Source: Paenibacillus graminis (GTDB taxonomy: Bacteria > Bacillota > Bacilli > Paenibacillales > Paenibacillaceae). Taken from it: a DNA stretch of 64,000 nucleotides. Below, piece after piece: positions 1 to 64,000 of this stretch. The position numbers and the translations under genes were made by a program. The stretch lies in the NCBI RefSeq assembly GCF_000758705.1, contig NZ_CP009287.1, positions 1,550,001-1,614,000 of the forward strand, in the 5' to 3' direction. The notes beneath the pieces are model-generated. The model was not told the origin of the DNA and did no database searches. It saw only the letters and a program-made list of their open reading frames with translations. Position 1 is the first letter of the stretch. Each line of letters begins with the position of its first letter.

Positions 1-6
1 TGTACA

Positions 7-489
7 TCAGTCTGAATGCTGCTCCGTTCGTTCATATTGAATAAGTGTTACGCCGCTTTCTTCGATTTGAACTTCTGCGGTCTGCACAAAGCCCAGCTTC
101 TTATAGAAGTAGTGGTTCCTGACTGCCCAGGAGGGGGTGTCCAGTGTCCATTTATGCGCGTTGGGGAAAGTGCTGAACAAGAAATAAAAAGCATCCTGTC
201 CATACCCCCGGCTCTGATACAGCGGGTCAATAAAGATTCGGCCCAGATGATATTCCTGTCCACCCGGTGAAGGGAAAACTATCATTCCGCCGATGATGTG
301 CCCATCAGCAATCAGCTTGTAGTATAGGCCTTTTTCCATCATTTCACTCTGCCACGAACTGGAGCTGTATCCTGGAGGCCCGTCTTCAGCTTTGTTCTGG
401 AACCGGCGGTCATCTTCATCAAAGGCTCTTTTTTGGACTTCTGCCAACAGGTCAGCATCCTGGGGTTCGGCTATAAGAATGGACAGCAT
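7..489 (-). CDS. GNAT family N-acetyltransferase
   Basis: A 160-residue protein with the single-domain GNAT layout. It has an N-terminal acceptor region, a central beta-strand pair around GHIIGGMIVF, the acetyl-CoA-binding segment near residues 84-97 (DPLYQSRGYGQDAF, a Q/RxxGxG/A-type loop) and a C-terminal NHYFYKKLGF motif typical of the family. It probably transfers an acetyl group from acetyl-CoA to an amine; the substrate cannot be read from the sequence. The start is supported by a GGAGG ribosome-binding site 9 bases upstream. It is the last gene of its strand at the window edge and lies about 130 bases from the next leftward gene. Confidence 0.85.
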   Translation of the reverse strand: MLSILIAEPQDADLLAEVQKRAFDEDDRRFQNKAEDGPPGYSSSSWQSEMMEKGLYYKLIADGHIIGGMIVFPSPGGQEYHLGRIFIDPLYQSRGYGQDAFYFLFSTFPNAHKWTLDTPSWAVRNHYFYKKLGFVQTAEVQIEESGVTLIQYERTEQHSD

Positions 490-623
490 GCAATGGTCCT
501 CCTTGGTGTTTTAGGTAATTCCGATCATTGCTGCGGCAGCTTCTGCAGCAGCAGACGCAGCCCACACTGCGGCTGCGTCCGATTTCACTTTATTGGTTTC
601 AACTTCGTCGGGAGCCTGCAAGC

Positions 624-1526
624 CTATTTCTTGCTTGCGCCCCCGCCGATCTTCTGGCCAATCCATTCCTCATAGGATTTGACCACTGCAGACAGGTCTT
701 CATCCCCGTAGCCGTGGTTGAACCCGGCCTGGAACATGCTTTTGGCTACGCCAAGCATGGGGGAAGGCACGCCTGTGGAATCGCTGAGCGAGGAGGCCAG
801 CTTGAGATCCTTCAGCATCAGCGCAAGGGAGAACTGGTTGCTGAAATCATTGTCTATGATCTTCTGTCCTTTCAGTTCGGCTTGTTTGCTGCCCGCCGAT
901 CCGTTTTTCACCAGCTCCAGGAACTTGTCTGCGGGAACGCCGGATTTCACGGCGATGGAGAAGCCTTCGGCGAGCGCAACATTATGAATGCCAACCATGG
1001 CGTTGTGAGCCAGCTTAGCTACAGCACCGCTGCCGTTGCCGCCCATATGCAAGAGCAGTCTGCCCATGGAGTCAAAAATATCCCGGTGCTGATCAATGAC
1101 CTCGGCGCTGCCGCCAACCATGAACACCAGCGTGCCTTCAATGGCCGCAGGTTTGCTGCCGGTTACCGGCGCATCCAGGAAATTTCCGCCCCGCTCCTCC
1201 ACGGCTGCGGCAATTTCCTTCGCCAAACCGGGGGAAATCGTGCTGGAATCCACAACTGTTGTCCCCGGTTTAAGGACAGCCAGGATGCCGCCGGTGCCGT
1301 AGAACACCTCACGGATGGAATCATCGTTGCTGATCATGGTAATAATAACATCCTTGCCTTCGGCGGCATCTTGCGGCGTTGCGGCCACCTGGGCACCCTC
1401 TGCTCTCAGAGGTTCACTTTTGCTTGCTGTCCGGTTGTACACGGTAACCTCAAATCCGCTGCGCAGCAGGTTGGAGGCCATAGGTGCCCCCATCGTTCCG
1501 AGTCCGATAAAGCCGATCTGCTTCAT
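624..1526 (-). CDS. NAD(P)-dependent beta-hydroxyacid dehydrogenase (3-hydroxyisobutyrate dehydrogenase family)
   Basis: A 300-residue oxidoreductase. The N-terminus carries the Rossmann motif GLGTMG with the family signature FIGLGTMGAPMASNL. The middle has the substrate-binding segment DAPVTGSKPAA (about 118-128) and the catalytic-lysine motif GSGAVAKLAHN. Length and motif order match 3-hydroxyisobutyrate, tartronate-semialdehyde and glyoxylate/succinate-semialdehyde reductases. Family knowledge predicts NAD(P)-dependent interconversion of a 3-hydroxyacid and its semialdehyde. The exact substrate is open because no valine-catabolism genes are nearby. An AAGGTGG site lies 7 bases before the ATG. 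The gene runs convergently with nothing and is divergent from pgi. Confidence 0.88.
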   Translation of the reverse strand: MKQIGFIGLGTMGAPMASNLLRSGFEVTVYNRTASKSEPLRAEGAQVAATPQDAAEGKDVIITMISNDDSIREVFYGTGGILAVLKPGTTVVDSSTISPGLAKEIAAAVEERGGNFLDAPVTGSKPAAIEGTLVFMVGGSAEVIDQHRDIFDSMGRLLLHMGGNGSGAVAKLAHNAMVGIHNVALAEGFSIAVKSGVPADKFLELVKNGSAGSKQAELKGQKIIDNDFSNQFSLALMLKDLKLASSLSDSTGVPSPMLGVAKSMFQAGFNHGYGDEDLSAVVKSYEEWIGQKIGGGASKK

Positions 1527-1775
1527 TCTGTTTCCACCTTCGCTCTTTGAAATTGCATCCTTTTATATATTCTATCACGGCACCCTGGCTTGTTCCACAA
1601 AACGGTCCTTTGCTTTATGCAGCAAACGTTTCCACGAAACTTCCAAAAACATGGTTCAAAAGCCCGGGATGTGCCTAATGACCTTGCCAGTCAAGGCAAA
1701 TTAAAGTATCCTAATGATAAAGTTGTAACAAACGGTGTCAAATCCAAAGAGATAAACAGGAGGTAACCATTACCG

Positions 1776-3131
1776 ATGTCCAAGAAGATTAATTTTGACT
1801 ACACTAAAGCCCTCTCCTTCTTCAGCCAGCATGAGATTGACTACTTTGCCGCTCCGGTGAAGCTTGCCCATGAGCAGCTTCATAACAAGAGTGGAGCAGG
1901 CTCCGATTACCTGGGGTGGATTGATCTGCCAACAGCCTATGACAAGGAAGAGTTTGCCCGTATCCAGCAGGCTGCCAAGAAGATTCAGAGCGATTCCGAT
2001 GTGCTTATCGTTATCGGTATCGGCGGTTCTTATCTGGGTGCGCGTGCAGCTATTGAGGCGCTCTCGCATTCCTTCTACAACAACCTTTCCAAAGACAAAC
2101 GCAAAACACCGGAAGTTTATTTTGCAGGCAACAACATCAGCTCTACATATATCACACACCTGCTTGACCTTGTAGAAGGCAAAGACTTCTCCGTTAACGT
2201 TATCTCCAAATCCGGCACAACTACTGAACCGGCTATCGCTTTCCGTATCTTCCGCGCAGCGCTGGAGAAGAAATACGGCAAAGAAGAAGCACGCAAGCGT
2301 ATCTACGCTACCACCGACAAGGAGAAAGGCGCACTCAAGAAGCTTGCCAATGAAGAAGGCTATGAGTCGTTCATTATCCCTGACGATGTAGGCGGACGCT
2401 ACTCGGTACTGACACCGGTAGGTCTTCTGCCGATTGCTGTAGCGGGAATCAACATTGAAGAAATGATGCAAGGGGCCGCAGCCGCAGCGGATGAGTTCAA
2501 CAACCCGGATGTGGCTACCAACCAGAGCTATCAATATGCAGCTGTCCGCAATGCCTTGTACCGCAAGGGCAAAACCACAGAAATCCTCGTCAACTACGAG
2601 CCTTCCCTGCATTTCGTATCCGAATGGTGGAAGCAATTGTACGGCGAAAGCGAAGGCAAGGATTTCAAGGGCATCTATCCGTCCTCCGTTGATTTCTCCA
2701 CGGATTTGCACTCCATGGGCCAATTCATTCAAGAGGGGAACCGCAACATTTTCGAAACGGTGATCCAGGTTGAAAAGGTTCAGCATGAAATTTCGATTGA
2801 GAATGATCCGGATGATCTGGACGGCCTGAACTTCCTGACTGGCAAGACCATGGATTTTGTCAACAAAAAAGCGTTCCAGGGCACAATGCTGGCACACACA
2901 GACGGACAAGTGCCGAACCTGATCGTGACCATTCCGGATCAAACGCCTTATACCTTCGGGTACCTGGTGTACTTCTTTGAAAAAGCCTGCGGTATCAGCG
3001 GATACCTGCTGGGCGTCAACCCATTCGACCAACCAGGTGTAGAAGCATACAAGAAGAACATGTTCGCACTGCTCGGCAAACCGGGCTACGAGAAAGAAAA
3101 AGCAGAGCTCGAAGCAAGACTTACCGAATAG
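1776..3131 (+). CDS. pgi: Glucose-6-phosphate isomerase
   Basis: A 451-residue protein, the usual length of the short Gram-positive form. It interconverts glucose 6-phosphate and fructose 6-phosphate in the cytoplasm. Visible signatures are the phosphate-binding [12 protein letters not shown] (about 145-156), the PGI signature [14 protein letters not shown] (about 206-219), the GNNISSTY segment and the C-terminal [18 protein letters not shown] with the catalytic lysine region. An AGGAGGT ribosome-binding site lies 11 bases before ATG. The gene appears monocistronic; a hairpin without a clear T tract follows at about 3173-3213. Confidence 0.98.
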
Positions 3132-3257
3132 CATTGCCTGACACCGCAGATCATTCATACTAGTAGAGACACCAGGGAGCAGACCAGAGGTAATCCATAC
3201 CATGGCCTGCTCTCCTAATATATATTAAGATATTAATTGGATGTAAGGAATGGAATA

Positions 3258-3893
3258 ATGATGCTGGAACAATACCGGACGGTGCGCTCTCCCGGTTCCC
3301 GGGAAGTCGTAATCCGTAAGTCACGCTTCATCGGCCACGTAATGCCGGTGGAGAACGAAGAGGAAGCCGCGCAATTTATTGAGAACATCAAGAGGCAGCA
3401 TTGGAATGCCACACATAACTGCTCTGCATATATGATTGGCGAGCGGGACGAGATCCAGAGACAGTCGGATGACGGGGAACCGAGTGGAACGGCCGGTAAA
3501 CCGATTTTGGAGGTAATCCGCAGCCAAAACGTTAAAAATGTCGCAATTGTTGTTACCCGTTATTTCGGAGGCATTATGCTGGGGGCAGGCGGATTAATCC
3601 GGGCCTATACGGACGGCGCTGTACTGGCACTCGAAGCTGGAGAAGTGATCACCCGTGTGCTGAGGCGTGAGGTATGGGTAGAAATCGACTATACCTGGCT
3701 GGGCAAGGTTGAGAATGAGCTTAGAGGAAGAGGCATACAGACTGGTGAAACTTTGTTTACGGATAAAGTTACGCTGCTGTGTCTGCCGCGCAATGATGAG
3801 GGAGACACATTTATGGCATGGATAACGGATCTTACCCAGGGGCAAGCGCTGGTTACAGAAGGGCGGCGGCTTTACTACAGCGAAGGGGAATAA
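3258..3893 (+). CDS. YigZ/IMPACT family protein
   Basis: A 211-residue protein of the YigZ (UPF0029/IMPACT) family. The N-terminal domain shows the family signature around residues 85-110 (VTRYFGGIMLGAGGLIRAY) and an upstream HNCSAYMIG segment. The C-terminal 70 residues match the position of the DUF1949 domain. The biochemical role is unsettled; family members have been linked to translation factors and nucleic-acid binding. A TTG further upstream also opens the frame. I chose ATG 3258 because AGGAATGG precedes it at a workable distance. It lies 3 bases ahead of a TetR gene and is probably co-transcribed with it. Confidence 0.9.
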   Translation: MMLEQYRTVRSPGSREVVIRKSRFIGHVMPVENEEEAAQFIENIKRQHWNATHNCSAYMIGERDEIQRQSDDGEPSGTAGKPILEVIRSQNVKNVAIVVTRYFGGIMLGAGGLIRAYTDGAVLALEAGEVITRVLRREVWVEIDYTWLGKVENELRGRGIQTGETLFTDKVTLLCLPRNDEGDTFMAWITDLTQGQALVTEGRRLYYSEGE

Positions 3894-3896
3894 GAT

Positions 3897-4478
3897 ATGG
3901 CAAGAAGAGCAGTCGAGCAGGAGTTGTCTAGGGAAAGAATTTTGGAAGCAGCCAGGCATTTATTCATTACCAAAGGATACCGGGCGATATCGATGCGCAG
4001 CATTGGCCAGCATTTGGGGTACAGCCATGGGTCGCTCTATTATCATTTCAAAGAGAAGGCGGAGCTGTTCTACGCCATTGTCGTCGAAGATTTCAATCAT
4101 GTTGCCACATTGCTGAATCAAGTCATGCATACGCCTCCTGAACCGGGAATGACGCGGGTGGAACAGCTGATTCTGGAATTTATCCGGTTTGGACTAGATC
4201 ATCCTTATCAGTATGAGATTATGTTCATGATCCGTGACGAAGAGCTGCTTGCCTATTGCCGTGCGGAACAGGGCCGATGTTTTGAGTTATTCGCAGGCAT
4301 TGTGCGTTCGCACATGAAGGAAGAGGGTTACGTATCGGAAGACTGGCAGAGCATACCGCTTACCTTGTTCTTGTCCGCACACGGATTTATTTCTTATTAT
4401 ATTCAGGATAAGGTATCATTTGAGGATGTCAGGCAGGCTGCAATTATGCATGTGAAGGTATTAAGCCGCAGTTTATAG
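3897..4478 (+). CDS. TetR/AcrR family transcriptional regulator
   Basis: A 193-residue one-component regulator. Residues about 9-55 form the TetR helix-turn-helix: RERILEAARHLFITKGY, then ISMRSIGQHLGYSHGSLYYHF. The rest is an all-helical ligand-binding domain with no recognisable specificity. It starts three bases after the stop of the YigZ-family gene, so it is likely the second gene of that operon. A terminator follows at about 4572. No target operator can be identified with confidence. Confidence 0.92.
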   Translation: MARRAVEQELSRERILEAARHLFITKGYRAISMRSIGQHLGYSHGSLYYHFKEKAELFYAIVVEDFNHVATLLNQVMHTPPEPGMTRVEQLILEFIRFGLDHPYQYEIMFMIRDEELLAYCRAEQGRCFELFAGIVRSHMKEEGYVSEDWQSIPLTLFLSAHGFISYYIQDKVSFEDVRQAAIMHVKVLSRSL

Positions 4479-4571
4479 AGGCTGTGTTTTTTTTTAACAT
4501 TTCTCAGTTTAGCGCGTTGCATTGGTAGAACTTTGAATGGTGAAAGTGTGAAGAGGTTTATCCTTCTTATA

Positions 4572-4609
4572 AAAGACGGTCCCGCTAGAAGTGGCGGGCC
4601 GTCTTTTTG
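4572..4609 (+). terminator. Intrinsic terminator after the TetR gene
   Basis: A GC-rich stem (AGACGGTCCCGC paired with GCGGGCCGTCT, one bulged base) is followed by TTTTT. It closes the YigZ-TetR operon. Confidence 0.8.
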
Positions 4610-4655
4610 CTGCAGCAAGGACTATATTATAGAAGTTGAACGTGAGTAGGTAGGT

Positions 4656-5057
4656 TTAGCCTTCTATAATCTTCAGATAACATTGCCGGCGTCTCGGCCC
4701 GTCAAATTCGCAGAAGTAAATGCCCTGCCAGCGGCCCAGCAGCAGTGCGCCCTCATGAATGATGATGCTCTGGGAGGGGCCGGCAGTGATGGATTTCAGG
4801 TGAGAAGCCGTATTTCCTTCTGCGTGGCGGTATTTGGGATGCTCCCAAGGGTAAACTTCGTCAAGCCGCATCAGCACATCATGTTTGACGTCCGGGTCTG
4901 CATTTTCATTAATAGCTATTCCCGCAGTGGTGTGCGGACAGTATACAACGATGATGCCATTCTGAACACCGCTTTTTTTGACATAGGAAATGACTTCTCT
5001 GGTGATGTCCCGCAGCTCATCCCGTTTGCTTGTGCTGATCTCCATAGTGTGCAGCAT
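4656..5057 (-). CDS. YjbQ family protein (UPF0047; secondary thiamine-phosphate synthase-like)
   Basis: A 133-residue protein of the YjbQ/UPF0047 family. The motif YCPHTTAGIAINENADPDV and the late HEGALLLGRWQGIYFCEFDGPR segment are characteristic. Family members show weak thiamine-phosphate synthase activity in vitro, and their main role is not established. The frame stays open 75 bases further upstream, but ATG 5057 has AGAGGGG 8 bases before it and gives the normal family length. It is divergent from the sulfate transporter operon. Confidence 0.9.
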   Translation of the reverse strand: MLHTMEISTSKRDELRDITREVISYVKKSGVQNGIIVVYCPHTTAGIAINENADPDVKHDVLMRLDEVYPWEHPKYRHAEGNTASHLKSITAGPSQSIIIHEGALLLGRWQGIYFCEFDGPRRRQCYLKIIEG

Positions 5058-5161
5058 AATGTTATCCCCTCTCTGTACAGTAAATATACTATAGTTTACC
5101 CCAAATCGAACGAAAGTAATTGACGGGGGCAAGCGGCATTTGGTAAAGTAGTGTTAACTTT

Positions 5162-5184
5162 AAACCAAGTATATTAATAGGAAT
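5162..5184 (+). promoter_or_regulatory. Putative sulfur-regulator operator upstream of cysT
   Basis: The 14-mer CCAAGTATATTAAT at 5165-5178, followed by AGGAAT, sits about 60 bases before cysT. An almost identical 14-mer (CCAAGTATACTAAT) lies upstream of metQ at 12093-12106. A purine/AT pattern ending in GGAAT resembles what I recall of CymR boxes in Bacillus, so CymR is my best guess for the binding protein. The repeat is seen; the factor is inferred. Confidence 0.45.
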
Positions 5185-5237
5185 AATAATGGCTGTAAAG
5201 GCGAGTATACCGACCGGTAAGCCGGAGGTGGGGGGAT

Positions 5238-6059
5238 TTGTTCTTGAATACGCTGCTTCGACACAAGGGCTGGACATGGGGATTCCGCACGACTATTCTG
5301 CTGTATTTTGTGGTACTGATTGTTCTGCCGATACTGGGGGTCTACTACAACTCGTTTTCGCTTGGCTTCAGTAATTTTGCCGAAAGTATCAGTGATCCGA
5401 TTGCCTGGAAGTCCGTACTGCTGACACTCAAATTAGCTGTTATTGCTACGGTCATTAATGTGCTGCTTGGGACGATGATTGCCTGGGTGCTGATCCGCTA
5501 TCAATTTCCCGGGAAGGCGCTGCTGAACAGTCTTGTTGATTTGCCTTTTGCGCTGCCGACGGCAGTTGGGGGGCTGATGATTCTGCTGCTGCTGGGTCCG
5601 GGCAGTCTGATCGGCGGTATGGCGGAAGCACTGGGATTCGAAATTGTATTTCACCAGCCGGCGATTGTAATTGCCATGGTCTTTGTAACCTTTCCCTTTG
5701 TGATCCGTGCGGTGCAGCCGCTGCTGGAGGAGCTGGACGCTTCGGAGGAAGAAGCGGCTTATACGATGGGAGCCACGCGCAGCCGCGTATTCCGGCAGGT
5801 CATTCTGCCTTCCATGGCCCCTGGAATGATCGGCGGCGGCATGCTGGCCTTCTCCCGGGCGCTTGCCGAATTCGGAGCTGTCGTACTCGTAGCAGGCAAT
5901 ATTCCGGGACGTACGCTGGTATCCTCCGTGTTCATTTTCGGTGAAGTGGAAAGTGACAATCCGGTCGGAGCCGCGGCGGTATCCATCATTCTCTTAACCT
6001 TGTCCTTCCTTATTCTCTGGCTGATCAATATGCTGCAGATGCGGGGGAGAAGAGTATGA
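5238..6059 (+). CDS. cysT: Sulfate/thiosulfate ABC transporter permease CysT
   Basis: A 273-residue inner-membrane permease with about six hydrophobic segments. The EAA loop (EEAAYTMGATRSRVFRQVILP, roughly residues 171-191) docks the ATPase. The segment FNALLNS-like LLNSLVDLPFALPTAVGG is typical of CysT/CysU. The start is TTG 5238, with GGAGGT 8 bases before it; TTG 5244 is an alternative. It is the first gene of the cysT-cysW-cysA-sbp operon and overlaps cysW by 4 bases (ATGA). It pairs with CysW to form the channel that imports sulfate and thiosulfate. Confidence 0.95.
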   Translation: MFLNTLLRHKGWTWGFRTTILLYFVVLIVLPILGVYYNSFSLGFSNFAESISDPIAWKSVLLTLKLAVIATVINVLLGTMIAWVLIRYQFPGKALLNSLVDLPFALPTAVGGLMILLLLGPGSLIGGMAEALGFEIVFHQPAIVIAMVFVTFPFVIRAVQPLLEELDASEEEAAYTMGATRSRVFRQVILPSMAPGMIGGGMLAFSRALAEFGAVVLVAGNIPGRTLVSSVFIFGEVESDNPVGAAAVSIILLTLSFLILWLINMLQMRGRRV

Positions 6060-6853
6060 GAAAACTGTGGATCGGACTTACTTATCTTGTATTTTTCCTG
6101 CTGATTGCCGCACCTCTGGGGAAAATGACAATCGGCGCCTTCAGCGAAGGCTTCGGCGGCTTCTGGAATGCACTGACCCGGCCGGAGGCGCTGCACGCGC
6201 TGCTGATGACAGGGCTCGTCGTTGTGGTGGTCACGCTGCTCAATACGCTGTTCGGCATTATGATGGCCTTGTATCTGGTAAGGGCAAGCTGGCTGGGCAG
6301 CCGGGTGAAAGGGCTCCTGAACAGTATCGTCGATCTGCCCTACGCGGTGTCGCCGGTAATCGGCGGGCTCATGATTGTACTGCTGCTCGGTCCGGACAGT
6401 GCACTGGGTGCTGTGTTTGAACAAATCGGGGTGAAGATTGTCTATGCTTTTCCGGGAATGGTGATTGCTACACTCTTCGTGACCTTCCCTTTGATGGTGC
6501 GTGAGATTATGCCGGTGCTTCAGGAGATCGGCTCGCAGCAGGAGGAGGCAGCTTCAACGCTAGGTGCGTATGGCTGGACCACCTTCTGGAAGGTAACCTG
6601 GCCCTCCATCCGCTGGGCTGTGATCTACGGTGTAATTCTGACGGTTGCGCGCTCGCTGGGGGAATTCGGGGCGGTGCTGGTCGTTTCGGGCAATATCATG
6701 AACAAAACCCAGACTGCGACCACGCTGGTCTATCAGGATGTCGAGAACTTCAATGTAACGGCTGCGGGCGGTATAGCGCTGGTGCTGGCCGCTTTCTCCG
6801 CGGGTCTGCTGCTGCTTATGGAATGGAGCAAAAGAAGAAAGGAAGTGCATTAA
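6056..6853 (+). CDS. cysW: Sulfate/thiosulfate ABC transporter permease CysW
   Basis: A 265-residue permease, the partner of CysT. It begins with a membrane helix (residues about 7-25) and has an EAA loop at about 160-182 (SQQEEAASTLGAYGWTTFWK). The segment LNSIVDLPYAVSPVIGG matches the CysW consensus. Its start overlaps the cysT stop codon, and cysA begins one base after its stop, so the three are translated together. The C-terminus ends in a short basic cytoplasmic tail. Confidence 0.95.
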   Translation: MRKLWIGLTYLVFFLLIAAPLGKMTIGAFSEGFGGFWNALTRPEALHALLMTGLVVVVVTLLNTLFGIMMALYLVRASWLGSRVKGLLNSIVDLPYAVSPVIGGLMIVLLLGPDSALGAVFEQIGVKIVYAFPGMVIATLFVTFPLMVREIMPVLQEIGSQQEEAASTLGAYGWTTFWKVTWPSIRWAVIYGVILTVARSLGEFGAVLVVSGNIMNKTQTATTLVYQDVENFNVTAAGGIALVLAAFSAGLLLLMEWSKRRKEVH

Positions 6854-6854
6854 T

Positions 6855-7916
6855 ATGCATGTAGAGGTCCGGGGACTCAATAAGCATTTCGGAGATTTTC
6901 ACGCGGTGAAGGACGTCAACTTCGGCATTACCAAAGGCCATCTGATTGGGCTGCTCGGTCCAAGCGGCGGGGGCAAAACCTCGATTCTGCGCATGTTGGC
7001 AGGACTGGAGACGCCGGACAGCGGCGAGATTGTTTTTCATGGCAAGACGGTAAATAATCTTCCTCCCCAGGAGCGGGAGATCGGCTTTGTGTTCCAGAAC
7101 TATGCGCTGTTCAAGCACATGACGGTGTATGAGAATATTGCTTTTGGCCTGAAGGTGAAAAAAGCAAACAAACACACGATCCAGAACCGCGTGGCAGAGC
7201 TGGTGGAGCTTACGGGTCTCAAGGGTTTTGAAAAGCGTTATCCGCATCAGCTCTCAGGCGGTCAGCGCCAGCGTGTTGCCTTTGCCCGGGCGCTTGCGCC
7301 TGAACCGCAGCTGCTGCTGCTGGATGAACCGTTCGCTGCGATTGACGCAAAAATCCGGCAGGAGCTGCGTTCGTGGCTGCGCGAGCTGATTGAGCGTGTC
7401 GGCATCACCTCGATTTTCGTGACCCATGACCAGGATGAAGCCATTGAAGTTGCTGACGAGATCATGATTATTAATCAAGGCCGGCTGGAGCAGAAGGGCA
7501 CGCCTTGGGACATCTATAAAGAACCGAAGACGCCGTTTGTCGCGACCTTTATCGGGGAGTCTACGCTGATCGGGAGCGCCGCGGAGCTGAAGGGCTTCCA
7601 CAATACGGGAGGCAAGCCTACCAAGGCGCTGATCCGTCCGGAATATATCGAAGTAGGCAACCTGAATGAATTCAAGATGGCTTCGGCTACGGAGCAGGGC
7701 ATCGTGAAACATCTGCATTTCCGCGGCAGCGAATGGCTGGTTGAGGTGGAAGTGAACGGCCATAAGCTGGTAACCTACCGCTCGCTGGAAAAAGAAACCC
7801 TGACCCCTGGCCAGGAAATCGCGGTGCTTGTCCACCGTGCTTATCTTTTCAACGACGAGCGGAGCTGGATTCAAGAGAACGGATTGAAGGAAGACCCAAT
7901 GCCTGTCTTTATCTAA
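6855..7916 (+). CDS. cysA: Sulfate/thiosulfate ABC transporter ATP-binding protein CysA
   Basis: A 353-residue ATPase that powers sulfate import. Walker A is GPSGGGKT (about 35-42), the signature is LSGGQRQ (133-139), Walker B is LLLLDEP (153-159), and the switch histidine lies in THDQDEA. The roughly 110 C-terminal residues beyond the nucleotide-binding domain fit a TOBE-type regulatory extension. It lies between cysW (1-base gap) and the sulfate-binding lipoprotein gene (20 bases). Confidence 0.96.
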   Translation: MHVEVRGLNKHFGDFHAVKDVNFGITKGHLIGLLGPSGGGKTSILRMLAGLETPDSGEIVFHGKTVNNLPPQEREIGFVFQNYALFKHMTVYENIAFGLKVKKANKHTIQNRVAELVELTGLKGFEKRYPHQLSGGQRQRVAFARALAPEPQLLLLDEPFAAIDAKIRQELRSWLRELIERVGITSIFVTHDQDEAIEVADEIMIINQGRLEQKGTPWDIYKEPKTPFVATFIGESTLIGSAAELKGFHNTGGKPTKALIRPEYIEVGNLNEFKMASATEQGIVKHLHFRGSEWLVEVEVNGHKLVTYRSLEKETLTPGQEIAVLVHRAYLFNDERSWIQENGLKEDPMPVFI

Positions 7917-7936
7917 CTAAAGGATGTGTCGCCGGG

Positions 7937-9001
7937 ATGAGGTTTTTCAAAAGGAGCAGACAACTGCACGGCTGGCGGGCTGCCCTAATGCTGGCAATAC
8001 TCGCGCTGGCGGTGACCGGGTGCGGGAACGGACAAGAAAGCTCTGCGGCTGTGAAGCCGCAAGGGGATCTTACGCTGGTGGTAGGAGCCTATAGTGTGGC
8101 GAAGGATGCCATGGGCGAAATTCTGCCCCTGTTCGCGGCAGAGTGGAAGGCCAAAACGGGGCAGACGCTCACGTTCCAGCAGTCTTATGAGGCATCGGGA
8201 ACCCAGGCCCGGGCCATTGCCGGCGGATTTGAAGCCGATGTGACGCTGCTGGCGATGGAAGGCGATGTCGACAAGCTGGTGAAGGCGGGACTGGTTGAAG
8301 CGGACTGGAAGAAACGGGGCGTGAACGGGATGGTGACCCGCTCGGTGGTGGCGCTCGGTACCCGGGAGGGGAACCCTAAGGGCATTCATGATTTTGCCGA
8401 CCTGGCGAAGCCGGGAGTAAAGGTGCTCTATCCCAACCCCAAAACCTCCGGGGGAGCCCAATGGGACATCAATGCCATCTATGGGGCAGGATTGAAGCTG
8501 TCCGAGGAGCAGGAAGGGGCAAAGGACCCGGCTGCCGCCAAAGCTTTTTTGGAGAGCGTACACGCCAATGTAGAATCTCTGGATAAAAGCGGGCGGGCTT
8601 CCATGGCGGCTTTTGAATACGGGGTGGGCGATGTGATCGTCACTTATGAAAATGAGCTTCTGGCCCGGATCGCGCAAGGCGTTAAGTATGAGGTGATTAT
8701 TCCCAAGAACACGATCCTGATCGAAAATCCGGCAGCGGTCGTGGATAAGTATGCTGAGGAACATGGCACCAGCGAAGCTGCAGGCGCATTAGTGGATTAT
8801 TTGACCACGCCGGAGGCACAGCAGGTTTTTGCCAAATATGGGTTCCGGCCCGTTGACAAGCAGGTGTATGCAGAGAATGAGAGCCGTTATCCGGTGCCGG
8901 CGGGTCTGTTCGATATTTCCTATCTGGGCGGCTGGAATGAGGTTCGGACGACACTGTACTCGAAACGCGGCATCTGGTATCAGGTGCTGGCCGGAATCTA
9001 G
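7937..9001 (+). CDS. sbp: Sulfate-binding lipoprotein (sulfate ABC transporter substrate-binding protein)
   Basis: A 354-residue secreted binding protein. A basic start and hydrophobic stretch end in a lipobox (AVTGC, Cys29), so the mature protein is anchored to the outer face of the membrane. Family segments include SYEASGTQARAI, YPNPKTSGGAQW and YENELL, which fit the Sbp/CysP fold that binds sulfate or thiosulfate. Placing the binding protein last in the operon, after cysA, is unusual compared with enteric bacteria but gives the complete transporter. Confidence 0.94.
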   Translation: MRFFKRSRQLHGWRAALMLAILALAVTGCGNGQESSAAVKPQGDLTLVVGAYSVAKDAMGEILPLFAAEWKAKTGQTLTFQQSYEASGTQARAIAGGFEADVTLLAMEGDVDKLVKAGLVEADWKKRGVNGMVTRSVVALGTREGNPKGIHDFADLAKPGVKVLYPNPKTSGGAQWDINAIYGAGLKLSEEQEGAKDPAAAKAFLESVHANVESLDKSGRASMAAFEYGVGDVIVTYENELLARIAQGVKYEVIIPKNTILIENPAAVVDKYAEEHGTSEAAGALVDYLTTPEAQQVFAKYGFRPVDKQVYAENESRYPVPAGLFDISYLGGWNEVRTTLYSKRGIWYQVLAGI

Positions 9002-9011
9002 GGCACGGAAC

Positions 9012-9095
9012 GATGAGTGATGGGTTACATGAGTATGAGTTTATGAGTAAGATGAGTAAGATGAGTATATGAGTAGTATGGGTATATGAGCATAG
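9012..9095 (+). repeat. Short ATGAGTA-type simple repeat
   Basis: About ten imperfect copies of a 7-10 base unit (ATGAGTA with TAAG or TATG spacers) follow the sbp stop codon. This looks like replication slippage; no coding sense was found. Confidence 0.7.
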
Positions 9096-9115
9096 ATTGG
9101 AATTGGATTAGTAAA

Positions 9116-9167
9116 AGAGTTGTCTCATCGGCGGGCTAGCCTGCAGAACGGGATGGCTCTTTTTTGG
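9116..9167 (+). terminator. Probable terminator of the sulfate operon
   Basis: AGAGTTGTCTC can pair with GGGATGGCTCT through Watson-Crick and G-U pairs, and the stem is followed by TTTTTTGG. The stem is weak because of the G-U pairs. Confidence 0.5.
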
Positions 9168-9254
9168 TTTTTATGTCCGGCCTGGCGTGTGCAGCAGCGA
9201 AAGAACAGAGCTGCTTTCGAAGAAGATGCTGAACGGCATGAAAGATTTTGGGGG

Positions 9255-9400
9255 GGGCAGTAAATTAAACTGGAATGTTGTACAGCATGCAGGTAGTGCG
9301 GCGGATTTAATGTGGAATGAGCAGAGATGTTGTAAGGCGTGCAGGATTTGGAGTAAATGTGGGGTGAAGCGAGCAGAAATGTTGTATAACGTGCAGGATT
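9255..9400 (+). repeat. Intergenic array of a 52-base-spaced motif (family 2)
   Basis: The motif ATGTTGTA, then 4-6 bases, then a GCAGG block occurs three times with its ATG at 9275, 9327 and 9379, exactly 52 bases apart. The same motif in reverse orientation, again with about 50-60 base spacing, recurs at 45943-46130. The 552-base gap between sbp and the next gene (9002-9554) otherwise holds only the simple repeat and terminator described above. Confidence 0.6.
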
Positions 9401-9554
9401 ATCTCAGGTCGCTGCTCAAGGTGCATAGTCTAACGGTGGTGTGTTGGGAAAACGAGTCCTCTCTTTCACTAACAGGATGCAATCGATCGCTGAGCTGTTC
9501 TATAATGGTAAAGTGTTTTTGGAACCGTGATGATATTAGAAGGAGGTCTTGCTT

Positions 9555-10337
9555 GTGGACACATTGGTATTTTTGGGAACTGGAGACGCCATGGGCGTAC
9601 CCCGGGTATATTGCAGCTGCGAGACCTGCATGGAGGCAAGAAGCAGCGGAGACAACGCCCGGCTGCGCTCCTCCGTGCTTATCGATAATGGCAGTGATTT
9701 CTGGGTCATTGACTGCGGGCCGGATTGGCGGCGGCAAATGGAGCTGCAGGGGCGGCGGAGCATGCGCAGGCTGCTGGTGACACATCCGCACTTCGATCAT
9801 ATCGGCGGACTGCCGGAATGGGCCGACAGCTGCCGCTGGATGGGGTACAGAGGGGAGCTCTATGCTCCGGCGGAGGTGATCCCAGTGATTCAGCGGCAGT
9901 ATCCGTGGCTTGGCGGACATATCGATATGATTCCGTGCGATGGCGGTCTTGAGCTGGATGGCTGGCAGGTCCGCACCTGGCGGGTTAACCACGGGAAGAA
10001 CGGCTACTCCTACGCCTACCGGCTGGAAAAGGACGGCTACGCCTGGGTCTATTGCCCGGACTCGATTTCGCTGGGACCGGAGGAGACAAAGCATATGCAT
10101 GGAGCAGATCTGCTGGTGCTGGGGACAAGCTTTTATTATGAATCCGCCGAGCTGTCCACCCGTTCGGTGTACGATATGACCGAAGCGGCAGAGCTGCTGG
10201 ACATCGTGGAGCCGGTCCGTGCGGTGTATACGCATATGTCGCATGATGTGGATATGAGAAAAGACTATATTCTGCCGGGGAATGTGACGCTCGCGGTAAC
10301 GGGGCTCAAGCTGCAGCTGGGTCACGGCAAAGGTTGA
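9555..10337 (+). CDS. MBL-fold metallo-hydrolase (PhnP-like)
   Basis: A 260-residue metallo-beta-lactamase-fold protein. The metal-binding motif HPHFDHIGG lies at about 77-85. Further ligand candidates are the histidine in RVNHGKNGYS and the late THMSHDV segment. The N-terminal FLGTGDAMGVPRVYCSCETC carries the paired cysteines seen in PhnP-type phosphodiesterases, which act on cyclic phosphates. A cyclic phosphodiesterase role is plausible but unproven. GTG 9555 is preferred over TTG 9549 because AGGAGGT lies 8 bases before it. Confidence 0.82.
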   Translation: MDTLVFLGTGDAMGVPRVYCSCETCMEARSSGDNARLRSSVLIDNGSDFWVIDCGPDWRRQMELQGRRSMRRLLVTHPHFDHIGGLPEWADSCRWMGYRGELYAPAEVIPVIQRQYPWLGGHIDMIPCDGGLELDGWQVRTWRVNHGKNGYSYAYRLEKDGYAWVYCPDSISLGPEETKHMHGADLLVLGTSFYYESAELSTRSVYDMTEAAELLDIVEPVRAVYTHMSHDVDMRKDYILPGNVTLAVTGLKLQLGHGKG

Positions 10338-10422
10338 GACTCATAGAGGAATTCCGGTTGTTTACGGAAGTCAGTCGGATTAGAACTCGAACTTTTGCTT
10401 GAGAGAAGCAGGTGAGCAGGTG

Positions 10423-10712
10423 TTAGTTGGAAAAAGGGAACTTATTTCCTTAAAAAATCAATGATTGAGAGATTTTAGTGGAAAAAGGGAACTTAATTGG
10501 GCAATATTACTCTTCCAGGAGCAAAATGAGCTGAATTAGTGCCCCTTTTTCCACTTCGCCTGGGGAGTACAGGGGATTCGAACGAATTAGTGCTCCTTTT
10601 TCCACTTCGCCTGGGGAGTACAGGGGATTCGAGCAAATTAGTGCCCCTTATTCCACTTAACTAATGGGGACTGTCCCAGGTTTCATGAAGGGTCCTCAGA
10701 CAACGCTAAACT
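10423..10712. repeat. Dispersed intergenic repeat family 1, copy 1
   Basis: Forward arms (AGTGGAAAAAGGGAACTTA, two copies near 10424 and 10478) are followed by opposed arms (AATTAGTG, 2-4 bases, CTTTTTCCACTT; three copies at about 10534-10658). The arms can form long A/T-rich stems. A 47-base unit beginning CGCCTGGGGAGTACAGGGG is tandemly repeated between the second-type arms. Related copies lie at 28.8, 40.7, 44.2 and 58.8 kb, all between genes. Confidence 0.75.
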
Positions 10713-10718
10713 GAAATC

Positions 10719-10766
10719 TAAAACGGCTGCGCCGTCCTTCACTGGACAACGTAGCCGTTTTATTTT
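10719..10766. terminator. Bidirectional terminator between the MBL gene and the SDR-luxS pair
   Basis: AAAACGGCTGCG pairs with CGTAGCCGTTTT (one G-U pair) across an inner mismatch and a further GTCC/GGAC stem. T-rich runs flank both sides, so it can serve the two convergent genes. Confidence 0.75.
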
Positions 10767-10776
10767 GTCGTGTCCG

Positions 10777-11547
10777 TTAATTCATCGTCATGCCGCCGGT
10801 CACGTTAATGGCCTGGCCCGTCATATAAGAGGCCAGCGGGCTGGCGAGGAACAATACCACATTGGCTACATCCTCCGGTTCGGCCGTCCGGCCCAGCGGC
10901 ACCTGCGAGCGGTCCTCGGCCAGAATATCCTCCGGCTGCATGCCGCGCAGGGCTGCACCTTCCACACGCTCGCGCCGCTTCATGTCTGTCTCGACGATGC
11001 CGGGACAGACGGCGTTCACCAGAATTTGCGCTTGGGCCAGCTCCAGCGCCATCACCTTGGTGAAGCCAAGCACAGCATGCTTGGACGCGACATAGTTGCC
11101 CATGCAGCGGTAGCCGTTTTTGCCTGCCTGTGAGGCAATATTGATGATGCGGCCGCCTCCGCCCTGGTGCAGCATTTGTCTGGCTCCCGCCTGGGAGACC
11201 AGATATACGCCTTTGGCGTTGATATCCATGACCTTGTCCCAGTCTTCCTCCCGGATATCCACGGCGTAATCCATCGTCGAGGTCCCGCTGTTGTTCACCA
11301 GGAAATCGACTCCGCCAAAAGCCTCCACAGCAGTGTCAATCAGCCGCGCAGCGTCCGCACTTACGGTAACATTCATCTGAATCTGCACCAGCCGGTCATG
11401 GATACGTTCAATGCCGGGGCGGCAGGCGATATCTCCGATAACTACATTCGCTCCGGCCTTAAGGAATAAATCAGCGATTCCCCTGCCGATTCCGGTGAGT
11501 CCTCCGGTTACAACAAGGGTTTTGCCGGCAAAGTCAATATTCAGCAT
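10777..11547 (-). CDS. SDR family NAD(P)-dependent oxidoreductase
   Basis: A 256-residue classical short-chain dehydrogenase. The cofactor motif is TGGLTGIGRGIA (about 14-25). The structural NNAG motif appears as NNSG, the active-site pair is YVASKHA, and the tail PLASYMTGQAINVTGG is typical. It probably oxidises or reduces an alcohol/ketone; the substrate is unknown. It follows luxS by 21 bases on the same strand and is likely co-transcribed with it. Confidence 0.9.
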   Translation of the reverse strand: MLNIDFAGKTLVVTGGLTGIGRGIADLFLKAGANVVIGDIACRPGIERIHDRLVQIQMNVTVSADAARLIDTAVEAFGGVDFLVNNSGTSTMDYAVDIREEDWDKVMDINAKGVYLVSQAGARQMLHQGGGGRIINIASQAGKNGYRCMGNYVASKHAVLGFTKVMALELAQAQILVNAVCPGIVETDMKRRERVEGAALRGMQPEDILAEDRSQVPLGRTAEPEDVANVVLFLASPLASYMTGQAINVTGGMTMN

Positions 11548-11568
11548 CGTATGAAGGTTCCTTTCAGG

Positions 11569-12024
11569 CTAGCTGCGGAAGGGATCATCACTGATGCCGG
11601 CCTCCAGCACAAGTCTGGCGTATTCCTTAGCGCTGAACAGGGAGTGGTCTTTATAGTTGCCGCATTCCAGTGCGGACACAGCCGGCACATGCTCGGTTTC
11701 CAGCACTTTATGCAGGACCTTGGTCAGTGCAGCGGCAACATCGGCCGGATCATGCTCATCCCAGATGATCAGATAAAAGCCGGTTCTGCAACCCATCGGA
11801 GAGATATCAATGATTCCCTCGAGCTCGTCACGCAGGTAGGTAGCCAGCAGATGCTCCAGCGTATGGACTGCTGCCGTGGGCAGAGCGTCGGCATTCGGCT
11901 GCAGGAAGCGCAGATCATATTTTTGAATGGTGCTGCCTTTCTCGTTCTTCTCCGTCCCTGCGACCCGCACATAAGGGGCCTTTACCTTCGTATGATCCAA
12001 TTGGAAACTTTCAACTTTTGCCAT
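11569..12024 (-). CDS. luxS: S-ribosylhomocysteine lyase
   Basis: A 151-residue protein of standard LuxS length. It cleaves S-ribosylhomocysteine to homocysteine and the autoinducer-2 precursor, completing the activated methyl cycle. The metal site HTLEH (His54, Glu57, His58) with Cys121 in ECGNY, and the catalytic MGCRTGF (Cys79), are all present. AAGGAAGAGG precedes the ATG. It lies divergently from the methionine operon, and mtnN in that operon supplies its substrate from S-adenosylhomocysteine. Confidence 0.98.
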
Positions 12025-12089
12025 GTGTTCCTCTTCCTTTCGGCCTTTTCATATCAAACTATCACAATGAATAAGAGAAGTAAATAGTT

Positions 12090-12153
12090 AATCCAAGTAT
12101 ACTAATCTGCTTAATTAAAATGTGTTGACACGTATATTAATGCATTGTAAGAT
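12090..12153 (+). promoter_or_regulatory. Promoter and putative operator of the methionine operon
   Basis: TTGACA (12125-12130), a 17-base spacer and TAAGAT (12148-12153) form a good sigma-A promoter. Just upstream lies CCAAGTATACTAAT (12093-12106), which matches 13 of 14 bases of the element before cysT. The leader of about 55 bases is too short for an S-box riboswitch, so control is more likely by a DNA-binding repressor or activator (CymR-like, inferred). Confidence 0.6.
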
Positions 12154-12210
12154 ATGAATCAAATTAATTCACATCAACTTACTAGGAATAATAGGGGGAG
12201 AAACATCCGT

Positions 12211-13062
12211 ATGAAGAAAACATGGATTCATTCAACGTTGCTGGTCGTCGCCGTCGCTTTATTTACTGCCGGATGCGGCAATGACAGGGAAGCTTCCGGT
12301 GCTGGCAGCAATTCCTCCGCACAAGAGAAGAAAACACTGAAGATCAGCTTTAATCCCGGACCTTACAGCGACCAGTTCAAGAACGGCGTTGCGCCTTATC
12401 TGGAGAAGAAGGGCTATACCATTACCTATAAAGAGTTCACGGACGGCATTCAGCCCAATGTGGCGGTAGCGAACGGCGAAATTGATGCCAACGTGTTCCA
12501 GCATTCGTTATATCTGCAGTCGATTAATGAGCGGGAAAAAATAGATCTGGCGGGTGTAGTGCAGGTGCCGACTCCTCCAATGGGGCTGTATTCCAAAAAA
12601 CATGACAGCCTGGATGAAGTGAAGGATGGCGATCAGGTCAATCTGCCGAATGAACCGGTAAATATGCTCCGGGCACTGAATGTGCTGAAGGATGTGGGCT
12701 GGATTACACTGAAAGACAACATTGATCCTTTACAGACTTCGCTGGCTGACATTACCTCGAATCCGCACAACCTGAAGTTTATTGCCACCGAGCCGGCACA
12801 GGGGCCGCGGGCGCTGGAGGATGTGGATTATGCCGCGATTCAGGGGAACTTCGCCGTATCGAATAACATCAAGCTGACTACGGCCCTGCAGCTGGAGAAT
12901 ATGACTGATCCGTTCACGAATATCGTGGCAGTGGACAGCAAGAACAAGGATGCTCAATTTGTTAAGGATATCATCGAAGGGTACCATTCGGATGAATTCC
13001 AGAAATACATCAAGTCGAACCCGGATTATGAAGGCTACAAGCTGCCGGCGTATTTTAAATAA
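12211..13062 (+). CDS. metQ: Methionine ABC transporter substrate-binding lipoprotein (MetQ/NlpA)
   Basis: A 283-residue NlpA-family lipoprotein. A short signal ends in the lipobox LFTAGC (Cys22). The mature domain begins KKTLKISFNPGPYSDQFKN and includes ANVFQHSLYLQS, matching D/L-methionine-binding proteins. The frame extends upstream to 12154, but ATG 12211 starts the signal peptide and has GGGGGAG about 10 bases before it. It is the first gene of the metQ-aminotransferase-metN-metI group. Confidence 0.93.
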   Translation: MKKTWIHSTLLVVAVALFTAGCGNDREASGAGSNSSAQEKKTLKISFNPGPYSDQFKNGVAPYLEKKGYTITYKEFTDGIQPNVAVANGEIDANVFQHSLYLQSINEREKIDLAGVVQVPTPPMGLYSKKHDSLDEVKDGDQVNLPNEPVNMLRALNVLKDVGWITLKDNIDPLQTSLADITSNPHNLKFIATEPAQGPRALEDVDYAAIQGNFAVSNNIKLTTALQLENMTDPFTNIVAVDSKNKDAQFVKDIIEGYHSDEFQKYIKSNPDYEGYKLPAYFK

Positions 13063-13149
13063 TAATACCCTTCCGATCTGTCATTCCTCTTCAGCGGGGA
13101 GTGGCAGATCATTGTCTATTCCAAAGAATTTGCGAAGAGGTGCAAGAGC

Positions 13150-14364
13150 ATGGATTTTATACCCTCCAGAAACGTCACAGAGCTTCCCGGTAATTATTTC
13201 AACGCTATGAAAGCCAAAATCGCCTTATACCGCAGCAGAGGAATCGATGTCATTGATCTGGCCAGCGGCAATCCCGACCAGCCGACGCCGGAACATATTG
13301 TTGCCGCCTTGAAGGAGGCGGTCGACAAGCCGGAGAATCAGGGCTACCCGCCCTTTTATGGCAAAAGCGCTACGCTTGAAGCCATCGCTGCTTTTTATCA
13401 GCGTGAATATGGGGTGGATCTTGACCCCGAGACGGAAGTCGCAGTGTTCAGCGGTTCAGGAATCGGGGTGGTCGGCATTCCGCAGAGCCTGCTGAATCCG
13501 GGAGATCTGCTGCTGACGGTGGACCCCGCCTATCCGGCCTATCACGCGGCGGCCGCCTTAGCCGGAGCCCGTGTTCATACGATCCCCGTCCATGAAGCCG
13601 AGGGCTTCCTACCTGATTACGGGACAGTTCCGGAAGAATTAGCCCGTCAGGTCAAGCTGCTGATGCTGAACTATCCCAACAATCCGACGGGGGCGGTGGC
13701 TACGGCGGATTTCTATGAGCGGACGCTTGCTTTTGCGGCCCGTTATCGATTTCCGGTGCTGAACGATTTCGCATACGGGGCTTTTGGCTTTGACGGCCAT
13801 AAGCCGGTCAGTCTGCTGCAGCAGCCGGGCGGCAAGGAATATGGCATTGAGACCTATACGGCCTCCAAAACGTTCAACATGGCCGGCTGGCGCTTCGGAT
13901 TTGCCGTGGGCAACGCCTCGATTATCGCGGCACTGAAGCATTATCACACCCAGGCGTACAGCACGGTGTTCGGTGCAGTGCAGGATGCGGCGGCGGCCGC
14001 GCTGCTGGGTCCGCAGGAGGGGGTTGCAGAGCTTGGCAGACTGTATGAGCGGCGGCGTGATGTGCTGGTCGCCAGACTTCGGGAGCTGGGTTGGGAGATC
14101 AACGCTCCGCAGGGCACCTTTTTTGCCTGGTTCAGAGTCCCGGAAGGCTATACAGCGGCGTCTTTCGCCGCATGTCTGCTGGATGAGGCGCAGGTTGCCG
14201 TCGCTGAAGGCGGCGGTTTTGGAGCGCAGGGTCGCGAATATGTGCGGGTCAGCCTCGTGAACAGCGAGGACAAGCTGAACGAAGCCGTTGACCGGATTGC
14301 GGCAGCGGGCATTTTCAAACGGGTCAAGTTATCGGCAGGTCAGGAGGCGGTGCGCCATGATTGA
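13150..14364 (+). CDS. PLP-dependent class I/II aminotransferase
   Basis: A 404-residue fold-type I enzyme. It has a cofactor-anchoring NYPNNPTGA (about 175-183) and the Schiff-base lysine in ASKTFNMAGWRFGF (Lys240). It resembles the PatC/DAP-aminotransferase-like group. It lies inside a methionine uptake operon beside mtnN, so a role in converting 4-methylthio-2-oxobutyrate to methionine, or in methionine breakdown, is a reasonable inference. Its last codons overlap the metN start by 8 bases. Confidence 0.88.
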   Translation: MDFIPSRNVTELPGNYFNAMKAKIALYRSRGIDVIDLASGNPDQPTPEHIVAALKEAVDKPENQGYPPFYGKSATLEAIAAFYQREYGVDLDPETEVAVFSGSGIGVVGIPQSLLNPGDLLLTVDPAYPAYHAAAALAGARVHTIPVHEAEGFLPDYGTVPEELARQVKLLMLNYPNNPTGAVATADFYERTLAFAARYRFPVLNDFAYGAFGFDGHKPVSLLQQPGGKEYGIETYTASKTFNMAGWRFGFAVGNASIIAALKHYHTQAYSTVFGAVQDAAAAALLGPQEGVAELGRLYERRRDVLVARLRELGWEINAPQGTFFAWFRVPEGYTAASFAACLLDEAQVAVAEGGGFGAQGREYVRVSLVNSEDKLNEAVDRIAAAGIFKRVKLSAGQEAVRHD

Positions 14365-15376
14365 GATTAAAAATGTATACAAAACCTTTGAACGCAAAGG
14401 CCAGTCCATTGAAGCCCTGCGCGGCGTCAGCATAAGTATTGCCAGAGGGGACATTTACGGCGTTATCGGCTACAGCGGGGCCGGCAAAAGCACGCTGATC
14501 CGCCTGGTCAACGCGCTGGAAAGGCCCACTTCCGGGGAAGTGCTGGTGGAAGGCCAGGATCTTGCAGGCTATAATCCGGCAGAGCTGCGGCAGGCCAAAA
14601 AGAACATCGGGATGATCTTTCAGCATTTCAATCTGCTGGAATCCAAAACCGTGTTCGACAACATCGCCATTCCGCTGGTGCTGCTGAAGCGAAGCAAACA
14701 GGAAATCCGCGAGCGGGTGACCGAACTGCTTGAATTCACGGGACTCGGGGATAAAGCGCACAGCTACCCTAAGGAACTATCAGGCGGGCAAAAGCAGCGG
14801 GTCGGCATTGCCCGGGCGCTGGCGAGCAATCCCTCCATTCTGCTCTGCGATGAGGCAACTTCGGCGCTTGATCCGCAGACAACCAAGTCAATTCTGGAGC
14901 TGCTCCAAAAAATTAACGAAGAGTACAACATTACGATCATGATCATCACCCATGAAATGGCTGTCATTCAGCAGATCTGTAACAAGGTGGCCGTCATGGA
15001 GCGCGGGGAAATTATCGAACAGGGCAATGTGCTGGATGTGTTCGGGAGTCCGCATCATCCGACGACGCAGAGCTTTGTGCAGACGGTTATACACAACAGT
15101 GTGCCGCAGAGCGTGCTGCATACCCTGAAGGCGGAAAGCGGACGGCGGCTGTTCAAGCTGAAGTTTGTCGGCGGGGCGGCTTCGGAGCCGATCATCAACA
15201 GCCTCATCCGCAGGTATGAGGTGGATGTAAATATTCTGTTCGCCAATATGACGGAGATCCAAAATACAACGCTGGGCAATATGATTCTGCAGATGCACGG
15301 CGACCATACAGTGATTGACCGGGCAGCGGATTTTATCGTCAGTCAGGGCGTTGAGATCACGGAGGTGGAAGCTTAA
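14357..15376 (+). CDS. metN: Methionine ABC transporter ATP-binding protein MetN
   Basis: A 339-residue ATPase. Walker A is GYSGAGKST (about 37-45), the signature is LSGGQKQR, Walker B is ILLCDEATSALD and the switch region is ITHEMAV. The C-terminal 90 residues (from about FKLKFVGG) form the NIL domain, which binds methionine and inhibits transport when it is plentiful. ATG 14357 has AGGAGG 9 bases upstream and overlaps the preceding stop. It is directly followed by metI with no gap. Confidence 0.95.
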   Translation: MIEIKNVYKTFERKGQSIEALRGVSISIARGDIYGVIGYSGAGKSTLIRLVNALERPTSGEVLVEGQDLAGYNPAELRQAKKNIGMIFQHFNLLESKTVFDNIAIPLVLLKRSKQEIRERVTELLEFTGLGDKAHSYPKELSGGQKQRVGIARALASNPSILLCDEATSALDPQTTKSILELLQKINEEYNITIMIITHEMAVIQQICNKVAVMERGEIIEQGNVLDVFGSPHHPTTQSFVQTVIHNSVPQSVLHTLKAESGRRLFKLKFVGGAASEPIINSLIRRYEVDVNILFANMTEIQNTTLGNMILQMHGDHTVIDRAADFIVSQGVEITEVEA

Positions 15377-16036
15377 ATGTTCGATTCAGTGATTACTTCG
15401 GAGCAGCTGTTTCAAGCGCTGAGGGAAACTGTAGTTATGGTGGGCGTGTCGTTGTTTTTCGGGGCGCTGCTGGGGATACCGGTTGGCATCATTCTGGTGA
15501 TTACGCGTCCGGGCGGTGTGATGGAGAACCGGTTTGTGTACGCGGTCCTTAATCCGGTCATTAACATCATCCGTTCGCTGCCGTTTATTATTCTGCTTGT
15601 GGCCATTATTCCTTTTACAAGACTTCTGGTGCATACGTCGATCGGTACCAGCGCTGCGATTGTGCCGCTTGTTGTATATGTTGCCCCTTATATAGCACGG
15701 CTGGTGGAAAATTCTTTGCTTGAGGTCAGCCCTGGAATTATGGAAGCTGCAGAAGCGATGGGCGCGACTACTTTTCAGGTCATTTGGCATTTTCTGCTCC
15801 CCGAGGCTTTTGGTTCATTGATTCTGACGATGACAACTGCGACGATCGGACTGATCGGGGCTACCGCAATGGCTGGCACTGTGGGCGGCGGGGGGATTGG
15901 CGATTTGGCGATCTCCTATGGCTACCAGCGGTTTGATACCTTTGTGATGATTGTGACTGTGGCGATTCTGATTATTTTTGTCCAGGGCATTCAGTCCGCA
16001 GGGAACCGGCTGGCCCGCAAAGCCCGCCGCGGGTAA
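15377..16036 (+). CDS. metI: Methionine ABC transporter permease MetI
   Basis: A 219-residue permease with five or so membrane helices. The EAA-type loop is EAAEAMGATTFQVIWHFLLPEA (about 131-152) and the GATAMAGTVGGGGIGDLAISYGYQRF segment is diagnostic of MetI. Together with MetN and MetQ it forms the complete D/L-methionine importer. Its start is immediately adjacent to the metN stop. Confidence 0.95.
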   Translation: MFDSVITSEQLFQALRETVVMVGVSLFFGALLGIPVGIILVITRPGGVMENRFVYAVLNPVINIIRSLPFIILLVAIIPFTRLLVHTSIGTSAAIVPLVVYVAPYIARLVENSLLEVSPGIMEAAEAMGATTFQVIWHFLLPEAFGSLILTMTTATIGLIGATAMAGTVGGGGIGDLAISYGYQRFDTFVMIVTVAILIIFVQGIQSAGNRLARKARRG

Positions 16037-16057
16037 GCGCGGAACACGGAAGGGGAT

Positions 16058-17185
16058 ATGCTAGTGGAACCGCAGATTATTGTGCGCGCCGCGCCGCAGG
16101 AGTTCATTTGCAGGCCGGGCAGCTGGGGCAGTCTGGAACAGCATCTGCAGAAAAGAGGAATCCGCCGTGTGCTGGTGGTGCGCGGAAACAGGTCTTGGAC
16201 GGCGGCTGAGCCGTATTGGCCGCAGTTGAAAGAGACAGAGGTGCACTACCATGTGTACAGCGGAGAATGCACCTACCGCGAGCGTGATGTCATTGCCGGC
16301 TATGCGTCAGAGCATCAGCTTGAGGCGGTCATCGCCGTGGGCGGCGGGAAGATTACCGATCTGGTGAAATCGGCAGCGGCCCAGCTGAAGCTGCCGGCCA
16401 TTATTCTTCCGACCCTGGCTGCGACCTGTGCAGCCTGGTCCTCGCTCAGTGTGATGTACGATGAGCAGGGGGCGTTCATCCGCTTTGAGGTTTTTGCCAG
16501 CAGCAATGCGCTGGTGCTGCTGGACCCGGCAGTCATTGCCGCTTCGCCGTCAGAGCTGCTGGCCGCCGGAATCGGCGATACCCTGGCGAAGTGGTATGAG
16601 GCGGATGTCATCATCAGACATCTGGAGGCACCGCCGGTTGAGGTGGAGTTGGCCTGGGATGCGGCGCGGAGATGCCGCGAAAACCTGCTCCGCTACAGCA
16701 GCGCGGCGCTTGCTGCTGTGCGGTCAGGAGAGTTGAATGATGCCCTGACCCGGACAGCCGAAACGATCATTATGGTCGCCGGGCTTGTGGGCGGATTCGG
16801 CGAGGATTATGGCCGCACCGCAGGCGCCCATTCGGTGCATGATGCGCTGACAGCCATCCCGGAGACACACCGTCTGCTGCATGGCAGCAAGGTAGCTTAC
16901 GGTGTGCTGGTGCAGCTGGCGCTGGAAGGGAACTGGCCGGAGATTGACGGGCTGCTGCCCTTTTATCAGGAGCTGGGCCTGCCGACCAGTCTTAAGGCCA
17001 TGGGGCTGGACCACTTGACGAGGGAAGAATTGCTGAAGCTGGGTGAAAGGGCTGCTGTACCCGAAGCTTCCATCCATATGATGCCCCGCTTAATTACCGC
17101 TGACGCGGTAGCGGATGCGGTGGCAGAGCTGGAGGAATACATAACGGCTGGTCAGAGTCAGACAAAAGGAGCAAGCATCTTATGA
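16058..17185 (+). CDS. Iron-containing alcohol dehydrogenase family protein (GldA/HcxA-like)
   Basis: A 375-residue dehydroquinate-synthase-like-fold dehydrogenase. It has the NAD-binding GGGK motif (AVGGGKITD), LPTLAATCAAWSSLSV as in glycerol dehydrogenase, and metal-ligand candidates in GIGDTLAKWYEA, AGAHSVHDAL and HGSKVAYG. In E. coli the related HcxA (YbdH) reduces 2-oxo acids and is encoded near a methionine aminotransferase gene. Here it also sits with an aminotransferase in a methionine operon, so 2-oxo-4-methylthiobutyrate is a candidate substrate (inference). It overlaps mtnN by 4 bases. Confidence 0.82.
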   Translation: MLVEPQIIVRAAPQEFICRPGSWGSLEQHLQKRGIRRVLVVRGNRSWTAAEPYWPQLKETEVHYHVYSGECTYRERDVIAGYASEHQLEAVIAVGGGKITDLVKSAAAQLKLPAIILPTLAATCAAWSSLSVMYDEQGAFIRFEVFASSNALVLLDPAVIAASPSELLAAGIGDTLAKWYEADVIIRHLEAPPVEVELAWDAARRCRENLLRYSSAALAAVRSGELNDALTRTAETIIMVAGLVGGFGEDYGRTAGAHSVHDALTAIPETHRLLHGSKVAYGVLVQLALEGNWPEIDGLLPFYQELGLPTSLKAMGLDHLTREELLKLGERAAVPEASIHMMPRLITADAVADAVAELEEYITAGQSQTKGASIL

Positions 17186-17901
17186 GTATAGCGATTATCG
17201 GAGCCATGGAAGAAGAAGTAGCCCCGCTGCTGCCGAAGCTGAGGGATGTCCGCAGCCTGAAGGCGGGCGGGGGAAAGCTGTATGCCGGAGTGCTGGACGG
17301 GCAGGAGGTAGTGCTGCTTCAGTCGGGCATCGGCAAGGTCAATGCGGCAATGACCACCACGCTGCTGCTGGAGCGGTTCCACTGTGAGCTGATCATCAAC
17401 ACCGGGGCGGCTGGCGGTCTGGCTGCTGACCTGAAGGTTGGCGATGTAGTCATCGCCGAGGAGCTGGTCTACAGCGATGTGGATGCCACGGCCTTCAGCT
17501 ATGCCTACGGGCAGGTGCCGCAGATGCCGCAGCGTTATCCGGCAGCGGCCGGGCTGCTTGCACAGGCGCGGAAGCTTGTCCGGCGCGGCGTTAGGCAGGA
17601 GCAGATTGTTACGGGGCTGATTACGACAGCCGATTCTTTTATCAGCGATCCGGAGCGGGCAATGTCCATTGTCAGCCGGTTCCCGGAGGCGAAAGCGACG
17701 GATATGGAAGGTGCGGCGATTGCCCAGACGGCCTATCAATCCGGTGTTCCTTTTCTGGCGGTCCGCGCCATATCGGATATTGCCGGCTCCGGGGCGGCCG
17801 GATTGTTCAAATCCCATCTGGAGCTGGCTGCGGCAAACTCGGCTGAGGTGGTGCTGGAGATTCTCTCCCGGTATAAGCCGCCTGAAAGCTTTGGAATCTA
17901 A
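17182..17901 (+). CDS. mtnN: 5'-methylthioadenosine/S-adenosylhomocysteine nucleosidase
   Basis: A 239-residue nucleosidase. It starts IAIIGAMEEEVAPLL, carries NTGAAGGL and the ligand-binding, catalytic ATDMEGAAIAQTA segment, and ends in the ISDIAGSGAA region. It hydrolyses methylthioadenosine and S-adenosylhomocysteine, releasing adenine. The S-ribosylhomocysteine it makes is the substrate of LuxS, encoded at the other side of this cluster. Translation is coupled to the preceding gene by an ATGA overlap. Confidence 0.96.
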   Translation: MSIAIIGAMEEEVAPLLPKLRDVRSLKAGGGKLYAGVLDGQEVVLLQSGIGKVNAAMTTTLLLERFHCELIINTGAAGGLAADLKVGDVVIAEELVYSDVDATAFSYAYGQVPQMPQRYPAAAGLLAQARKLVRRGVRQEQIVTGLITTADSFISDPERAMSIVSRFPEAKATDMEGAAIAQTAYQSGVPFLAVRAISDIAGSGAAGLFKSHLELAAANSAEVVLEILSRYKPPESFGI

Positions 17902-17904
17902 AGA

Positions 17905-17938
17905 GAACCGTCTTTCAACTTGGGAGACGGTTTTTATT
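17905..17938 (+). terminator. Terminator of the methionine operon
   Basis: AACCGTCT and AGACGGTT form an 8-base-pair stem immediately followed by TTTTTA. Confidence 0.85.
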
Positions 17939-18099
17939 TGTGTGCGTAATGAAGCAGCCAAGATGGTCCATAAGCCTTCAATGTCTTGTGACTCCGCATA
18001 TTAAACCGCATTTCCAAGATAGATAACTGCCATTATAATAGGAATATTCTGTTGAAAAATTAAAATCCGCACTAATTGCGCAGGAGGCTGAATACTGTC

Positions 18100-18684
18100 A
18101 TGAAGTCAGATCCGTTTATCCCGGTCTTGTTTGATTTTCCCGAGTTCTTTGAGACTGAACGCCTGCTGGTGCGCGCCCCGCAGTGGGGTGATGGGGCAGT
18201 AGTGAATGAGGCGATCCGCGAGAGTCTGGAGGAGCTGAAGCTGTGGATGCCTTTTGCCCAAAGCATGCCGGCACTGGAGGAATCCGAAATATACGTAAGA
18301 GATTCCAGGCTGAAATTTCTGAACCGGACTGTGCTGAATATGCTTATTTTTCACAAGGCAGAGGGGACCTTTCTGGGGTGCACCGGTCTGCATCATATCG
18401 ACTGGGAGACCCGCTGTTTTGAAGCCGGATATTGGCTGCGGACCACCAGCACAGGCAAGGGATACATCACCGAGGCAGTAAACGGAATTACCCGCTTTGC
18501 CATACAGGAGCTTGCGGCGAACCGGATTGAAATCCGCTGCAGCGGACGTAATGCCAAAAGTGCTGCCGTTGCCGAACGTGCGGGTTTTTTACTGGATGGC
18601 ATTCTGCGCCTTAACACCCTCGGCCTGGATGGAGAACTGCATGACTCCAAGGTATACGCCAAGGTACGGGGAGCCGAATTTTAG
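18100..18684 (+). CDS. GNAT family N-acetyltransferase (RimJ/RimL-like)
   Basis: A 194-residue acetyltransferase. The start FFETERLLVRAPQWGDG, the middle FLGCTGLHHIDWETRCFEAGYWL and the acetyl-CoA segment TGKGYITEAVNGI are typical of the ribosomal-protein-alanine acetyltransferase branch (Acetyltransf_3). The substrate may be a protein N-terminus or a small amine. ATG 18100 is chosen over the in-frame TTG at 18076 because AGGAGG (18082-18087) precedes it. Confidence 0.88.
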   Translation: MKSDPFIPVLFDFPEFFETERLLVRAPQWGDGAVVNEAIRESLEELKLWMPFAQSMPALEESEIYVRDSRLKFLNRTVLNMLIFHKAEGTFLGCTGLHHIDWETRCFEAGYWLRTTSTGKGYITEAVNGITRFAIQELAANRIEIRCSGRNAKSAAVAERAGFLLDGILRLNTLGLDGELHDSKVYAKVRGAEF

Positions 18685-18893
18685 AGGATGTTGGAGCATT
18701 AATGCTGAAGCGATGAAGCGGGTCCGGATGCATGATGAAGAATTAGGGGGAGCTATTGATAAACGCTAGTTACTTAGAAACGAGGCCATCCAGTAGATAT
18801 GCGGAACATGACCCGAAACAGACCGGAAATAAGAACACCAAGCATCAGAGACTAATGATTGTTTACTTTTTATGAAAATCTCCATTTGAACTC

Positions 18894-19055
18894 ATGTATC
18901 ACAGATATCCAATATTAGTTTGCCCTTGGTTTGGTGATTTGGAGTGCGGATATATTTCGGTGTGTATCGATAAAGAATCAGATATTGTAGAATGGAGCAG
19001 CTTTCAGGTAGCGGGCAGCAATAAGAAGCTTGATGTTTGGGCTTTATTACTTTAA
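18894..19055 (+). pseudogene. Possible small gene or gene remnant (53 codons)
   Basis: An open frame of 53 codons with ordinary protein-like composition (it includes VCPWFGDLECGYISVCIDKE and WSSFQVAGSNKKLDVWALLL). It has no convincing ribosome-binding site and no family I recognise. It lies in the 435-base gap 18685-19119, which is AT-richer than its surroundings and otherwise featureless. It may be the tail of a decayed gene. Confidence 0.35.
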
Positions 19056-19119
19056 GTGGGATAACTATAGAAAGTGCTTATGGAGTTGAATCCTTCGGAT
19101 AAGGGGAGAAGCAAGGTCA

Positions 19120-19761
19120 ATGAATCACAACATTCTACCAAAGGATAAGCATGATTTTAAAAGTGTTAAAGCCTTGGCCTACTTAGAAAGATCAATGATC
19201 ATTCCCTTATTGCCGGAATTGTTGGAATGGCTGCAGGATATGAATTGGCCTATTGCTGCAGAAATTGTAGACCTTTTGTCAAAGTATACGTCCGAAACTA
19301 TTCCGCATGTCAAAGCAGTTTTTTCTCAAAGCGACACCGGTTGGATATACAACATCCTTTTATATTTGATTAATGAATGGGATACGGATCTCGTCTCAAG
19401 ATTGTCTTCAAGTCTACGGGAACTGGCGCATACGGTAGACATTTATGAAGATACTGATTTGCTGTCTATTGAAATTTTATGGAAGCATCAGTTGATTGCC
19501 TTAAATGAAGCAACCGCACTTTTAGCAAAGAAGCGGAGTCACATAGAAAACTCTCTCCATACCTTCACAGCAGAACAAAAGGCCATATTCTTGGAGTTGG
19601 AAAATGAACGGCAACATATCCTCAACACAGACGTTGGACAAATCGTTAATTATAGCAAAAGAAACAACAAATCGTTAATGCAAAAATACCAGTACCAAAA
19701 TTCATTCCGCCGTTATGAAGAAATTGAGGCAACGATAAGGAGGATATCTGCTTTTACTTGA
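19120..19761 (+). CDS. DUF5071 domain-containing protein with a C-terminal extension
   Basis: A 213-residue protein. The first roughly 115 residues match the DUF5071 pattern: LPKDKHDFKSVKAL, then PLLPELLEWLQDMNWPIA, SDTGWIYNILLYLI. DUF5071 proteins are usually about 120-130 residues, so the last 90 residues, helical and rich in Glu, Gln and Lys, are an extension of unknown origin. The function is unknown; domains of this kind are often seen near secreted-toxin immunity genes (weak inference). The start follows AGGGGAGAAG. Confidence 0.7.
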   Translation: MNHNILPKDKHDFKSVKALAYLERSMIIPLLPELLEWLQDMNWPIAAEIVDLLSKYTSETIPHVKAVFSQSDTGWIYNILLYLINEWDTDLVSRLSSSLRELAHTVDIYEDTDLLSIEILWKHQLIALNEATALLAKKRSHIENSLHTFTAEQKAIFLELENERQHILNTDVGQIVNYSKRNNKSLMQKYQYQNSFRRYEEIEATIRRISAFT

Positions 19762-19783
19762 TTGGCCCCTATCCGATTGCGTT

Positions 19784-20578
19784 ATGGGGATGGAATGGAG
19801 GATGATTATTATCGATAAACGGCTAGCCTTTAATGAAGATGTGGAGAATTACGACAAATGGAGACCAACCTATTGTGAAGAATTATTCAAAGATATTATA
19901 GCGTACTCTCATCTTGAACAAGGCCTGAAAGCAATTGAAATCGGTATTGGAACTGGCCAGGCCACCAGACCTTTTTTGGAAACGGACTGTGAATTAACGG
20001 CAATTGAATTAGGAAATGATCTCACAGAATACTCAAAATTAAAATTCCGGGAATATAAAAATTTTACGATATACAATACTTCATTTGAAGAGTTTGCATG
20101 TCCGGACAGCAGTATAGATATCCTTTATTCAGCTACTGCATTTCATTGGATTCCGGAAGAAACAGGTTATCTTAAAGCCTCCAAATTATTAAAAACCGGT
20201 GGAACACTGGCGTTATTCTGGAACCGGCCGTTTGTAGCACGGGAAAATGACGAATTACATCAGATTATTCAAGGCATATATCAAAAATATAGACCTTCAA
20301 ATACCAAGCTCATAGAAAATGACACTGAGAGATACAATAACATATCGAAGACTATACAAAATTATGGATTTAGAGATGTTGTGTTTAAGCTGTATCATTT
20401 AACGAGACAATTCTCGTCGACTGACTATATCGCAGTATTGAACACTTATTCAGACCATAGAAGCTTGCCATCCCCTGCAAAAGAGCGGTTTGAAGATGAG
20501 ATCAGAGAAGCTATTATAAAATTTGGCGATGCCTTAATGGTTTATGATACTATCGACTTGTATTTAGCAAGAAAATGA
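19784..20578 (+). CDS. Class I SAM-dependent methyltransferase
   Basis: A 264-residue protein with a Rossmann methyltransferase core. Motif I is AIEIGIGTGQATRPF (about 48-62), followed by CELTAIELGNDL, a middle DILYSATAFHWIPEE and LKTGGTLALFW. This matches the methyltransferase 11/25 group. The substrate is unknown. The true start is uncertain: ATG 19784, 19790 and 19802 are all in frame, and none has a well-spaced ribosome-binding site (GGAGG directly abuts the last). Its AT-rich codon use differs from flanking genes and agrees with the DUF5071 neighbour. Confidence 0.85.
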   Translation: MGMEWRMIIIDKRLAFNEDVENYDKWRPTYCEELFKDIIAYSHLEQGLKAIEIGIGTGQATRPFLETDCELTAIELGNDLTEYSKLKFREYKNFTIYNTSFEEFACPDSSIDILYSATAFHWIPEETGYLKASKLLKTGGTLALFWNRPFVARENDELHQIIQGIYQKYRPSNTKLIENDTERYNNISKTIQNYGFRDVVFKLYHLTRQFSSTDYIAVLNTYSDHRSLPSPAKERFEDEIREAIIKFGDALMVYDTIDLYLARK

Positions 20579-20647
20579 GTTGTACTTGCTGATACCAGGT
20601 CACGATAGCTAAAAGCGGATCGGAGAAACAGAAATAAGGAGGCCAAC

Positions 20648-20992
20648 ATGCAGCCGATAACCCCCCAAGACATCCAAATCCGGATCGATCAGCTCGCCGG
20701 ACAGGATCTTTACGTACACCTTGAGCTCACGACAGGGGCTTATGCGAGTCACTTGGACAGTGCCAGGCACCCGGCGTCGGCATTCATTTCCAATGCGGAG
20801 GTCCGTTATACACAAGGTTCTATCTCCGGTGCGGGGCCCTACCGGGTAGGTCTAAAGACAACACGGGGCTGGATTTATGCCGAAGGCCTTACACATGTTG
20901 ATGAGATGGAAAAGGAACGGCTAATCTTGGCCGGGCATGACAGCCAAGGAAAGCTGATCGTTGCACTGCAGCTGAGCCGGGAAACGTTCTGA
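20648..20992 (+). CDS. yojF: YojF family protein (DUF1806)
   Basis: A 114-residue protein matching Bacillus YojF: QDLYVHLELTTGAYA near the start and GPYRVGLKTTRGWIYAEGLTH in the second half. Its role is unknown, but yojF is repeatedly coupled to bshB2. Here the stop overlaps the bshB2 start (TGATG), so translation is probably coupled. It has an AAGGAGG ribosome-binding site. Confidence 0.88.
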   Translation: MQPITPQDIQIRIDQLAGQDLYVHLELTTGAYASHLDSARHPASAFISNAEVRYTQGSISGAGPYRVGLKTTRGWIYAEGLTHVDEMEKERLILAGHDSQGKLIVALQLSRETF

Positions 20993-21711
20993 TGAAAGCG
21001 GAGGATCAAACAGCCATGAAGAATCAACAAACGGAACACCAGCGCATCTTAGTTGTGTTCCCCCATCCAGATGACGAAGCCTTCGCTGCCTCAGGGACGC
21101 TGGCAATGTATATAGACAGCGGTGCCCAAGTCACTTATGCATGTCTGACCCTGGGAGAGATGGGGCGCAACATGGGCATCCCGCCGTTCGCGAGCCGTGT
21201 TACTTTGCCGGCCATCCGCAAAGAGGAACTGGCAGCGTCTTGCCTTGCAATCGGCATCCAGGACTTAAGAATGCTCGGTTTCCACGATAAAATGATCGAG
21301 TTCGAAGACCAGCAGCGGCTGGACAATGAGATTATGGCGCTGCTTAAGGAACTGAGTCCGTCGCTGGTGATCACCTTCTATCCGGGGTACAGTGTGCATC
21401 CCGACCACGATGCCACCGGAGCCGCTGTCATACGTACCATTGGCCGGCTTTCCGCAGCAGAGCGGCCGCTTGTCCACTGCGTCGCGTTCGCAAACAACCA
21501 CGAGCAGGCAATCGGGAAGGCGGATGTGGTTGTAGACGTGACGGCATTTCTTGAGAAAAAAATGGCGTCGATCCGCGCGCACCGCTCGCAATTCCAGGCG
21601 GCGGAGCTGGTTGGGAACCGGGAACTGACTTATGAGGAAACCCGGACCCGGTTCGGAACGGAACCGTTTTGGACCTACCGGTTCGATCAATCCGGGGGAT
21701 ATGAAACGTAA
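20992..21711 (+). CDS. bshB2: Bacillithiol biosynthesis deacetylase BshB2
   Basis: A 239-residue zinc deacetylase of the LmbE/PIG-L family. The metal motif PHPDDE follows ILVVF near residue 25, and the second site HPDHDATG lies near 140. It removes the acetyl group from GlcNAc-malate in bacillithiol synthesis, or the mycothiol-conjugate-type amide bond in detoxification. The downstream TGYSVHPDHD-type segment and the yojF partner support BshB2 over other LmbE proteins. ATG 21016 is an alternative start with its own GGAGG. A strong terminator follows. Confidence 0.9.
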   Translation: MKAEDQTAMKNQQTEHQRILVVFPHPDDEAFAASGTLAMYIDSGAQVTYACLTLGEMGRNMGIPPFASRVTLPAIRKEELAASCLAIGIQDLRMLGFHDKMIEFEDQQRLDNEIMALLKELSPSLVITFYPGYSVHPDHDATGAAVIRTIGRLSAAERPLVHCVAFANNHEQAIGKADVVVDVTAFLEKKMASIRAHRSQFQAAELVGNRELTYEETRTRFGTEPFWTYRFDQSGGYET

Positions 21712-21801
21712 TCTATAGAGTTGATGAAATCAAGTTGAAATGGCTACGCCGTCCTTAGAAGGATAATCTATAGCACGAAGCATATGGTTATATTTGAAAA
21801 A

Positions 21802-21850
21802 AAAGGGTGCCTTACCGCCGGGATCAGTTGACCGGTGTAAGGCACCCTTT
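21802..21850. terminator. Bidirectional terminator between bshB2 and the HAD gene
   Basis: A perfect 14-base-pair stem, AAAGGGTGCCTTAC with GTAAGGCACCCTTT, around a 21-base loop. A and T runs flank both sides, fitting convergent transcription. Confidence 0.85.
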
Positions 21851-21879
21851 GTGCTGCTGGAGAGCAAGCTTATGCTTCT

Positions 21880-22683
21880 CTATTGGGCAGTTTGCAGGAT
21901 GAATTTATCGATGGCGTATTTCACACCGTCTTCATTGTTGCTGAGGGTGACGAAGTCAGCAATGTCCTTCAGTGCCGGGATCGCGTTAGCCATGGCTACG
22001 CCAAGGCCGGCAGCTTCCAGCATTTCGTGGTCGTTCCAAGAGTCGCCGACTGCGATGGTTTCGGACAGCTCGCAGCCAAAGTGGGCCGCCAGGAACTCCA
22101 GTGCCAGTCCCTTGGTGCCTTCATGGTGCATAATCTCCAGAAAATGCGGCTTGGATTTCGTAATATGCACGGAATCACCCAGCAGTCCGCGAAGAATAGG
22201 CGCCAGCTCATCCAGGAAATCGGGATCGTCGATGATCAGCATTTTTGGTGTTTTTTGCGGGACAAGCTTCTCCCAATCCGGCTCAATATAATATTTAGTT
22301 CCGTTAAGGGTGGCATAGTCGACCAGCTTCTGGTTCTCTTCACGGGCATACAGCTTGTCATCAATATAGGTCTGCAAGTGCAGGTTATGCTCCACGCAGT
22401 AGTTGAACAGCTTGCGTACGGCATCCTGCGGCACATAACGCTCGTAGAGCACTTTTTCATCCATCAGGTTTTTTACGAGTGCCCCCTGGTAGGTGATGAT
22501 CGGCACATTCAGTCCGGTCTGGCGGGCGATGGCCTGGGCAGAAGCGTAAGCGCGCCCGGTAGCCAGGGTAACCACAACGCCTGCGGCAACGGCCTGTTCC
22601 AGCGCTGTTTGTGTGGCAGGGGTAACTTCCTTGTCATCATTAATCAAGGTGTCGTCAATATCGATTGCAATCAATTTGTACAT
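21880..22683 (-). CDS. Cof-type HAD-superfamily hydrolase
   Basis: A 267-residue HAD phosphatase of subfamily IIB. Motif I is IDIDDTLIND (about 6-15), motif II is the threonine in TLATGRAY, motif III is the lysine in ITKSKPHFLEI, and motif IV is VGDSWNDHEML. The large cap between motifs II and III is typical of sugar-phosphate or FMN/PLP phosphatases of the Cof family; the substrate is not predictable. It starts after AGGAGAGAACC on the reverse strand. Confidence 0.92.
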   Translation of the reverse strand: MYKLIAIDIDDTLINDDKEVTPATQTALEQAVAAGVVVTLATGRAYASAQAIARQTGLNVPIITYQGALVKNLMDEKVLYERYVPQDAVRKLFNYCVEHNLHLQTYIDDKLYAREENQKLVDYATLNGTKYYIEPDWEKLVPQKTPKMLIIDDPDFLDELAPILRGLLGDSVHITKSKPHFLEIMHHEGTKGLALEFLAAHFGCELSETIAVGDSWNDHEMLEAAGLGVAMANAIPALKDIADFVTLSNNEDGVKYAIDKFILQTAQ

Positions 22684-23214
22684 GTAGGTTCTCTCCTATT
22701 GGGTCAGCTTAGCTTCCTGAATATCTTCATACAAATGCTTCGGAAGCCTAAGCTTAGATTTGGGGAGCCTGTGCGGTGGGCATGGCTCTTTCTCTGAACA
22801 AGCTGGTAGTGCTCTGTGGTTTCAGAATGCGCAGCTTCCGAAGGAAAAGCGCTTGGATTCCACAATTTAAAGACTGATTCTGTACCGGGTCAAAAAAATC
22901 ATTGGTCGGATGAAATCAATAGGCTTGGTTCTTCGTCCTCTTTTGCGGCAGGGGCAGGCTCTGGGCTGAGCTCTGCCGTCAGCATATTGACACGGCAAAA
23001 TGGTTTGTAAAATCAAGTTGCCCAAATTGTATCTTAAAACAGGGGGGAGGACAAGACAGAACTGGCACTGGACCACCCGAAAAAGGCCTGAAGCCTCTGA
23101 AATAGAGCCAGAGGCTGGACAAAAAAGCCAGCGCTTGGTATACTTCGATAACCGTACATTTGTTCTTATTTTTACTTCTGAAGTCCCTACATCTTAGAAA
23201 GGAGCGGGTACACC
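22684..23214. other. Intergenic region without a recognisable gene
   Basis: 531 bases between divergently placed genes. It holds a short hairpin (AGCCTCTG with CAGAGGCT, 23092-23116) and a possible promoter for the downstream membrane hydrolase. No conserved open frame, RNA or repeat family was recognised. Confidence 0.5.
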
Positions 23215-23934
23215 ATGATGGGCAAATCCCATTTAATTATCAGCACCGGGGTTACCCTATCTGTCATGAGCCTGCTCGGCCATGAAATAACGATTCCGGC
23301 GGTTGCCGTGGCAGGACTCAGTGCCCTCCTGCCCGATATTGATGAGCCGAATTCGCTGCTGGTGCGCAAAGCCGTGCCGGAATTCCTGCTGCGGATTTTG
23401 CAGGTATCCCTGATCGGGGCGGCTATTTATCTGTATTTTGCCGGAATCGCCGCGCCCCCCTGGAATATCGCGCTGGCGCTGCTAGTCGGGAGCGTGTCCT
23501 TCCTGCCGGGCCGCAGGCTCCGGCATCTCGTGATGCTGCTGCTGGCACTGGCGCTGTTCGCGTTCGCGGATGCCTACGATCCTTGGAACTACATAGCCGC
23601 CTGCGTGCTTGTCGTATCCTCGGTTGTTCCGCACCGCGGACTGACGCATACGCTGTACGCCGTGGCCGGCTGGGGGGCCTTGCTTTATTTTGCTTCGCTC
23701 GGCATGAATGACGGCGGCAGCCTGTGGATTGCCGGCGGCCTGTCTTATGCGCTGCATCTGCTGGCTGATTCCTTGACCCAGCGCGGTATTACTCCGCTGC
23801 CTCCGCTGCCCTTCAAGCTTCGCCTGAAGCTGATGAGCACCGGCACGAAGAAGGGCAGTGCGGTGGAGAAATTCTGTATCGTGCTCACACTGGTGCTGGT
23901 TATGTATGTATTTGTGCTCACCCCCAATCTGTAA
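23215..23934 (+). CDS. YdjM-family membrane-bound metal-dependent hydrolase
   Basis: A 239-residue polytopic membrane protein of the YdjM/DUF457 family. Metal-ligand candidates are the histidine in GKSHLIISTG, the LLPDIDEPNS motif, HRGLTHT and HLLADSLTQRGI. Hydrophobic helices lie between them. E. coli YdjM is LexA-regulated and called a hydrolase by homology; the substrate is unknown. It starts after AAAGGAGCGGG and ends before a terminator. Confidence 0.88.
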   Translation: MMGKSHLIISTGVTLSVMSLLGHEITIPAVAVAGLSALLPDIDEPNSLLVRKAVPEFLLRILQVSLIGAAIYLYFAGIAAPPWNIALALLVGSVSFLPGRRLRHLVMLLLALALFAFADAYDPWNYIAACVLVVSSVVPHRGLTHTLYAVAGWGALLYFASLGMNDGGSLWIAGGLSYALHLLADSLTQRGITPLPPLPFKLRLKLMSTGTKKGSAVEKFCIVLTLVLVMYVFVLTPNL

Positions 23935-23953
23935 AAAGTTGCTGCTCCATCTT

Positions 23954-23991
23954 AAAGACTCTCTGCCGCATAATGCGGCGGGAGTCTTTTT
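23954..23991 (+). terminator. Terminator after the YdjM-family gene
   Basis: AAAGACTCTCTGCCGCA pairs with TGCGGCGGGAGTCTTT (one mispaired position), followed by TTTT. Confidence 0.85.
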
Positions 23992-24270
23992 GCTGCCGGA
24001 GCTACGGTTGCAGCGCGGGGGACGGCGGCTGGATCAATCATCGGCAACTCCTCGTTTTCCCGGCCTTCCGGTATTAAGAGGGTCTGTGAAAAAAATGAAA
24101 GAGGGCCGTTAAATTTAAGCTCCTAGTAATCCAAGAACGTCCTTGCTTCAGTAAGCCTTTACTACTAATACATATAATTAATAATCTGTATTTATTTGCT
24201 TTAATTCCATTGAATCCTATTTGTTCGGCGGTAAAATATAGGAACAAATGTTCTTTTTTTATTGGAAAAT

Positions 24271-24302
24271 GGTTGTAAAAAGCCGGACTCATCTCTCTTT
24301 AT
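24271..24302 (+). promoter_or_regulatory. Putative alternative-sigma promoter element, copy A (upstream of the sigma module)
   Basis: GGTTGTAAA, seven variable bases, then ACTCATCTCTCTTTAT, about 43 bases before the sigma-factor gene. The same two blocks with the same 7-base gap occur at 25114-25145 before the lysozyme gene, with 24 of 25 block positions identical. No sigma-A promoter is obvious here. The rest of the 410-base gap (23935-24344) holds only the terminator above and AT-rich sequence. Confidence 0.6.
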
Positions 24303-24344
24303 TAAGTAGGAGCAATCTCTTCATAAGGAAAGGGGGGGCTTATA

Positions 24345-24740
24345 TTGAATAAGGATGATGAGGTAAATCGTCGTTTTATCAAGTATATGGCCAATCTTAT
24401 TCACAATAACTCTATCAATTATGACAAAAAGAGACGAATGAAGGACAGCCGATTCCCGCTGACTTTAGACAACGATGAAAACCTAGAATCTGTCTTACTT
24501 ACTGTTCATGATTCAGAATCTGTGCCACCAAATTTAAAAGATCACATTACGGATCATTCACTTTATCGAGCTTGTGAATCCCTTCCAGAACAACAACAAC
24601 AGATACTATCACTAGCTTATGTTCAAGGGCTCAATGACAAGGAAATAGCCGGAATATTGGGAGTATCCCAACAAAATGTCTCGAAACACCGCTTAAAAGC
24701 TCTAACTAAATTGCGCAGCTTAATAACGGAAGGAGGATGA
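24345..24740 (+). CDS. Sigma-70-like factor, region 4 (SigO/YvrI-like)
   Basis: A 131-residue protein. Residues about 74-127 form a sigma region 4 helix-turn-helix: CESLPEQQQQILSLAYVQG, then DKEIAGILGVSQQNVSKHRL. The N-terminal 70 residues carry no clear region 2. It is followed by YvrJ-like and RsoA-like genes, the same partners as the B. subtilis split sigma-O system, so it probably needs the RsoA-like protein to form a working sigma factor. It is shorter than B. subtilis SigO. The start is TTG 24345 after AAAGGGGGGG. Codon use is AT-rich. Confidence 0.8.
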   Translation: MNKDDEVNRRFIKYMANLIHNNSINYDKKRRMKDSRFPLTLDNDENLESVLLTVHDSESVPPNLKDHITDHSLYRACESLPEQQQQILSLAYVQGLNDKEIAGILGVSQQNVSKHRLKALTKLRSLITEGG

Positions 24741-24899
24741 ATGATGACGGAGGGTGACATTGCTACTTTTATTGCTAATTTAGGCTTCCCGATTGCAATT
24801 ACTTTATATCTACTTATTCGTTTTGAAAAAAAAATATCGGATCTAAGCGATGCCATTAATGGCTTGAAGAATGAAATACAAAAAAACGTAAAGCGGTGA
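24741..24899 (+). CDS. YvrJ family small membrane protein
   Basis: A 52-residue protein. One membrane helix (about 9-27, FIANLGFPIAITLYLLIRF) is followed by a charged amphipathic tail (EKKISDLSDAINGLKNEIQKN). This matches the YvrJ family, which in B. subtilis sits beside the split sigma-O genes. It starts directly after the sigma gene stop with AGGAGGATGA upstream, so the two are co-translated. ATG 24744 is an alternative start. The role is unknown; a holin- or sensor-like membrane function would fit its shape. Confidence 0.82.
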   Translation: MMTEGDIATFIANLGFPIAITLYLLIRFEKKISDLSDAINGLKNEIQKNVKR

Positions 24900-24903
24900 T
24901 TTT

Positions 24904-25101
24904 ATGTTGGCCGAACTTTTAGTACAAGCACAGCAACACCACGATCAGGGGGCAACACTACATATCCTAGAATCTTTCACACCAAAGATCAAAGCCTCCT
25001 TGCGACAAGTCCCCGCCGATCATCGGGAAGATTTGAAACAGGAACTCTATGTGAAAATGATTGAGGTGATACAAACTTTTGATATTAGTGAATTGAAATA
25101 A
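24904..25101 (+). CDS. RsoA-like sigma co-factor (sigma region 2-like / HTH_16)
   Basis: A 65-residue protein. The segment LRQVPADHREDLKQELYVKMIEVIQTFD resembles the core-binding helix of sigma region 2 as found in RsoA (YvrHa) and conjugative-element regulators. It lies 4 bases after the YvrJ-like gene. In B. subtilis the region 2-like RsoA and the region 4-bearing SigO act together, and the gene order here argues for the same division of labour. Confidence 0.72.
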   Translation: MLAELLVQAQQHHDQGATLHILESFTPKIKASLRQVPADHREDLKQELYVKMIEVIQTFDISELK

Positions 25102-25113
25102 AATTAGGAGAGT

Positions 25114-25145
25114 GGTTGTAAATAAAGAGACTCATTTCTCTTTAT
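25114..25145 (+). promoter_or_regulatory. Putative alternative-sigma promoter element, copy B (upstream of the lysozyme gene)
   Basis: GGTTGTAAA, seven bases, ACTCATTTCTCTTTAT: nearly identical to copy A before the sigma gene. It sits about 106 bases before the lysozyme ATG. Matching elements in front of a sigma gene and a neighbouring effector gene suggest an autoregulated sigma factor and its target. Confidence 0.6.
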
Positions 25146-25250
25146 ATAATGTGAAGGCAATACGGCATTGCAGAAAACTTGGGAATGGTGCTCTGGCTTT
25201 GATTCCTCCTGATTGTTCTTCTACTAAAAATAATTTCAGGAGTGATTATT

Positions 25251-25553
25251 ATGAATCTAGGAACCGGTGGATCAACCCTTATCAAATCGCATGAGGGATT
25301 TTCCTTGAAATTTTATGGAGATCCTGCTGGGTATCCAACAGTTGGATGGGGGCATCTGATAACAAGGACTAAAACATATACTAAAAATACATCAGGTAAT
25401 CCAAATACGTCTCTTCTAACCCAAGCAGAAGCTAATGCTCTATCAAGCTCTTTAAATCTAGGTTATACTTCACCAATTTCTCAGGCTAAGGCAAAGACTT
25501 TTTTTGCTGAAGATACTGCAGAGGCTGTAGCGGCGGCAGTGACACAAACTTAA
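25251..25553 (+). pseudogene. Truncated phage-type lysozyme (GH24)
   Basis: 100 codons similar to the N-terminal part of T4-type endolysins. IKSHEGFSLKFYGDPAGYPTVGWGHLI contains the Glu, Asp and Thr expected of the GH24 active site. A normal protein would be about 150 residues or more; the frame ends where IS3 transposase-like sequence begins, so the 3' part was probably lost on insertion. AGGAGTGATT precedes the ATG, and promoter element B lies upstream. The product is unlikely to be fully active. Confidence 0.75.
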
Positions 25554-25555
25554 CC

Positions 25556-25777
25556 CGTCATCAAGTCAGCGAGCGCACCATTGGTAAATACATGAGAGAG
25601 CTGGGTTTGGGCTCTTGTGTAGCGAAGCAATTTCGAGTAAATACCACCGACTCTAAGCACGACTTGCCGATTGCCCCTAACTTGCTCTACTAGCAATTTT
25701 CTACAGCGAAACGGAATCAAACCTGGGTCACGGACATCACCTATATTCCCTGCCGGGAAGGGAGGATGTACCCTTAA
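25556..25777 (+). mobile_element. IS3-family transposase (OrfB) remnant
   Basis: Translation in one frame gives VSERTIGKYMRELGL, then after a TAG stop QFSTAKRNQTWVTDITYIPC, the start of the integrase core of IS3-type OrfB proteins. There is an in-frame stop, both ends are missing, and no terminal inverted repeats were found. It abuts the truncated lysozyme gene and probably caused its loss. Confidence 0.75.
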
Positions 25778-25929
25778 TATAGTCCAACTGTGACGCCTGG
25801 GCGGTGAAATCAAAGGTATTTATACCTTAGATATAGGCCAAGTGCGCCCGGGCAGTGAAATCAAAGGTATTTATACCCTTAGATATAGGCCAAGTGCGCC
25901 CAGGCAGTGAAACCAAAGGTATTTATACC
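25771..25929 (+). repeat. Tandem repeat of 51-52 bases, three copies
   Basis: The block GGTATTTATACC recurs at 25815, 25866 and 25918, with conserved intervening sequence containing ATATAGGCCAAGTGCGCC. The first copy is the most diverged. It directly follows the IS3 remnant. Confidence 0.8.
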
Positions 25930-25955
25930 TTTGATTCGCACGGCTATATCACCAC

Positions 25956-26006
25956 AAAAGGGCGGGCCCGCATATAATAACTACGGCCCGCCCTTCTCTT
26001 TTTTCA
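25956..26006. terminator. Terminator between the repeat and lplA
   Basis: AAGGGCGGGCC pairs with GGCCCGCCCTT around a 14-base loop; CTTTTTT follows on the plus strand and an A-rich run precedes. It serves the leftward lplA gene. Confidence 0.8.
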
Positions 26007-26027
26007 TATTCAGCTTTCCTGCTTGTT

Positions 26028-27029
26028 CTATTCCTCCAGGAATATCAGCCCGATGAAGTCCTCCGGCTCAATGCGGCCGAAATAATGCTTCAGGTCCAGT
26101 CCGGCTAGAGCTTCTCTGACCTCTGCTTCTTCATAACGCTTGCCGCGCAGCGCATTCTCCACATCTGCCACATCGCCTACACCGAAGAAATCGCCGTAGA
26201 TTTTGATATCCCTGATGTAAGAATCTTCAATATCCATGCGGATGTCGACGAGTCCTGCCGGGAATTTGCGGGTGTGCTTTACATTGCTTTTTGGCGACAG
26301 GCCGTAGTTCCAGTCCCAGTTCTGGTAGTGCTCCCTGGAAATTTCATTGATCCGCACCCAATCGTCCATAGTCAGCTTATACTGCGGAACCTCGGAAGGC
26401 TCCATGCCGAAGATGGAACGCAGCAGGCCCGCACGGAATTCCTCAATCGTCATCTCTTTTCCGAGCAGGTCTTTGATATTGGCGACGCGGCTGCGCACGG
26501 ATTTGGTGCTCTTGGATTTGAATTTCTCCGGGTTCACATTCAGCGAAGCCTGCACATCGTCCAGATTAAGGTCAAACATCAGGGTGCCGTGGCTGAACAT
26601 GCGTCCACGTGTGGAGAATTGGGCGTTGCCGGAGATTTTTTGCACACCGACCTGAAGGTCATTGCGCCCGCTCAGTTCGGCGTTCACCCCCATGGATTGC
26701 AGGTAGTCGATAACCGGCTGGGTGAATTTCAGGAAATTATGAAAAGACTGCCCGTCGTCCTTGGTGATAAAGCTGAAGTTAAGGTTGCCCAGATCGTGAT
26801 AGACCGCCCCGCCGCCGGATAGCCGCCGCACGACCTGAATATTATGGTCTTTCACATATTCCTGGTTGATTTCTTCAATGGTATTCTGATGTTTGCCAAT
26901 GATAATGGACGGGCTGTTGATATAAAAAAGCAGATAACTGTCGTCCATCGGCAGGTTTTTCAGGGCAAATTCCTCAATCGCTAGATTGATCGAAGCGTCT
27001 GTAATTCCGGTGTTATCGATAAAAAGCAT
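26028..27029 (-). CDS. lplA: Lipoate--protein ligase
   Basis: A 333-residue ligase that activates free lipoate with ATP and attaches it to E2 and GcvH lipoyl domains. The N-terminal catalytic domain has RRLSGGGAVYHDLGNLNFSF and an upstream ENTIEEIN-like GKHQNTIEEIN segment. The accessory domain occupies the last 90 residues. The frame is open a further 249 bases upstream, but ATG 27029 has GGAGG 8 bases before it and gives the normal length (LplJ/LplA type). It is divergent from the cobalamin genes. Confidence 0.94.
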   Translation of the reverse strand: MLFIDNTGITDASINLAIEEFALKNLPMDDSYLLFYINSPSIIIGKHQNTIEEINQEYVKDHNIQVVRRLSGGGAVYHDLGNLNFSFITKDDGQSFHNFLKFTQPVIDYLQSMGVNAELSGRNDLQVGVQKISGNAQFSTRGRMFSHGTLMFDLNLDDVQASLNVNPEKFKSKSTKSVRSRVANIKDLLGKEMTIEEFRAGLLRSIFGMEPSEVPQYKLTMDDWVRINEISREHYQNWDWNYGLSPKSNVKHTRKFPAGLVDIRMDIEDSYIRDIKIYGDFFGVGDVADVENALRGKRYEEAEVREALAGLDLKHYFGRIEPEDFIGLIFLEE

Positions 27030-27257
27030 GGTGAATTCCTCCGCTTGTGCATGATTAACTGCTCTAATTATTTTAAACCAAAAGCGCGGTTTGTACAAAA
27101 AGAACAAGCAGCGATGAGGCAAAGCCAACCTCTCGTCAAACGGCAATGCCTGCTGTGGCCGGGGAGTGAAATCATTGACGTACCTCCTGCAATGGGGCAA
27201 TAATGGGGTCAATGAGTCACATAGAGTTATAATCGATAGGCTAAGAGGAGTGTAGGC

Positions 27258-28349
27258 ATGCTTGAAAAATACGGCCACGGCGGCGATTTGCTGACAGCGG
27301 CGGAACTGTATGGGGAGGGGGGCGGCGCTTTTGTGGATTTCAGCGCGAATATCAACCCCCTTGGCCCGCCGCCCGGCGTGCTGAATCTGCTGCGGGATGC
27401 AGTCTCAGCCGTGACGGCTTATCCTGACCCCGGCCACCGCAGATTGAAGTCCCTGCTGGCGGAGAGTCTGGGCGTTGACATCGAATGGATTACGGTAGGC
27501 AACGGGGCGGCGGAATCGATGGCTCTGCTGCTGCTGGCTGCGGCTCCGAGCAGGGTAGGGATCGTCGAGCCCTGCTTCTCCGAGTACCGCCAGCTCGCGG
27601 AGCAGTTCGGTGCGGAGGTCCTCTCGGTCCGGGGAACGAAGGAGCAGGGCTACCGGGCCGGTGTGAAGAGCATCGCCGGACTGCTGGAACAGGTGGATCT
27701 GCTGTTTCTCGGACAGCCGAACAACCCGAATGGCGTCCAGTATGCGCTGGACGACCTCCGGCTGCTGGCGCAGCAGGCGGAGCGCTGCGGGACGGTGCTG
27801 GCGGTGGATGAAGCGTTCATCGACTTCATCCCGGAAGAGCGGCGGCAATCGCTGCTGCCGGAGCTTAAGAGTTACCGTCATACGGTGCTGATCCGCTCGA
27901 TGACGAAGTTTTATGCCATTCCGGGGCTGCGGCTGGGCTTCACCATCGCCGCCCCGGAGCTTGCCGCAGCCATGACCGGCAAGCAGGTGACCTGGAGCGT
28001 GAACGGCCTGGCGCTGCTGGCCGGGGAAGCCTGCCTGCGCAGCGGGCGCGATTATGAAGAGCGCACGCGCGGGCTGATTGCCGCAGAGCGTGAAGCGCTG
28101 CGGCAGGGCCTGCTGCGGCTCGGCTGCGAAGTGCCGCCGGGCGAAGCGAACTTCCTGCTGCTTGGCCTGCCCGCACCCTGGAGCGCTGCGGTCCTGCAGG
28201 AGAAGCTGGGCCGCAGCGGCATCCTTGTGCGCAGCTGCGCGATGTACCCAGGCCTTGCACCGGGGCATATCCGCGTCGCGGTCAAAGGCCGCAGCGACAA
28301 TGTCCGCCTGCTGCGGCAGCTGGAGGAGATTATCGCGGCAGAGGCCTGA
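27258..28349 (+). CDS. cobD: Threonine-phosphate decarboxylase (CobD)
   Basis: A 363-residue PLP enzyme related to histidinol-phosphate aminotransferase. The start LEKYGHGGDLLTAAE with DFSANINPLGPP is diagnostic of CobD, and the Schiff-base lysine is in SMTKFYAIPGLRLGF (Lys217). It makes (R)-1-amino-2-propanol phosphate, the linker between the corrin ring and the lower nucleotide loop. It is the first gene of the cobalamin region, with AGAGGAG upstream. The 3' side is a long repeat-rich gap. Confidence 0.92.
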   Translation: MLEKYGHGGDLLTAAELYGEGGGAFVDFSANINPLGPPPGVLNLLRDAVSAVTAYPDPGHRRLKSLLAESLGVDIEWITVGNGAAESMALLLLAAAPSRVGIVEPCFSEYRQLAEQFGAEVLSVRGTKEQGYRAGVKSIAGLLEQVDLLFLGQPNNPNGVQYALDDLRLLAQQAERCGTVLAVDEAFIDFIPEERRQSLLPELKSYRHTVLIRSMTKFYAIPGLRLGFTIAAPELAAAMTGKQVTWSVNGLALLAGEACLRSGRDYEERTRGLIAAEREALRQGLLRLGCEVPPGEANFLLLGLPAPWSAAVLQEKLGRSGILVRSCAMYPGLAPGHIRVAVKGRSDNVRLLRQLEEIIAAEA

Positions 28350-28436
28350 CGGTGATAAAAAGCGCACAGCCCAATGGCATAACCGGCAGTAAAACGCAAG
28401 GCGCGGAGGCCGGTGCGCTGAATAGCTGGGGAAGCG

Positions 28437-28676
28437 CCGAGTAGAAGCGGAAGCAGCAAGTTGCGGGTATTGTACGGAGTAGAAGCGGTAGTAGTAAGTT
28501 GCGGGTATTGTGCGGAGTAGAAGCGGTAGCAGTAAGTTGCGGGTATTGTGCGGAGTAGAAGTGGAAGCAGCAAGTGGCGGGCATCGTGCGGAGTAGAAGC
28601 GGAAGCAGCAAGTTGCGGGTATTGTGCGGAGTAGAAGCGGTAGTAGCAAGTGGCGGGCATCCTACGGAGTAAAAGC
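28437..28676. repeat. Minisatellite: 38-base unit, about 6.3 copies
   Basis: GTAGAAGCGG starts copies at 28441, 28479, 28517, 28555, 28593, 28631 and (diverged) 28669, exactly 38 bases apart. Copies differ at a few positions (AAGCAGCAAG or TAGTAGTAAG; TTGCGGGTATTGT or TGGCGGGCATCGT). Because 38 is not a multiple of three, all frames of the minus strand stay open through it, which creates long artificial reading frames. Confidence 0.95.
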
Positions 28677-28786
28677 GTGAATAAAACAGTCTTCACCCAT
28701 ACTTTGGTAGCCCCGGTGCTGCAAATGATGGATGTACAAGCCGAGGTCCTTCAATGTTTTCGACTAATCTGCCCTTGCGAAAAGTT

Positions 28787-28921
28787 TAAGTGGAATTAGG
28801 TAACTTAATTCATTGAATTACGGCTCGAAATGGGGGATTAGTGGGATTTTGTAAACTTAATTTGAGGTGAATCCCCAAATATGGGAGAATGATCCCTAAT
28901 TAAGTATACTTTTTCCAACTA
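28787..28921. repeat. Dispersed intergenic repeat family 1, copy 2 (diverged)
   Basis: A forward arm AAGTGGAATTAGGTAACTTAA at 28789 and an opposed arm ending TACTTTTTCCAACT at about 28908-28921 enclose a middle with GGATTAGTGGG. It lies in the gap between cobD and cbiZ (28350-29029), which otherwise holds the 38-base minisatellite and no gene. Confidence 0.6.
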
Positions 28922-29029
28922 ACGTTTGCAGGAACGGTATTTGGCCCCGATTAGTTGGAGAAATTCCACGTAATAGCTGGGGGGTATTGATAGCTGTTGG
29001 ATTATGAGTGTGAAGGGAGAGAATATACA

Positions 29030-29890
29030 ATGACTGAAGCGCGAAATCCTTTTAATCTTAAGGATGGGGAGACAGTGTATGCTTCTGCTGTCTGGCCTGG
29101 GCTGGTGCTGGAGTGGAAGCCGGGGCATCTGCTGCTGGAATTCCCGGCTGAAGCAGAGGGGCTTTCGAGCGCGGTGTACGGCGGGGGCATGGCCCGCCTG
29201 AAACGGGCCGTCAACCAGTTCGTCAGCCGCGATTATGAGTGCAGCAATCCGGTGCGCGATATGGAGAACCAATTGCGTGAATGGGGGTACCCGCTGGGAG
29301 GCTGCGCCGGGCTGATGACAGCGGTGCCGCTGGAGCATGCTGCTGTTGCGGAGGAGGATACCGGCTCAGCGGGGATTTTCTGCTGCGTAACCGCAGCATC
29401 CGGCAATGCCGCGCGCGCCGGAGTGGCGAGGAACGTGCTGGCGGCTTACCGCCCCGGCACGATCAACATCATGCTGGGCATTGACGGCCGCCTGACTCCG
29501 TCTGCGATGGTCAATGCCGTCATGACGGCAGCCGAAGCGAAGGCTGCCGCGCTGGCCGATCTCGGGGTCACAGACCCCGAGAATGGCCTGATTGCAACCG
29601 GCACCACTACGGATGCAGTTGTACTCGCAGTGAGCGGGAGCGGGCGCTACGGCGCGGAGCATGTCTACGCCGGAACGGCCACCGATCTGGGCGGAGCCAT
29701 CGGCCGGCTGGTGTACGCCGCTGTAACGGCGAGCCTCGGTTCGGTAACGGCGGCCCAAACGGAGAAGCCGGGCGGAAAGCCAAACGAGAAGCCAAGCGGT
29801 TGGAGTTCTGCGCCGGTGCCGGTGGATTCACAGTCAGACCGGATTGACTGTTCCCCCGCAGCGGAGCCGGCAAGGAAGGGCAGCCAATGA
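29030..29890 (+). CDS. cbiZ: Adenosylcobinamide amidohydrolase (CbiZ)
   Basis: A 286-residue protein. CbiZ features are GCAGLMTAVPLE, CVTAASGNAARAG, the AYRPGTINIMLGIDGRL segment, TAAEAKAAALADLGV and ATGTTTDAVVLAVSG. CbiZ cleaves the aminopropanol tail off adenosylcobinamide to give adenosylcobyric acid, so that imported incomplete corrinoids can re-enter the pathway. The last 45 residues are a Pro/Ser/Lys-rich tail without family counterpart. ATG 29030 is preferred to 28997 because of GGGAG upstream. Confidence 0.92.
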   Translation: MTEARNPFNLKDGETVYASAVWPGLVLEWKPGHLLLEFPAEAEGLSSAVYGGGMARLKRAVNQFVSRDYECSNPVRDMENQLREWGYPLGGCAGLMTAVPLEHAAVAEEDTGSAGIFCCVTAASGNAARAGVARNVLAAYRPGTINIMLGIDGRLTPSAMVNAVMTAAEAKAAALADLGVTDPENGLIATGTTTDAVVLAVSGSGRYGAEHVYAGTATDLGGAIGRLVYAAVTASLGSVTAAQTEKPGGKPNEKPSGWSSAPVPVDSQSDRIDCSPAAEPARKGSQ

Positions 29891-29931
29891 GCGATTTGAA
29901 TCGTAAGCCGCTGCCGGGTGAAGGCCGGTGA
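29887..29931 (+). CDS. Possible 14-codon linking ORF between cbiZ and cbiB
   Basis: ATG overlaps the cbiZ stop (ATGA), and its TGA overlaps the GTG start of cbiB (GTGA), giving MSDLNRKPLPGEGR. It may merely couple translation of cbiB to cbiZ, because cbiB has only a weak ribosome-binding site. Confidence 0.35.
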   Translation: MSDLNRKPLPGEGR

Positions 29932-30893
29932 AGCTTGCCGTTATATTACTTGCAGCCTATGTGCTGGACCGGATTATTGGTGATCCGCGCAGTATTCCCC
30001 ATCCGGTGGTGCTCATGGGAAAAATGATTACCGCCATTGAGCGGCTGATCCGCCGCTTTTGCTCACAGCCGCGCGCGCTGAAAGTTGCGGGAGTGCTGCT
30101 CCCGCTGCTGGTAGCAGGCGGAGCCTGGGGAGTGACCGCAGTGATCCTATTGCTGTTGTCCCGCCTCGCGCCTTGGCTGGCCTGGGCGGCAGAGGTCTGG
30201 CTGATCTCTACAACGATTGCCTCCAAGGGGCTTAAGGATGCCGGGATGGCCGTATATGCCGAACTTCGCAAGGGGAATATCCCGGCAGCCCGCACAGCGC
30301 TCGGCATGATCGTCGGCCGTGACACCACCAAGCTGGAGAGCCCGGATATTGTCCGGGGCACGGTAGAGACAGTAGCGGAGAATATCGTGGATGCGATTAT
30401 TTCCCCGCTTTTTTTCGCGCTGCTGGGTGGAGCACCGCTGGCCATGGCTTACCGTGCGGTAAATACGCTGGATTCCATGGTCGGCTACAAAAATGACAAA
30501 TACCGCAATCTCGGCTGGGCCTCCGCCCGGCTCGATGATGTGGCCAACTACATACCGGCCCGGCTGACGGCGCCGCTGTTAGTCTTATGCGCCTGGCTGC
30601 TGCGTCTCGACTGGCGCAGCAGTTGGCGCATTGTACGGCGCGACGCCCGCCTCCATCCCAGCCCCAACAGCGGCTTTCCCGAATCGGCTGTAGCCGGAGC
30701 AATCGGCGTCCGCTTGGGCGGCGAAAATGTATACCACGGCGTGGCCTCGTTCCGCGCTTACATGGGCGATCCCCTCCGCATTATGGAGCCGGAGGATATC
30801 CTCCTTGCCTCACGGCTGATGCTGCGCTCCTCTGCCATTTTTGTCTGCCTTTGTGCAGTGGCGGCAATACTCTGGCACGGGATGGGAGGCTGA
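29928..30893 (+). CDS. cbiB: Adenosylcobinamide-phosphate synthase (CbiB)
   Basis: A 321-residue polytopic membrane enzyme. It joins adenosylcobyric acid to aminopropanol phosphate, the CobD product. Family signatures are DRIIGDPRSIPHPVVLMG at the start, RDTTKLESPDIVRGTVE, YRAVNTLDSMVGYKNDKYRNLGWASA and a late HPSPNSGFPESAVAGALG-like stretch. The start is GTG 29928. Confidence 0.95.
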   Translation: MKLAVILLAAYVLDRIIGDPRSIPHPVVLMGKMITAIERLIRRFCSQPRALKVAGVLLPLLVAGGAWGVTAVILLLLSRLAPWLAWAAEVWLISTTIASKGLKDAGMAVYAELRKGNIPAARTALGMIVGRDTTKLESPDIVRGTVETVAENIVDAIISPLFFALLGGAPLAMAYRAVNTLDSMVGYKNDKYRNLGWASARLDDVANYIPARLTAPLLVLCAWLLRLDWRSSWRIVRRDARLHPSPNSGFPESAVAGAIGVRLGGENVYHGVASFRAYMGDPLRIMEPEDILLASRLMLRSSAIFVCLCAVAAILWHGMGG

Positions 30894-30900
30894 ACTGAAG

Positions 30901-31758
30901 ATGGACAAGACCCAAGCCGGACTGGACATTGAGCATGAACGGGAACCAATAGATAAATTGAATACTGCAGAGGAATCCAGTTCCGAACATGAGCATGACC
31001 CGAGTCCTGGACACGACAGTGAACCGGGCCCTGGACATGAGAGTGAACTGAGCAATGGAAATGAGCATTACCTCAGCCCTCAACAAAGACTTGAACTGAG
31101 CCCTGAATGTGAGCAAACGGGATTCGGGTCCAATGATCAATCCGAATCAGAATTTGATTCTGCGCCTGCGCTTGAACTGGTGCTGATCCGCCATGGACAT
31201 ACGCTCTGGAATAAGGAGCACCGCTATCTGGGCAGCACCGATCTTCCGCTGCTGCCGGAGTCCAAGGCGCAGTTGGCTGCGCTCCGGCAGCAGCCGGAGC
31301 TTGCCGGGAGCTTCTGGAGGGTGTACTGCAGCGATATGCGAAGATGCCGCGAGACGTTGGAACTCATCGCGCCTGCACTTATGCACTATGCCATCTATGA
31401 TTCACGGCTGCGGGAAATGAGCTTTGGCGCGTGGGAGGGATACACGTATGAGCAGCTTCAGCATCTTCCGCAGTATCGGGACTGGATCGATGATCCGGCG
31501 GCGGTCACCCCGCCTGACGGTGAAGCCTGGAGTGTGTTCACCGGGCGCGTGGAGCATTTTGTGTCCGGTCTGCTGCAGGCAGCGGCAGCGGTCGGCTTGA
31601 AGAGCAGCAGCCATGCAGGGCCTTTGCGGGTGCTGGTTGTGACTCATGGCGGCATCATCCGCCAGCTGCTGGCACGGACCATGGAGGGGCGCAGCTTCCA
31701 TAACACAACCGCCCCGCTACCGGGTACTGCGGTCACAGTAAGACTGCAGCTTCCATGA
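30901..31758 (+). CDS. Histidine phosphatase family protein (probable alpha-ribazole phosphatase, CobC-like) with an acidic N-terminal extension
   Basis: A 285-residue protein. The phosphatase domain begins at LVLIRHGHTLWN (RHG at about 97-99) and has the second histidine in VVTHGGIIRQLLA. In this setting it probably removes phosphate from alpha-ribazole 5'-phosphate. The first 90 residues are odd: a low-complexity stretch rich in Glu, Asp, Ser, Pro and His with repeats such as SPGHDSEPGPGHESE. The C-terminus ends inside a 55-base tandem duplication, which probably changed the last residues. GGGAGG lies 11 bases before ATG. Confidence 0.78.
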   Translation: MDKTQAGLDIEHEREPIDKLNTAEESSSEHEHDPSPGHDSEPGPGHESELSNGNEHYLSPQQRLELSPECEQTGFGSNDQSESEFDSAPALELVLIRHGHTLWNKEHRYLGSTDLPLLPESKAQLAALRQQPELAGSFWRVYCSDMRRCRETLELIAPALMHYAIYDSRLREMSFGAWEGYTYEQLQHLPQYRDWIDDPAAVTPPDGEAWSVFTGRVEHFVSGLLQAAAAVGLKSSSHAGPLRVLVVTHGGIIRQLLARTMEGRSFHNTTAPLPGTAVTVRLQLP

Positions 31759-31855
31759 CACAACTGCCCCGCTACCGGGTACTGCGGTCACAGTAAGACT
31801 GCAGCTTCCATGACACAACTGCCCCGCTACCGGGTACTGCGGTCACAGTAAAGCT
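31691..31855 (+). repeat. Tandem 55-base repeat, three copies, spanning the 3' end of the CobC-like gene
   Basis: GCAGCTTCCAT starts copies at 31691, 31746 and 31801. The first lies inside the coding sequence; the second supplies the present stop codon. The later copies are near-perfect, so the duplication is recent. Confidence 0.95.
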
Positions 31856-32081
31856 GCAGCTTCAGGGAGGGCAAGGGCAATGAGCCTCCACCTATCCGGC
31901 TGCCTAAAATCAATGAAGCCGGATAGCAACCAATCGAAGCTGCATTGCCGCAGGAATTCAGAAATAGGCTAACCCGAAAGCCGTGTCCACAAATGGGATA
32001 CGGCAGGAGCGCAGAGGCTTGATGCGGAGGGAGGCTTAACCGCTGCAACTGCCAGCAGATGCAGCCGTGGGAAAAAAGTGT
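31856..32081 (+). other. Hairpin-rich stretch upstream of the MocR gene
   Basis: Several potential hairpins lie in a row: CTATCCGGCT with AGCCGGATAG (31892-31926), CCGTGTCC with GGGATACGG (about 31981-32003) and CGCTGCA with TGCAGCCG (about 32041-32068). They lead to the terminator at 32082. It could be the decayed tail of the cobalamin operon or a structured RNA. I matched it to no known riboswitch; in particular no B12-box is visible. Confidence 0.3.
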
Positions 32082-32127
32082 AGAACCACACCCGGAAGAA
32101 AATCCCGGGGCTGTGGTTCTTTTTTTA
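32082..32127 (+). terminator. Strong intrinsic terminator before the MocR gene
   Basis: AGAACCACA pairs with TGTGGTTCT, with an inner CCCGG/CCGGG stem, followed by TTTTTTT. It ends transcription 42 bases before the MocR start. Confidence 0.85.
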
Positions 32128-32169
32128 CGAAGAGGACTGTGCCATGATAGCTATGGGGGCGATTGAAGC

Positions 32170-33630
32170 ATGTTCAAGGATTTCAGGCTCATTGCCGGTC
32201 GGCCGGTATATATACAAGTGAAGGATTACATGAAGCATCTTATGATCAAAGGCGCCCTCCAAGGGGGCCAAAAGCTTCCTTCCACACGCGAGCTCAGCAC
32301 GCTGCTGGGCGTCAGCCGCAATTCGGTCATTTCCGCCTACGAGGCACTTGCCGACGACGGATTCACGTATGCGGTGCAGGGCCAAGGAAGCTATGTGGCA
32401 GCAGGTGCAGCGGCCCAGGCCGGCAGCCTGGATGAAGCCGCATGGACGCTGGACTGGACAGCAAGGTTAAGCAGCCAGGCCAGGCTCGCCGAAGAACTGG
32501 ATATTATGAAGCGCGGGATACGTGCGGCGAAGGGGACGATTTCTTTTACCAGCATCGCGCCTGATGAAAGCCTGTTCGATCTGGAAAATGTAAAACGGGC
32601 GTTTCTGGAACGCATGGCGGTGGAAGGCAATGTTCTGCTGAACTATGGCTATGCCAAGGGGTATAAGCCTTTAATAGACTATTTGAAGCAATATATGGAG
32701 CACAAAGGCGTGGATATGCGGGGCAAGGACATGTTGATTACGAACGGATTTACGGAAGGGTTCGATGTGGTGCTGTCGGCGCTCGGCCGGAAAGCCGGGG
32801 CGGTGGTTTGTGAGAATCCTACACATCATACGGCGATTAAGAACATGAAGCTGCATGGTTTTGAGATAGCGGGCGTGCCAATGGAACGTGACGGCATTCA
32901 TCTGGGTGAGCTGAAGCGGGCGCTGGAGGCGCGTGAATATGACTGTGCGTATTTTGTTCCCTCCTATCACAATCCAACGGGCATCGTCATGTCTCCCGAA
33001 AAAAGGCAGCGCCTGATGAAGCTGATGGCTGAATACAGGGTGCCGGTGATCGAGGACGGCTTCAACGAGGAGCTGCGGTATTCGGGTTCCCATGTGGCTC
33101 CTCTGATTGCAGCGGCGGGCGGCGGAAACGGTGTGATCTATCTGGGCAGCTTCTCGAAGGTGCTTTTTCCCGGACTGCGGGTCGGCTGGGTGCTTGCGGA
33201 TCAGGAGCTGGTTTATTACCTGGAGAGTGTCAAAAGAGCGCGCAGCATTCACACCTCCACGCTGGATCAATCGATTCTGTACCAGTATCTGCTGGGCGGT
33301 AATCTGGAGAAATACCTGAAGCGGGCGAGAGCGGAATATAAGCGCAAATACGAGCTGACGCTGGCCTGCTGCCAGGAGCATATTCCGTATGCGTCACTTA
33401 CCGGGGATGGGGGCCTGCATCTTTTTGCAACATTTGCCGAGGGCTTCAGCACAAGAGAGCTGCTGGACGCATGCCGGGAGCAGGGAGTTATTTTTACGGC
33501 GGGAGATATTTTCTATACGAATGGGCAAGGGCAGAACACGCTGCGGCTGGGCTTCTCCAGGGTGGCTGATGGGGATATCCTGAAGGGCATTGAGATTATT
33601 GGCAGGACAGCACGGCAACTACTGGGATGA
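32170..33630 (+). CDS. MocR-type regulator (GntR DNA-binding domain fused to an aminotransferase-like domain)
   Basis: A 486-residue PLP-dependent transcription factor. Residues about 8-78 are a GntR winged helix-turn-helix (GGQKLPSTRELSTLLGVSRN, then SAYEALADDGF, GQGSYVA). The remainder is a class I aminotransferase-like domain with NPTGIV and the PLP lysine in GSFSKVLFPGLRVGW (Lys330). MocR proteins sense PLP or amino acids and often control a neighbouring gene. The downstream ddl and aminotransferase genes are candidates, 15 bases away and probably co-transcribed. Confidence 0.9.
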   Translation: MFKDFRLIAGRPVYIQVKDYMKHLMIKGALQGGQKLPSTRELSTLLGVSRNSVISAYEALADDGFTYAVQGQGSYVAAGAAAQAGSLDEAAWTLDWTARLSSQARLAEELDIMKRGIRAAKGTISFTSIAPDESLFDLENVKRAFLERMAVEGNVLLNYGYAKGYKPLIDYLKQYMEHKGVDMRGKDMLITNGFTEGFDVVLSALGRKAGAVVCENPTHHTAIKNMKLHGFEIAGVPMERDGIHLGELKRALEAREYDCAYFVPSYHNPTGIVMSPEKRQRLMKLMAEYRVPVIEDGFNEELRYSGSHVAPLIAAAGGGNGVIYLGSFSKVLFPGLRVGWVLADQELVYYLESVKRARSIHTSTLDQSILYQYLLGGNLEKYLKRARAEYKRKYELTLACCQEHIPYASLTGDGGLHLFATFAEGFSTRELLDACREQGVIFTAGDIFYTNGQGQNTLRLGFSRVADGDILKGIEIIGRTARQLLG

Positions 33631-33645
33631 AGAGGGGTTATGAGA

Positions 33646-34653
33646 ATGAAAAAAGTAGGCGTGATTATGGGCGGGGTATCCTCGGAGTATGAGGTGTCGC
33701 TGAATACGGGCAGGGAAATGCTGAAGCATCTGGACCGCAGCAAATATGAGGGCGTTCCGGTTGTCATTCATTCGCGGGAAGAGCTGGTTGATGCGGTAAA
33801 AGGCCTGGACTTTGCGCTGCTCGCCCTCCACGGAGCCTACGGCGAGGACGGAACGGTGCAGGGAACGCTGGAAACGCTGGGCATTCCCTATTCCGGAAGC
33901 GGCGTGCTCGCAAGCAGCCTGTGCATGGATAAGCATCTGTCCAAGACCATTATCCGCAGCAAAGGTGTGCATACCCCTGACTGGCTCTGCCTCGACCGGT
34001 TGGAGGATTTATCGCCGGAAGCGGTGGAAGCTCTTGGTTACCCGGTAATGGTTAAGCCAAACTCAGGCGGCTCCAGTATCGGCATGACAAAGGTGAACAG
34101 CAGTGCGGAGCTGCGGAGCGCGGTGGAGAAGGCTTTTGCCGTTGACCGTTCAGTGCTGATCGAGGAATATACCGAAGGCCAGGAAATCACCTGCCCTATT
34201 CTCGGAGGAGCACTGCTGCCGGTCATCGGCATCCGTTCACTTGGAGCGGATTGGTTCGATTACAGTGCCAAATATGAGCTGGGCGGTGCAGAGGAGCGGG
34301 TGATCCAACTGCCTGCTGAGCTTGAGGAACGGGTGCATGCGGCGGCCTTGGCCTGCTACCAGGCGCTGAAATGTACGGTATACGCCCGGGTGGATATGCT
34401 GGTCAAGAACGGCATTCCTTATGTGCTTGAAGTAAATACACTGCCGGGCATGACTGAAACCAGTCTGCTGCCAAGAAGTGCGCTTGCTGCCGGATATACC
34501 TTCAGCGGGCTGCTGAACGAGATCATCTCCGGTTCGCTTGCAGAGCGGCGGGGGATGGAGGCTGCGGTGGAAAAACAAGGCGTACCGGGCATTCAAGACG
34601 TACATGGAGAAGCTGGGATTCAGGAAGTGCAGGGAGTGGTCAATTATGTATAA
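33646..34653 (+). CDS. ddl: D-alanine--D-alanine ligase
   Basis: A 335-residue ATP-grasp ligase that makes the D-Ala-D-Ala dipeptide for peptidoglycan. It has GGVSSEYEVSLNTG at the start, LHGAYGEDGTVQG, the SGVLASSLCMDKHLSK segment, VKPNSGGSSIGMTKV and the metal-binding EVNTLPGMTETSLLP. ATG 33646 has GAGGGG 8 bases before it; ATG 33640 is too close. The last 30 residues are a non-conserved tail. Being downstream of a MocR regulator and upstream of an aminotransferase, it may be a second, regulated ligase rather than the main housekeeping copy. Confidence 0.93.
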   Translation: MKKVGVIMGGVSSEYEVSLNTGREMLKHLDRSKYEGVPVVIHSREELVDAVKGLDFALLALHGAYGEDGTVQGTLETLGIPYSGSGVLASSLCMDKHLSKTIIRSKGVHTPDWLCLDRLEDLSPEAVEALGYPVMVKPNSGGSSIGMTKVNSSAELRSAVEKAFAVDRSVLIEEYTEGQEITCPILGGALLPVIGIRSLGADWFDYSAKYELGGAEERVIQLPAELEERVHAAALACYQALKCTVYARVDMLVKNGIPYVLEVNTLPGMTETSLLPRSALAAGYTFSGLLNEIISGSLAERRGMEAAVEKQGVPGIQDVHGEAGIQEVQGVVNYV

Positions 34654-35851
34654 AAAGCAGCCATTCCTGCCCCAGGAGCACACCTCCCTGCTGAGTGAGC
34701 GGATTGCTCCGCGTGTACGGGAAATTGCGCCTTCGGGTATCCGGGCTTTTTTTGACCTTACTGCGGGTAACAACGAGATTATATCGCTTGGAGTGGGGGA
34801 GCCCGATTTCACTACACCTGAGCATATCCGGGCCGCCTGCATCCGTGCCCTGGAACGGGGAGAGACGATGTATACCCCGAATGCCGGACTGCCGGAGCTG
34901 CGGGCGGAGATTGCCCGTTATCTGCAGGAGAGCTTTGGACTGGAGTATCATTCACAGGACGAGGTGATAGTAACGGTCGGCAGCAGTGAAGCCCTGGATC
35001 TGGCGCTGCGTGCCTTCACCGCTCCGGGGGATGAGGTTATTATTCCTTCTCCCGGCTATATTGCTTATTCGCCCATTGCCTATTTGAACGGAGGAACACT
35101 GGTAGAGGTGGAGGCGGCTGCAGAACAGGGTTTCAAGCTTACTGCCGAGGCATTGGAAAAGGCTATTACCCCGCGCTCCAAGCTGCTGATGGTGAACTTT
35201 CCGAATAATCCCACAGGGGCGGTCATGACTTACGAGGACTGGGAGCCCATTGCAGAAATTGTGAAGGCCCATAATCTGATCGTCCTGTCGGATGAAATCT
35301 ATGCTGAGCTGACCTACGATAGCAGACATGTCAGCATCGCCTCGCTTCCCGGCATGAAGGAGCGGACGATTGTGATCAGCGGCTTCTCCAAAGCCTTTGC
35401 CATGACCGGCTGGCGGGTCGGCTATGCCTGCGGGAACCGCGAGCTGCTGGCTGCGATGCTCAAGATCCATCAATATACTGCAATGTGCGCACCGGTGCTG
35501 GGCCAGATTGCCGCGGTGGAATCGCTGCGCCATGGATTGCGGGATAAAGACTATATGAAGGAATGCTTCAGGCAGCGCCGTTCGCTGTTCGTTGAAGGGC
35601 TCAGATCCATCGGGCTGCATTGCCATGAACCGCAGGGGGCATTTTATGCCTTTCCTTCCATCAGGCATACCGGAAGGAAGTCCGAGGATTTTGCACTTCA
35701 GCTGCTGCGGGAAGCAGGAGTTGCAGTTGTGCCGGGCCATGTGTTCGGAAAGGGCGGTGAAGGCCATCTCCGCTGCTCCTATGCCGCTTCCCCCGCGAAG
35801 CTGGCCGAAGCGCTGGAGCGCCTGGAAAGCTTCATGAAGGTAAAAATGTAA
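34646..35851 (+). CDS. PLP-dependent aminotransferase (PatA/AspC-like class I)
   Basis: A 401-residue class I aminotransferase. Signatures are GVGEPDFTTPEHI near the start, YTPNAGLPELR, NFPNNPTGAVM, the lysine in SGFSKAFAMTGWRVGY (Lys249) and a late RCSYAAS. It resembles N-acetyl-diaminopimelate aminotransferase PatA, which would link it to cell-wall precursors like its ddl neighbour. The 8-base overlap with ddl implies coupled translation. The exact substrate is open. Confidence 0.88.
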   Translation: MYKKQPFLPQEHTSLLSERIAPRVREIAPSGIRAFFDLTAGNNEIISLGVGEPDFTTPEHIRAACIRALERGETMYTPNAGLPELRAEIARYLQESFGLEYHSQDEVIVTVGSSEALDLALRAFTAPGDEVIIPSPGYIAYSPIAYLNGGTLVEVEAAAEQGFKLTAEALEKAITPRSKLLMVNFPNNPTGAVMTYEDWEPIAEIVKAHNLIVLSDEIYAELTYDSRHVSIASLPGMKERTIVISGFSKAFAMTGWRVGYACGNRELLAAMLKIHQYTAMCAPVLGQIAAVESLRHGLRDKDYMKECFRQRRSLFVEGLRSIGLHCHEPQGAFYAFPSIRHTGRKSEDFALQLLREAGVAVVPGHVFGKGGEGHLRCSYAASPAKLAEALERLESFMKVKM

Positions 35852-35926
35852 TTGTAAGATCAATCTCTATCCCCTATAATCCTTAAGGAAGAAATAGGGA
35901 GATTTGACGGAATAGCTGGCGCAGCC

Positions 35927-35970
35927 GCAGCAGAGTGCCCTCTTCTTCAGAGAAGAGGGCACTCTGCTGC
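35927..35970. terminator. Perfect 20-base-pair hairpin downstream of the aminotransferase
   Basis: A 44-base palindrome with a TCAG tetraloop and a fully matched 20-base-pair stem (outer GCAGCAGAG with CTCTGCTGC). It ends in GTTAG rather than a T tract, so it may end or protect the upstream transcript, or block read-through into cobT, 60 bases further on. Confidence 0.7.
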
Positions 35971-36029
35971 GTTAGTTGTATTAATGGGTTGGAACTCTAA
36001 TTTCAATGCAAAAAACACAGGAGGCTATT

Positions 36030-37094
36030 ATGATGATCTCAGCAATTGAAGAAGTAACGGGGCCGATTGCTCCGCCGGATGAACAAGCGGCACTGCGGGC
36101 GGTGCTCCGTCTGAACAGTTTGACCAAACCCCCGGGAAGCCTCGGACAGCTGGAAGCGCTGGCCGTCCGCCTGGCGGGCATCTCGAAGACGGAGCAGCCC
36201 AGCTATGGGACACGTACTGTTGTGGTAATGGCTGCCGACCATGGTGTGTGCTGTGAGGGAGTCAGCGCTTTTCCGCAGGAGGTTACGGTGCAGATGGCTT
36301 ATAATTTCCTCAGCGGAGGGGCGGCGGTCAATGTGCTGGCCCGGCAGGCCGGGGCAAGCGTGCAGTTCGTCGATATCGGCATCGATGCAGAGCTGGAGCA
36401 CCCGGAGCTGATCAACCGCAAAGTACGGCTGGGAACGGGCAACATGGCTGCAGGACCGGCCATGAGCCGGGAGGAGGCTCTTGAGGCAGTACTTGTGGGT
36501 GTAAGAGTGGCCCAGGAAGCGGTAAAAAGCGGAACGGAGATTTTGATCACTGGTGAAATGGGCATCGGCAATACAACAGCCAGCGCTGCCATTCTGTGCG
36601 CTCTGGAAGGCCTCTCGCCGGAGGTGGCGGTGGGACGCGGAACAGGGATCAACGACGAACGGCTGCTGTACAAAATTGAAGTCGTGGAGCGCGCGCTGCG
36701 GGTGAACGCCCCGAACCCGGCTGACCCGATTGACGTGCTCTCCAAAGTGGGCGGACTTGAAATCGCCGGGCTGGCCGGGCTTATTCTTGGAGCCGCTGCC
36801 GCCCGCATTCCCGTCATTCTTGACGGATTCATCTCCGGCGCAGCCGCATTGGCCGCAAAAGCCATTGCTCCCGAGTCCACAGCGTATATGATCGCTTCCC
36901 ATGTGTCGAACGAGCAGGGCCACAAGCTGATGCTGGAGTGCCTGGGACTGGAGGCGCTGCTTGATCTGGGGCTGCGGCTGGGTGAAGGAACGGGAGGCGT
37001 GCTCTCTCTCCACCTGATTGACGCGGTCAACCGCATCATGACCGAGATGGCTACCTTTGAAAGCGCCGGAGTTTCAGGAGCTGAGGGGAAATGA
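36030..37094 (+). CDS. cobT: Nicotinate-nucleotide--dimethylbenzimidazole phosphoribosyltransferase
   Basis: A 354-residue enzyme that activates the lower base 5,6-dimethylbenzimidazole by forming alpha-ribazole phosphate. It has LTKPPGSLGQLEALA, the ADHGVCCEGVSAFPQEVT segment, GEMGIGNTTASAAI and the late DGFISGAAALAAK; the active-site glutamate region is near the C-terminus (GLRLGEGTGG). ATG 36030 follows AGGAGG by 7 bases; an in-frame ATG at 36006 lacks a site. It heads the cobT-cobU-cobS group and overlaps cobU by 4 bases. Confidence 0.96.
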   Translation: MMISAIEEVTGPIAPPDEQAALRAVLRLNSLTKPPGSLGQLEALAVRLAGISKTEQPSYGTRTVVVMAADHGVCCEGVSAFPQEVTVQMAYNFLSGGAAVNVLARQAGASVQFVDIGIDAELEHPELINRKVRLGTGNMAAGPAMSREEALEAVLVGVRVAQEAVKSGTEILITGEMGIGNTTASAAILCALEGLSPEVAVGRGTGINDERLLYKIEVVERALRVNAPNPADPIDVLSKVGGLEIAGLAGLILGAAAARIPVILDGFISGAAALAAKAIAPESTAYMIASHVSNEQGHKLMLECLGLEALLDLGLRLGEGTGGVLSLHLIDAVNRIMTEMATFESAGVSGAEGK

Positions 37095-37639
37095 GCATTC
37101 TTGTAACCGGCGGGGCGCGCAGCGGAAAGAGCGGTTTTGCCGAGCGGCTGGTGTTCTCCCTGGCGGATGAGGCCGTATATGTGGCTACCGGACAAGCCTT
37201 TGATGAAGAAATGAAGGCACGGATTGCCCTGCACCGCAAGCTTCGTGAAGAGAGCGGGGGGGCATGGGAGATGCTGGAGGAGCCGCTTGAGCTGCCTGCG
37301 CTCCTGGACCGACTCTCCGGGGGCAAGGCGGTGCTTGTGGATTGCCTGACGCTGTGGCTCTCCAATGTCCTGCTGGCCGTTGAGGATCAGGAAGACAGAC
37401 AAGAACGGGTGGAACGGGAAGTTTCCCGGCTGGAGCAGAGTGTATCCTCCTTTCGCGGCACGCTGGTGCTGGTGACGAACGAGGTAGGTGACGGCATTGT
37501 GCCTGAATACGCACTTGGCCGGCTGTACCGGGATTTGGCCGGACGGATGAATGCGCTGCTGGCCCGGCGGTGCGGGCAGGTTTTTCTGGTTACTGCCGGT
37601 ATTCCCATTGAGCTGAAGAGCAGGGAGTATCGGTTATGA
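37091..37639 (+). CDS. cobU: Adenosylcobinamide kinase / adenosylcobinamide-phosphate guanylyltransferase
   Basis: A 182-residue bifunctional enzyme. The P-loop GGARSGKSGFAE starts at residue 7. VYVATGQAFDEEM, then DCLTLWLSNVLL and VTNEVGDGIVPEYALGRLYRD are family hallmarks. It phosphorylates adenosylcobinamide and converts it to the GDP form. ATGA overlaps on both sides link it to cobT and cobS. Confidence 0.95.
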   Translation: MSILVTGGARSGKSGFAERLVFSLADEAVYVATGQAFDEEMKARIALHRKLREESGGAWEMLEEPLELPALLDRLSGGKAVLVDCLTLWLSNVLLAVEDQEDRQERVEREVSRLEQSVSSFRGTLVLVTNEVGDGIVPEYALGRLYRDLAGRMNALLARRCGQVFLVTAGIPIELKSREYRL

Positions 37640-38442
37640 GCGCGCGGGGAGATGCTGCAGCCGCTTTTCAATTTCTTTCGCGCTTCCCGGTTAAGGGGGG
37701 AGGGGATTTCTCCCGCGAACTACTGCAGCGCAGCGTGGTGTATTATCCTGTGGTTGGCGCAGCCATCGGGTTAAGCGCGGCATTGGGCGCAGGCGTTGCG
37801 GCCTGGCTGCTGCCTGCCTGGCCTGCCGCCGTCATCACCCTGATCCTGTGGGTGTGGCTTACGGGCGGCTTGCATCTGGACGGCTGGATGGACACCGCGG
37901 ATGGGCTGCTCAGCTACCGCACGCGGGAGCGGATGCTGGAGATTATGAAGGACAGCCGCGTTGGCGCAATGGGGGTGCTGGCCTGCATGCTGCTCCTGCT
38001 GCTGAAGGCCTCGCTGCTGGCAGCCTTCCTTGAAGGCGGCACCTGGACGGAGCTGCCGCTGCTTCTGCTGCCGCCGGTCTGGAGCCGCTGGTACATGGTG
38101 CGGGTCATGGTCCGCTACCCGTTCGCCCGCGGCGATGACGGGCTGGCCGCCAGCTTCAAAGGGCTGCCTGCCCGGCAGGAGAGGCGCGCGCTGCTGCTGG
38201 CGGCGCTGCTCTCGCTGGCTGCCGCTGCCGCGCCGCTGGCGCTGGGCGCAGGCAACGCCTGGCCGCAGCTGCTGGCAGCGGCCATTCTGGCCCCGGCCCT
38301 GGCGGCGGCCTGCGGCACGCTCGCTGCGCGGCGGGTCCGCAGCCGGCTCGGCGGGCTCACCGGCGACGTGTACGGCGCGCTGAACGAACTGCTGGAGGCG
38401 CTGCTGCTCCTCCTGCTGGTGCTGCTGCAGCATAACCTGTAG
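37636..38442 (+). CDS. cobS: Adenosylcobinamide-GDP ribazoletransferase
   Basis: A 268-residue membrane enzyme that joins adenosylcobinamide-GDP to alpha-ribazole (phosphate). It has FQFLSRFPVKG at the start, WLTGGLHLDGWMDTADGLLSY, the DSRVGAMGV motif and several hydrophobic helices. The C-terminal half is very rich in Ala and Leu. It overlaps cobU by 4 bases. Confidence 0.94.
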   Translation: MSARGDAAAAFQFLSRFPVKGGGDFSRELLQRSVVYYPVVGAAIGLSAALGAGVAAWLLPAWPAAVITLILWVWLTGGLHLDGWMDTADGLLSYRTRERMLEIMKDSRVGAMGVLACMLLLLLKASLLAAFLEGGTWTELPLLLLPPVWSRWYMVRVMVRYPFARGDDGLAASFKGLPARQERRALLLAALLSLAAAAAPLALGAGNAWPQLLAAAILAPALAAACGTLAARRVRSRLGGLTGDVYGALNELLEALLLLLLVLLQHNL

Positions 38443-38546
38443 CGCGCGCCAAACCACGGGATAAGCCATGACGGTGACCGGCTTACCCCGCATAACAACT
38501 GCTTCGTCTGGACGCCGGCAGCAGAAATATAGCAAGGAGGCTTGGC

Positions 38547-40160
38547 ATGCAAGAACAGGCAGCTACACCAGAAAAGAGGCCACAGCCTGCGGCTGTGCTG
38601 ATGATTCAGGGAACGGCATCGGATGTCGGGAAGAGTCTGGTGACCGCAGCCATCGGGCGGATTATGACCCGGGACGGATACCGCACGGCGCCGTTTAAGT
38701 CGCAGAACATGGCGCTGAATTCCTATGTTACCGAGGACGGCAAGGAAATTGGCCGCGCCCAGGGTATGCAGGCCGAAGCGTTCGGCATTACCGCCAACAC
38801 GGACATGAATCCGATTCTGCTTAAGCCCTCAGGCGAGATGAGTGCCCAGATTGTGGTGCACGGCGTGCCGCATACAGCGCTGAGTGCACGCGAATACCGG
38901 GAGAAGTTTCTGCCCGAAGCTAAAAGTACGGTGATGGATGCGCTTGGGCGGCTGCGGACGGCCTATGATATCGTGCTGATGGAAGGCGCAGGCAGTCCAG
39001 CGGAGATCAACCTTAAGGCCAGGGATATTGTTAATATGAACCTCGCAGGCTGGGCGGATGCTCCGGTGCTGCTGGTTGCCGATATCGACAGGGGAGGTGT
39101 GTTTGCTTTTCTGGTCGGCACGCTGGAGCTGTTGGAGCCGCATGAACGGGCCCGGGTCAAAGGCTTCATCATCAATAAATTCCGCGGCGACCTGTCGCTG
39201 CTGCAGCCAGGACTGGATTGGCTGCAGCAGCGGACAGGCATCCCGGTTCTCGGTGTGCTGCCTTTTCTTCCGCGCCTGCGGATTGAAGCCGAGGATTCCG
39301 TGGTTCTGGAAGGAACCTCGGGCCGGCTGGGTGCGAAGCAGGGGAAAGAGCTGGACATTGCTGTCATCCGCTATCCGAGAATTTCCAACTTCACCGATTT
39401 TGATCCGCTGGAAGATGAACCGGATACAGCTGTGCGTTATGTAAGCACCGCTATAGAACTGGGGACACCGGATGTTATCATCCTGCCGGGCACAAAAAAC
39501 ACAGCCGCCGACCTGGATTATCTGCGGGAGCAGGGCTTCCCGGAGGCTATCGCAGCCGCGTTGAACCAGGGAACCCGGCAGCTTGCAGGAATCTGCGGAG
39601 GATACCAGATGCTGGGCTTGAAGCTTCTTGATCCGCATGCTGTAGAAAGTGCAGAACCCGGCGAAAGGGAGGGACTTGGGCTTTTGCCGCTGTCGACCTC
39701 TTTTCTGCAGCAGAAGACCACCGTCCGTGCCAGCGGCATGCTGGCACAGGATCATCCGCTGCCGCTCTACGGCGGGGAAGCGGCTTCCGCTCCGGCGGCA
39801 GAGCTGCCCGTCGCGGGATATGAAATCCATATGGGCATAACCACCAACCATGATCCTGCATCGGTTAGAAGCCTCTTCCAGCTAAAAGGACCGGATGGGA
39901 GTATGCAGCAGGAAGGCTGGGGAACGCCGGAAGGACGGGTCTGGGGAACCTATCTGCATGGATTGTTCCATAACGATGCTTTGCGCAGAGCCTGGCTTGA
40001 CGGCCTGAGGCAATCAAAAGGGCTTGCGCCGCTGGGGCAGACCTTCTCGGCAGCGGCGCTGCGCGAGCAGGAGTTTGACCGGCTGGCGGATACCGTGCGT
40101 GCGAGCCTTGACATGGCTGCCATCTATAAGATTATGGGTGTATCTCAGCAAGGGAGGTAA
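38547..40160 (+). CDS. cobQ: Cobyric acid synthase
   Basis: A 537-residue glutamine-dependent amidase that amidates four side chains of adenosylcobyrinic a,c-diamide. The N-terminal P-loop-like domain has IQGTASDVGKSLVTAAI and PFKSQNMALNSYVT. The C-terminal class I glutamine amidotransferase domain has the nucleophile in AGICGGYQMLG and the histidine in GTYLHGLFHND. It is about 100 bases downstream of cobS with AAGGAGG. Its presence shows that at least partly amidated corrinoids can be processed. Confidence 0.95.
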   Translation: MQEQAATPEKRPQPAAVLMIQGTASDVGKSLVTAAIGRIMTRDGYRTAPFKSQNMALNSYVTEDGKEIGRAQGMQAEAFGITANTDMNPILLKPSGEMSAQIVVHGVPHTALSAREYREKFLPEAKSTVMDALGRLRTAYDIVLMEGAGSPAEINLKARDIVNMNLAGWADAPVLLVADIDRGGVFAFLVGTLELLEPHERARVKGFIINKFRGDLSLLQPGLDWLQQRTGIPVLGVLPFLPRLRIEAEDSVVLEGTSGRLGAKQGKELDIAVIRYPRISNFTDFDPLEDEPDTAVRYVSTAIELGTPDVIILPGTKNTAADLDYLREQGFPEAIAAALNQGTRQLAGICGGYQMLGLKLLDPHAVESAEPGEREGLGLLPLSTSFLQQKTTVRASGMLAQDHPLPLYGGEAASAPAAELPVAGYEIHMGITTNHDPASVRSLFQLKGPDGSMQQEGWGTPEGRVWGTYLHGLFHNDALRRAWLDGLRQSKGLAPLGQTFSAAALREQEFDRLADTVRASLDMAAIYKIMGVSQQGR

Positions 40161-40162
40161 CC

Positions 40163-40489
40163 ATGGTCATTGCGGTTCTGCTCTTTATCGTTGCAGGTTT
40201 GGCCGAGATTGGCGGCGGCTACCTGATCTGGCTGTGGCTGCGGGAATCACGGCCGCTCTGGTATGGACTGGTTGGAGCGCTGGTTCTCGTGGCGTACGGC
40301 ATCATCCCTACTCTGCAGAAGTTTCCTTCCTTCGGCAGAATCTATGCCGCCTACGGCGGGGTGTTCATCGTGATGGCCGTGCTGTGGGGCTGGCTGGTCG
40401 ATAAAAAAACACCAGATCTCTATGACTGGTTGGGTGCCGGCATATGTGTAATCGGCGTGTCCGTCATTCTGTGGGCACCAAGACATTGA
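40163..40489 (+). CDS. YnfA family membrane protein (UPF0060)
   Basis: A 108-residue protein with four predicted membrane helices and the YnfA signatures GLAEIGGGYLIWLWLRE and RIYAAYGGVFIVMAVLWGW. Its function is unknown; the fold resembles small multidrug transporters. It begins 2 bases after cobQ with GGGAGGTAACC, so it is co-transcribed, although a link to cobalamin is not known. Confidence 0.9.
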   Translation: MVIAVLLFIVAGLAEIGGGYLIWLWLRESRPLWYGLVGALVLVAYGIIPTLQKFPSFGRIYAAYGGVFIVMAVLWGWLVDKKTPDLYDWLGAGICVIGVSVILWAPRH

Positions 40490-40528
40490 GCGGCTGTGGG
40501 GGCACGTTCTGGGATAGGCATGTCTGCA

Positions 40529-40650
40529 GCCATACAGGCATGCAGTTACCCCGCCAGCAGCCATACAGGCATGAGTCCCACGCTAGCAGCCATACAGGTA
40601 TGCAGTCCCACGCTAGCAGCCATACAGGCATGCAAGGTCACCCCGCCAGC
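40529..40650. repeat. Minisatellite: about 30-base unit, four copies
   Basis: CCATACAGG starts copies at 40530, 40561, 40590 and 40620. The intervening sequence is CATGCAGTCCCACGCTAGCAG or a close variant. Confidence 0.9.
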
Positions 40651-40736
40651 AGGGCCGGCAACGGATAAGGCAGCTCCAGGTCCGGATTGGACCTTGGAGC
40701 TGACTGAAGAAGATAGTTCATGGCGAACCGGAGGCT

Positions 40737-40923
40737 AAGTGGAAAAAGTATAACTATTCTCCTGAAATTCATTCAGGAGCGGTGTTTAGTGGGAATTTCT
40801 CCACTTAATTCAAGCATATCCATCGCTAAACAGCTTTTTGGGTAAGAATAGTAATACTTTTTCCACCTATTGAATGTTGCGGAGTCCGAAACGCAGGATT
40901 AGTGGTACTTTTTCCACTCCACT
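40737..40923. repeat. Dispersed intergenic repeat family 1, copy 3
   Basis: AAGTGGAAAAAGTATAACTA opens the copy. Opposed arms TACTTTTTCCAC occur at about 40852-40865 and again at about 40904-40917 after GGATTAGTGG. The 638-base gap 40490-41127 holds this copy, the 30-base minisatellite and a terminator. Confidence 0.7.
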
Positions 40924-41043
40924 CCTCTCGGTTTGCCGGACTAAGGCTGCAGATTGAAGCCGCACGCCACACTTCTGCTCGGATTAGCCTTAATTAGCTG
41001 CATATGATAGAGTTTCTGCTATTTCCTACCTAAATTGAAAAAG

Positions 41044-41082
41044 AAACGGGTGCCGCCCCCATCCAGGGAGCGGCACCCGTTT
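41044..41082. terminator. Terminator of the chemoreceptor gene
   Basis: AAACGGGTGCCGC pairs perfectly with GCGGCACCCGTTT around a 13-base loop. A and T runs flank both sides. Confidence 0.85.
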
Positions 41083-41127
41083 TATGCTTGCTGCTTGCTG
41101 CTGCGGCGGACTCGCGAGTACGCCGGA

Positions 41128-42816
41128 CTATATTTTGAACTGCTGTACGGCTTGCTGCAGCTGTACGGCTTGCTGGTACAAATGCTCTACTGTTTGCGCA
41201 TGGACTTCAAGCTCCTGGCGCTGGCGTTCGGAGTTGGCGGCAAGAGTATCGGCATTCTGCCGGGACTTGGAGGTGATCTGGGCCGTTTCCTCCACAGAAG
41301 CGCTGACCTCCTCGGTGCCTGCTGAAATCTGCTGTGTGGCGGCGGATACGGATTGAATGCTGTGGTTGATGCTCTGAATCAGAATCAGCAAATGGCTAAA
41401 AGCATTTCCGGCTTCGGCCACTTTGCCCACCCCGGAAGCCACCTCGGCGTTCACGTGATTCATTTCTTCCACCGACCGGTTCATATCCTCCTGCAGGCTG
41501 AGCAGGAACTCACGGATCTGCTCATTGGATTCTTTGGATTGTTCGGACAGCTTGCGGACCTCTCCGGCAACCACCGCAAAGCCGCGGCCATGCTCGCCCG
41601 CCCGCGCGGCTTCTATGGAAGCATTCAGCGAGAGCATTTGAATCTGCTTGGTGATTTCCGTAATGCCCTGCACAACTTCACCAATCTGCAGGGAACGCTC
41701 GTTCATGATGCGGAACTGCTCCAGCGATTTCACAGAAGCCTCTGCCACCTGGCGCATCTGCTCGACAGCGCTTTGAGCGATATCGTTTCCGCCTGTCGCC
41801 TCTTCAGAAGCCTCAATAATCTGTTCGGTAACCTCACCGGCTGCCGAAGCAATATGCTGAATGCCGATATTAATCTCGTCCATGGCCCGGGAATTATCCT
41901 GTGCGCTGCTTGCAATAGCAGTACTGCCTTTGCCGATCTCCACAACGGACAGGGAGGATTGCTCAGCCATTCCGTTCAGAATATCGGTGCGGTTCTTCAG
42001 ATCATTGGAATCCGCGACCACGACGCTGGAGGTATCCAGCACCTGTCCGATCATCTCCTTCAGCTGCTGGCTCATGGTCCGGAAGCTTTCGGCGAGCTGG
42101 CCGACCTCGTCACTGCCCTTAATCTCCAGCTGCTGGGTGAAATCGCCGCCTGCCAGCTTGTTGCTGTAGGCCGCAAGCTGTGTGATCGGGCGGGTAATTC
42201 TGCGGGTCATAAGCAATGCAGAGCCCACACCAACGATCAGTACAGCCAAAGTGATTCCGGCGCTGGTCCAAAGGATACTGCTCATTTTATCTTTGACAAA
42301 AGCGACATCCGAACTTGCTCCGATGACCATTGTAGTGCCGGGAACACCGACGTACGCGGTCTTATGTATACCATGACTGTCACTATAGATTTCACTGAGT
42401 CCGGCCTTTCCTTTGGCGGCCTGTTCCATGGCCGGCTGTACCTCGATGCTCTCATCCGGCTTCAGCTTGGCTCCGTGATCTGCGGTCAGCACGGTAGCTT
42501 TGCCTTCCTTCAAATCGATGAGAAAGATGGATTCGAGATCATGCTGCTTTCGTTTATCCTGGAAATAAAATTCGATCGTTGTCCTCGATTGCTCGTTTTT
42601 GTTCAGAGTCTGCTGGGCATGTGCCGCATTCATATTTTTATAAATGTCCTGGGCGGCGGCTGTCAGAATCTTGTTGATCTGCGGCATGACATAGCTGTTA
42701 ATGGTATTGATGGATATGAAATAAAAGCTGGTACTTAGCAGAACAGACGAGAGCAGCAGAACGACGAACAGCAAACGCGTGAATTTCCGGCTGATGGATT
42801 TCTTGACTTGAAACAT
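41128..42816 (-). CDS. Methyl-accepting chemotaxis protein
   Basis: A 562-residue transmembrane chemoreceptor. It has a first membrane helix (about 14-35), an extracellular sensor of about 150 residues with a single-Cache-like look, a second helix (about 187-208) and a HAMP domain (RRITRPITQLAAYSNKL, then GDFTQQLEI). The signalling domain has the hairpin tip QMLSLNASIEAARAGEHGRGF. No CheR-tether pentapeptide is at the C-terminus. The ligand is unknown. It is monocistronic with its own terminator. Confidence 0.95.
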   Translation of the reverse strand: MFQVKKSISRKFTRLLFVVLLLSSVLLSTSFYFISINTINSYVMPQINKILTAAAQDIYKNMNAAHAQQTLNKNEQSRTTIEFYFQDKRKQHDLESIFLIDLKEGKATVLTADHGAKLKPDESIEVQPAMEQAAKGKAGLSEIYSDSHGIHKTAYVGVPGTTMVIGASSDVAFVKDKMSSILWTSAGITLAVLIVGVGSALLMTRRITRPITQLAAYSNKLAGGDFTQQLEIKGSDEVGQLAESFRTMSQQLKEMIGQVLDTSSVVVADSNDLKNRTDILNGMAEQSSLSVVEIGKGSTAIASSAQDNSRAMDEINIGIQHIASAAGEVTEQIIEASEEATGGNDIAQSAVEQMRQVAEASVKSLEQFRIMNERSLQIGEVVQGITEITKQIQMLSLNASIEAARAGEHGRGFAVVAGEVRKLSEQSKESNEQIREFLLSLQEDMNRSVEEMNHVNAEVASGVGKVAEAGNAFSHLLILIQSINHSIQSVSAATQQISAGTEEVSASVEETAQITSKSRQNADTLAANSERQRQELEVHAQTVEHLYQQAVQLQQAVQQFKI

Positions 42817-43202
42817 TTCTTTCTCTCCTTTTCCTTCAAATGAATCCTTCTATCCCATGCCAATGCTTTGTGGGCCGGCAAGCAGCAATATATTCCATAG
42901 GTATAGGTCATATATGAAGCTATTATTTTCGGGAATGTGATTGATAACTATTCTATAGAATTAACCCCCGGTTGAATAGTGAAAATTTGCTTAATCCTGA
43001 AGAATTTTCAGAAAATATATGAATAAATGACGAATCCTTTGTTTGTTTAGCGAAAAAAGATGAATAATACGGCTTTTCATGAAAATTTAAAATTTCATAG
43101 CATGTTAGCTTTGATTGTGGTAAAGTAATCTTTTGTTCATATAGAACAGTTATTCGTTCTTTGAAGGACGCTTTAATCGTTTTTGCTTGTCAAAAGCTGA
43201 AC
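42817..43202. other. AT-rich intergenic region between divergent genes
   Basis: It contains the promoters for the chemoreceptor (leftward) and the queuosine-precursor transporter (rightward). TTGATT near 43112 could be the -35 element of the latter. No gene or repeat was seen. Confidence 0.4.
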
Positions 43203-43243
43203 GCCGCGGTTCGTAACCATCCCGCGTAACCAAAACTAGGAGG
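43203..43243 (+). ncRNA. preQ1-I riboswitch
   Basis: The sequence matches the class I preQ1 aptamer: stem CGCGG paired with CCGCG, loop GGTTCGTAACCATCCC, then an A-rich tail AACCAAAACTAGG ending in the ribosome-binding site AGGAGG. Ligand binding would fold the tail into a pseudoknot and hide the ribosome-binding site, reducing translation. It lies directly before a queuosine-precursor transporter gene, the expected target. Confidence 0.9.
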
Positions 43244-43255
43244 AGTTACAGATTC

Positions 43256-43981
43256 ATGTTTAATTTGTTGTGGGGAATTTTGTTCGTAGTTGTCAACTTT
43301 GGTTTCTACCTGCTCTGCTACCGGCTTTTTGGCAAAAAAGGCCTGTATGCCTGGGTCGGCGTGGCAACGGTCATCGCCAACATTCAGGTCGCCAAAACCA
43401 TTGCTATGCCGTTCGATATTGTAATGACGCTGGGCAACACCATGTATGTCACGCTCTATATGACCAGTGACCTGCTGAACGAGAAATACGGGCGTGCCGA
43501 GGCGCGGCATGCGGTATGGTTTGGCTTTTTCACACTGCTGATGACTACCGCGATTATGCAGATGGTGCTCCTGTTCGAGCCGCAGGAAACCGATATCGCC
43601 CAGTCTTCGCTTGAGACCATCTTTGGTCTGATGCCACGGCTGGCGCTGGGCAGCCTTACCGCCTATTTTATCAGCCAGTTCCTCGACGTCCGGCTCTATG
43701 CCTGGATTCGCAAGTATTACAGCAGCTCGCGCCAGCTCTGGGTCCGCTCCAACGGCAGCACGATGATCAGTTCTTTTGTCGATACGCTGGTCTTTTGTAC
43801 GATTGCCTTCGCCGGAACCTATGACCTCAGGGTGTGGACAGAGATTTTGCTGACTACTTACGTTGTAAAGTTCCTCCTTACCGGGGCCGGAACGCCGATT
43901 TTGTACATTGCCCGTTCCTTCAAATTTGCGGAGGACGAACAGCCGGTTCGTACATCCCCTGATACACGCAGCGTATCCTGA
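43256..43981 (+). CDS. Queuosine precursor transporter (YhhQ family)
   Basis: A 241-residue polytopic membrane protein of the VUT/YhhQ family (DUF165). It has six or so helices with NIQVAKTI, the signature YLTSDLLNE-type stretch MTSDLLNEKYGRAEAR and a late SSFVDTLVFCTIAF. YhhQ proteins import preQ0/preQ1-type precursors of the tRNA base queuosine. The preQ1 riboswitch covering its ribosome-binding site makes the assignment firm. Confidence 0.95.
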   Translation: MFNLLWGILFVVVNFGFYLLCYRLFGKKGLYAWVGVATVIANIQVAKTIAMPFDIVMTLGNTMYVTLYMTSDLLNEKYGRAEARHAVWFGFFTLLMTTAIMQMVLLFEPQETDIAQSSLETIFGLMPRLALGSLTAYFISQFLDVRLYAWIRKYYSSSRQLWVRSNGSTMISSFVDTLVFCTIAFAGTYDLRVWTEILLTTYVVKFLLTGAGTPILYIARSFKFAEDEQPVRTSPDTRSVS

Positions 43982-44020
43982 GGAATTGCCCAAGAAGCAC
44001 CGGTTTAATTAGTCAAAATT

Positions 44021-44065
44021 AAAAGCAGCAGCCAGCTCTTTACGGAGCCGGTCTGCTGCTTTTTT
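44021..44065 (+). terminator. Terminator after the queuosine-precursor transporter gene
   Basis: AAAGCAGCAG pairs with CTGCTGCTTT, with further inner pairing (GCCAGCTC / GGAGCCGGT), followed by a run of T. Confidence 0.85.
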
Positions 44066-44149
44066 GATGATGCGGGAAAAGACAGGGAATCCGTCGGTCT
44101 GGATATCCTTATTCCTGCTAGCGTTTTCTCATCGGATTTTTTGCAAACG

Positions 44150-44338
44150 CTAGTTGGAAATAGGGAACCTATTTCTCCCTGAAAATCAATAATTATAAGA
44201 TTTAAGTGGAAAAAGGATACTTAATTGGGCAATATTACTCTGTTAGAGGCGGAAGGAGCTAAATTAGTTGACCTTTTTCCACTTCCGCTGCCGAGAATAG
44301 GGTACTCAAGCAAATTAGTGCCCCTCTTTCCACTTAGA
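44150..44338. repeat. Dispersed intergenic repeat family 1, copy 4
   Basis: This copy is very close to copy 1. It has TAGTTGGAAATAGGGAAC, then AAGTGGAAAAAGG at about 44202, the shared TTGGGCAATATTACTC middle, and opposed arms AATTAGTTGACC/TTTTTCCACTT and AATTAGTGCCCC/TCTTTCCACTT. It lies between the transporter terminator and the M24 peptidase repeats. Confidence 0.8.
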
Positions 44339-44425
44339 GTTGCCGAAGAATTCATACAGGGTTCAACGCTTGCCCGCAGGCAGCACACACGGAAAATACG
44401 CACCGTCTGCGGGAAAATGCTGGTA

Positions 44426-44656
44426 CCGCAAGCGGCTAACTATATATGCAGCACCGTTAGCGCCTTGGACATGGCCTTGGATATGGTTGTCAGCGTCTGC
44501 GGTCTACCGCAAGCCGCTAACTATATATGCAGCACCGTCAGCGCCTTGGACATGGCCTTGGATATGGTTGTCAGCGTCTGCGGTCTACCGCAAGCCGCTA
44601 ACTATAAATGCAGCACCGTTAGCGCCTTGGACATGGTTGTCAGCGTCTGCGGGCCT
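44426..44656. repeat. Tandem 81-base repeat (2.85 copies) derived from the 3' end of the M24 peptidase gene
   Basis: CCGCAAGC starts copies at 44426, 44507 and 44588. The third copy carries the live 3' end of the peptidase gene (minus strand) and lacks a 12-base internal duplication (GCCTTGGATATG) that the other two have. Each copy repeats the codons for about the last 18 residues plus the stop. Confidence 0.92.
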
Positions 44657-45696
44657 TCCGGGGTAATCCAGACGTCGTCTTCGATCCGCACACCGCCCAG
44701 ACCGGCCACATAAATGCCCGGCTCCACGGTGAATACGTTGCCGATTTCAATGAAATCCCCGTTCATGCCATGGAGCGAGGGATACTCATGCGTGTCCATG
44801 CCGAGGCCGTGACCGACCCGGTGCATGAAATACTCGCCGTAGCCGGCAGCTTCGATCACGTCACGCGCCGCACGGTCCACTGAGCCGAAGGTCGCTCCAG
44901 CCCGGGAAGCGGCGATGCCCGCTTCATTGGCCGCCAGCACTGTGTTGTAGATTTCAACCAGCTTGGGATTCGCTTCTTCAACGGCAAAGGTGCGGGTGAT
45001 ATCGGAAGCGTAACCTGCGGCGTACACGCCCAGGTCGAACATCAGAAAGTCTCCCGGCTGAATAATGCGGCTGCCCGGCACACCGTGCGGCAGGGCGGTA
45101 TTCGGGCCGGAGAGAACCATGGTGTCGAAGGAGGGGCCGGAGGCGCCCACCTTTTTCATCAGATAATCCAGCTCGGCAACCAGCTCGATTTCACTGACCC
45201 CTGCTTTGACCTGGGTGAGGCCTTGGCGCAGTACCTCCTCTACCAGCTCGGCGGCATGCTTCATCCGGCTGACTTCATCGGGCGTTTTTTTCGCGCGCAT
45301 GGACCGCAGCAGATGGCCGATATCGCGGAAGGCATCCGCAGGAACCGCTTCGGCCAGCTGTTCATAACGGCTTACGGTGAAATGCTCCTTCTCGATGCCC
45401 ACAGTTCCCGGCTTAGCGCCTGCAAAACAGGATTTCAGCAGCTCATACGGGTTGTCTGTGTCGCTGTGCGTCATAATCTTGGTCACCGAGGAGGCGGCAT
45501 GAGCCGCTTCGGCATCAAGTGCGGGAACGATCAGCACCGGCTCCCCGCCCCGGATCAGCAGCAGTCCCAGAAAACGCTCATGCGGATTGCTGGCAAACCC
45601 GGTCAAATAATAGACATGCTTTGGATCGGTGACGAGCAGCGCATCCAGGCCCCCGCCGGCCATTCCCTGCTCCAATGTGGATAGAGCCTCATTCAT
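44602..45696 (-). CDS. Xaa-Pro peptidase family protein (M24)
   Basis: A 364-residue two-domain metallopeptidase. The N-terminal creatinase-like domain (VTDPKHVYYLTGFASNPHERFL) is followed by a pita-bread catalytic domain. The five metal ligands are visible: FDLGVYAAGYASDITRTF (two Asp), HRVGHGLGMDTHEYP (His), EPGIYV (Glu) and the late VRIEDDVWIT (Glu). It probably removes an N-terminal residue before proline from peptides, in the cytoplasm. Its last codons are part of an 81-base tandem array. Confidence 0.93.
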   Translation of the reverse strand: MNEALSTLEQGMAGGGLDALLVTDPKHVYYLTGFASNPHERFLGLLLIRGGEPVLIVPALDAEAAHAASSVTKIMTHSDTDNPYELLKSCFAGAKPGTVGIEKEHFTVSRYEQLAEAVPADAFRDIGHLLRSMRAKKTPDEVSRMKHAAELVEEVLRQGLTQVKAGVSEIELVAELDYLMKKVGASGPSFDTMVLSGPNTALPHGVPGSRIIQPGDFLMFDLGVYAAGYASDITRTFAVEEANPKLVEIYNTVLAANEAGIAASRAGATFGSVDRAARDVIEAAGYGEYFMHRVGHGLGMDTHEYPSLHGMNGDFIEIGNVFTVEPGIYVAGLGGVRIEDDVWITPEGPQTLTTMSKALTVLHL

Positions 45697-45942
45697 TTCA
45701 GTTGTTCCCCTTTCGGATTCACGTTACAAAGCAACGCTCTCATTATAGATCATAACCCGGTAGGGTGCACGCGCTGGAACATACGAGGGTCCCGATTATG
45801 GCTAGAGGGTACGGGGTAATAGGTGCCAAAATCGTTTTGCGGCTTGAGCAGCGGCGAAAGAAGAATTATGCATTTTTGATGCCGAAGACTGTTGGCTTTT
45901 TTACTATACGCCTGTGCCTATCTGCAGCCCTAACTGTAGCTG

Positions 45943-46130
45943 TAACTGTATTCCATACAACTAAAGTGAATGTCTTTATGTCCAAATCAGAGCTTATTGC
46001 ACTTCATACAATTAAAAAGACTCCAATAGGCTGAAAACAGGCCAAACGCTATTTTAGTTGCACGAAATACACTTAGCGCTGTCATGAGGCGGTTTTGCCT
46101 TCTTTTAACTGCACATAATACATTTAGCAT
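45943..46130 (-). repeat. Intergenic array of family 2 motif (four copies, reverse orientation)
   Basis: TGCACNNNATACANTTA-like motifs occur near 45946 (diverged), 45999, 46060 and 46111. Aligned on ATACA they lie 51, 61 and 50 bases apart. The reverse complement matches the 52-base-spaced motif at 9255-9400. The rest of the 546-base gap 45697-46243 has no convincing gene. Confidence 0.6.
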
Positions 46131-46243
46131 ACCTGTGTGACAGGTTTGGGTTCCCTTCTGCATTTCATTTTGTTTCCTGTACAATCTCATTCCGTACGGG
46201 TCTATCCGCTTACCTGGAATTTTATCCTGAGGGAGGTTAAATC

Positions 46244-47518
46244 ATGTTTCGTAAAAAAAGCCTTAACCGCATATGGCTGCTAGGCAGCACATGCATTATT
46301 GGGGCTGGACTGCTGGGCGCCTGCATGAATTCTGCCCCGCCTGAGGGGAATGTAACCGGAATGAGTACCGGGGCGAACCGTCCTGCGGAGACAGCGCATG
46401 CTTCCGCCAGCCCTGAGCCAGTGCCATCAGCAGCCGTACCGCCAGAAGGCGGAGGGAAGAACCCGGAGAATTCGCAGCCGGCTGCTGCTTCATCCTTTCC
46501 TTACACGGCCCAAACACTGGCGGGCGGTCTGAATGTCCCGTGGGAGATGGCCTTAGCGCCGGATGGACGGATCTTCTTCACTGAGCGGCCCGGTACCTTG
46601 CGTGTATTTGAAGAAGGTGAGCTGAGGAAGAATCCGCTGCTGGAGCTTCCGGCGCCTTTTTTCAGCGAAGGCGAAGGGGGGCTGTTGGGCTTTGCGCTTG
46701 ATCCGGACTTTGAAAACAACGGTTTCGCTTATGCCTACCATTCATACCGCAGGGACAGCGGCGGCGTGGAGAACCGGGTGCTGCGGTTAAGCATCAGCGG
46801 GAGCAAGGCCGAGATCGACAAGGTTCTGCTGGACGGCATCCCCGGGGATACCAACCACAACGGCGGACGGATCAAATTCGGACCTGACGGTTATCTGTAC
46901 ATCACTACCGGCGAAAGGTATGAGCCGGAGCTGGCACAGGATCAGGAGAGCCTGGGCGGCAAAATCCTGCGCATTTCCAAGGAGGGCACCATTCCGGCGG
47001 ATAACCCGTTCCCTGATTCTCCCGTCTACAGCTGGGGTCACCGCAATCCGCAGGGGCTGGCCTGGCAGCCGGAGAGCGGAGCCCTCTACAGCTCGGAGCA
47101 TGGACAGTCCAGCCATGACGAGATCAACCTGATTGAGGCCGGAGGTAATTATGGATGGCCGCTAATCGAAGGCGATGAGGCCGGAACCGGGAGCGTGGAG
47201 AAGATGAAGCTTCCGCTGCTGCACAGCGGGGAGGAGACATGGGCGCCGTCAGGAATGGCTTTTATTACCCAGGGGCCATGGAGCGGCGGTCTGCTTGTGG
47301 CGAATCTGGCCGGACAGCAGCTGCTTCATATTTCGCCGGGTACGGGAAATAAGAAACCTTCGGCGGAAGCTTTGTTTCATGAAAAATGGGGGCGTATCCG
47401 CAACGTGGCCGAAGGGCCGGACGGGACCCTCTACGTAATGACCAATAACCGGGATGGCAGAGGCCACCCTGGCGCAGCGGACGATCAGCTTATCGCCTTG
47501 AAGCCCAACTGGAAGTGA
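46244..47518 (+). CDS. PQQ-dependent sugar dehydrogenase family lipoprotein
   Basis: A 424-residue secreted protein. The signal ends in a lipobox (LLGAC, Cys27), followed by a Pro/Ala/Ser-rich linker to about residue 85. The beta-propeller of the glucose/sorbosone dehydrogenase (GSDH) family then begins with LNVPWEMALAPDGRIFFTER and includes GLLGFALDPDFENNGFAY, NHNGGRIKFGPDGYLYITTG, HRNPQGLAWQPES and HGQSSHDEINLI. Soluble aldose dehydrogenases of this fold use PQQ; whether this organism makes PQQ is not shown here. Confidence 0.9.
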   Translation: MFRKKSLNRIWLLGSTCIIGAGLLGACMNSAPPEGNVTGMSTGANRPAETAHASASPEPVPSAAVPPEGGGKNPENSQPAAASSFPYTAQTLAGGLNVPWEMALAPDGRIFFTERPGTLRVFEEGELRKNPLLELPAPFFSEGEGGLLGFALDPDFENNGFAYAYHSYRRDSGGVENRVLRLSISGSKAEIDKVLLDGIPGDTNHNGGRIKFGPDGYLYITTGERYEPELAQDQESLGGKILRISKEGTIPADNPFPDSPVYSWGHRNPQGLAWQPESGALYSSEHGQSSHDEINLIEAGGNYGWPLIEGDEAGTGSVEKMKLPLLHSGEETWAPSGMAFITQGPWSGGLLVANLAGQQLLHISPGTGNKKPSAEALFHEKWGRIRNVAEGPDGTLYVMTNNRDGRGHPGAADDQLIALKPNWK

Positions 47519-47543
47519 GCAGTTCAGCTGCTCTCTTTTTTTT
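47515..47543 (+). terminator. Terminator of the sugar dehydrogenase gene
   Basis: GAGCAG and CTGCTC form a short stem overlapping the stop codon, followed by TCTTTTTTTT. Confidence 0.8.
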
Positions 47544-47864
47544 GCGAAGCTGGCTTTTCTCGTTGAAAGCGGCTGTTTTATCGATAGAAAATCTCATAGT
47601 TCTTCTCTTTTGTGTACAATGGGGTCTTAAGTCCTGGGTTTTTGCTTGATAAAGTGGCGAAATGTGACAAAATATCTTTTTTTACGCTAAATTAAAAGAT
47701 TCTTCGGCCTATTGTTAAGGAATTGATTGACATTAAATAGGTCCTTAGATAGGATGCCATTATATCTATCTGAAATTGACAATTCTGCTGGGGGAGGAGT
47801 CAAGGATAGATTTTGGGCTGTAGGATTGTATGGAATGACTATCTTTGGTGTAAAGGAGACAATT
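47544..47864 (+). promoter_or_regulatory. Upstream region of the SLH protein gene
   Basis: About 320 bases without a gene. TTGATA, a 17-base spacer and AAAATA (about 47647-47675) form a possible promoter. An AAAGGAG site precedes the ATG. No repeat family is present. Confidence 0.4.
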
Positions 47865-50800
47865 ATGTATTCAAAAAGGTTGAGAAGTACAGTATCCATG
47901 GTATTGGTTTTCATTTTATCCTTTATGGGTGTGCTGGAGGTATCGGCTGCATCGCTGAAAGCGACGGTAGTAACCTCGGAGAAAATGCTTGACGGGAAAC
48001 AGAAGATCACTGTCAACAGCGTGCTGGATGTAACCTATGGAGACTACAATAAGCTTAATGAAGTGAAGTTCTCTCTTATGAAGGACGGCAATGTATTGGC
48101 AACTCAAATCAAGCAAAAAGATCAGGGAGAACGCATATCTGCAGCAGATTCTGTATATTCGCTAAAGTACCCTGATATCTCATTTGAGGGACTTACCGCC
48201 GGAGAGGAGGTTGTGCTTCAGGCAGAATATCAAGGGGAGTCGGGGTTAATAGTTACTGACCCGCAGAGCATTAAGGTTCCTGCTTCATCTGAAATCCAAA
48301 TTGTCGTGGAACGGATGACTAAGGATTCCGATACATACATCATTTCATCAACCGGAGAAGTCCGCAGCGATGATAAGAATATCAGGCTGACGATTTTAAG
48401 CAAAGGCGTGCCGCTCGCTAAAGAAGCGATTTCGGTTGGAACTTACTCCTCTTATAACAATCTGACTACAGATGAGGCTGGACAAGTACAAATTATAGGA
48501 AACTCGAAAGTTTCGCTGACAAGTCCGGTGCTCTTTGTGTCCGTGCGTCAAGGGAAACCAGACTATGAGGCTACGCCTCTATATGTCAATAACCTTATAA
48601 AAGAAGGTACATACACTGCGGCTATCCGTTACCTTGATGGGAACGGAAGACTGATTCAGCAGAAATCGGACAATATTTCCCTGCCGAGTGGGGTAAGCCA
48701 ATCCTTTGGCACTTCAGGGCTGGATGTGCTGGTGCTCAAAACAGGTGAAATTTCGGACTCTTATCCGGCGCTGATCAGATCAGTAGAAAACGAAGTGTAT
48801 ATGTTCCAGACAAGCCAGACGGCATTGTATTCAGCCGCAGACGGGGCTCATCTGGAGATTGTCCAGGACAGCAGCGAATACAGCCGCTTGGGCTTTGAGT
48901 ATTCATGGGAAGGGGCACCTGTTGAGATGGAGTCCTTCTCCATTGTTCCCAACAACCAGTACAAACAAGTTAATTTATCCAATCCGTTTCAGAACATCAT
49001 CTCTAATTCATTATATGTGAAGAAAAATGTGGATTATGATATTACGGCAGTTGCAGGTATCCCCGGAACAAGCAGCAAGGTTGTACTGAGAAACCAGGTC
49101 AAGCCTGCCGAAGACCAGTTTACCGTACAATATGCAGCCAAAGCTGCGGACTTCAGCGCCCTGAAGGTTCAGGTGCCGGATCGCGGACAAGGACTGGGAG
49201 ATCTATTTATTTCCTATTTGAATAATAAATTCAATTACAATAAGCTGGATCTGAAGGTTCAGGCTGCTGATTCAACCTTGTATGTACGGAAAGGTGAAGA
49301 AATTCACCGTTTAACTACTACAGTTTCCGGCGCAGCCAAGAACAGCAGCTACAATGATGAAATCGTGCTGAATTCCTTTTTCACCCCGGCGGATAATGAG
49401 TATGCCTTCAAGGGAGGAAGCAAATACACGTCTCAAGTCATTCTGAAGGTCCTTAGTTCCGACTACTATGACCAAGACGAAGTCCGCAATCAAATTGTAC
49501 TGGGTGAGAACCTGCAGTTGCGGGTGGATATGAGGGACGAGTACAATAACGCGATAGATCTGACAAGTGATTACACCATGCAAATTCTGGATGCCTCTGG
49601 AGCAATCGTTGAAGATAACGGACTCAGCTGGACATCTGAAGAAGAAGACGGCAAGCTGATGCGTATCAGCCAGCGGCAATGGAAGCCTGCGAAGTCCGGC
49701 GATTACACCATTCAATTTCTGCCGCATCACTACGTAAGCGGCACCGGGTACGTTAAGGGTGCGGTGATTGCCGAAGCAGCCCTCAAGGTTCTGCCGAAGC
49801 AGGAGCTTGAAGTCGAAATCCGTGATAAGTCCGGGAATTTGGTGGACCTGGTGAACAAACCTTATATGACCATAGACCAGGCTGAGAAGGTAACCGTTAC
49901 TGTACGTGAGCATATTACAGGCGGACTTGGAAAAGTTCTGCCGGGTGTAAAGGTGACCCGGTACGGTGAAGACATCGGAGTAACAGATGAGCAGGGCCAA
50001 CTGATTCTACCGGCAAGACTGGGTACGTATCTCGGCGAATTCTTTTTCAAGAAAAAGGATTATTTATCCAGAACGGAGTCTGTTGCCGTTATCGATCCGA
50101 AGATTCAAGCTGTAGTACGGGTCCGGGGATTGGACAAGCCTGAAGGTGCTTATGACGGCGGAGTTCCGCTGGACTATGCTTACGTTCAAGCCGTAATTAA
50201 AAAGAGCGATGACAGCTATACCCGGCAGTCGAAGTTCATCGGCACCGGGGGCGAGCAGACATTTCTGGTTGTAGAATCGCCATCGACGGTCGGAGTAGAT
50301 TTCATGCGTTATAACCGCAGCCATCTGGGTGTGGAATCTAAATATGGTTACTACATGTATGGTTCCATTCATACCGAGCCGGGTAAGGATTATTCCTTGC
50401 TGCTTGATGCAAGAGAACCGCTGCAGGCAGTCAGCAAAGTCAACCTGACTAAATATATGGAGGAATTATCGGTAATCCGCAAGGATTTGCCCGGCGTCGA
50501 TTATGTGCCTTATGTAGTGGACAGCAATGCCAGTGAAGATAATTATTTTTATGCCACAGAAGGAACTTATAGCGCTCTTGCCCATACCAAGGGAGACATC
50601 TTTATTTACCGCGATAATGTTGCTGTAAATGCAGGAGATAATATATGGGATTATAATGACAGTGCTGCCGGATTAGCGACGCTGCTTGCCCCGGACTCGG
50701 GAAGCATTTACGGTGTAGAATACATTACACCAGCCCGGTCACAATTAAGAGGCTACTCCTACGATGCCAGACAGATCCAGTTGACTCCGGGGGAAGTCAT

Positions 50801-53132
50801 CGTTAAGGTGGACCAATTGGTCGGCAGTCTTGAATATCAGTTCAATATTCATTTTGCTCCGGGAGCACTGAAAGCAGGAACTATATCGGAACTTGCGCCT
50901 GGAGCTATCGCCGGATTGGATATCTTTGGGCTGCAGAACGGCAAGCTGGTTCGCACCTCCGGCAATGAACAGATGCAGTTCGGATTAGTCGATACCGCAG
51001 GAAACCAGATTGGACAACTTAGTAAACCCCGGATTTTGGTTACAGACTATGGGTCATCCCGGGGATATAAACTTCTGTATCCTGAAGCGGCTTCTTATGA
51101 GATCCGGGATGAGGCCGGGTTGAAACTGTACGAAGCAACCTCTACCGGCTACCCAATTAGCGTAAATAGAATTTTCCCGAACGGGACCTATGTGCTTAAA
51201 GCTTCGGTAACAATTGAAGGACAAACCTATAGTTTGGATAAGAAATTTGTTTTGGACACAGCTGCGGGAACCGTTATCGATCCTGGTGTGCCTGTTCCGG
51301 GCGGAAACGGCGGTAATGGTGGAACAGATCCGGGAAACGGCAGCAATCCCGATAATGGAAGCGGCAATGGCAATGGCAGTGGTAACGGAAACGGAAATGG
51401 TAATAGCAGTGGTAACGGTAACGGCGGTGTGACAGCACCTGTAACCACAACGCCGGTAAATGTGAACGTAAATGAACAGAATACGAAGCTTCAGGACTTG
51501 GTAAAAAATTCAACCGGAACACAGGCAGAACGGGCAGCTGCAGCGCAGAAAGCGCTGGGCAGCATTGCCGAATCCCTGAAGTCCGGGGCCACAGCCCAAG
51601 AAGCGGAACAGAACAGCAAGAGTATGTCTCAAGCTTTGGACAGTGCGGCCCAATTGCTGGCTAGCATTCAAGATCCTGCAGAGAAGCAAAAGATTGTCAG
51701 TTCAATCAGTACATTAATAGACAGCGCACCGTATATATTGAACAAGCTGGATACTGCTGACAAAGCGCTTGCCTTTGCACAGACGCTCATACAGCATGCG
51801 GCAGCAGTTATGAATAACACACAAGGTGTAGCGGCAGCAGAGATCGAGCAATTGAAACAAGGCATCCTGTCATCGAGCCAGGCGGCCCTGAACAAAGCCG
51901 GCGAAGTTACGATCTCTAAGGAATATGTGAATCTGGAAGGGAACACAGTCTCATCGCAATTGACGGAAGAACTCGTCAGCAAGCAGATTGAATCCTCCAA
52001 AAAGGCTTTGGCTGCTGTATCAGAGCAGCTTACTGCCAAGCTGGGAGCAGGTTTGGCCAGTGAACTTAAGGTTTCCCTGACCGTTGAGGTTCCGGCGATG
52101 GGCGCTGGTGTGAACAAGCTGAACACCTCGCTGCCTTCGGAGATTCTTAAGGTGCTTCAAGACAATGATGTGGATGGTCTCAAGCTCCAGATGGGGACAA
52201 CGGCATTCACTATTGAACCGGATACATTCGGCACTGTAGAAGCAGGACAGAAAATAACCCTGGCGGCTGAGGTCGTGGAGAATGCTGTGATCGGCAAGCC
52301 GGGTCAGGCAGAGCCATTGGCTACCCTGCCGGTGATGGAATTCAGCGCAAAGGTAGGAGAGAAGGCGGTCAAGAATTTCGAGAAGCCAATTAACGTGACC
52401 TTTGATGTCTCCGCAATTGATACATCCAAATACTCGGCGGATAACCTTGAGCATCTCACAGTGTATGTGCTCAATGAGACCAGCCTGACCTGGGAAGCCG
52501 TTGGCGGTAAATATGATCCGGTTACACAAACAGTGAGTGCGCTCAGAGGGCACTTCAGCCGTTATACCATAATGATCGGAACTGCCGCGTTTAAGGATGT
52601 AGCAGACAATCATTGGGCTAAAAAAGAGATCAATTACCTGTTAACCAAGGGTATTCTGGAAGAGACGGCGGAGTTTAATCCTTCAGGCAAGGTGACCCGT
52701 TCACAGTTCGCCAACTGGATTTCCAGAGCCTATGGTTTGGATGGCAGCGGGCTGACCCTGCCATTCAAAGACGTCGCGGCCGGAAGCGCTGGCTATAATG
52801 GAGTTGCCGCTGCTTACGAAGCCGGAATTATTACAGGCAAATCTGCTTCGGCTTTTGATCCCGGGGCTACAATTAGCCGTCAGGAGATTGCCGCGATGCT
52901 GGCACGCGCCCTTACTCTCTATAACGGGGCGAAGGCAGTTGCCGATCCCGGAGCAGTGAACGCCGCTTATACCGATGGCGGTAAAATTGCCAAGTGGGCA
53001 GCAGCAGGCGTTGCTCTGGCTAACCGCACCGATCTCTTCAAAGGTTTTGAAGACGGGACTTTCCGTCCGGCACAAACAGCAACCAAGGCAGAAGCTGCCG
53101 CATTGATTTACAGACTGTATCAACTGAAGTAA
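47865..53132 (+). CDS. Large secreted S-layer-homology (SLH) domain protein
   Basis: A 1755-residue exported protein. A Sec signal peptide ends near residue 29 (MGVLEVSAA). About 1100 residues of beta-rich repeated domains follow, with carboxypeptidase-like or Ig-like stretches (PGVKVTRYGEDIGVTDEQGQ). Next come a Gly/Asn-rich linker (about 1141-1195), a helical Ala/Gln/Lys-rich part, a domain of the ZU5/GPI-anchored type (NLEHLTVYVLNETSLTWEAV) and three C-terminal SLH domains from about 1575 (FKDVADNHWAKKEINYL, FKDVAAGSAGYNGVAAAYEAGII, a third ending FRPAQTATKAEAAALIYRLY). The SLH domains should anchor it to pyruvylated cell-wall polymer. The upstream in-frame 46 codons are untranslated leader. 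Confidence 0.9.
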   Translation: MYSKRLRSTVSMVLVFILSFMGVLEVSAASLKATVVTSEKMLDGKQKITVNSVLDVTYGDYNKLNEVKFSLMKDGNVLATQIKQKDQGERISAADSVYSLKYPDISFEGLTAGEEVVLQAEYQGESGLIVTDPQSIKVPASSEIQIVVERMTKDSDTYIISSTGEVRSDDKNIRLTILSKGVPLAKEAISVGTYSSYNNLTTDEAGQVQIIGNSKVSLTSPVLFVSVRQGKPDYEATPLYVNNLIKEGTYTAAIRYLDGNGRLIQQKSDNISLPSGVSQSFGTSGLDVLVLKTGEISDSYPALIRSVENEVYMFQTSQTALYSAADGAHLEIVQDSSEYSRLGFEYSWEGAPVEMESFSIVPNNQYKQVNLSNPFQNIISNSLYVKKNVDYDITAVAGIPGTSSKVVLRNQVKPAEDQFTVQYAAKAADFSALKVQVPDRGQGLGDLFISYLNNKFNYNKLDLKVQAADSTLYVRKGEEIHRLTTTVSGAAKNSSYNDEIVLNSFFTPADNEYAFKGGSKYTSQVILKVLSSDYYDQDEVRNQIVLGENLQLRVDMRDEYNNAIDLTSDYTMQILDASGAIVEDNGLSWTSEEEDGKLMRISQRQWKPAKSGDYTIQFLPHHYVSGTGYVKGAVIAEAALKVLPKQELEVEIRDKSGNLVDLVNKPYMTIDQAEKVTVTVREHITGGLGKVLPGVKVTRYGEDIGVTDEQGQLILPARLGTYLGEFFFKKKDYLSRTESVAVIDPKIQAVVRVRGLDKPEGAYDGGVPLDYAYVQAVIKKSDDSYTRQSKFIGTGGEQTFLVVESPSTVGVDFMRYNRSHLGVESKYGYYMYGSIHTEPGKDYSLLLDAREPLQAVSKVNLTKYMEELSVIRKDLPGVDYVPYVVDSNASEDNYFYATEGTYSALAHTKGDIFIYRDNVAVNAGDNIWDYNDSAAGLATLLAPDSGSIYGVEYITPARSQLRGYSYDARQIQLTPGEVIVKVDQLVGSLEYQFNIHFAPGALKAGTISELAPGAIAGLDIFGLQNGKLVRTSGNEQMQFGLVDTAGNQIGQLSKPRILVTDYGSSRGYKLLYPEAASYEIRDEAGLKLYEATSTGYPISVNRIFPNGTYVLKASVTIEGQTYSLDKKFVLDTAAGTVIDPGVPVPGGNGGNGGTDPGNGSNPDNGSGNGNGSGNGNGNGNSSGNGNGGVTAPVTTTPVNVNVNEQNTKLQDLVKNSTGTQAERAAAAQKALGSIAESLKSGATAQEAEQNSKSMSQALDSAAQLLASIQDPAEKQKIVSSISTLIDSAPYILNKLDTADKALAFAQTLIQHAAAVMNNTQGVAAAEIEQLKQGILSSSQAALNKAGEVTISKEYVNLEGNTVSSQLTEELVSKQIESSKKALAAVSEQLTAKLGAGLASELKVSLTVEVPAMGAGVNKLNTSLPSEILKVLQDNDVDGLKLQMGTTAFTIEPDTFGTVEAGQKITLAAEVVENAVIGKPGQAEPLATLPVMEFSAKVGEKAVKNFEKPINVTFDVSAIDTSKYSADNLEHLTVYVLNETSLTWEAVGGKYDPVTQTVSALRGHFSRYTIMIGTAAFKDVADNHWAKKEINYLLTKGILEETAEFNPSGKVTRSQFANWISRAYGLDGSGLTLPFKDVAAGSAGYNGVAAAYEAGIITGKSASAFDPGATISRQEIAAMLARALTLYNGAKAVADPGAVNAAYTDGGKIAKWAAAGVALANRTDLFKGFEDGTFRPAQTATKAEAAALIYRLYQLK

Positions 53133-53156
53133 AGCGAACAGTCTGTGTGATAACCC

Positions 53157-53209
53157 TTAAAAGGCTGGCCTGTATGCAGATTTTGAGTCTGCGCCAGGCC
53201 AGTCTTTTT
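53157..53209 (+). terminator. Terminator of the SLH protein gene
   Basis: AAGGCTGGCCTG pairs with CAGGCCAGTCTT (one G-U pair), with an inner GCAGA/TCTGC stem, followed by TTTTT. Confidence 0.88.
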
Positions 53210-53333
53210 GTGTTCGGTAAGACCGGCTTTTCTTCATCCCCTGATATGATGTAACATAATCTTATACATGTGCTTTTTGAAGCCCAGGCCAGGCTGAAGC
53301 CGGCGGTTCAGTATGAGGAGAGGAGAATGGCTC

Positions 53334-54178
53334 ATGGTAGGGAAGACAGTGCTGGTGACCGGAGGCAACTCCGGGATGGGGCTGGCGACAACCATTGAAA
53401 TGGCCCGCCGGGGAGCAGCGGTAATTATGGCCTGCCGCAGCCGTACGCGGGGAGAAGAAGCACTGGCGGAAGCCAGGCGCCAGAGCGGGTCGGACAACAT
53501 CAGGCTGATGCTGTGCGATTTGGCCTCATTCGATAGCGTGCGCGCTTTTGCGGAGGAATTTACGGCCAGTAATCCAGTGCTTGATGTCCTGATCAATAAT
53601 GCCGGCGTCGTTGCGCTCAAAAGACAGCTCACCACCGACGGATACGAGCTGGATTTCGGCGTGAACCATCTGGGTCACTTCCTGCTGACCAAGCTGCTGC
53701 TGGAGCGGCTGATTGCTGCTGCGCAGGGGCGGATTGTAGTGGTTGCCTCGGGTGCCTATAAGATCGGCAAGCTCCATCTGGATGACCATACTCTCTCCCG
53801 CGGCTATAATCCGGCGAAGGTTTACGCCCGTTCCAAGCTGGCCAATATTCTGTTCACCCGGGAGCTGGCTGCACAGCTGCGGGGACACAAGTTACGGTGA
53901 ACGCGGTGCACCCGGGCGCAGTTGGCACAAGCATCGGGGTGAACCGCGAGACAGGTTTTGGCCGCTCGCTCTTGAAGCTGCTGTCCCCTTTCTTCCTGAC
54001 TCCGGAGCAGGGGGCGGACACGGCCATTTGGCTGGCTGCAGCGCCGGAGCTGCGGGGTGTGACCGGAGAATATTATTACCGGCGGAAAATTCAGGAGCTG
54101 TCCCCGCGGGCTCGGGATGCTGCTGCAGCGGCACAATTATGGCAGTGGAGCCTGGAACACACCGGCCTTCAACAATAA
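53334..54178 (+). pseudogene. SDR family oxidoreductase split by a frameshift
   Basis: The 5' part (53334-53900) encodes an SDR of the retinol-dehydrogenase-like type: VLVTGGNSGMGLATTIE, LINNAGVVALKRQ, GVNHLGHFLLTKLL and YARSKLANILF. The 3' part continues in another frame at about 53897 with VNAVHPGAVGTSIGVNRETGFG. The switch is at about 53885-53895, where one base appears gained or lost in GGGGACACAAG. It may be a real inactivating mutation or a sequencing error. GAGGAG precedes ATG 53334. Confidence 0.85.
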
Positions 54179-54289
54179 CTGTATGACGGAAGAATATGCA
54201 GAATACACAGAATATGCAGAATACGTTGCAAGTATATCTGCCCTTGGAGCACCGTTTGAAATTCACATATTTGCAGGAGGAATGGATGA

Positions 54290-54793
54290 ATGACAGCGCA
54301 GAATTACAGTATTGAAGATGCGGCAGCCGGGGACTTGGCGGCGATTGTGGATATTTATAACTCGACGGTTGCAGGCAGGATGGTGACTGCCGATCTTGAG
54401 CCGGTGAGCGTTGCGGACAGAGAGAAGTGGTTTCAGGAGCATAACAGTCATCACAGGCCGCTCTGGGTTCTGAAAAAAGACGGAGAAATCGCCGCCTGGT
54501 TCAGCTTCCAGTCTTTTTACGGCCGACCGGCTTATAACGGAACTGCGGAAATCAGTGTCTATGTAAATGAAAAATTCCGCGGCACAGGGGCAGGAAGCCT
54601 GCTGCTGGCCAAAGCTCTGGAGGAATGCCCCCGCCTGGGTCTGCAGAATCTGGTCGGCTTTGTGTTTGGCCACAATGAGCCAAGCCTGTCGCTGCTGCGG
54701 AAATTTGGTTTTGAACAATGGGGCCTGCTGCCAGGTGTAGCTGAGATGGACGGCGTTCTGCGTGATCTGGTAATTATCGGCCGCAAGCTGTAA
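54290..54793 (+). CDS. GNAT family N-acetyltransferase (phosphinothricin acetyltransferase-like)
   Basis: A 167-residue acetyltransferase. [21 protein letters not shown] near the start, [23 protein letters not shown] in the middle and the acetyl-CoA loop [14 protein letters not shown], followed by [23 protein letters not shown], match the PAT/MddA branch. These acetylate phosphinothricin, methionine sulfoximine or related amines. Upstream (54185-54230) lies a short AATATGCAGAATAC simple repeat. Confidence 0.9.
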
Positions 54794-54836
54794 TCAATTA
54801 GGAATGCGCTTCCGGCATCAGCGGCGTTCCCGGCGC

Positions 54837-55190
54837 TTATTGCGGTTGGCTGGGTTCAGGCTGGCACTCTTCAGAGGTAATCCATGAATCCGACCACTGC
54901 TGCAGGCCACGGATCACAGATTCCAGTGCGCGTCCCTTATCCGTCAAAGAATATTGGATGCGGACAGGTGTCTCCGGGAATACCTCACGGAGGACAATCC
55001 CCTCCTGCTCAAGTTCCTTGAGCCGTTCGGAGAGCAGTCTGCCGCTGACCGGCAGGGCGGCTTCGATGACACTGAACCGCTGCGGTCCCTGGAGAAGCTG
55101 GTAGATGATTAAGCCCGTCCAACGTCTGCCGATGATATCCATGCTTTTTTGTAACCGTGGACACAAATCTGTAGATTTCATAAGGCTCAC
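54837..55190 (-). CDS. HxlR family transcriptional regulator
   Basis: A 117-residue winged-helix regulator. It has CPRLQKSMDIIGRRWTGLII, then the QGPQRFSVIEAALP and SGRLLSERLKELEQEGIVLRE recognition region and the wing VRIQYSLTDKGRALE, as in HxlR/YodB. YodB-type proteins sense electrophiles through a Cys near residue 6; here a Cys occurs at about residue 9. It is divergent from yqkE. The target is unknown. Confidence 0.92.
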   Translation of the reverse strand: MSLMKSTDLCPRLQKSMDIIGRRWTGLIIYQLLQGPQRFSVIEAALPVSGRLLSERLKELEQEGIVLREVFPETPVRIQYSLTDKGRALESVIRGLQQWSDSWITSEECQPEPSQPQ

Positions 55191-55259
55191 CTCTTATTGT
55201 ACATTATAAACGAAAAGACCTATGACTAAAACAACGAAAGACCCGAAAGGATGACCAAT

Positions 55260-55520
55260 ATGGCAAAGAAGAAAAAAACAACCCCTGCGCCGCGCCCTGC
55301 GGCTTTGGATGCTCCGGCAACCCTGAAGGACCTGCTGAGCAGTGATGTACTCGAAAAGCTGAAGACGCAATCGGACGCGCTGAAGGCTGAAGAGAACGAG
55401 AAGAAAGAAGCCGCCAGAAAGGCAGTTGAAGACCAGCGCAAGGCGGAGCAGAAGCGTTTGGAGAACGATTTTGCCCATTTGCTGGAGAACAGCAGCCAGG
55501 ATTGGCACAAATTTAAATAA
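55260..55520 (+). CDS. YqkE family protein (DUF3886)
   Basis: An 86-residue, highly charged protein. It begins AKKKKTTPAPRP, has a coiled-coil-like Lys/Glu/Ala-rich middle (EKKEAARKAVEDQRKAEQKR) and ends DFAHLLENSSQDWHKFK, matching Bacillus YqkE. The function is unknown. AAAGGATG precedes the start. Confidence 0.85.
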   Translation: MAKKKKTTPAPRPAALDAPATLKDLLSSDVLEKLKTQSDALKAEENEKKEAARKAVEDQRKAEQKRLENDFAHLLENSSQDWHKFK

Positions 55521-55540
55521 CCGCGTTTCCAATAAAAGGG

Positions 55541-55570
55541 TTGACACAGAGCGGAACTGGCGTTTATTAT
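55541..55570 (+). promoter_or_regulatory. Sigma-A-type promoter of the rtcB operon
   Basis: TTGACA (55541-55546) and TATTAT (55565-55570, 18-base spacer; or TTATTA with 17) lie in the gap after yqkE. Transcription would start near 55577, giving a leader of almost 300 bases before rtcB. Confidence 0.7.
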
Positions 55571-55576
55571 TGGTTT

Positions 55577-55812
55577 TATCTAATTGAAGGGAGGCCGATG
55601 GGTCATGATTGGAAATACACAGCTTGCAACCGCATATAGAAGATCTGATCTCATCGGCCCCGTCCGGGCAACATGATGTGCATCGGCCTGGCCTGCTGAA
55701 TTCGTGCGGACCGGGTCCGAAGGTCATGTGTTATTAACCTTAACTGGGTGATATGTACGGAATCTCTGCGAAGAGCCGTGGATCAGAATGATGATCTGCG
55801 GTTCTTTTTTGC
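55577..55812 (+). promoter_or_regulatory. Structured leader with small ORFs and terminator (candidate attenuator) upstream of rtcB
   Basis: A ribosome-binding site GGGAGG (55589-55594) is followed by two overlapping small frames: ATG 55598 (13 codons, MGHDWKYTACNRI) and the better-spaced ATG 55605 (23 codons). GGCCGATG (55593-55600), covering the ribosome-binding site and first ATG, can pair with CATCGGCC at either 55652-55659 or 55681-55688. CGGACC/GGGTCCG forms another stem at 55707-55719. The leader ends in an intrinsic terminator. This looks like a transcription attenuator; I matched it to no known riboswitch or T-box. Confidence 0.6.
55772..55812 (+). terminator. Leader terminator upstream of rtcB
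   Basis: AGAGCCGTGGATCA pairs along its full 14 bases (including G-U pairs) with TGATCTGCGGTTCT, with a 6-base loop and TTTTTT after it. It sits between the promoter and the coding sequence, so it must be bypassed for rtcB expression. Confidence 0.8.
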
Positions 55813-55873
55813 GTACCCATTTTATGCTTACAATACATTTATAGCTTACACTTTGAAAGGAATTGAACAATAT

Positions 55874-57325
55874 ATGAATTTTAATGAACAGCAACCGGGC
55901 GGCTATGTACCCCGTTATAAGCATGAGCTTGCCCTGCCGGGCGGCGATCTGAAGGTGTATGCCAGTGAGCAGTTGTTTGCCGCGCTGGATTACAAGGTGC
56001 TGGAGATGGCGAACAACAATCTGCAAATTCCAAATATCGAATATATGAGCTATACCCCGGATGTGCATGTAGGCGTCGGAACCTGCATCGGCACTACGGC
56101 GGTATGGGATGCCGCTGAAGGCTATGTGTCTCCATCCATTGTGGGCAGCGATATAGGCTGCGGCATGCGCGTGCATCTGACTACACTCCACAAGGACGAT
56201 CTGCGTGAAGTGAAGCTGCGCCGGAAGCTGGTGCGCGCCATCGAGAAATATTTACCGATGGAGCAGCAGCAGCGGGGCACTTACAGTGATATCCGCCTGG
56301 AAAACATCGTCCGCAAGGGGCTGCACGGATTGCCGAACAAGTATGTGCCGGACAGCTACACCCCAAAGAAGTCGAGTGCATTGTCACATGTCGAAATCAG
56401 CAAGCTCAGCTTTGACGAGGAGATTCTGAACGAGCTGCCAGACATGGCCTGGCACCGGGGGCACCGCCAGCTTGGAACACTGGGCGGCGGCAATCACTTT
56501 GTGGAAATTCAGGAGATTGAAATTGCGGAAGAGCAGCGTGAGCTGGCTGAAGCCTGGGGACTGCGGGACGGGCAGATTGCGGTAATGATTCACTCCGGCT
56601 CCCGGGCCTGGGGAGGCATGGTCAACCAGTTCTGCACACCGGCTTTCGCCAAGGTGATGGGCCAGCTGGGCCTGGGCAGCGCCGATCCGCGCCTGATCTA
56701 TGCTCCGCTTGCGCATCCACAGGCCCGGCGCTATGTCAACCTGATGTACTCGGCGCTGAATTATGCGGTGGTGAACCGCCACCTGATCGCCTACGCGGTC
56801 CGCGAAGGGTTCCGCGATGTGTTCGGACCGAAATGCGAGCTGCGGACCCTCTACGACTTGATGCACAACTATGCCTGGCAAGAGCAGACGGCTGCCGGGA
56901 CCAAGTTCGTGCACCGCAAAGGGGCAACCCGGGCGCTGCCAGCCGGGCATCCGGATAATCCCCGGCCTTATGCCGCTACCGGACATCCGGCGCTGATTCC
57001 GGGCTCCATGGGTACGGCCTCCTACATCATGGTCGGCCAGCCCGGAGGGGAAGAGAATTATTATTCCATCTGTCATGGCGCCGGCCGTATCCGTTCTCGT
57101 TCCGCCAAGAAGCGGCTGGTGTCGGTCAATGATTTTTCCAAGTCGCTGAGGGTTGGCCGGGAGGATGAGATTGTCGTCAATCAGCATTCCCTCGAATCTA
57201 TCATTGACGAATCGCCTCAGGCCTATAAGAATGTAGATGAGATCATAGAGAGCGTTACGGGCGCCGGACTGGCTGCTGTCGTGGCCAAATGCAAGCCGCT
57301 CGCAGCGATAAAGGGGACCAAGTAA
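55874..57325 (+). CDS. rtcB: RNA-splicing ligase RtcB
   Basis: A 483-residue ligase that joins 2',3'-cyclic phosphate (or 3'-phosphate) and 5'-hydroxyl RNA ends using GTP and manganese. Active-site parts are visible: [11 protein letters not shown] (Cys96), [12 protein letters not shown] (His208), [11 protein letters not shown] (His240) and the guanylated histidine in [11 protein letters not shown] (His401). The frame is open from 55748, but ATG 55874, with AAAGGA upstream, gives the family length. It is followed two bases later by an AAA+ gene. Confidence 0.95.
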
Positions 57326-57327
57326 CA

Positions 57328-58614
57328 ATGGAGAAAGAGAACAAGAAGCATACTGTAATTTACAAATACGACGAAAACGCCACGGGCATGATCAAGGGCT
57401 ACGATGCCTATGCACGCCTGGTGGATGGAATTCTTGAAGCTTTGCACACCCGGTATGGCGTCCGCTACGAGCTGTATGCCAGTGACGATCCGAACAGTGA
57501 ATACTGGAAGCTGCTGGAGAATGATGTGCAGAGCGGACATCCCGGTGTGGAGCATGTGGCGCGGATTTTCGACCGTCTGGAGGACCGGACGTTTGTGTAT
57601 GACGATGACAAGGAGCAGCCGGAATACAGCATCCATTTGTCGATCCGCAACAATGTGCTGGCTTATCCGGGGATGGGAGTGGCTCTGGCGCGGGTTCCTG
57701 TATTCCAGGAGAACGGCATCAACTTTCAGGACTATGTTTTCGCTGCTTCTGACGAGCAGCTGCAAGGGTTTCTGGGCAATGTACGCAAGCGGCAGCGGGA
57801 GCAGAATATCAACAAGGTGACGGTGTTCACCGACAGACGCAATGGTATCTTCCGTGAGGATGAGCCGATAACACGTTCGGTTGGACGCGAGGCTGTCGTG
57901 CTGGAAGCGGGGATCAAAAAAGAGATTTACCGCTCGCTCGACCAATTCTTCGATTCGGACCGCAGCTTTTATGTTACCTATGACATTCCCTACAAAAGAG
58001 GAATTCTGCTCTACGGCCACCCCGGCAACGGCAAGACCACACTGGTCAAGTCCATCGCCGGGAGCGTGCCCGGTCCGGTCGTCTATTGGCAGATTACCGA
58101 ATACACGAGCAGTGAATCGGTGAATGAGGTGTTCGAGGCCGCCGCCCGGCTGGCGCCGATGGTGCTGGTGATCGAGGATATCGATTCCATGCCGCAGGAG
58201 GTCAGATCCTTTTTCCTGAATACGCTGGACGGGGCCACCTCCAAGGAAGGGATTTTTCTAATCGGAACGACCAACTATCCGGAGAAAATAGACCCCGGCC
58301 TCATGAACCGCGCAGGACGTTTTGACCGTGCGTATGAAATTAAGATGCCGGATGAGGAGCTGCGGCTGGAGTATCTGAAGCTGCGCGGCTTCACGGCTTT
58401 TGCCGGAGAAGAGGGCGTTGCCGCCGCCGCGCGTCTGACTGCAGATTTCTCCCTGACCCAGCTCGGTGAGCTCTACGTCAGCGCCGCTCTGGAATGGCAT
58501 GAGAATGGCCGGGCCGATGTCGAGGCACTTGTCCGCGGAATGCGGAGTGAGCTGGACAAGGGGCGCAAGCGGGAATGGATGAAGGACGCTTCTTCGGCCA
58601 TTGGATTTTACTAA
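57328..58614 (+). CDS. AAA+ ATPase encoded with rtcB
   Basis: A 428-residue protein. The N-terminal 190 residues have no domain I recognise. The AAA+ core follows, with Walker [10 protein letters not shown] (about 230-238), Walker [12 protein letters not shown] (about 276-286), sensor 1 [12 protein letters not shown] and an arginine-finger region [18 protein letters not shown]. This resembles the BCS1/FtsH-like classic clade. Two bases separate it from rtcB, so the products probably work in one process, for example remodelling RNA-repair substrates or RtcB itself (inference). Confidence 0.88.
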
Positions 58615-58647
58615 GTGGCAATGATCTAATAATAGTATGCCTGTGAT

Positions 58648-58672
58648 GGGAGCCCGTGGGCTCCTTTTTTTT
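58648..58672 (+). terminator. Terminator of the rtcB operon
   Basis: GGAGCCC and GGGCTCC form a tight hairpin with a 2-base gap, followed by TTTTTTT. Confidence 0.85.
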
Positions 58673-58794
58673 AGGGTTAGGAAATTGTGATTAATTACAC
58701 TTATGGAATATAATGTTTATGAAGTTGGGGATAAGTGGACATGAATTTAGCGATTTCACCCTTATTTCCCCTCCAAATCAGCGAATAGAAGAAC

Positions 58795-58985
58795 GAGGTG
58801 GAAAAAGGAAACTTAATTGGGTGATTTTACTCACTCCGGGGCGAAATGAGCTGAATTAGTGATCCTTTTTCCAACTTAGGCTGCGGAGATCGGTGTGCTG
58901 GGGCCAATTAGTGATCCTTTTTCCACTTGAAATTGCCGCTGGATTCATGAAGGGTCCTCCAGGCAAACGCTAAATTGAAATCTAA
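58795..58985. repeat. Dispersed intergenic repeat family 1, copy 5
   Basis: AGGTGGAAAAAGGAAACTTA opens the copy. The middle TTGGGTGATTTTACTC, GAAATGAGCTGAATTAGTG and opposed arms CCTTTTTCCAACTT and CCTTTTTCCACTT follow. The flank TTCATGAAGGGTCCTC with GCTAAATTGAAATCTAAA is shared with copy 1. It fills most of the 586-base gap 58615-59201. Confidence 0.8.
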
Positions 58986-59201
58986 AGCAGCTAAGTGATC
59001 CGGATCGGAGAGGTACGGTTGTGGAAATGCAGGACAGGGGGAAATGAATAAGTGAAATTAGGAGACGGGATAGCCCGGAAAGTCCGTGCGAAGCTGCCTT
59101 TACTTGCTTCTGCCCCCTGCAAATCGTACAATTATCTGAAAATTAGTATTCGCAAAGCTGCGGTAGAGGTTCACGATTATGCAGATTAGGAGTTGAAGCA
59201 A

Positions 59202-59708
59202 ATGAAGGTAGGAGTGGTATCGGATACGCATCTCTCAAGCAGGGCCAAAGGGCTGCCCTCTGTGCTTATGGAGGAATTCAGCAAGGTGGATATGATTCTG
59301 CATCTGGGTGATTGGGTATCGCTGGAGATCTATGATCTGCTGGCAGAGCTGGCCCCCGTGGAAGGAATTGCCGGCAATAACGACGGGGCTGAGATTATCC
59401 GGCGGCTGGGAGAGCGCAAGATCGTCACGCTGGAAGGTGTGCGGATCGGAATGATTCATGGACACGCGCCTTACTCCCGCAAGGGAACCGACGGGAACGC
59501 GCTGCTCGCTTTTGAAGGCGAGAAGGTGGACTGCATCCTGTTTGGCCATTCCCACCAGCCGCTGCTGCGGCAGGAGGGGGATATTCTGCTGTTCAATCCC
59601 GGCTCACCTACGGATAAGCGGCGGGAGAAGCAGTATTCGTTCGGCCTCATGGATATTGAGGAGGGCAAGATCAGCGCACGCCATATTTTCTACGATTCCA
59701 GGGAATAG
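59202..59708 (+). CDS. YfcE/MJ0936 family metallophosphodiesterase
   Basis: A 168-residue calcineurin-like phosphodiesterase. Metal motifs in order are SDTHL, LGDW, GNND, HGHAPYSR and the late FGHSHQPLLRQ, then NPGSPTDKRR. Members cleave phosphodiester model substrates in vitro; the physiological role is unknown. An in-frame TTG lies 9 bases upstream, but ATG 59202 has AGGAG at about 10 bases. Confidence 0.92.
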   Translation: MKVGVVSDTHLSSRAKGLPSVLMEEFSKVDMILHLGDWVSLEIYDLLAELAPVEGIAGNNDGAEIIRRLGERKIVTLEGVRIGMIHGHAPYSRKGTDGNALLAFEGEKVDCILFGHSHQPLLRQEGDILLFNPGSPTDKRREKQYSFGLMDIEEGKISARHIFYDSRE

Positions 59709-59745
59709 AAGCGGATCTGTTGCTTGATGAACTATCATTTGTTTT

Positions 59746-60486
59746 ATGGAAAAGAAAGTTAGGTGCGTGAATGTGGATAACAGCAATGATAAGCTAGCTA
59801 TATTTTTTGATCTGGATGATACGCTGTACGACCATCTGATCCCTTTCCGGGAAGCGGTACGCGAGGTGCTGAGGCCGGATGAGGACCATTTGAATTATGC
59901 GGATCTCTTCTACAAGGTAAGGCATCACAGTGATCTGCTCTGGCCGAAGTATCTGCGCGGCGAACTTGAGCTTGAAGAAACGCGTGTACGGCGGCTGGAG
60001 CTGGCTTTTGCAGAATATGGTCTGGAACTGGACCGTGAGCAGGCGTCCAAGGTGCAGGCAGCATACATCGGCCGCCAGTACAGCATTGAGATGATCGAAG
60101 GGGTCGCTGAACAGCTTCAGCGTTTTATTTCCCTGGGACATAAGGTAGGGATCATTACGAATGGTCCTCAGGACCATCAGATGAGCAAGCTGCGCGGACT
60201 GGGCGTCGACAGGCTGATCCCTGAAGAGATGATTTTTATCTCGGATGCGGTTGGACTGGCCAAGCCGGACCCGGCAATCTTTGCTTATGTGAACCGGATG
60301 ACCGGGACAACGGCCGAGCACTCGCTCTACATAGGGGATACGTGGGACAATGATGTTGTCGGAGCGCTTGATGCAGGCTGGAAGGTGTGCTGGTACAATC
60401 CACGGGGCAGACAGCCGGGAACGGAGCATAAGCCGAGTTACATCTTCGCCAGCTACCGTGAATTCAGTGAGCTTCCTTTGATTTAA
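59746..60486 (+). CDS. HAD family hydrolase (YjjG/pyrimidine-nucleotidase-like)
   Basis: A 246-residue HAD subfamily I phosphatase. Motif I is FFDLDDTLYDH (about 18-28), the helical cap spans about 30-100, motif II is GIITNGPQD, motif III is the Lys in LAKPDPAIF and motif IV is YIGDTWDNDVVGA. It most resembles noncanonical pyrimidine-nucleotide or YjjG-type phosphatases. The start is uncertain: the ATG has no clear ribosome-binding site, and GTG 59767 or 59773 are alternatives. Confidence 0.88.
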   Translation: MEKKVRCVNVDNSNDKLAIFFDLDDTLYDHLIPFREAVREVLRPDEDHLNYADLFYKVRHHSDLLWPKYLRGELELEETRVRRLELAFAEYGLELDREQASKVQAAYIGRQYSIEMIEGVAEQLQRFISLGHKVGIITNGPQDHQMSKLRGLGVDRLIPEEMIFISDAVGLAKPDPAIFAYVNRMTGTTAEHSLYIGDTWDNDVVGALDAGWKVCWYNPRGRQPGTEHKPSYIFASYREFSELPLI

Positions 60487-60526
60487 AAGATATGGGGGGT
60501 GAACTCTCCGGATTTTTTCATTAACG

Positions 60527-60570
60527 CAGAGCAGCGATTCTCCAATAACGGGAGAATCGCTGCTCTTTTG
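60527..60570 (+). terminator. Terminator of the HAD gene
   Basis: AGAGCAGCGATTCTCC and GGAGAATCGCTGCTCT form a perfect stem with a short loop, followed by TTTT. Confidence 0.9.
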
Positions 60571-60668
60571 ACGTTGTAAGTTTTTGAGAAGATAGAGGGC
60601 TTGTCTCCGCCACTAGAAAATCTGCTTATGGGACAGCCTCTCAGCAGGCGCTCCACAGAAGCAGCTGT

Positions 60669-61778
60669 TTAATTGGCAAAAGTATAGGTCGGGTCGGTGA
60701 GCTGCAGTCTTTTTTTCAAATCGGAGGTTGCATAGATCTTGTTGTCGTCCGTGATAAAGAAGGCGTCCACCTTCTCCGGCAGCGATTCAAGGTATTTCAT
60801 GCCATCCTCCAGGCCCATAAGGAACACTCCGGTAGACAGGGCATCCGCATCGGTTGCGTTGGGGCTCATAATGGTGATGCTTTTCAGCCCGTTCTGGGAT
60901 GGAAATCCTGTGCGCGGGTCAAGAATGTGGTGGTAACGCACACCGTCCTGCATGAAGAACCGTTCATACACACCGGAGGCATCAATCACCTCATCCGAAA
61001 TTTTGATTGTTCCCAGTTGGGTGCCGCGGCTTTGGTCCGGGTCCTGCAGGCCGATGTTCCAGGGCGATCCGTTAGGCTTGTTCCCAAGCGCAATAATACT
61101 GCTGCCCCCAAGGTTGATCATTGCGCTGTCCAGCCCCTGCTCTTTCAAATAATCGGCAATGCGGTCGGCTGCATACCCTTTGCCGATCCCGCCCATATCC
61201 AGCACCATGCCTTCTTTGGCCAGCTTGACGGTCTTCGCAGCCTCATCCACAATAACATCCTTATAATTGGTCAAGGCCTTGGCTTTGTCGATCTCCGCCT
61301 GAGGAGGAACCGATTCTCCGCCGCTGCCGATATTCCACAGATCCACAAGCGGGCCAATTGTCGGGTCGAACAGCCCGTCCATTTCCTCGGCGTATTTCAG
61401 CGACTGCTTAACAATATCCAGCGTTTCATCGGAGACAGCAACGGCCTCTTTGCCGGCAGCCTTATTTACCGCATACAACTCCCCGTCTTCCTTGGTGCGG
61501 CTGAACTCTTTATCCATGCGCTCCAGCATCTGCTGGATGTCATCCATATTTTTCTGCTCGGCCTTGTCGCCGAAAACTTTGATATTCACAACGGTATCAT
61601 AAATATAAAACGTCTGCTCCAGGGACTTCGTTCCGCCATCCGTGGATACCTTGGCGCCGCCAGCGGTCTCTTCCGGACTGCTGTTCTTGTCCTTGTTGCT
61701 GCCGCAGGCTGTGACAGACAGAGCGAGGATAACGACGAAAACGGCGAGGAGAAGTGTCGATCTTGTGTTCTTGAGCAT
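60669..61778 (-). CDS. apbE: FAD:protein FMN transferase (ApbE)
   Basis: A 369-residue lipoprotein. The lipobox is SVTAC (Cys25), followed by a Ser/Asp/Lys-rich linker. The ApbE domain has FYIYDTVVNIKVFG, FDPTIGPLVDLWNIG, the VLDMGGIGKGYAADRI motif, INLGGSSIIALG and the late HHILDPRTGFPSQNGL with TDADALSTGVFLMG. It attaches FMN to a threonine of extracytoplasmic flavoproteins (for example Rnf/Nqr or FMN-binding domain proteins) or processes FAD. No such partner is encoded in this window. Confidence 0.94.
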   Translation of the reverse strand: MLKNTRSTLLLAVFVVILALSVTACGSNKDKNSSPEETAGGAKVSTDGGTKSLEQTFYIYDTVVNIKVFGDKAEQKNMDDIQQMLERMDKEFSRTKEDGELYAVNKAAGKEAVAVSDETLDIVKQSLKYAEEMDGLFDPTIGPLVDLWNIGSGGESVPPQAEIDKAKALTNYKDVIVDEAAKTVKLAKEGMVLDMGGIGKGYAADRIADYLKEQGLDSAMINLGGSSIIALGNKPNGSPWNIGLQDPDQSRGTQLGTIKISDEVIDASGVYERFFMQDGVRYHHILDPRTGFPSQNGLKSITIMSPNATDADALSTGVFLMGLEDGMKYLESLPEKVDAFFITDDNKIYATSDLKKRLQLTDPTYTFAN

Positions 61779-61965
61779 GTTCCACCATCCATAAAGTTAG
61801 TTTCTTGATCACATCCTTACTATAATACCCCAGATAAGCAGGCAATGGATACTTATTTCAAGACATTTTGGGCATAAGAAAATAAGTGCGGTTCAGCATG
61901 AGGCAGAAATTTACTTAAAATTGTTGTCATATCCGCGCAGACATGTTAAATTGATTTATGACCGG

Positions 61966-62001
61966 CTGACCAAAAATAAAATTTAGTCAATTTTTGACTG
62001 T
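61966..62001. promoter_or_regulatory. Probable operator/promoter of the TetR-YhgE genes
   Basis: TGACCAAAAAT, a short spacer and ATTTAGTCA, then TTTTTGACT, give overlapping inverted half-sites (TGACC/TGACT with A/T centres) 30-60 bases before the TetR gene. This is typical of TetR autoregulation. Confidence 0.5.
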
Positions 62002-62025
62002 TTAGGAAGGAAAGGAGCTTGAACC

Positions 62026-62598
62026 ATGTCCATCGACCGCAAAGCATTAATACTGCAGGCGGCGACCAAATCCTTTGTACAGTTTGGCTATAAAGCCACG
62101 ACTATGGATCAAGTGTCCAAGATCGCTAATGTAGGCAAAGGTACGATTTATACTTTTTTCAAAACCAAGGAAGAGCTGTTTGAAGAAATTCTGGACAAGG
62201 CCTCCCAGGAGCTGACTTCGGTCATGAGCCGTTTGGCGTCCGAGGATCACACCTTTATTCAGAAGCTGTTCAATCTGCTCGACTCCATTCTGGAATTCCG
62301 CTCCGATCATGAGCTGTTCGTCAAGCTGGCTCAGGAAGTGCGCGATATCGGTACGGTGCAGGCGCTTGAAGGAGTTAAACGGATGGAGGAATATGCGCTG
62401 GATTTCCTGCGGCGGCAGATTGAGCAGGCGATGGAGCGCGGGGAAGTGAAGCCTTGTGATGCCAGTGTGGCAGCGTTTATGATTTTCCGGCTATACTTGG
62501 CTTTGACCACGGAATGGAACAAGGGACATGAGCCCCTGGACAAAAACCGGATCAAAGAGCATATGATTTTGTTTATTTCAAATGGCATACTGGTCTAA
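62026..62598 (+). CDS. TetR/AcrR family transcriptional regulator
   Basis: A 190-residue regulator. Residues about 6-52 form the DNA-binding domain: KALILQAATKSFVQFGYKATTM, DQVSKIANVGKGTIYTFF, KTKEELFEEIL. This matches the YfiR-like group that controls YhgE/Pip or MMPL-type export genes. It lies 100 bases before such a gene. AGGAAAGGAG precedes the start. Confidence 0.93.
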   Translation: MSIDRKALILQAATKSFVQFGYKATTMDQVSKIANVGKGTIYTFFKTKEELFEEILDKASQELTSVMSRLASEDHTFIQKLFNLLDSILEFRSDHELFVKLAQEVRDIGTVQALEGVKRMEEYALDFLRRQIEQAMERGEVKPCDASVAAFMIFRLYLALTTEWNKGHEPLDKNRIKEHMILFISNGILV

Positions 62599-62609
62599 AA
62601 GCCAAGCCA

Positions 62610-62635
62610 CACAGCCTGTAAGGGCTATTTTTTTC
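62610..62635 (+). terminator. Weak terminator between the TetR gene and the YhgE/Pip-type gene
   Basis: AGCC and GGGCT form a short stem followed by ATTTTTTT. It may allow partial read-through. Confidence 0.5.
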
Positions 62636-62700
62636 CAGCTGTTATGATTGATTATGAAAATTTTCACGAATTTACAAACAAGAGATAGAAGGTGCCGGCA

Positions 62701-64000
62701 ATGAAAGCTATTACTGTGTTTCTGAAGGATATGAAAATACTGTTGACCAAGCCCATGCTTGTGCTCACTTTACTGGGTGTTGCGGCGTTGCCGATGCTGT
62801 ACAGCAGCTTTTTGGTGGATGCCTCCTGGGACCCTTACGGCAATACGGGCAAGCTGCCTGTTGCTGTTGTTAATCTGGATAAGGGAGCTGTCTATGAAGG
62901 CAAATCCATGGAAGTGGGGAAGGACTTCGTGGATGAGCTGAAGGACAACGACGACTTCAAGTGGAATTTCGTGAATGCGGCCGAAGCCGAGGATGGCATG
63001 GCGCATAACCGTTATTATATGACCATTACGATTCCCGCCAACTTTTCCGCAAATGCGACAACACTGACTGAGGAGCATCCGGTGCAGGCTGAGATTGTGT
63101 TCGAGCCGAACAGTGACTATAACTTTGTCGCCGGGCAAATCGGCAACAGTGCGATGAGCAAGCTGAAGGCGAAGCTGTCCACCCAGATTACAGCAGCCTA
63201 TACCCGCAGCATGTTCGAGCAGGTTGACACGATCTCGGAAGGTCTTGGAGATGCAGGCGACGGTGCAACGGAGCTCAAGGCTGGAGCGGGCAAGCTGCAG
63301 GGCGGGCTGTCCACGCTGAAGACCAACCTGAATAAGCTGGCGAGCGGGACAACCGAGCTGCAAAGCGGTCTGAAGCTGCTGTATAATGGCGCGGGCAGCC
63401 TGAAGCAAGGCACAGGTACACTTACGCAGGGAACGACAGACTTGGCCAGCGGATTAAGCCAGCTGGTTCAGGCTGAGCGGCAGCTCCAGGCTGGTGCTGT
63501 GAAGTCGCAAAATGGCGCGGCACAGCTGAACGAAGGGCTGCTGGCCTCGAAGACGGGCAGCAGCCAGCTGAAGGAGGGACTGACCGCGTCGGAAGCGGCC
63601 AGCAGCCAGCTTGCCGCCGGTGCGGATCAGGTGGCCAAGGGGCTGGAGCAGATGATGGCGGCAACGCCCGGCCTGCAGGAGAATGAGCAGTTCCAGCAGC
63701 TGCTGGCTGCAAGCCGGCAGGTTGCCGCAGGCAGCCAGCAGCTGCACACCGGCCAGGAGCAGCTGCTGGCCGGCAGTACGAAGCTGGACGCAGGACAGCA
63801 GCAATTGGCTGCAGGCGCCAAGCAGCTAAGCGACGGCGGCTCCCAGCTGGCCACAGGGCTGCAGGCCTTCGGCCAGAAGCTGAATGAGGCCAGCGCGGGC
63901 GGAAGCAAGCTGGCTGCCGGGGCTGCGGCGCTGAACAAAGGCGCCGTTCAGCTGGGGCAAGGGCTGACCAAGCTTGCGGGAGGCGTAGACGGCCTCTCGG
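62701..64000 (+). CDS. YhgE/Pip domain-containing membrane protein (cut by the window end)
   Basis: 433 codons are visible and the frame is open at the window end. The N-terminus has FLKDMKILLTKPMLVLTLLG and one membrane helix (about 19-39), then the YhgE/Pip N-terminal domain (LPVAVVNLDKGAVYEGK, RYYMTITIPANFS). From about residue 185 a long Gly/Ala/Gln/Leu-rich repeat region follows, with a recurring GxxQLxxG pattern, as in the phage-infection protein Pip and the ESX/type VII secretion-linked YueB. A C-terminal multi-helix domain is expected beyond the window. Its role may be transport or surface assembly; it is probably controlled by the upstream TetR. Confidence 0.9.
   Translation, partial: MKAITVFLKDMKILLTKPMLVLTLLGVAALPMLYSSFLVDASWDPYGNTGKLPVAVVNLDKGAVYEGKSMEVGKDFVDELKDNDDFKWNFVNAAEAEDGMAHNRYYMTITIPANFSANATTLTEEHPVQAEIVFEPNSDYNFVAGQIGNSAMSKLKAKLSTQITAAYTRSMFEQVDTISEGLGDAGDGATELKAGAGKLQGGLSTLKTNLNKLASGTTELQSGLKLLYNGAGSLKQGTGTLTQGTTDLASGLSQLVQAERQLQAGAVKSQNGAAQLNEGLLASKTGSSQLKEGLTASEAASSQLAAGADQVAKGLEQMMAATPGLQENEQFQQLLAASRQVAAGSQQLHTGQEQLLAGSTKLDAGQQQLAAGAKQLSDGGSQLATGLQAFGQKLNEASAGGSKLAAGAAALNKGAVQLGQGLTKLAGGVDGLS

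Follow-up and report, generated by a model that had tools for sequence, protein, structure and literature searches.

We consider it likely that a small gene cassette of Paenibacillus graminis is an SOS-induced, self-amplifying switch in which a split sigma factor controls bacteriocin-like lysins together with their cognate immunity. What we observed is the conservation and placement of a two-block element, LexA-type boxes, class matching between effectors and partner proteins, partners that stand without an effector, and one joint swap of an effector with its partner; sigma binding, SOS induction, secretion, killing and immunity are what we infer. The cassette lies in a window of 64,000 nucleotides (the whole stretch analysed, contig NZ_CP009287.1, positions 1,550,001 to 1,614,000), whose own numbering is used below.

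The cassette and its recurrence in the family

The plus strand of the window carries a sigma-A-like promoter found by consensus scan (TTGAAT-16-TAAAAT, 24210..24237), the probable trigger, followed by a putative autoregulatory split-sigma promoter element, A (24271..24302), with the core GGTTGT-N18-CTCTTTAT. Between the two sits a predicted LexA/DinR-type operator, GAACAAATGTTC (24242..24253, no strand assigned), recognized as an exact GAAC-N4-GTTC pattern. Then come an unbroken gene with a TTG start for a sigma region 4 protein of 131 aa (24345..24740; Pfam Sigma70_r4, E 5.7e-12), a small, possibly holin-like membrane protein of the YvrJ family (52 aa, 24741..24899; PF12841, E 3.1e-16) and an RsoA-like region 2 protein (65 aa, 24904..25101; PF12645; HTH_16, E 1.3e-5). 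A second putative split-sigma element, B, found by pattern match and read as the effector promoter (25114..25145), precedes a truncated GH24 lysozyme gene (25251..25553; Phage_lysozyme, E 1.1e-8). Sigma region 4 and region 2 reside on separate proteins in the window; relatives of the sigma region 4 protein were found in 16 loci, and an alignment was made.

The first-pass annotation, made from the sequence letters, had already reported the repeated element, and its figures hold: both spacers measure 7 and 24 of the 25 block positions agree, block 1 being identical and block 2 matching at 15 of 16 positions. Exactly two matches with at most three mismatches occur in the window, and none in 100 shuffles. 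The protein families it had named are borne out by Pfam (Sigma70_r4, YvrJ, HTH_16, Phage_lysozyme), and it was right that the lysozyme is truncated, the 100-residue frame covering only about the first third of the Phage_lysozyme domain; in a lysozyme search of the same genome the window match spans residues 1-103, with a stop. Comparison of 23001-29000 with the reference pairs revealed no partner lipoprotein beside this lysozyme. Three imperfect direct repeats of about 50 bases with AAAGGTATTTATACC, seen by eye, lie 3' of the truncated gene at 25790-25945.

A census of 394 genomes of the family returned 80 element sites in 49 genomes at up to three mismatches and 57 sites in 33 genomes at up to two; a recount assigns 23 sites to the three-mismatch class, which we treat as mostly noise because a reversed control pattern gave 18 matches (mismatch numbers not given). 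Three-mismatch look-alikes recur in G097/G103/G105 and in G093/G135/G136/G137/G145/G152, probably by chance or through shared coding sequence. All 57 stricter sites fall in 40 fetched stretches, the window and locus L015, which were scanned together, and every one of them adjoins module genes or their remnants. The search of related genomes for the motif and its downstream genes, as first proposed, thus did not uncover a scatter of unrelated sites, and the split-sigma reading is not refuted on this count.

With two shorter-spacer sites included, 59 sites divide into 23 on the sigma side and 36 on the effector side. A sigma gene or a piece of one follows 21 of the former, the remaining two (L107, L115) being followed only by lipoprotein or lysozyme remnants, while 34 of the latter follow RsoA or its remnant; at L081 and L094 no RsoA was detected before the effector-side element. 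Behind the 36 effector-side elements stand 20 GH24 genes, 9 SleB-type, 2 glucosaminidase-like (Pfam score below cut-off), 4 hydrophobic and 1 of unknown type, with broken or truncated reading frames for the GH24 proteins of the window and L108 and for the SleB-type protein of L081. Tandem cassettes with differing effectors were found at L085, L098 and L104. The sigma profile at E 1e-12 matched in 83 of the 394 genomes; by our own count, 23 of the matches, in 21 genomes, are near-full-length short forms without stops, and the others are mostly fragments or lie in frames of about 200 residues. The module is thus patchy, and two carriers, from P. sonchi and P. xylanexedens, are plasmid-borne. At L094 (5410-5976, minus strand) there is also a distant second sigma/YvrJ pair (28-47% identity), with an RsoA-like frame seen by eye, adjoining a SleB-type effector with a strict element.

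Four element sites at up to three mismatches are present in the whole P. graminis genome (7.17 Mb), and the strict core GGTTGT-N18-CTCTTTAT is exact only at these four; one mismatch adds a single further place, vs 4 matches for the reversed control. A second cassette at C1:281 kb comprises sigma, YvrJ, a broken RsoA and an intact lysozyme of 197 residues, the spacer between the blocks of its sigma-side element being one base shorter. At C1:242 kb an element lies 3' of a broken RsoA and is followed by a gene for a cell wall hydrolase of the SleB type (PF07486, E 5.2e-11). Hence the earlier suggestion that the circuit had lost its output stands for the window lysozyme and falls for the genome, where lysozyme and hydrolase genes, both intact, carry the element elsewhere. 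An RsoA alignment search of this genome found two broken copies and one unbroken, that of the window. The unbroken RsoA being the only one found, the window cassette may act in trans on the two other loci and drive the lysozyme at 281 kb and the hydrolase at 242 kb; its own lysozyme no longer functional and its immunity gene gone, it would be left to supply RsoA to them. At L119, L087, L089 and L095, RsoA is broken at about the same part of the gene and the adjacent lysozyme is full length; such recurrent breakage could mean that the gene decayed once RsoA was supplied in trans, or could have a more regular cause. A third YvrJ-like frame of the P. graminis genome, below threshold, lies at G000:C1:5019338-5019454.

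LexA-type boxes, effectors and matched partners

The pattern GAAC-N4-GTTC is given as the LexA operator of B. subtilis (PMC4234289). It is present exactly at 19 of the 23 sigma-side sites and at none of the 36 effector-side sites, against 0.6% of random 80-mers, and it lies 14-17 bases before GGTTGT; the other four sigma-side sites have a box with one or two mismatches. By our own count, TAAAAT stands directly before the box in 18 of the 23. Exact boxes also occur in L015, L116, L096 and L130, and seven of eight distant plasmid modules have one no more than 220 bases upstream of sigma. No exact box was found in the examined stretches of L112, L093, L047-L050, L121, L134, L141, L147 and L157, nor at the B. 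subtilis-group loci L140 and L148. In the P. graminis genome two exact boxes lie upstream of lexA and none at the recA locus. The window scan that gave TTGAAT-16-TAAAAT performed no better than chance (6 found, 4.9 expected). Sigma-A promoters elsewhere in both gaps had been named as something that could speak against the split-sigma reading; since the one here adjoins the LexA-type box, we read it as the trigger and not as a refutation. The cassette is probably switched on by DNA damage, with the boxes pointing to SOS induction.

Most effectors face a partner gene head-on, and this gene has a lipobox-type or membrane leader. With a single reference pair for each class as query, we searched the stretches and found effector and partner to match in class in 33 of 33 cases, none mixed, or in 29 when the four class-defining reference pairs are set aside, many of the loci being closely related. 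GH24 lysozymes go with their own lipoprotein class at 20 loci (at L108 the lysozyme is broken), SleB-type effectors with a second partner class at 9, glucosaminidase-like ones with a third at 2, and hydrophobic effectors with a small membrane protein resembling DUF4181 (score below cut-off) at 2. The mature parts of different partner classes have no mutual BLAST match at E 1, and one leader was found on differing mature parts. Incomplete arrangements also occur. The window and L081, both with truncated effectors, have no partner in the stretch; two of the four hydrophobic effectors stand without an intact partner of their class, that of L098 having none of this class, and the hydrophobic effector of L114 looks broken near its start. 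The second effector of L085 has only a broken partner look-alike. L098, L105 and L106 contain a long extra frame between effector and partner. At L100 and L107 partners adjoin effector fragments, and L100 (G201:C1:7471500-7479500) holds both partner lipoprotein classes beside sigma and SleB-type remnants, which points to partners being kept after effector loss. A hydrophobic N-terminus was seen in none of the eight effectors tested vs all five partners. We take the effectors to be leaderless proteins that would kill, and the partners to be proteins that would protect.

The distribution of the GH24 partner is wider than that of its lysozyme. At E 1e-15 the partner occurs in 69 of 394 genomes, and 54 of these, by our own count, hold a full-length copy without stops at 63% identity or more. 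The lysozyme at E 1e-25 occurs in 25 genomes, in 23 of them at full length, and 22 of these 23 (own count) also possess a full-length partner; the exception, G185, keeps no more than part of the partner gene, and both the element and the customary start codon are gone. Conversely, 32 of the 54 partner genomes are devoid of a full-length lysozyme, 30 having no match at E 1e-25 and 2 a broken one. The co-occurrence gives a Fisher p of 2.7e-20 with kinship ignored. When 30 partner loci were inspected, about 1.5 kb to either side included, the lysozyme proved to be adjacent at 12, a fragment at 1 and nothing at 17, one of which (L179) has a lysozyme about 2 kb away. Partner homologues in Brevibacillus, at 88-89% identity, point to transfer.

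One comparison captures an exchange. G242 and G222 are 90-100% identical, with 98-100% over sigma, YvrJ, RsoA and element B; identity drops to 69-87% over the lysozyme and the mature domain of the partner, with a gap between the genes, and is back at 97-100% at the partner leader. Against G132, of another genus, high and low identity change places: sigma and YvrJ stand at 64-84%, the region around the RsoA end and element B at 90-92%, and lysozyme and partner domain at 90-100%, followed by a drop. A single block exchange of lysozyme plus partner domain explains this pattern; the two were replaced as one block, and the sigma genes and the leader stayed.

We propose the following scenario, with the window holding one copy of a mobile effector/immunity cassette. 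At rest, LexA would occupy the box beside the sigma-A promoter; DNA damage would free that promoter and allow a small amount of sigma, YvrJ and RsoA to be made. Joined to RNA polymerase, the two sigma pieces would recognize GGTTGT-N18-CTCTTTAT, boosting expression of the operon that encodes them and switching on the effector gene. Its product, a peptidoglycan hydrolase with no leader or some other exchangeable protein, may be aided by YvrJ in leaving the cell, and the head-on lipoprotein or membrane protein would shield the producer and its immune neighbours. The anatomy supports the first-pass idea that a split sigma factor regulates itself and has a cell-wall lytic enzyme as its target; as an account of the whole it was sound in part, having missed the immunity partner, the effector swapping, the LexA-type box and two further loci.

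Full-length partners in 30 genomes without a lysozyme match (E 1e-25) and the concerted replacement of effector and partner domain fit defence against the lysins of other cells better than they fit programmed self-lysis, in which after DNA damage the lysin would open some producers, releasing DNA or proteins, and the lipoprotein would only tune the process. LexA-type control and leaderless lysins are compatible with such lysis, and SigN of pBS32 provides a LexA-controlled, autoactivated cell death (PMC6751061), but some effectors have no hydrolase match, and on balance we find self-lysis unlikely.

YvrJ, phage relatives and the promoter core

The origin of the cassette had been tentatively sought in a captured phage late-gene switch. 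It is true that GH24 and YvrJ match phage families, the window YvrJ hitting PHROG holin 4898 at E 1.7e-5, and that on two plasmids YvrJ lies directly 3' of an amidase gene. Still, tblastn against 50,697 phage records yielded no relative of sigma or YvrJ, the viral contigs yielded no confirmed sigma relative, phage GH24 relatives all remain below 60% identity (29-31% among the 15 matches listed), and the partners are polymorphic. The suggestion is accordingly not supported, and capture of a phage late-gene or lysis cassette strikes us as very improbable.

Among 299 Bacilli genomes, 106 carry YvrJ, and only 7 of 30 YvrJ loci inspected elsewhere in Bacilli have sigma/RsoA genes. An hhalign comparison of YvrJ with BhlA is weak (23% vs 10-12% in reversed controls), and the P. 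graminis genome has no PF10960 match. At L125 (1477-2358) and L145 (1471-3011) a YvrJ gene without the sigma pair adjoins an endolysin-type peptidase (PF13539) and lies near an amidase (PF01510), neighbours that hint at a role as lysis partner. That YvrJ helps to export the effector is our guess, by analogy with what is described of the UviB/TcdE loci (PMC9527704, PMC4597214) and from the PHROG match.

Modules that have diverged beyond reach of the strict pattern keep GGTTGT and CTCTTT at exactly N18, on both sides in L015, on the sigma side in L112, and on both sides in L116, once with a mismatch. On distant Bacillaceae plasmids the core precedes, among others, genes for a glutaredoxin, for a peptidoglycan-binding protein (one mismatch) and, on two plasmids, for an S8 peptidase. 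A plasmid scan at up to one mismatch produced 21 rows, one site being counted twice and some rows being clearly chance, vs 5.9 in mononucleotide shuffles, a weak control. The sigma/YvrJ modules of the Bacillaceae plasmids L153, L155, L156, L157 and L158 often lie near genes for S8/trypsin-like peptidases and glutaredoxin, some with the core; they perhaps represent a second, plasmid-wide regulon type. That the elements are repeated leader or operator sequences copied with the cassette, rather than promoters, is scarcely credible: the cassette does duplicate, and DNA copies would look alike, yet elements A and B share both blocks at fixed spacing between differing flanks, divergent modules retain little beyond GGTTGT and CTCTTT at N18, and the core also precedes unrelated plasmid operons.

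Known systems and the meaning of the cassette

Several known systems resemble parts of the proposed switch. Pesticin, which kills by means of a lysozyme fold and has an immunity protein of its own, carries an import part and is directed at Gram-negative cells; the cassette differs in its bare GH24 protein, its Gram-positive hosts and its lipoprotein partner. Uvi-type sigma factors are defined as one-piece group V sigma factors, whereas in the cassette region 4 lies on a protein of 131 aa and region 2 is encoded by a gene of its own. The loci of the type UviA-UviB-Bcn5, known from Clostridium perfringens, are described as combining a sigma factor, a small single-helix membrane protein and a leaderless effector (PMC9527704), as the cassette does in one locus, and a holin assay of UviB is reported (PMC4597214). 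UviB belongs to the BhlA family of holins, to which YvrJ is only weakly matched, and a matched lipoprotein is not described in the passages cited for the Uvi loci (PMC9527704, PMC4597214).

For SigN (ZpdN) of pBS32 in B. subtilis, the cited report describes a LexA-repressed sigma-A promoter, a self-dependent promoter and death after DNA damage, the circuit of LexA repression and autoactivation having been shown experimentally (PMC6751061). By anatomy the cassette is alike, with a sigma-A-like promoter that bears a LexA-type box and a further promoter of the self type. SigN differs in being described as one protein, with listed promoters of the form TTTACGTTT..ATATAAT, and the passages cited describe no effector/immunity pair for it (PMC6751061). 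The cassette thus resembles SigN in input logic and the Uvi loci in layout, an unusual combination of known kinds, and the literature searched, in the parts available, contains no description of such a cassette.

SigO-RsoA (YvrI-YvrHa) of B. subtilis is reported to transcribe oxdC-yvrL, yvrJ and its own operon (PMC8103513). In both systems regions 4 and 2 of sigma are carried by two small proteins, and between the window and the B. subtilis-group locus L140 the sigma proteins are 34% identical over 125 residues and the RsoA proteins 40% over 45. The window RsoA scores only 27.8 bits against the NCBIfam NF041489 cut-off of 100, compared with 155.8 for L140; the common upstream sequence of L140 and L148 looks, by eye, like AGTTKAC..TTCAYTTAA; and the target of the cassette would be a lysin with an immunity partner. 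No oxalate decarboxylase was found among the window frames around the module or as first frame after the 36 effector-side elements. The window system is therefore related to SigO-RsoA, yet lies outside the NCBIfam RsoA model.

In the literature cited, SigO-RsoA has so far mostly been treated as a B. subtilis pair. We give an even chance to a broader proposition: that split sigmas of this type, in many Bacilli and on their plasmids, serve as dedicated switches, triggered by SOS, for a mobile and polymorphic system of bacteriolysins. Effector and surface-anchored immunity domain would be traded together as one unit while promoter and leader stay constant, and the oxalate function of SigO in B. 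subtilis would be a side branch. The relatives would then constitute a class whose promoter code can be read off (GGTTGT-N18-CTCTTTAT), whose input is of the SOS type and whose output resembles a weapon. The core would serve as a search string for regulons, new Gram-positive lysozyme/partner pairs would come within reach, and the function of the YvrJ family would become testable. If true, it would also hint at a reason for splitting a sigma factor, as an AND gate on dangerous genes.
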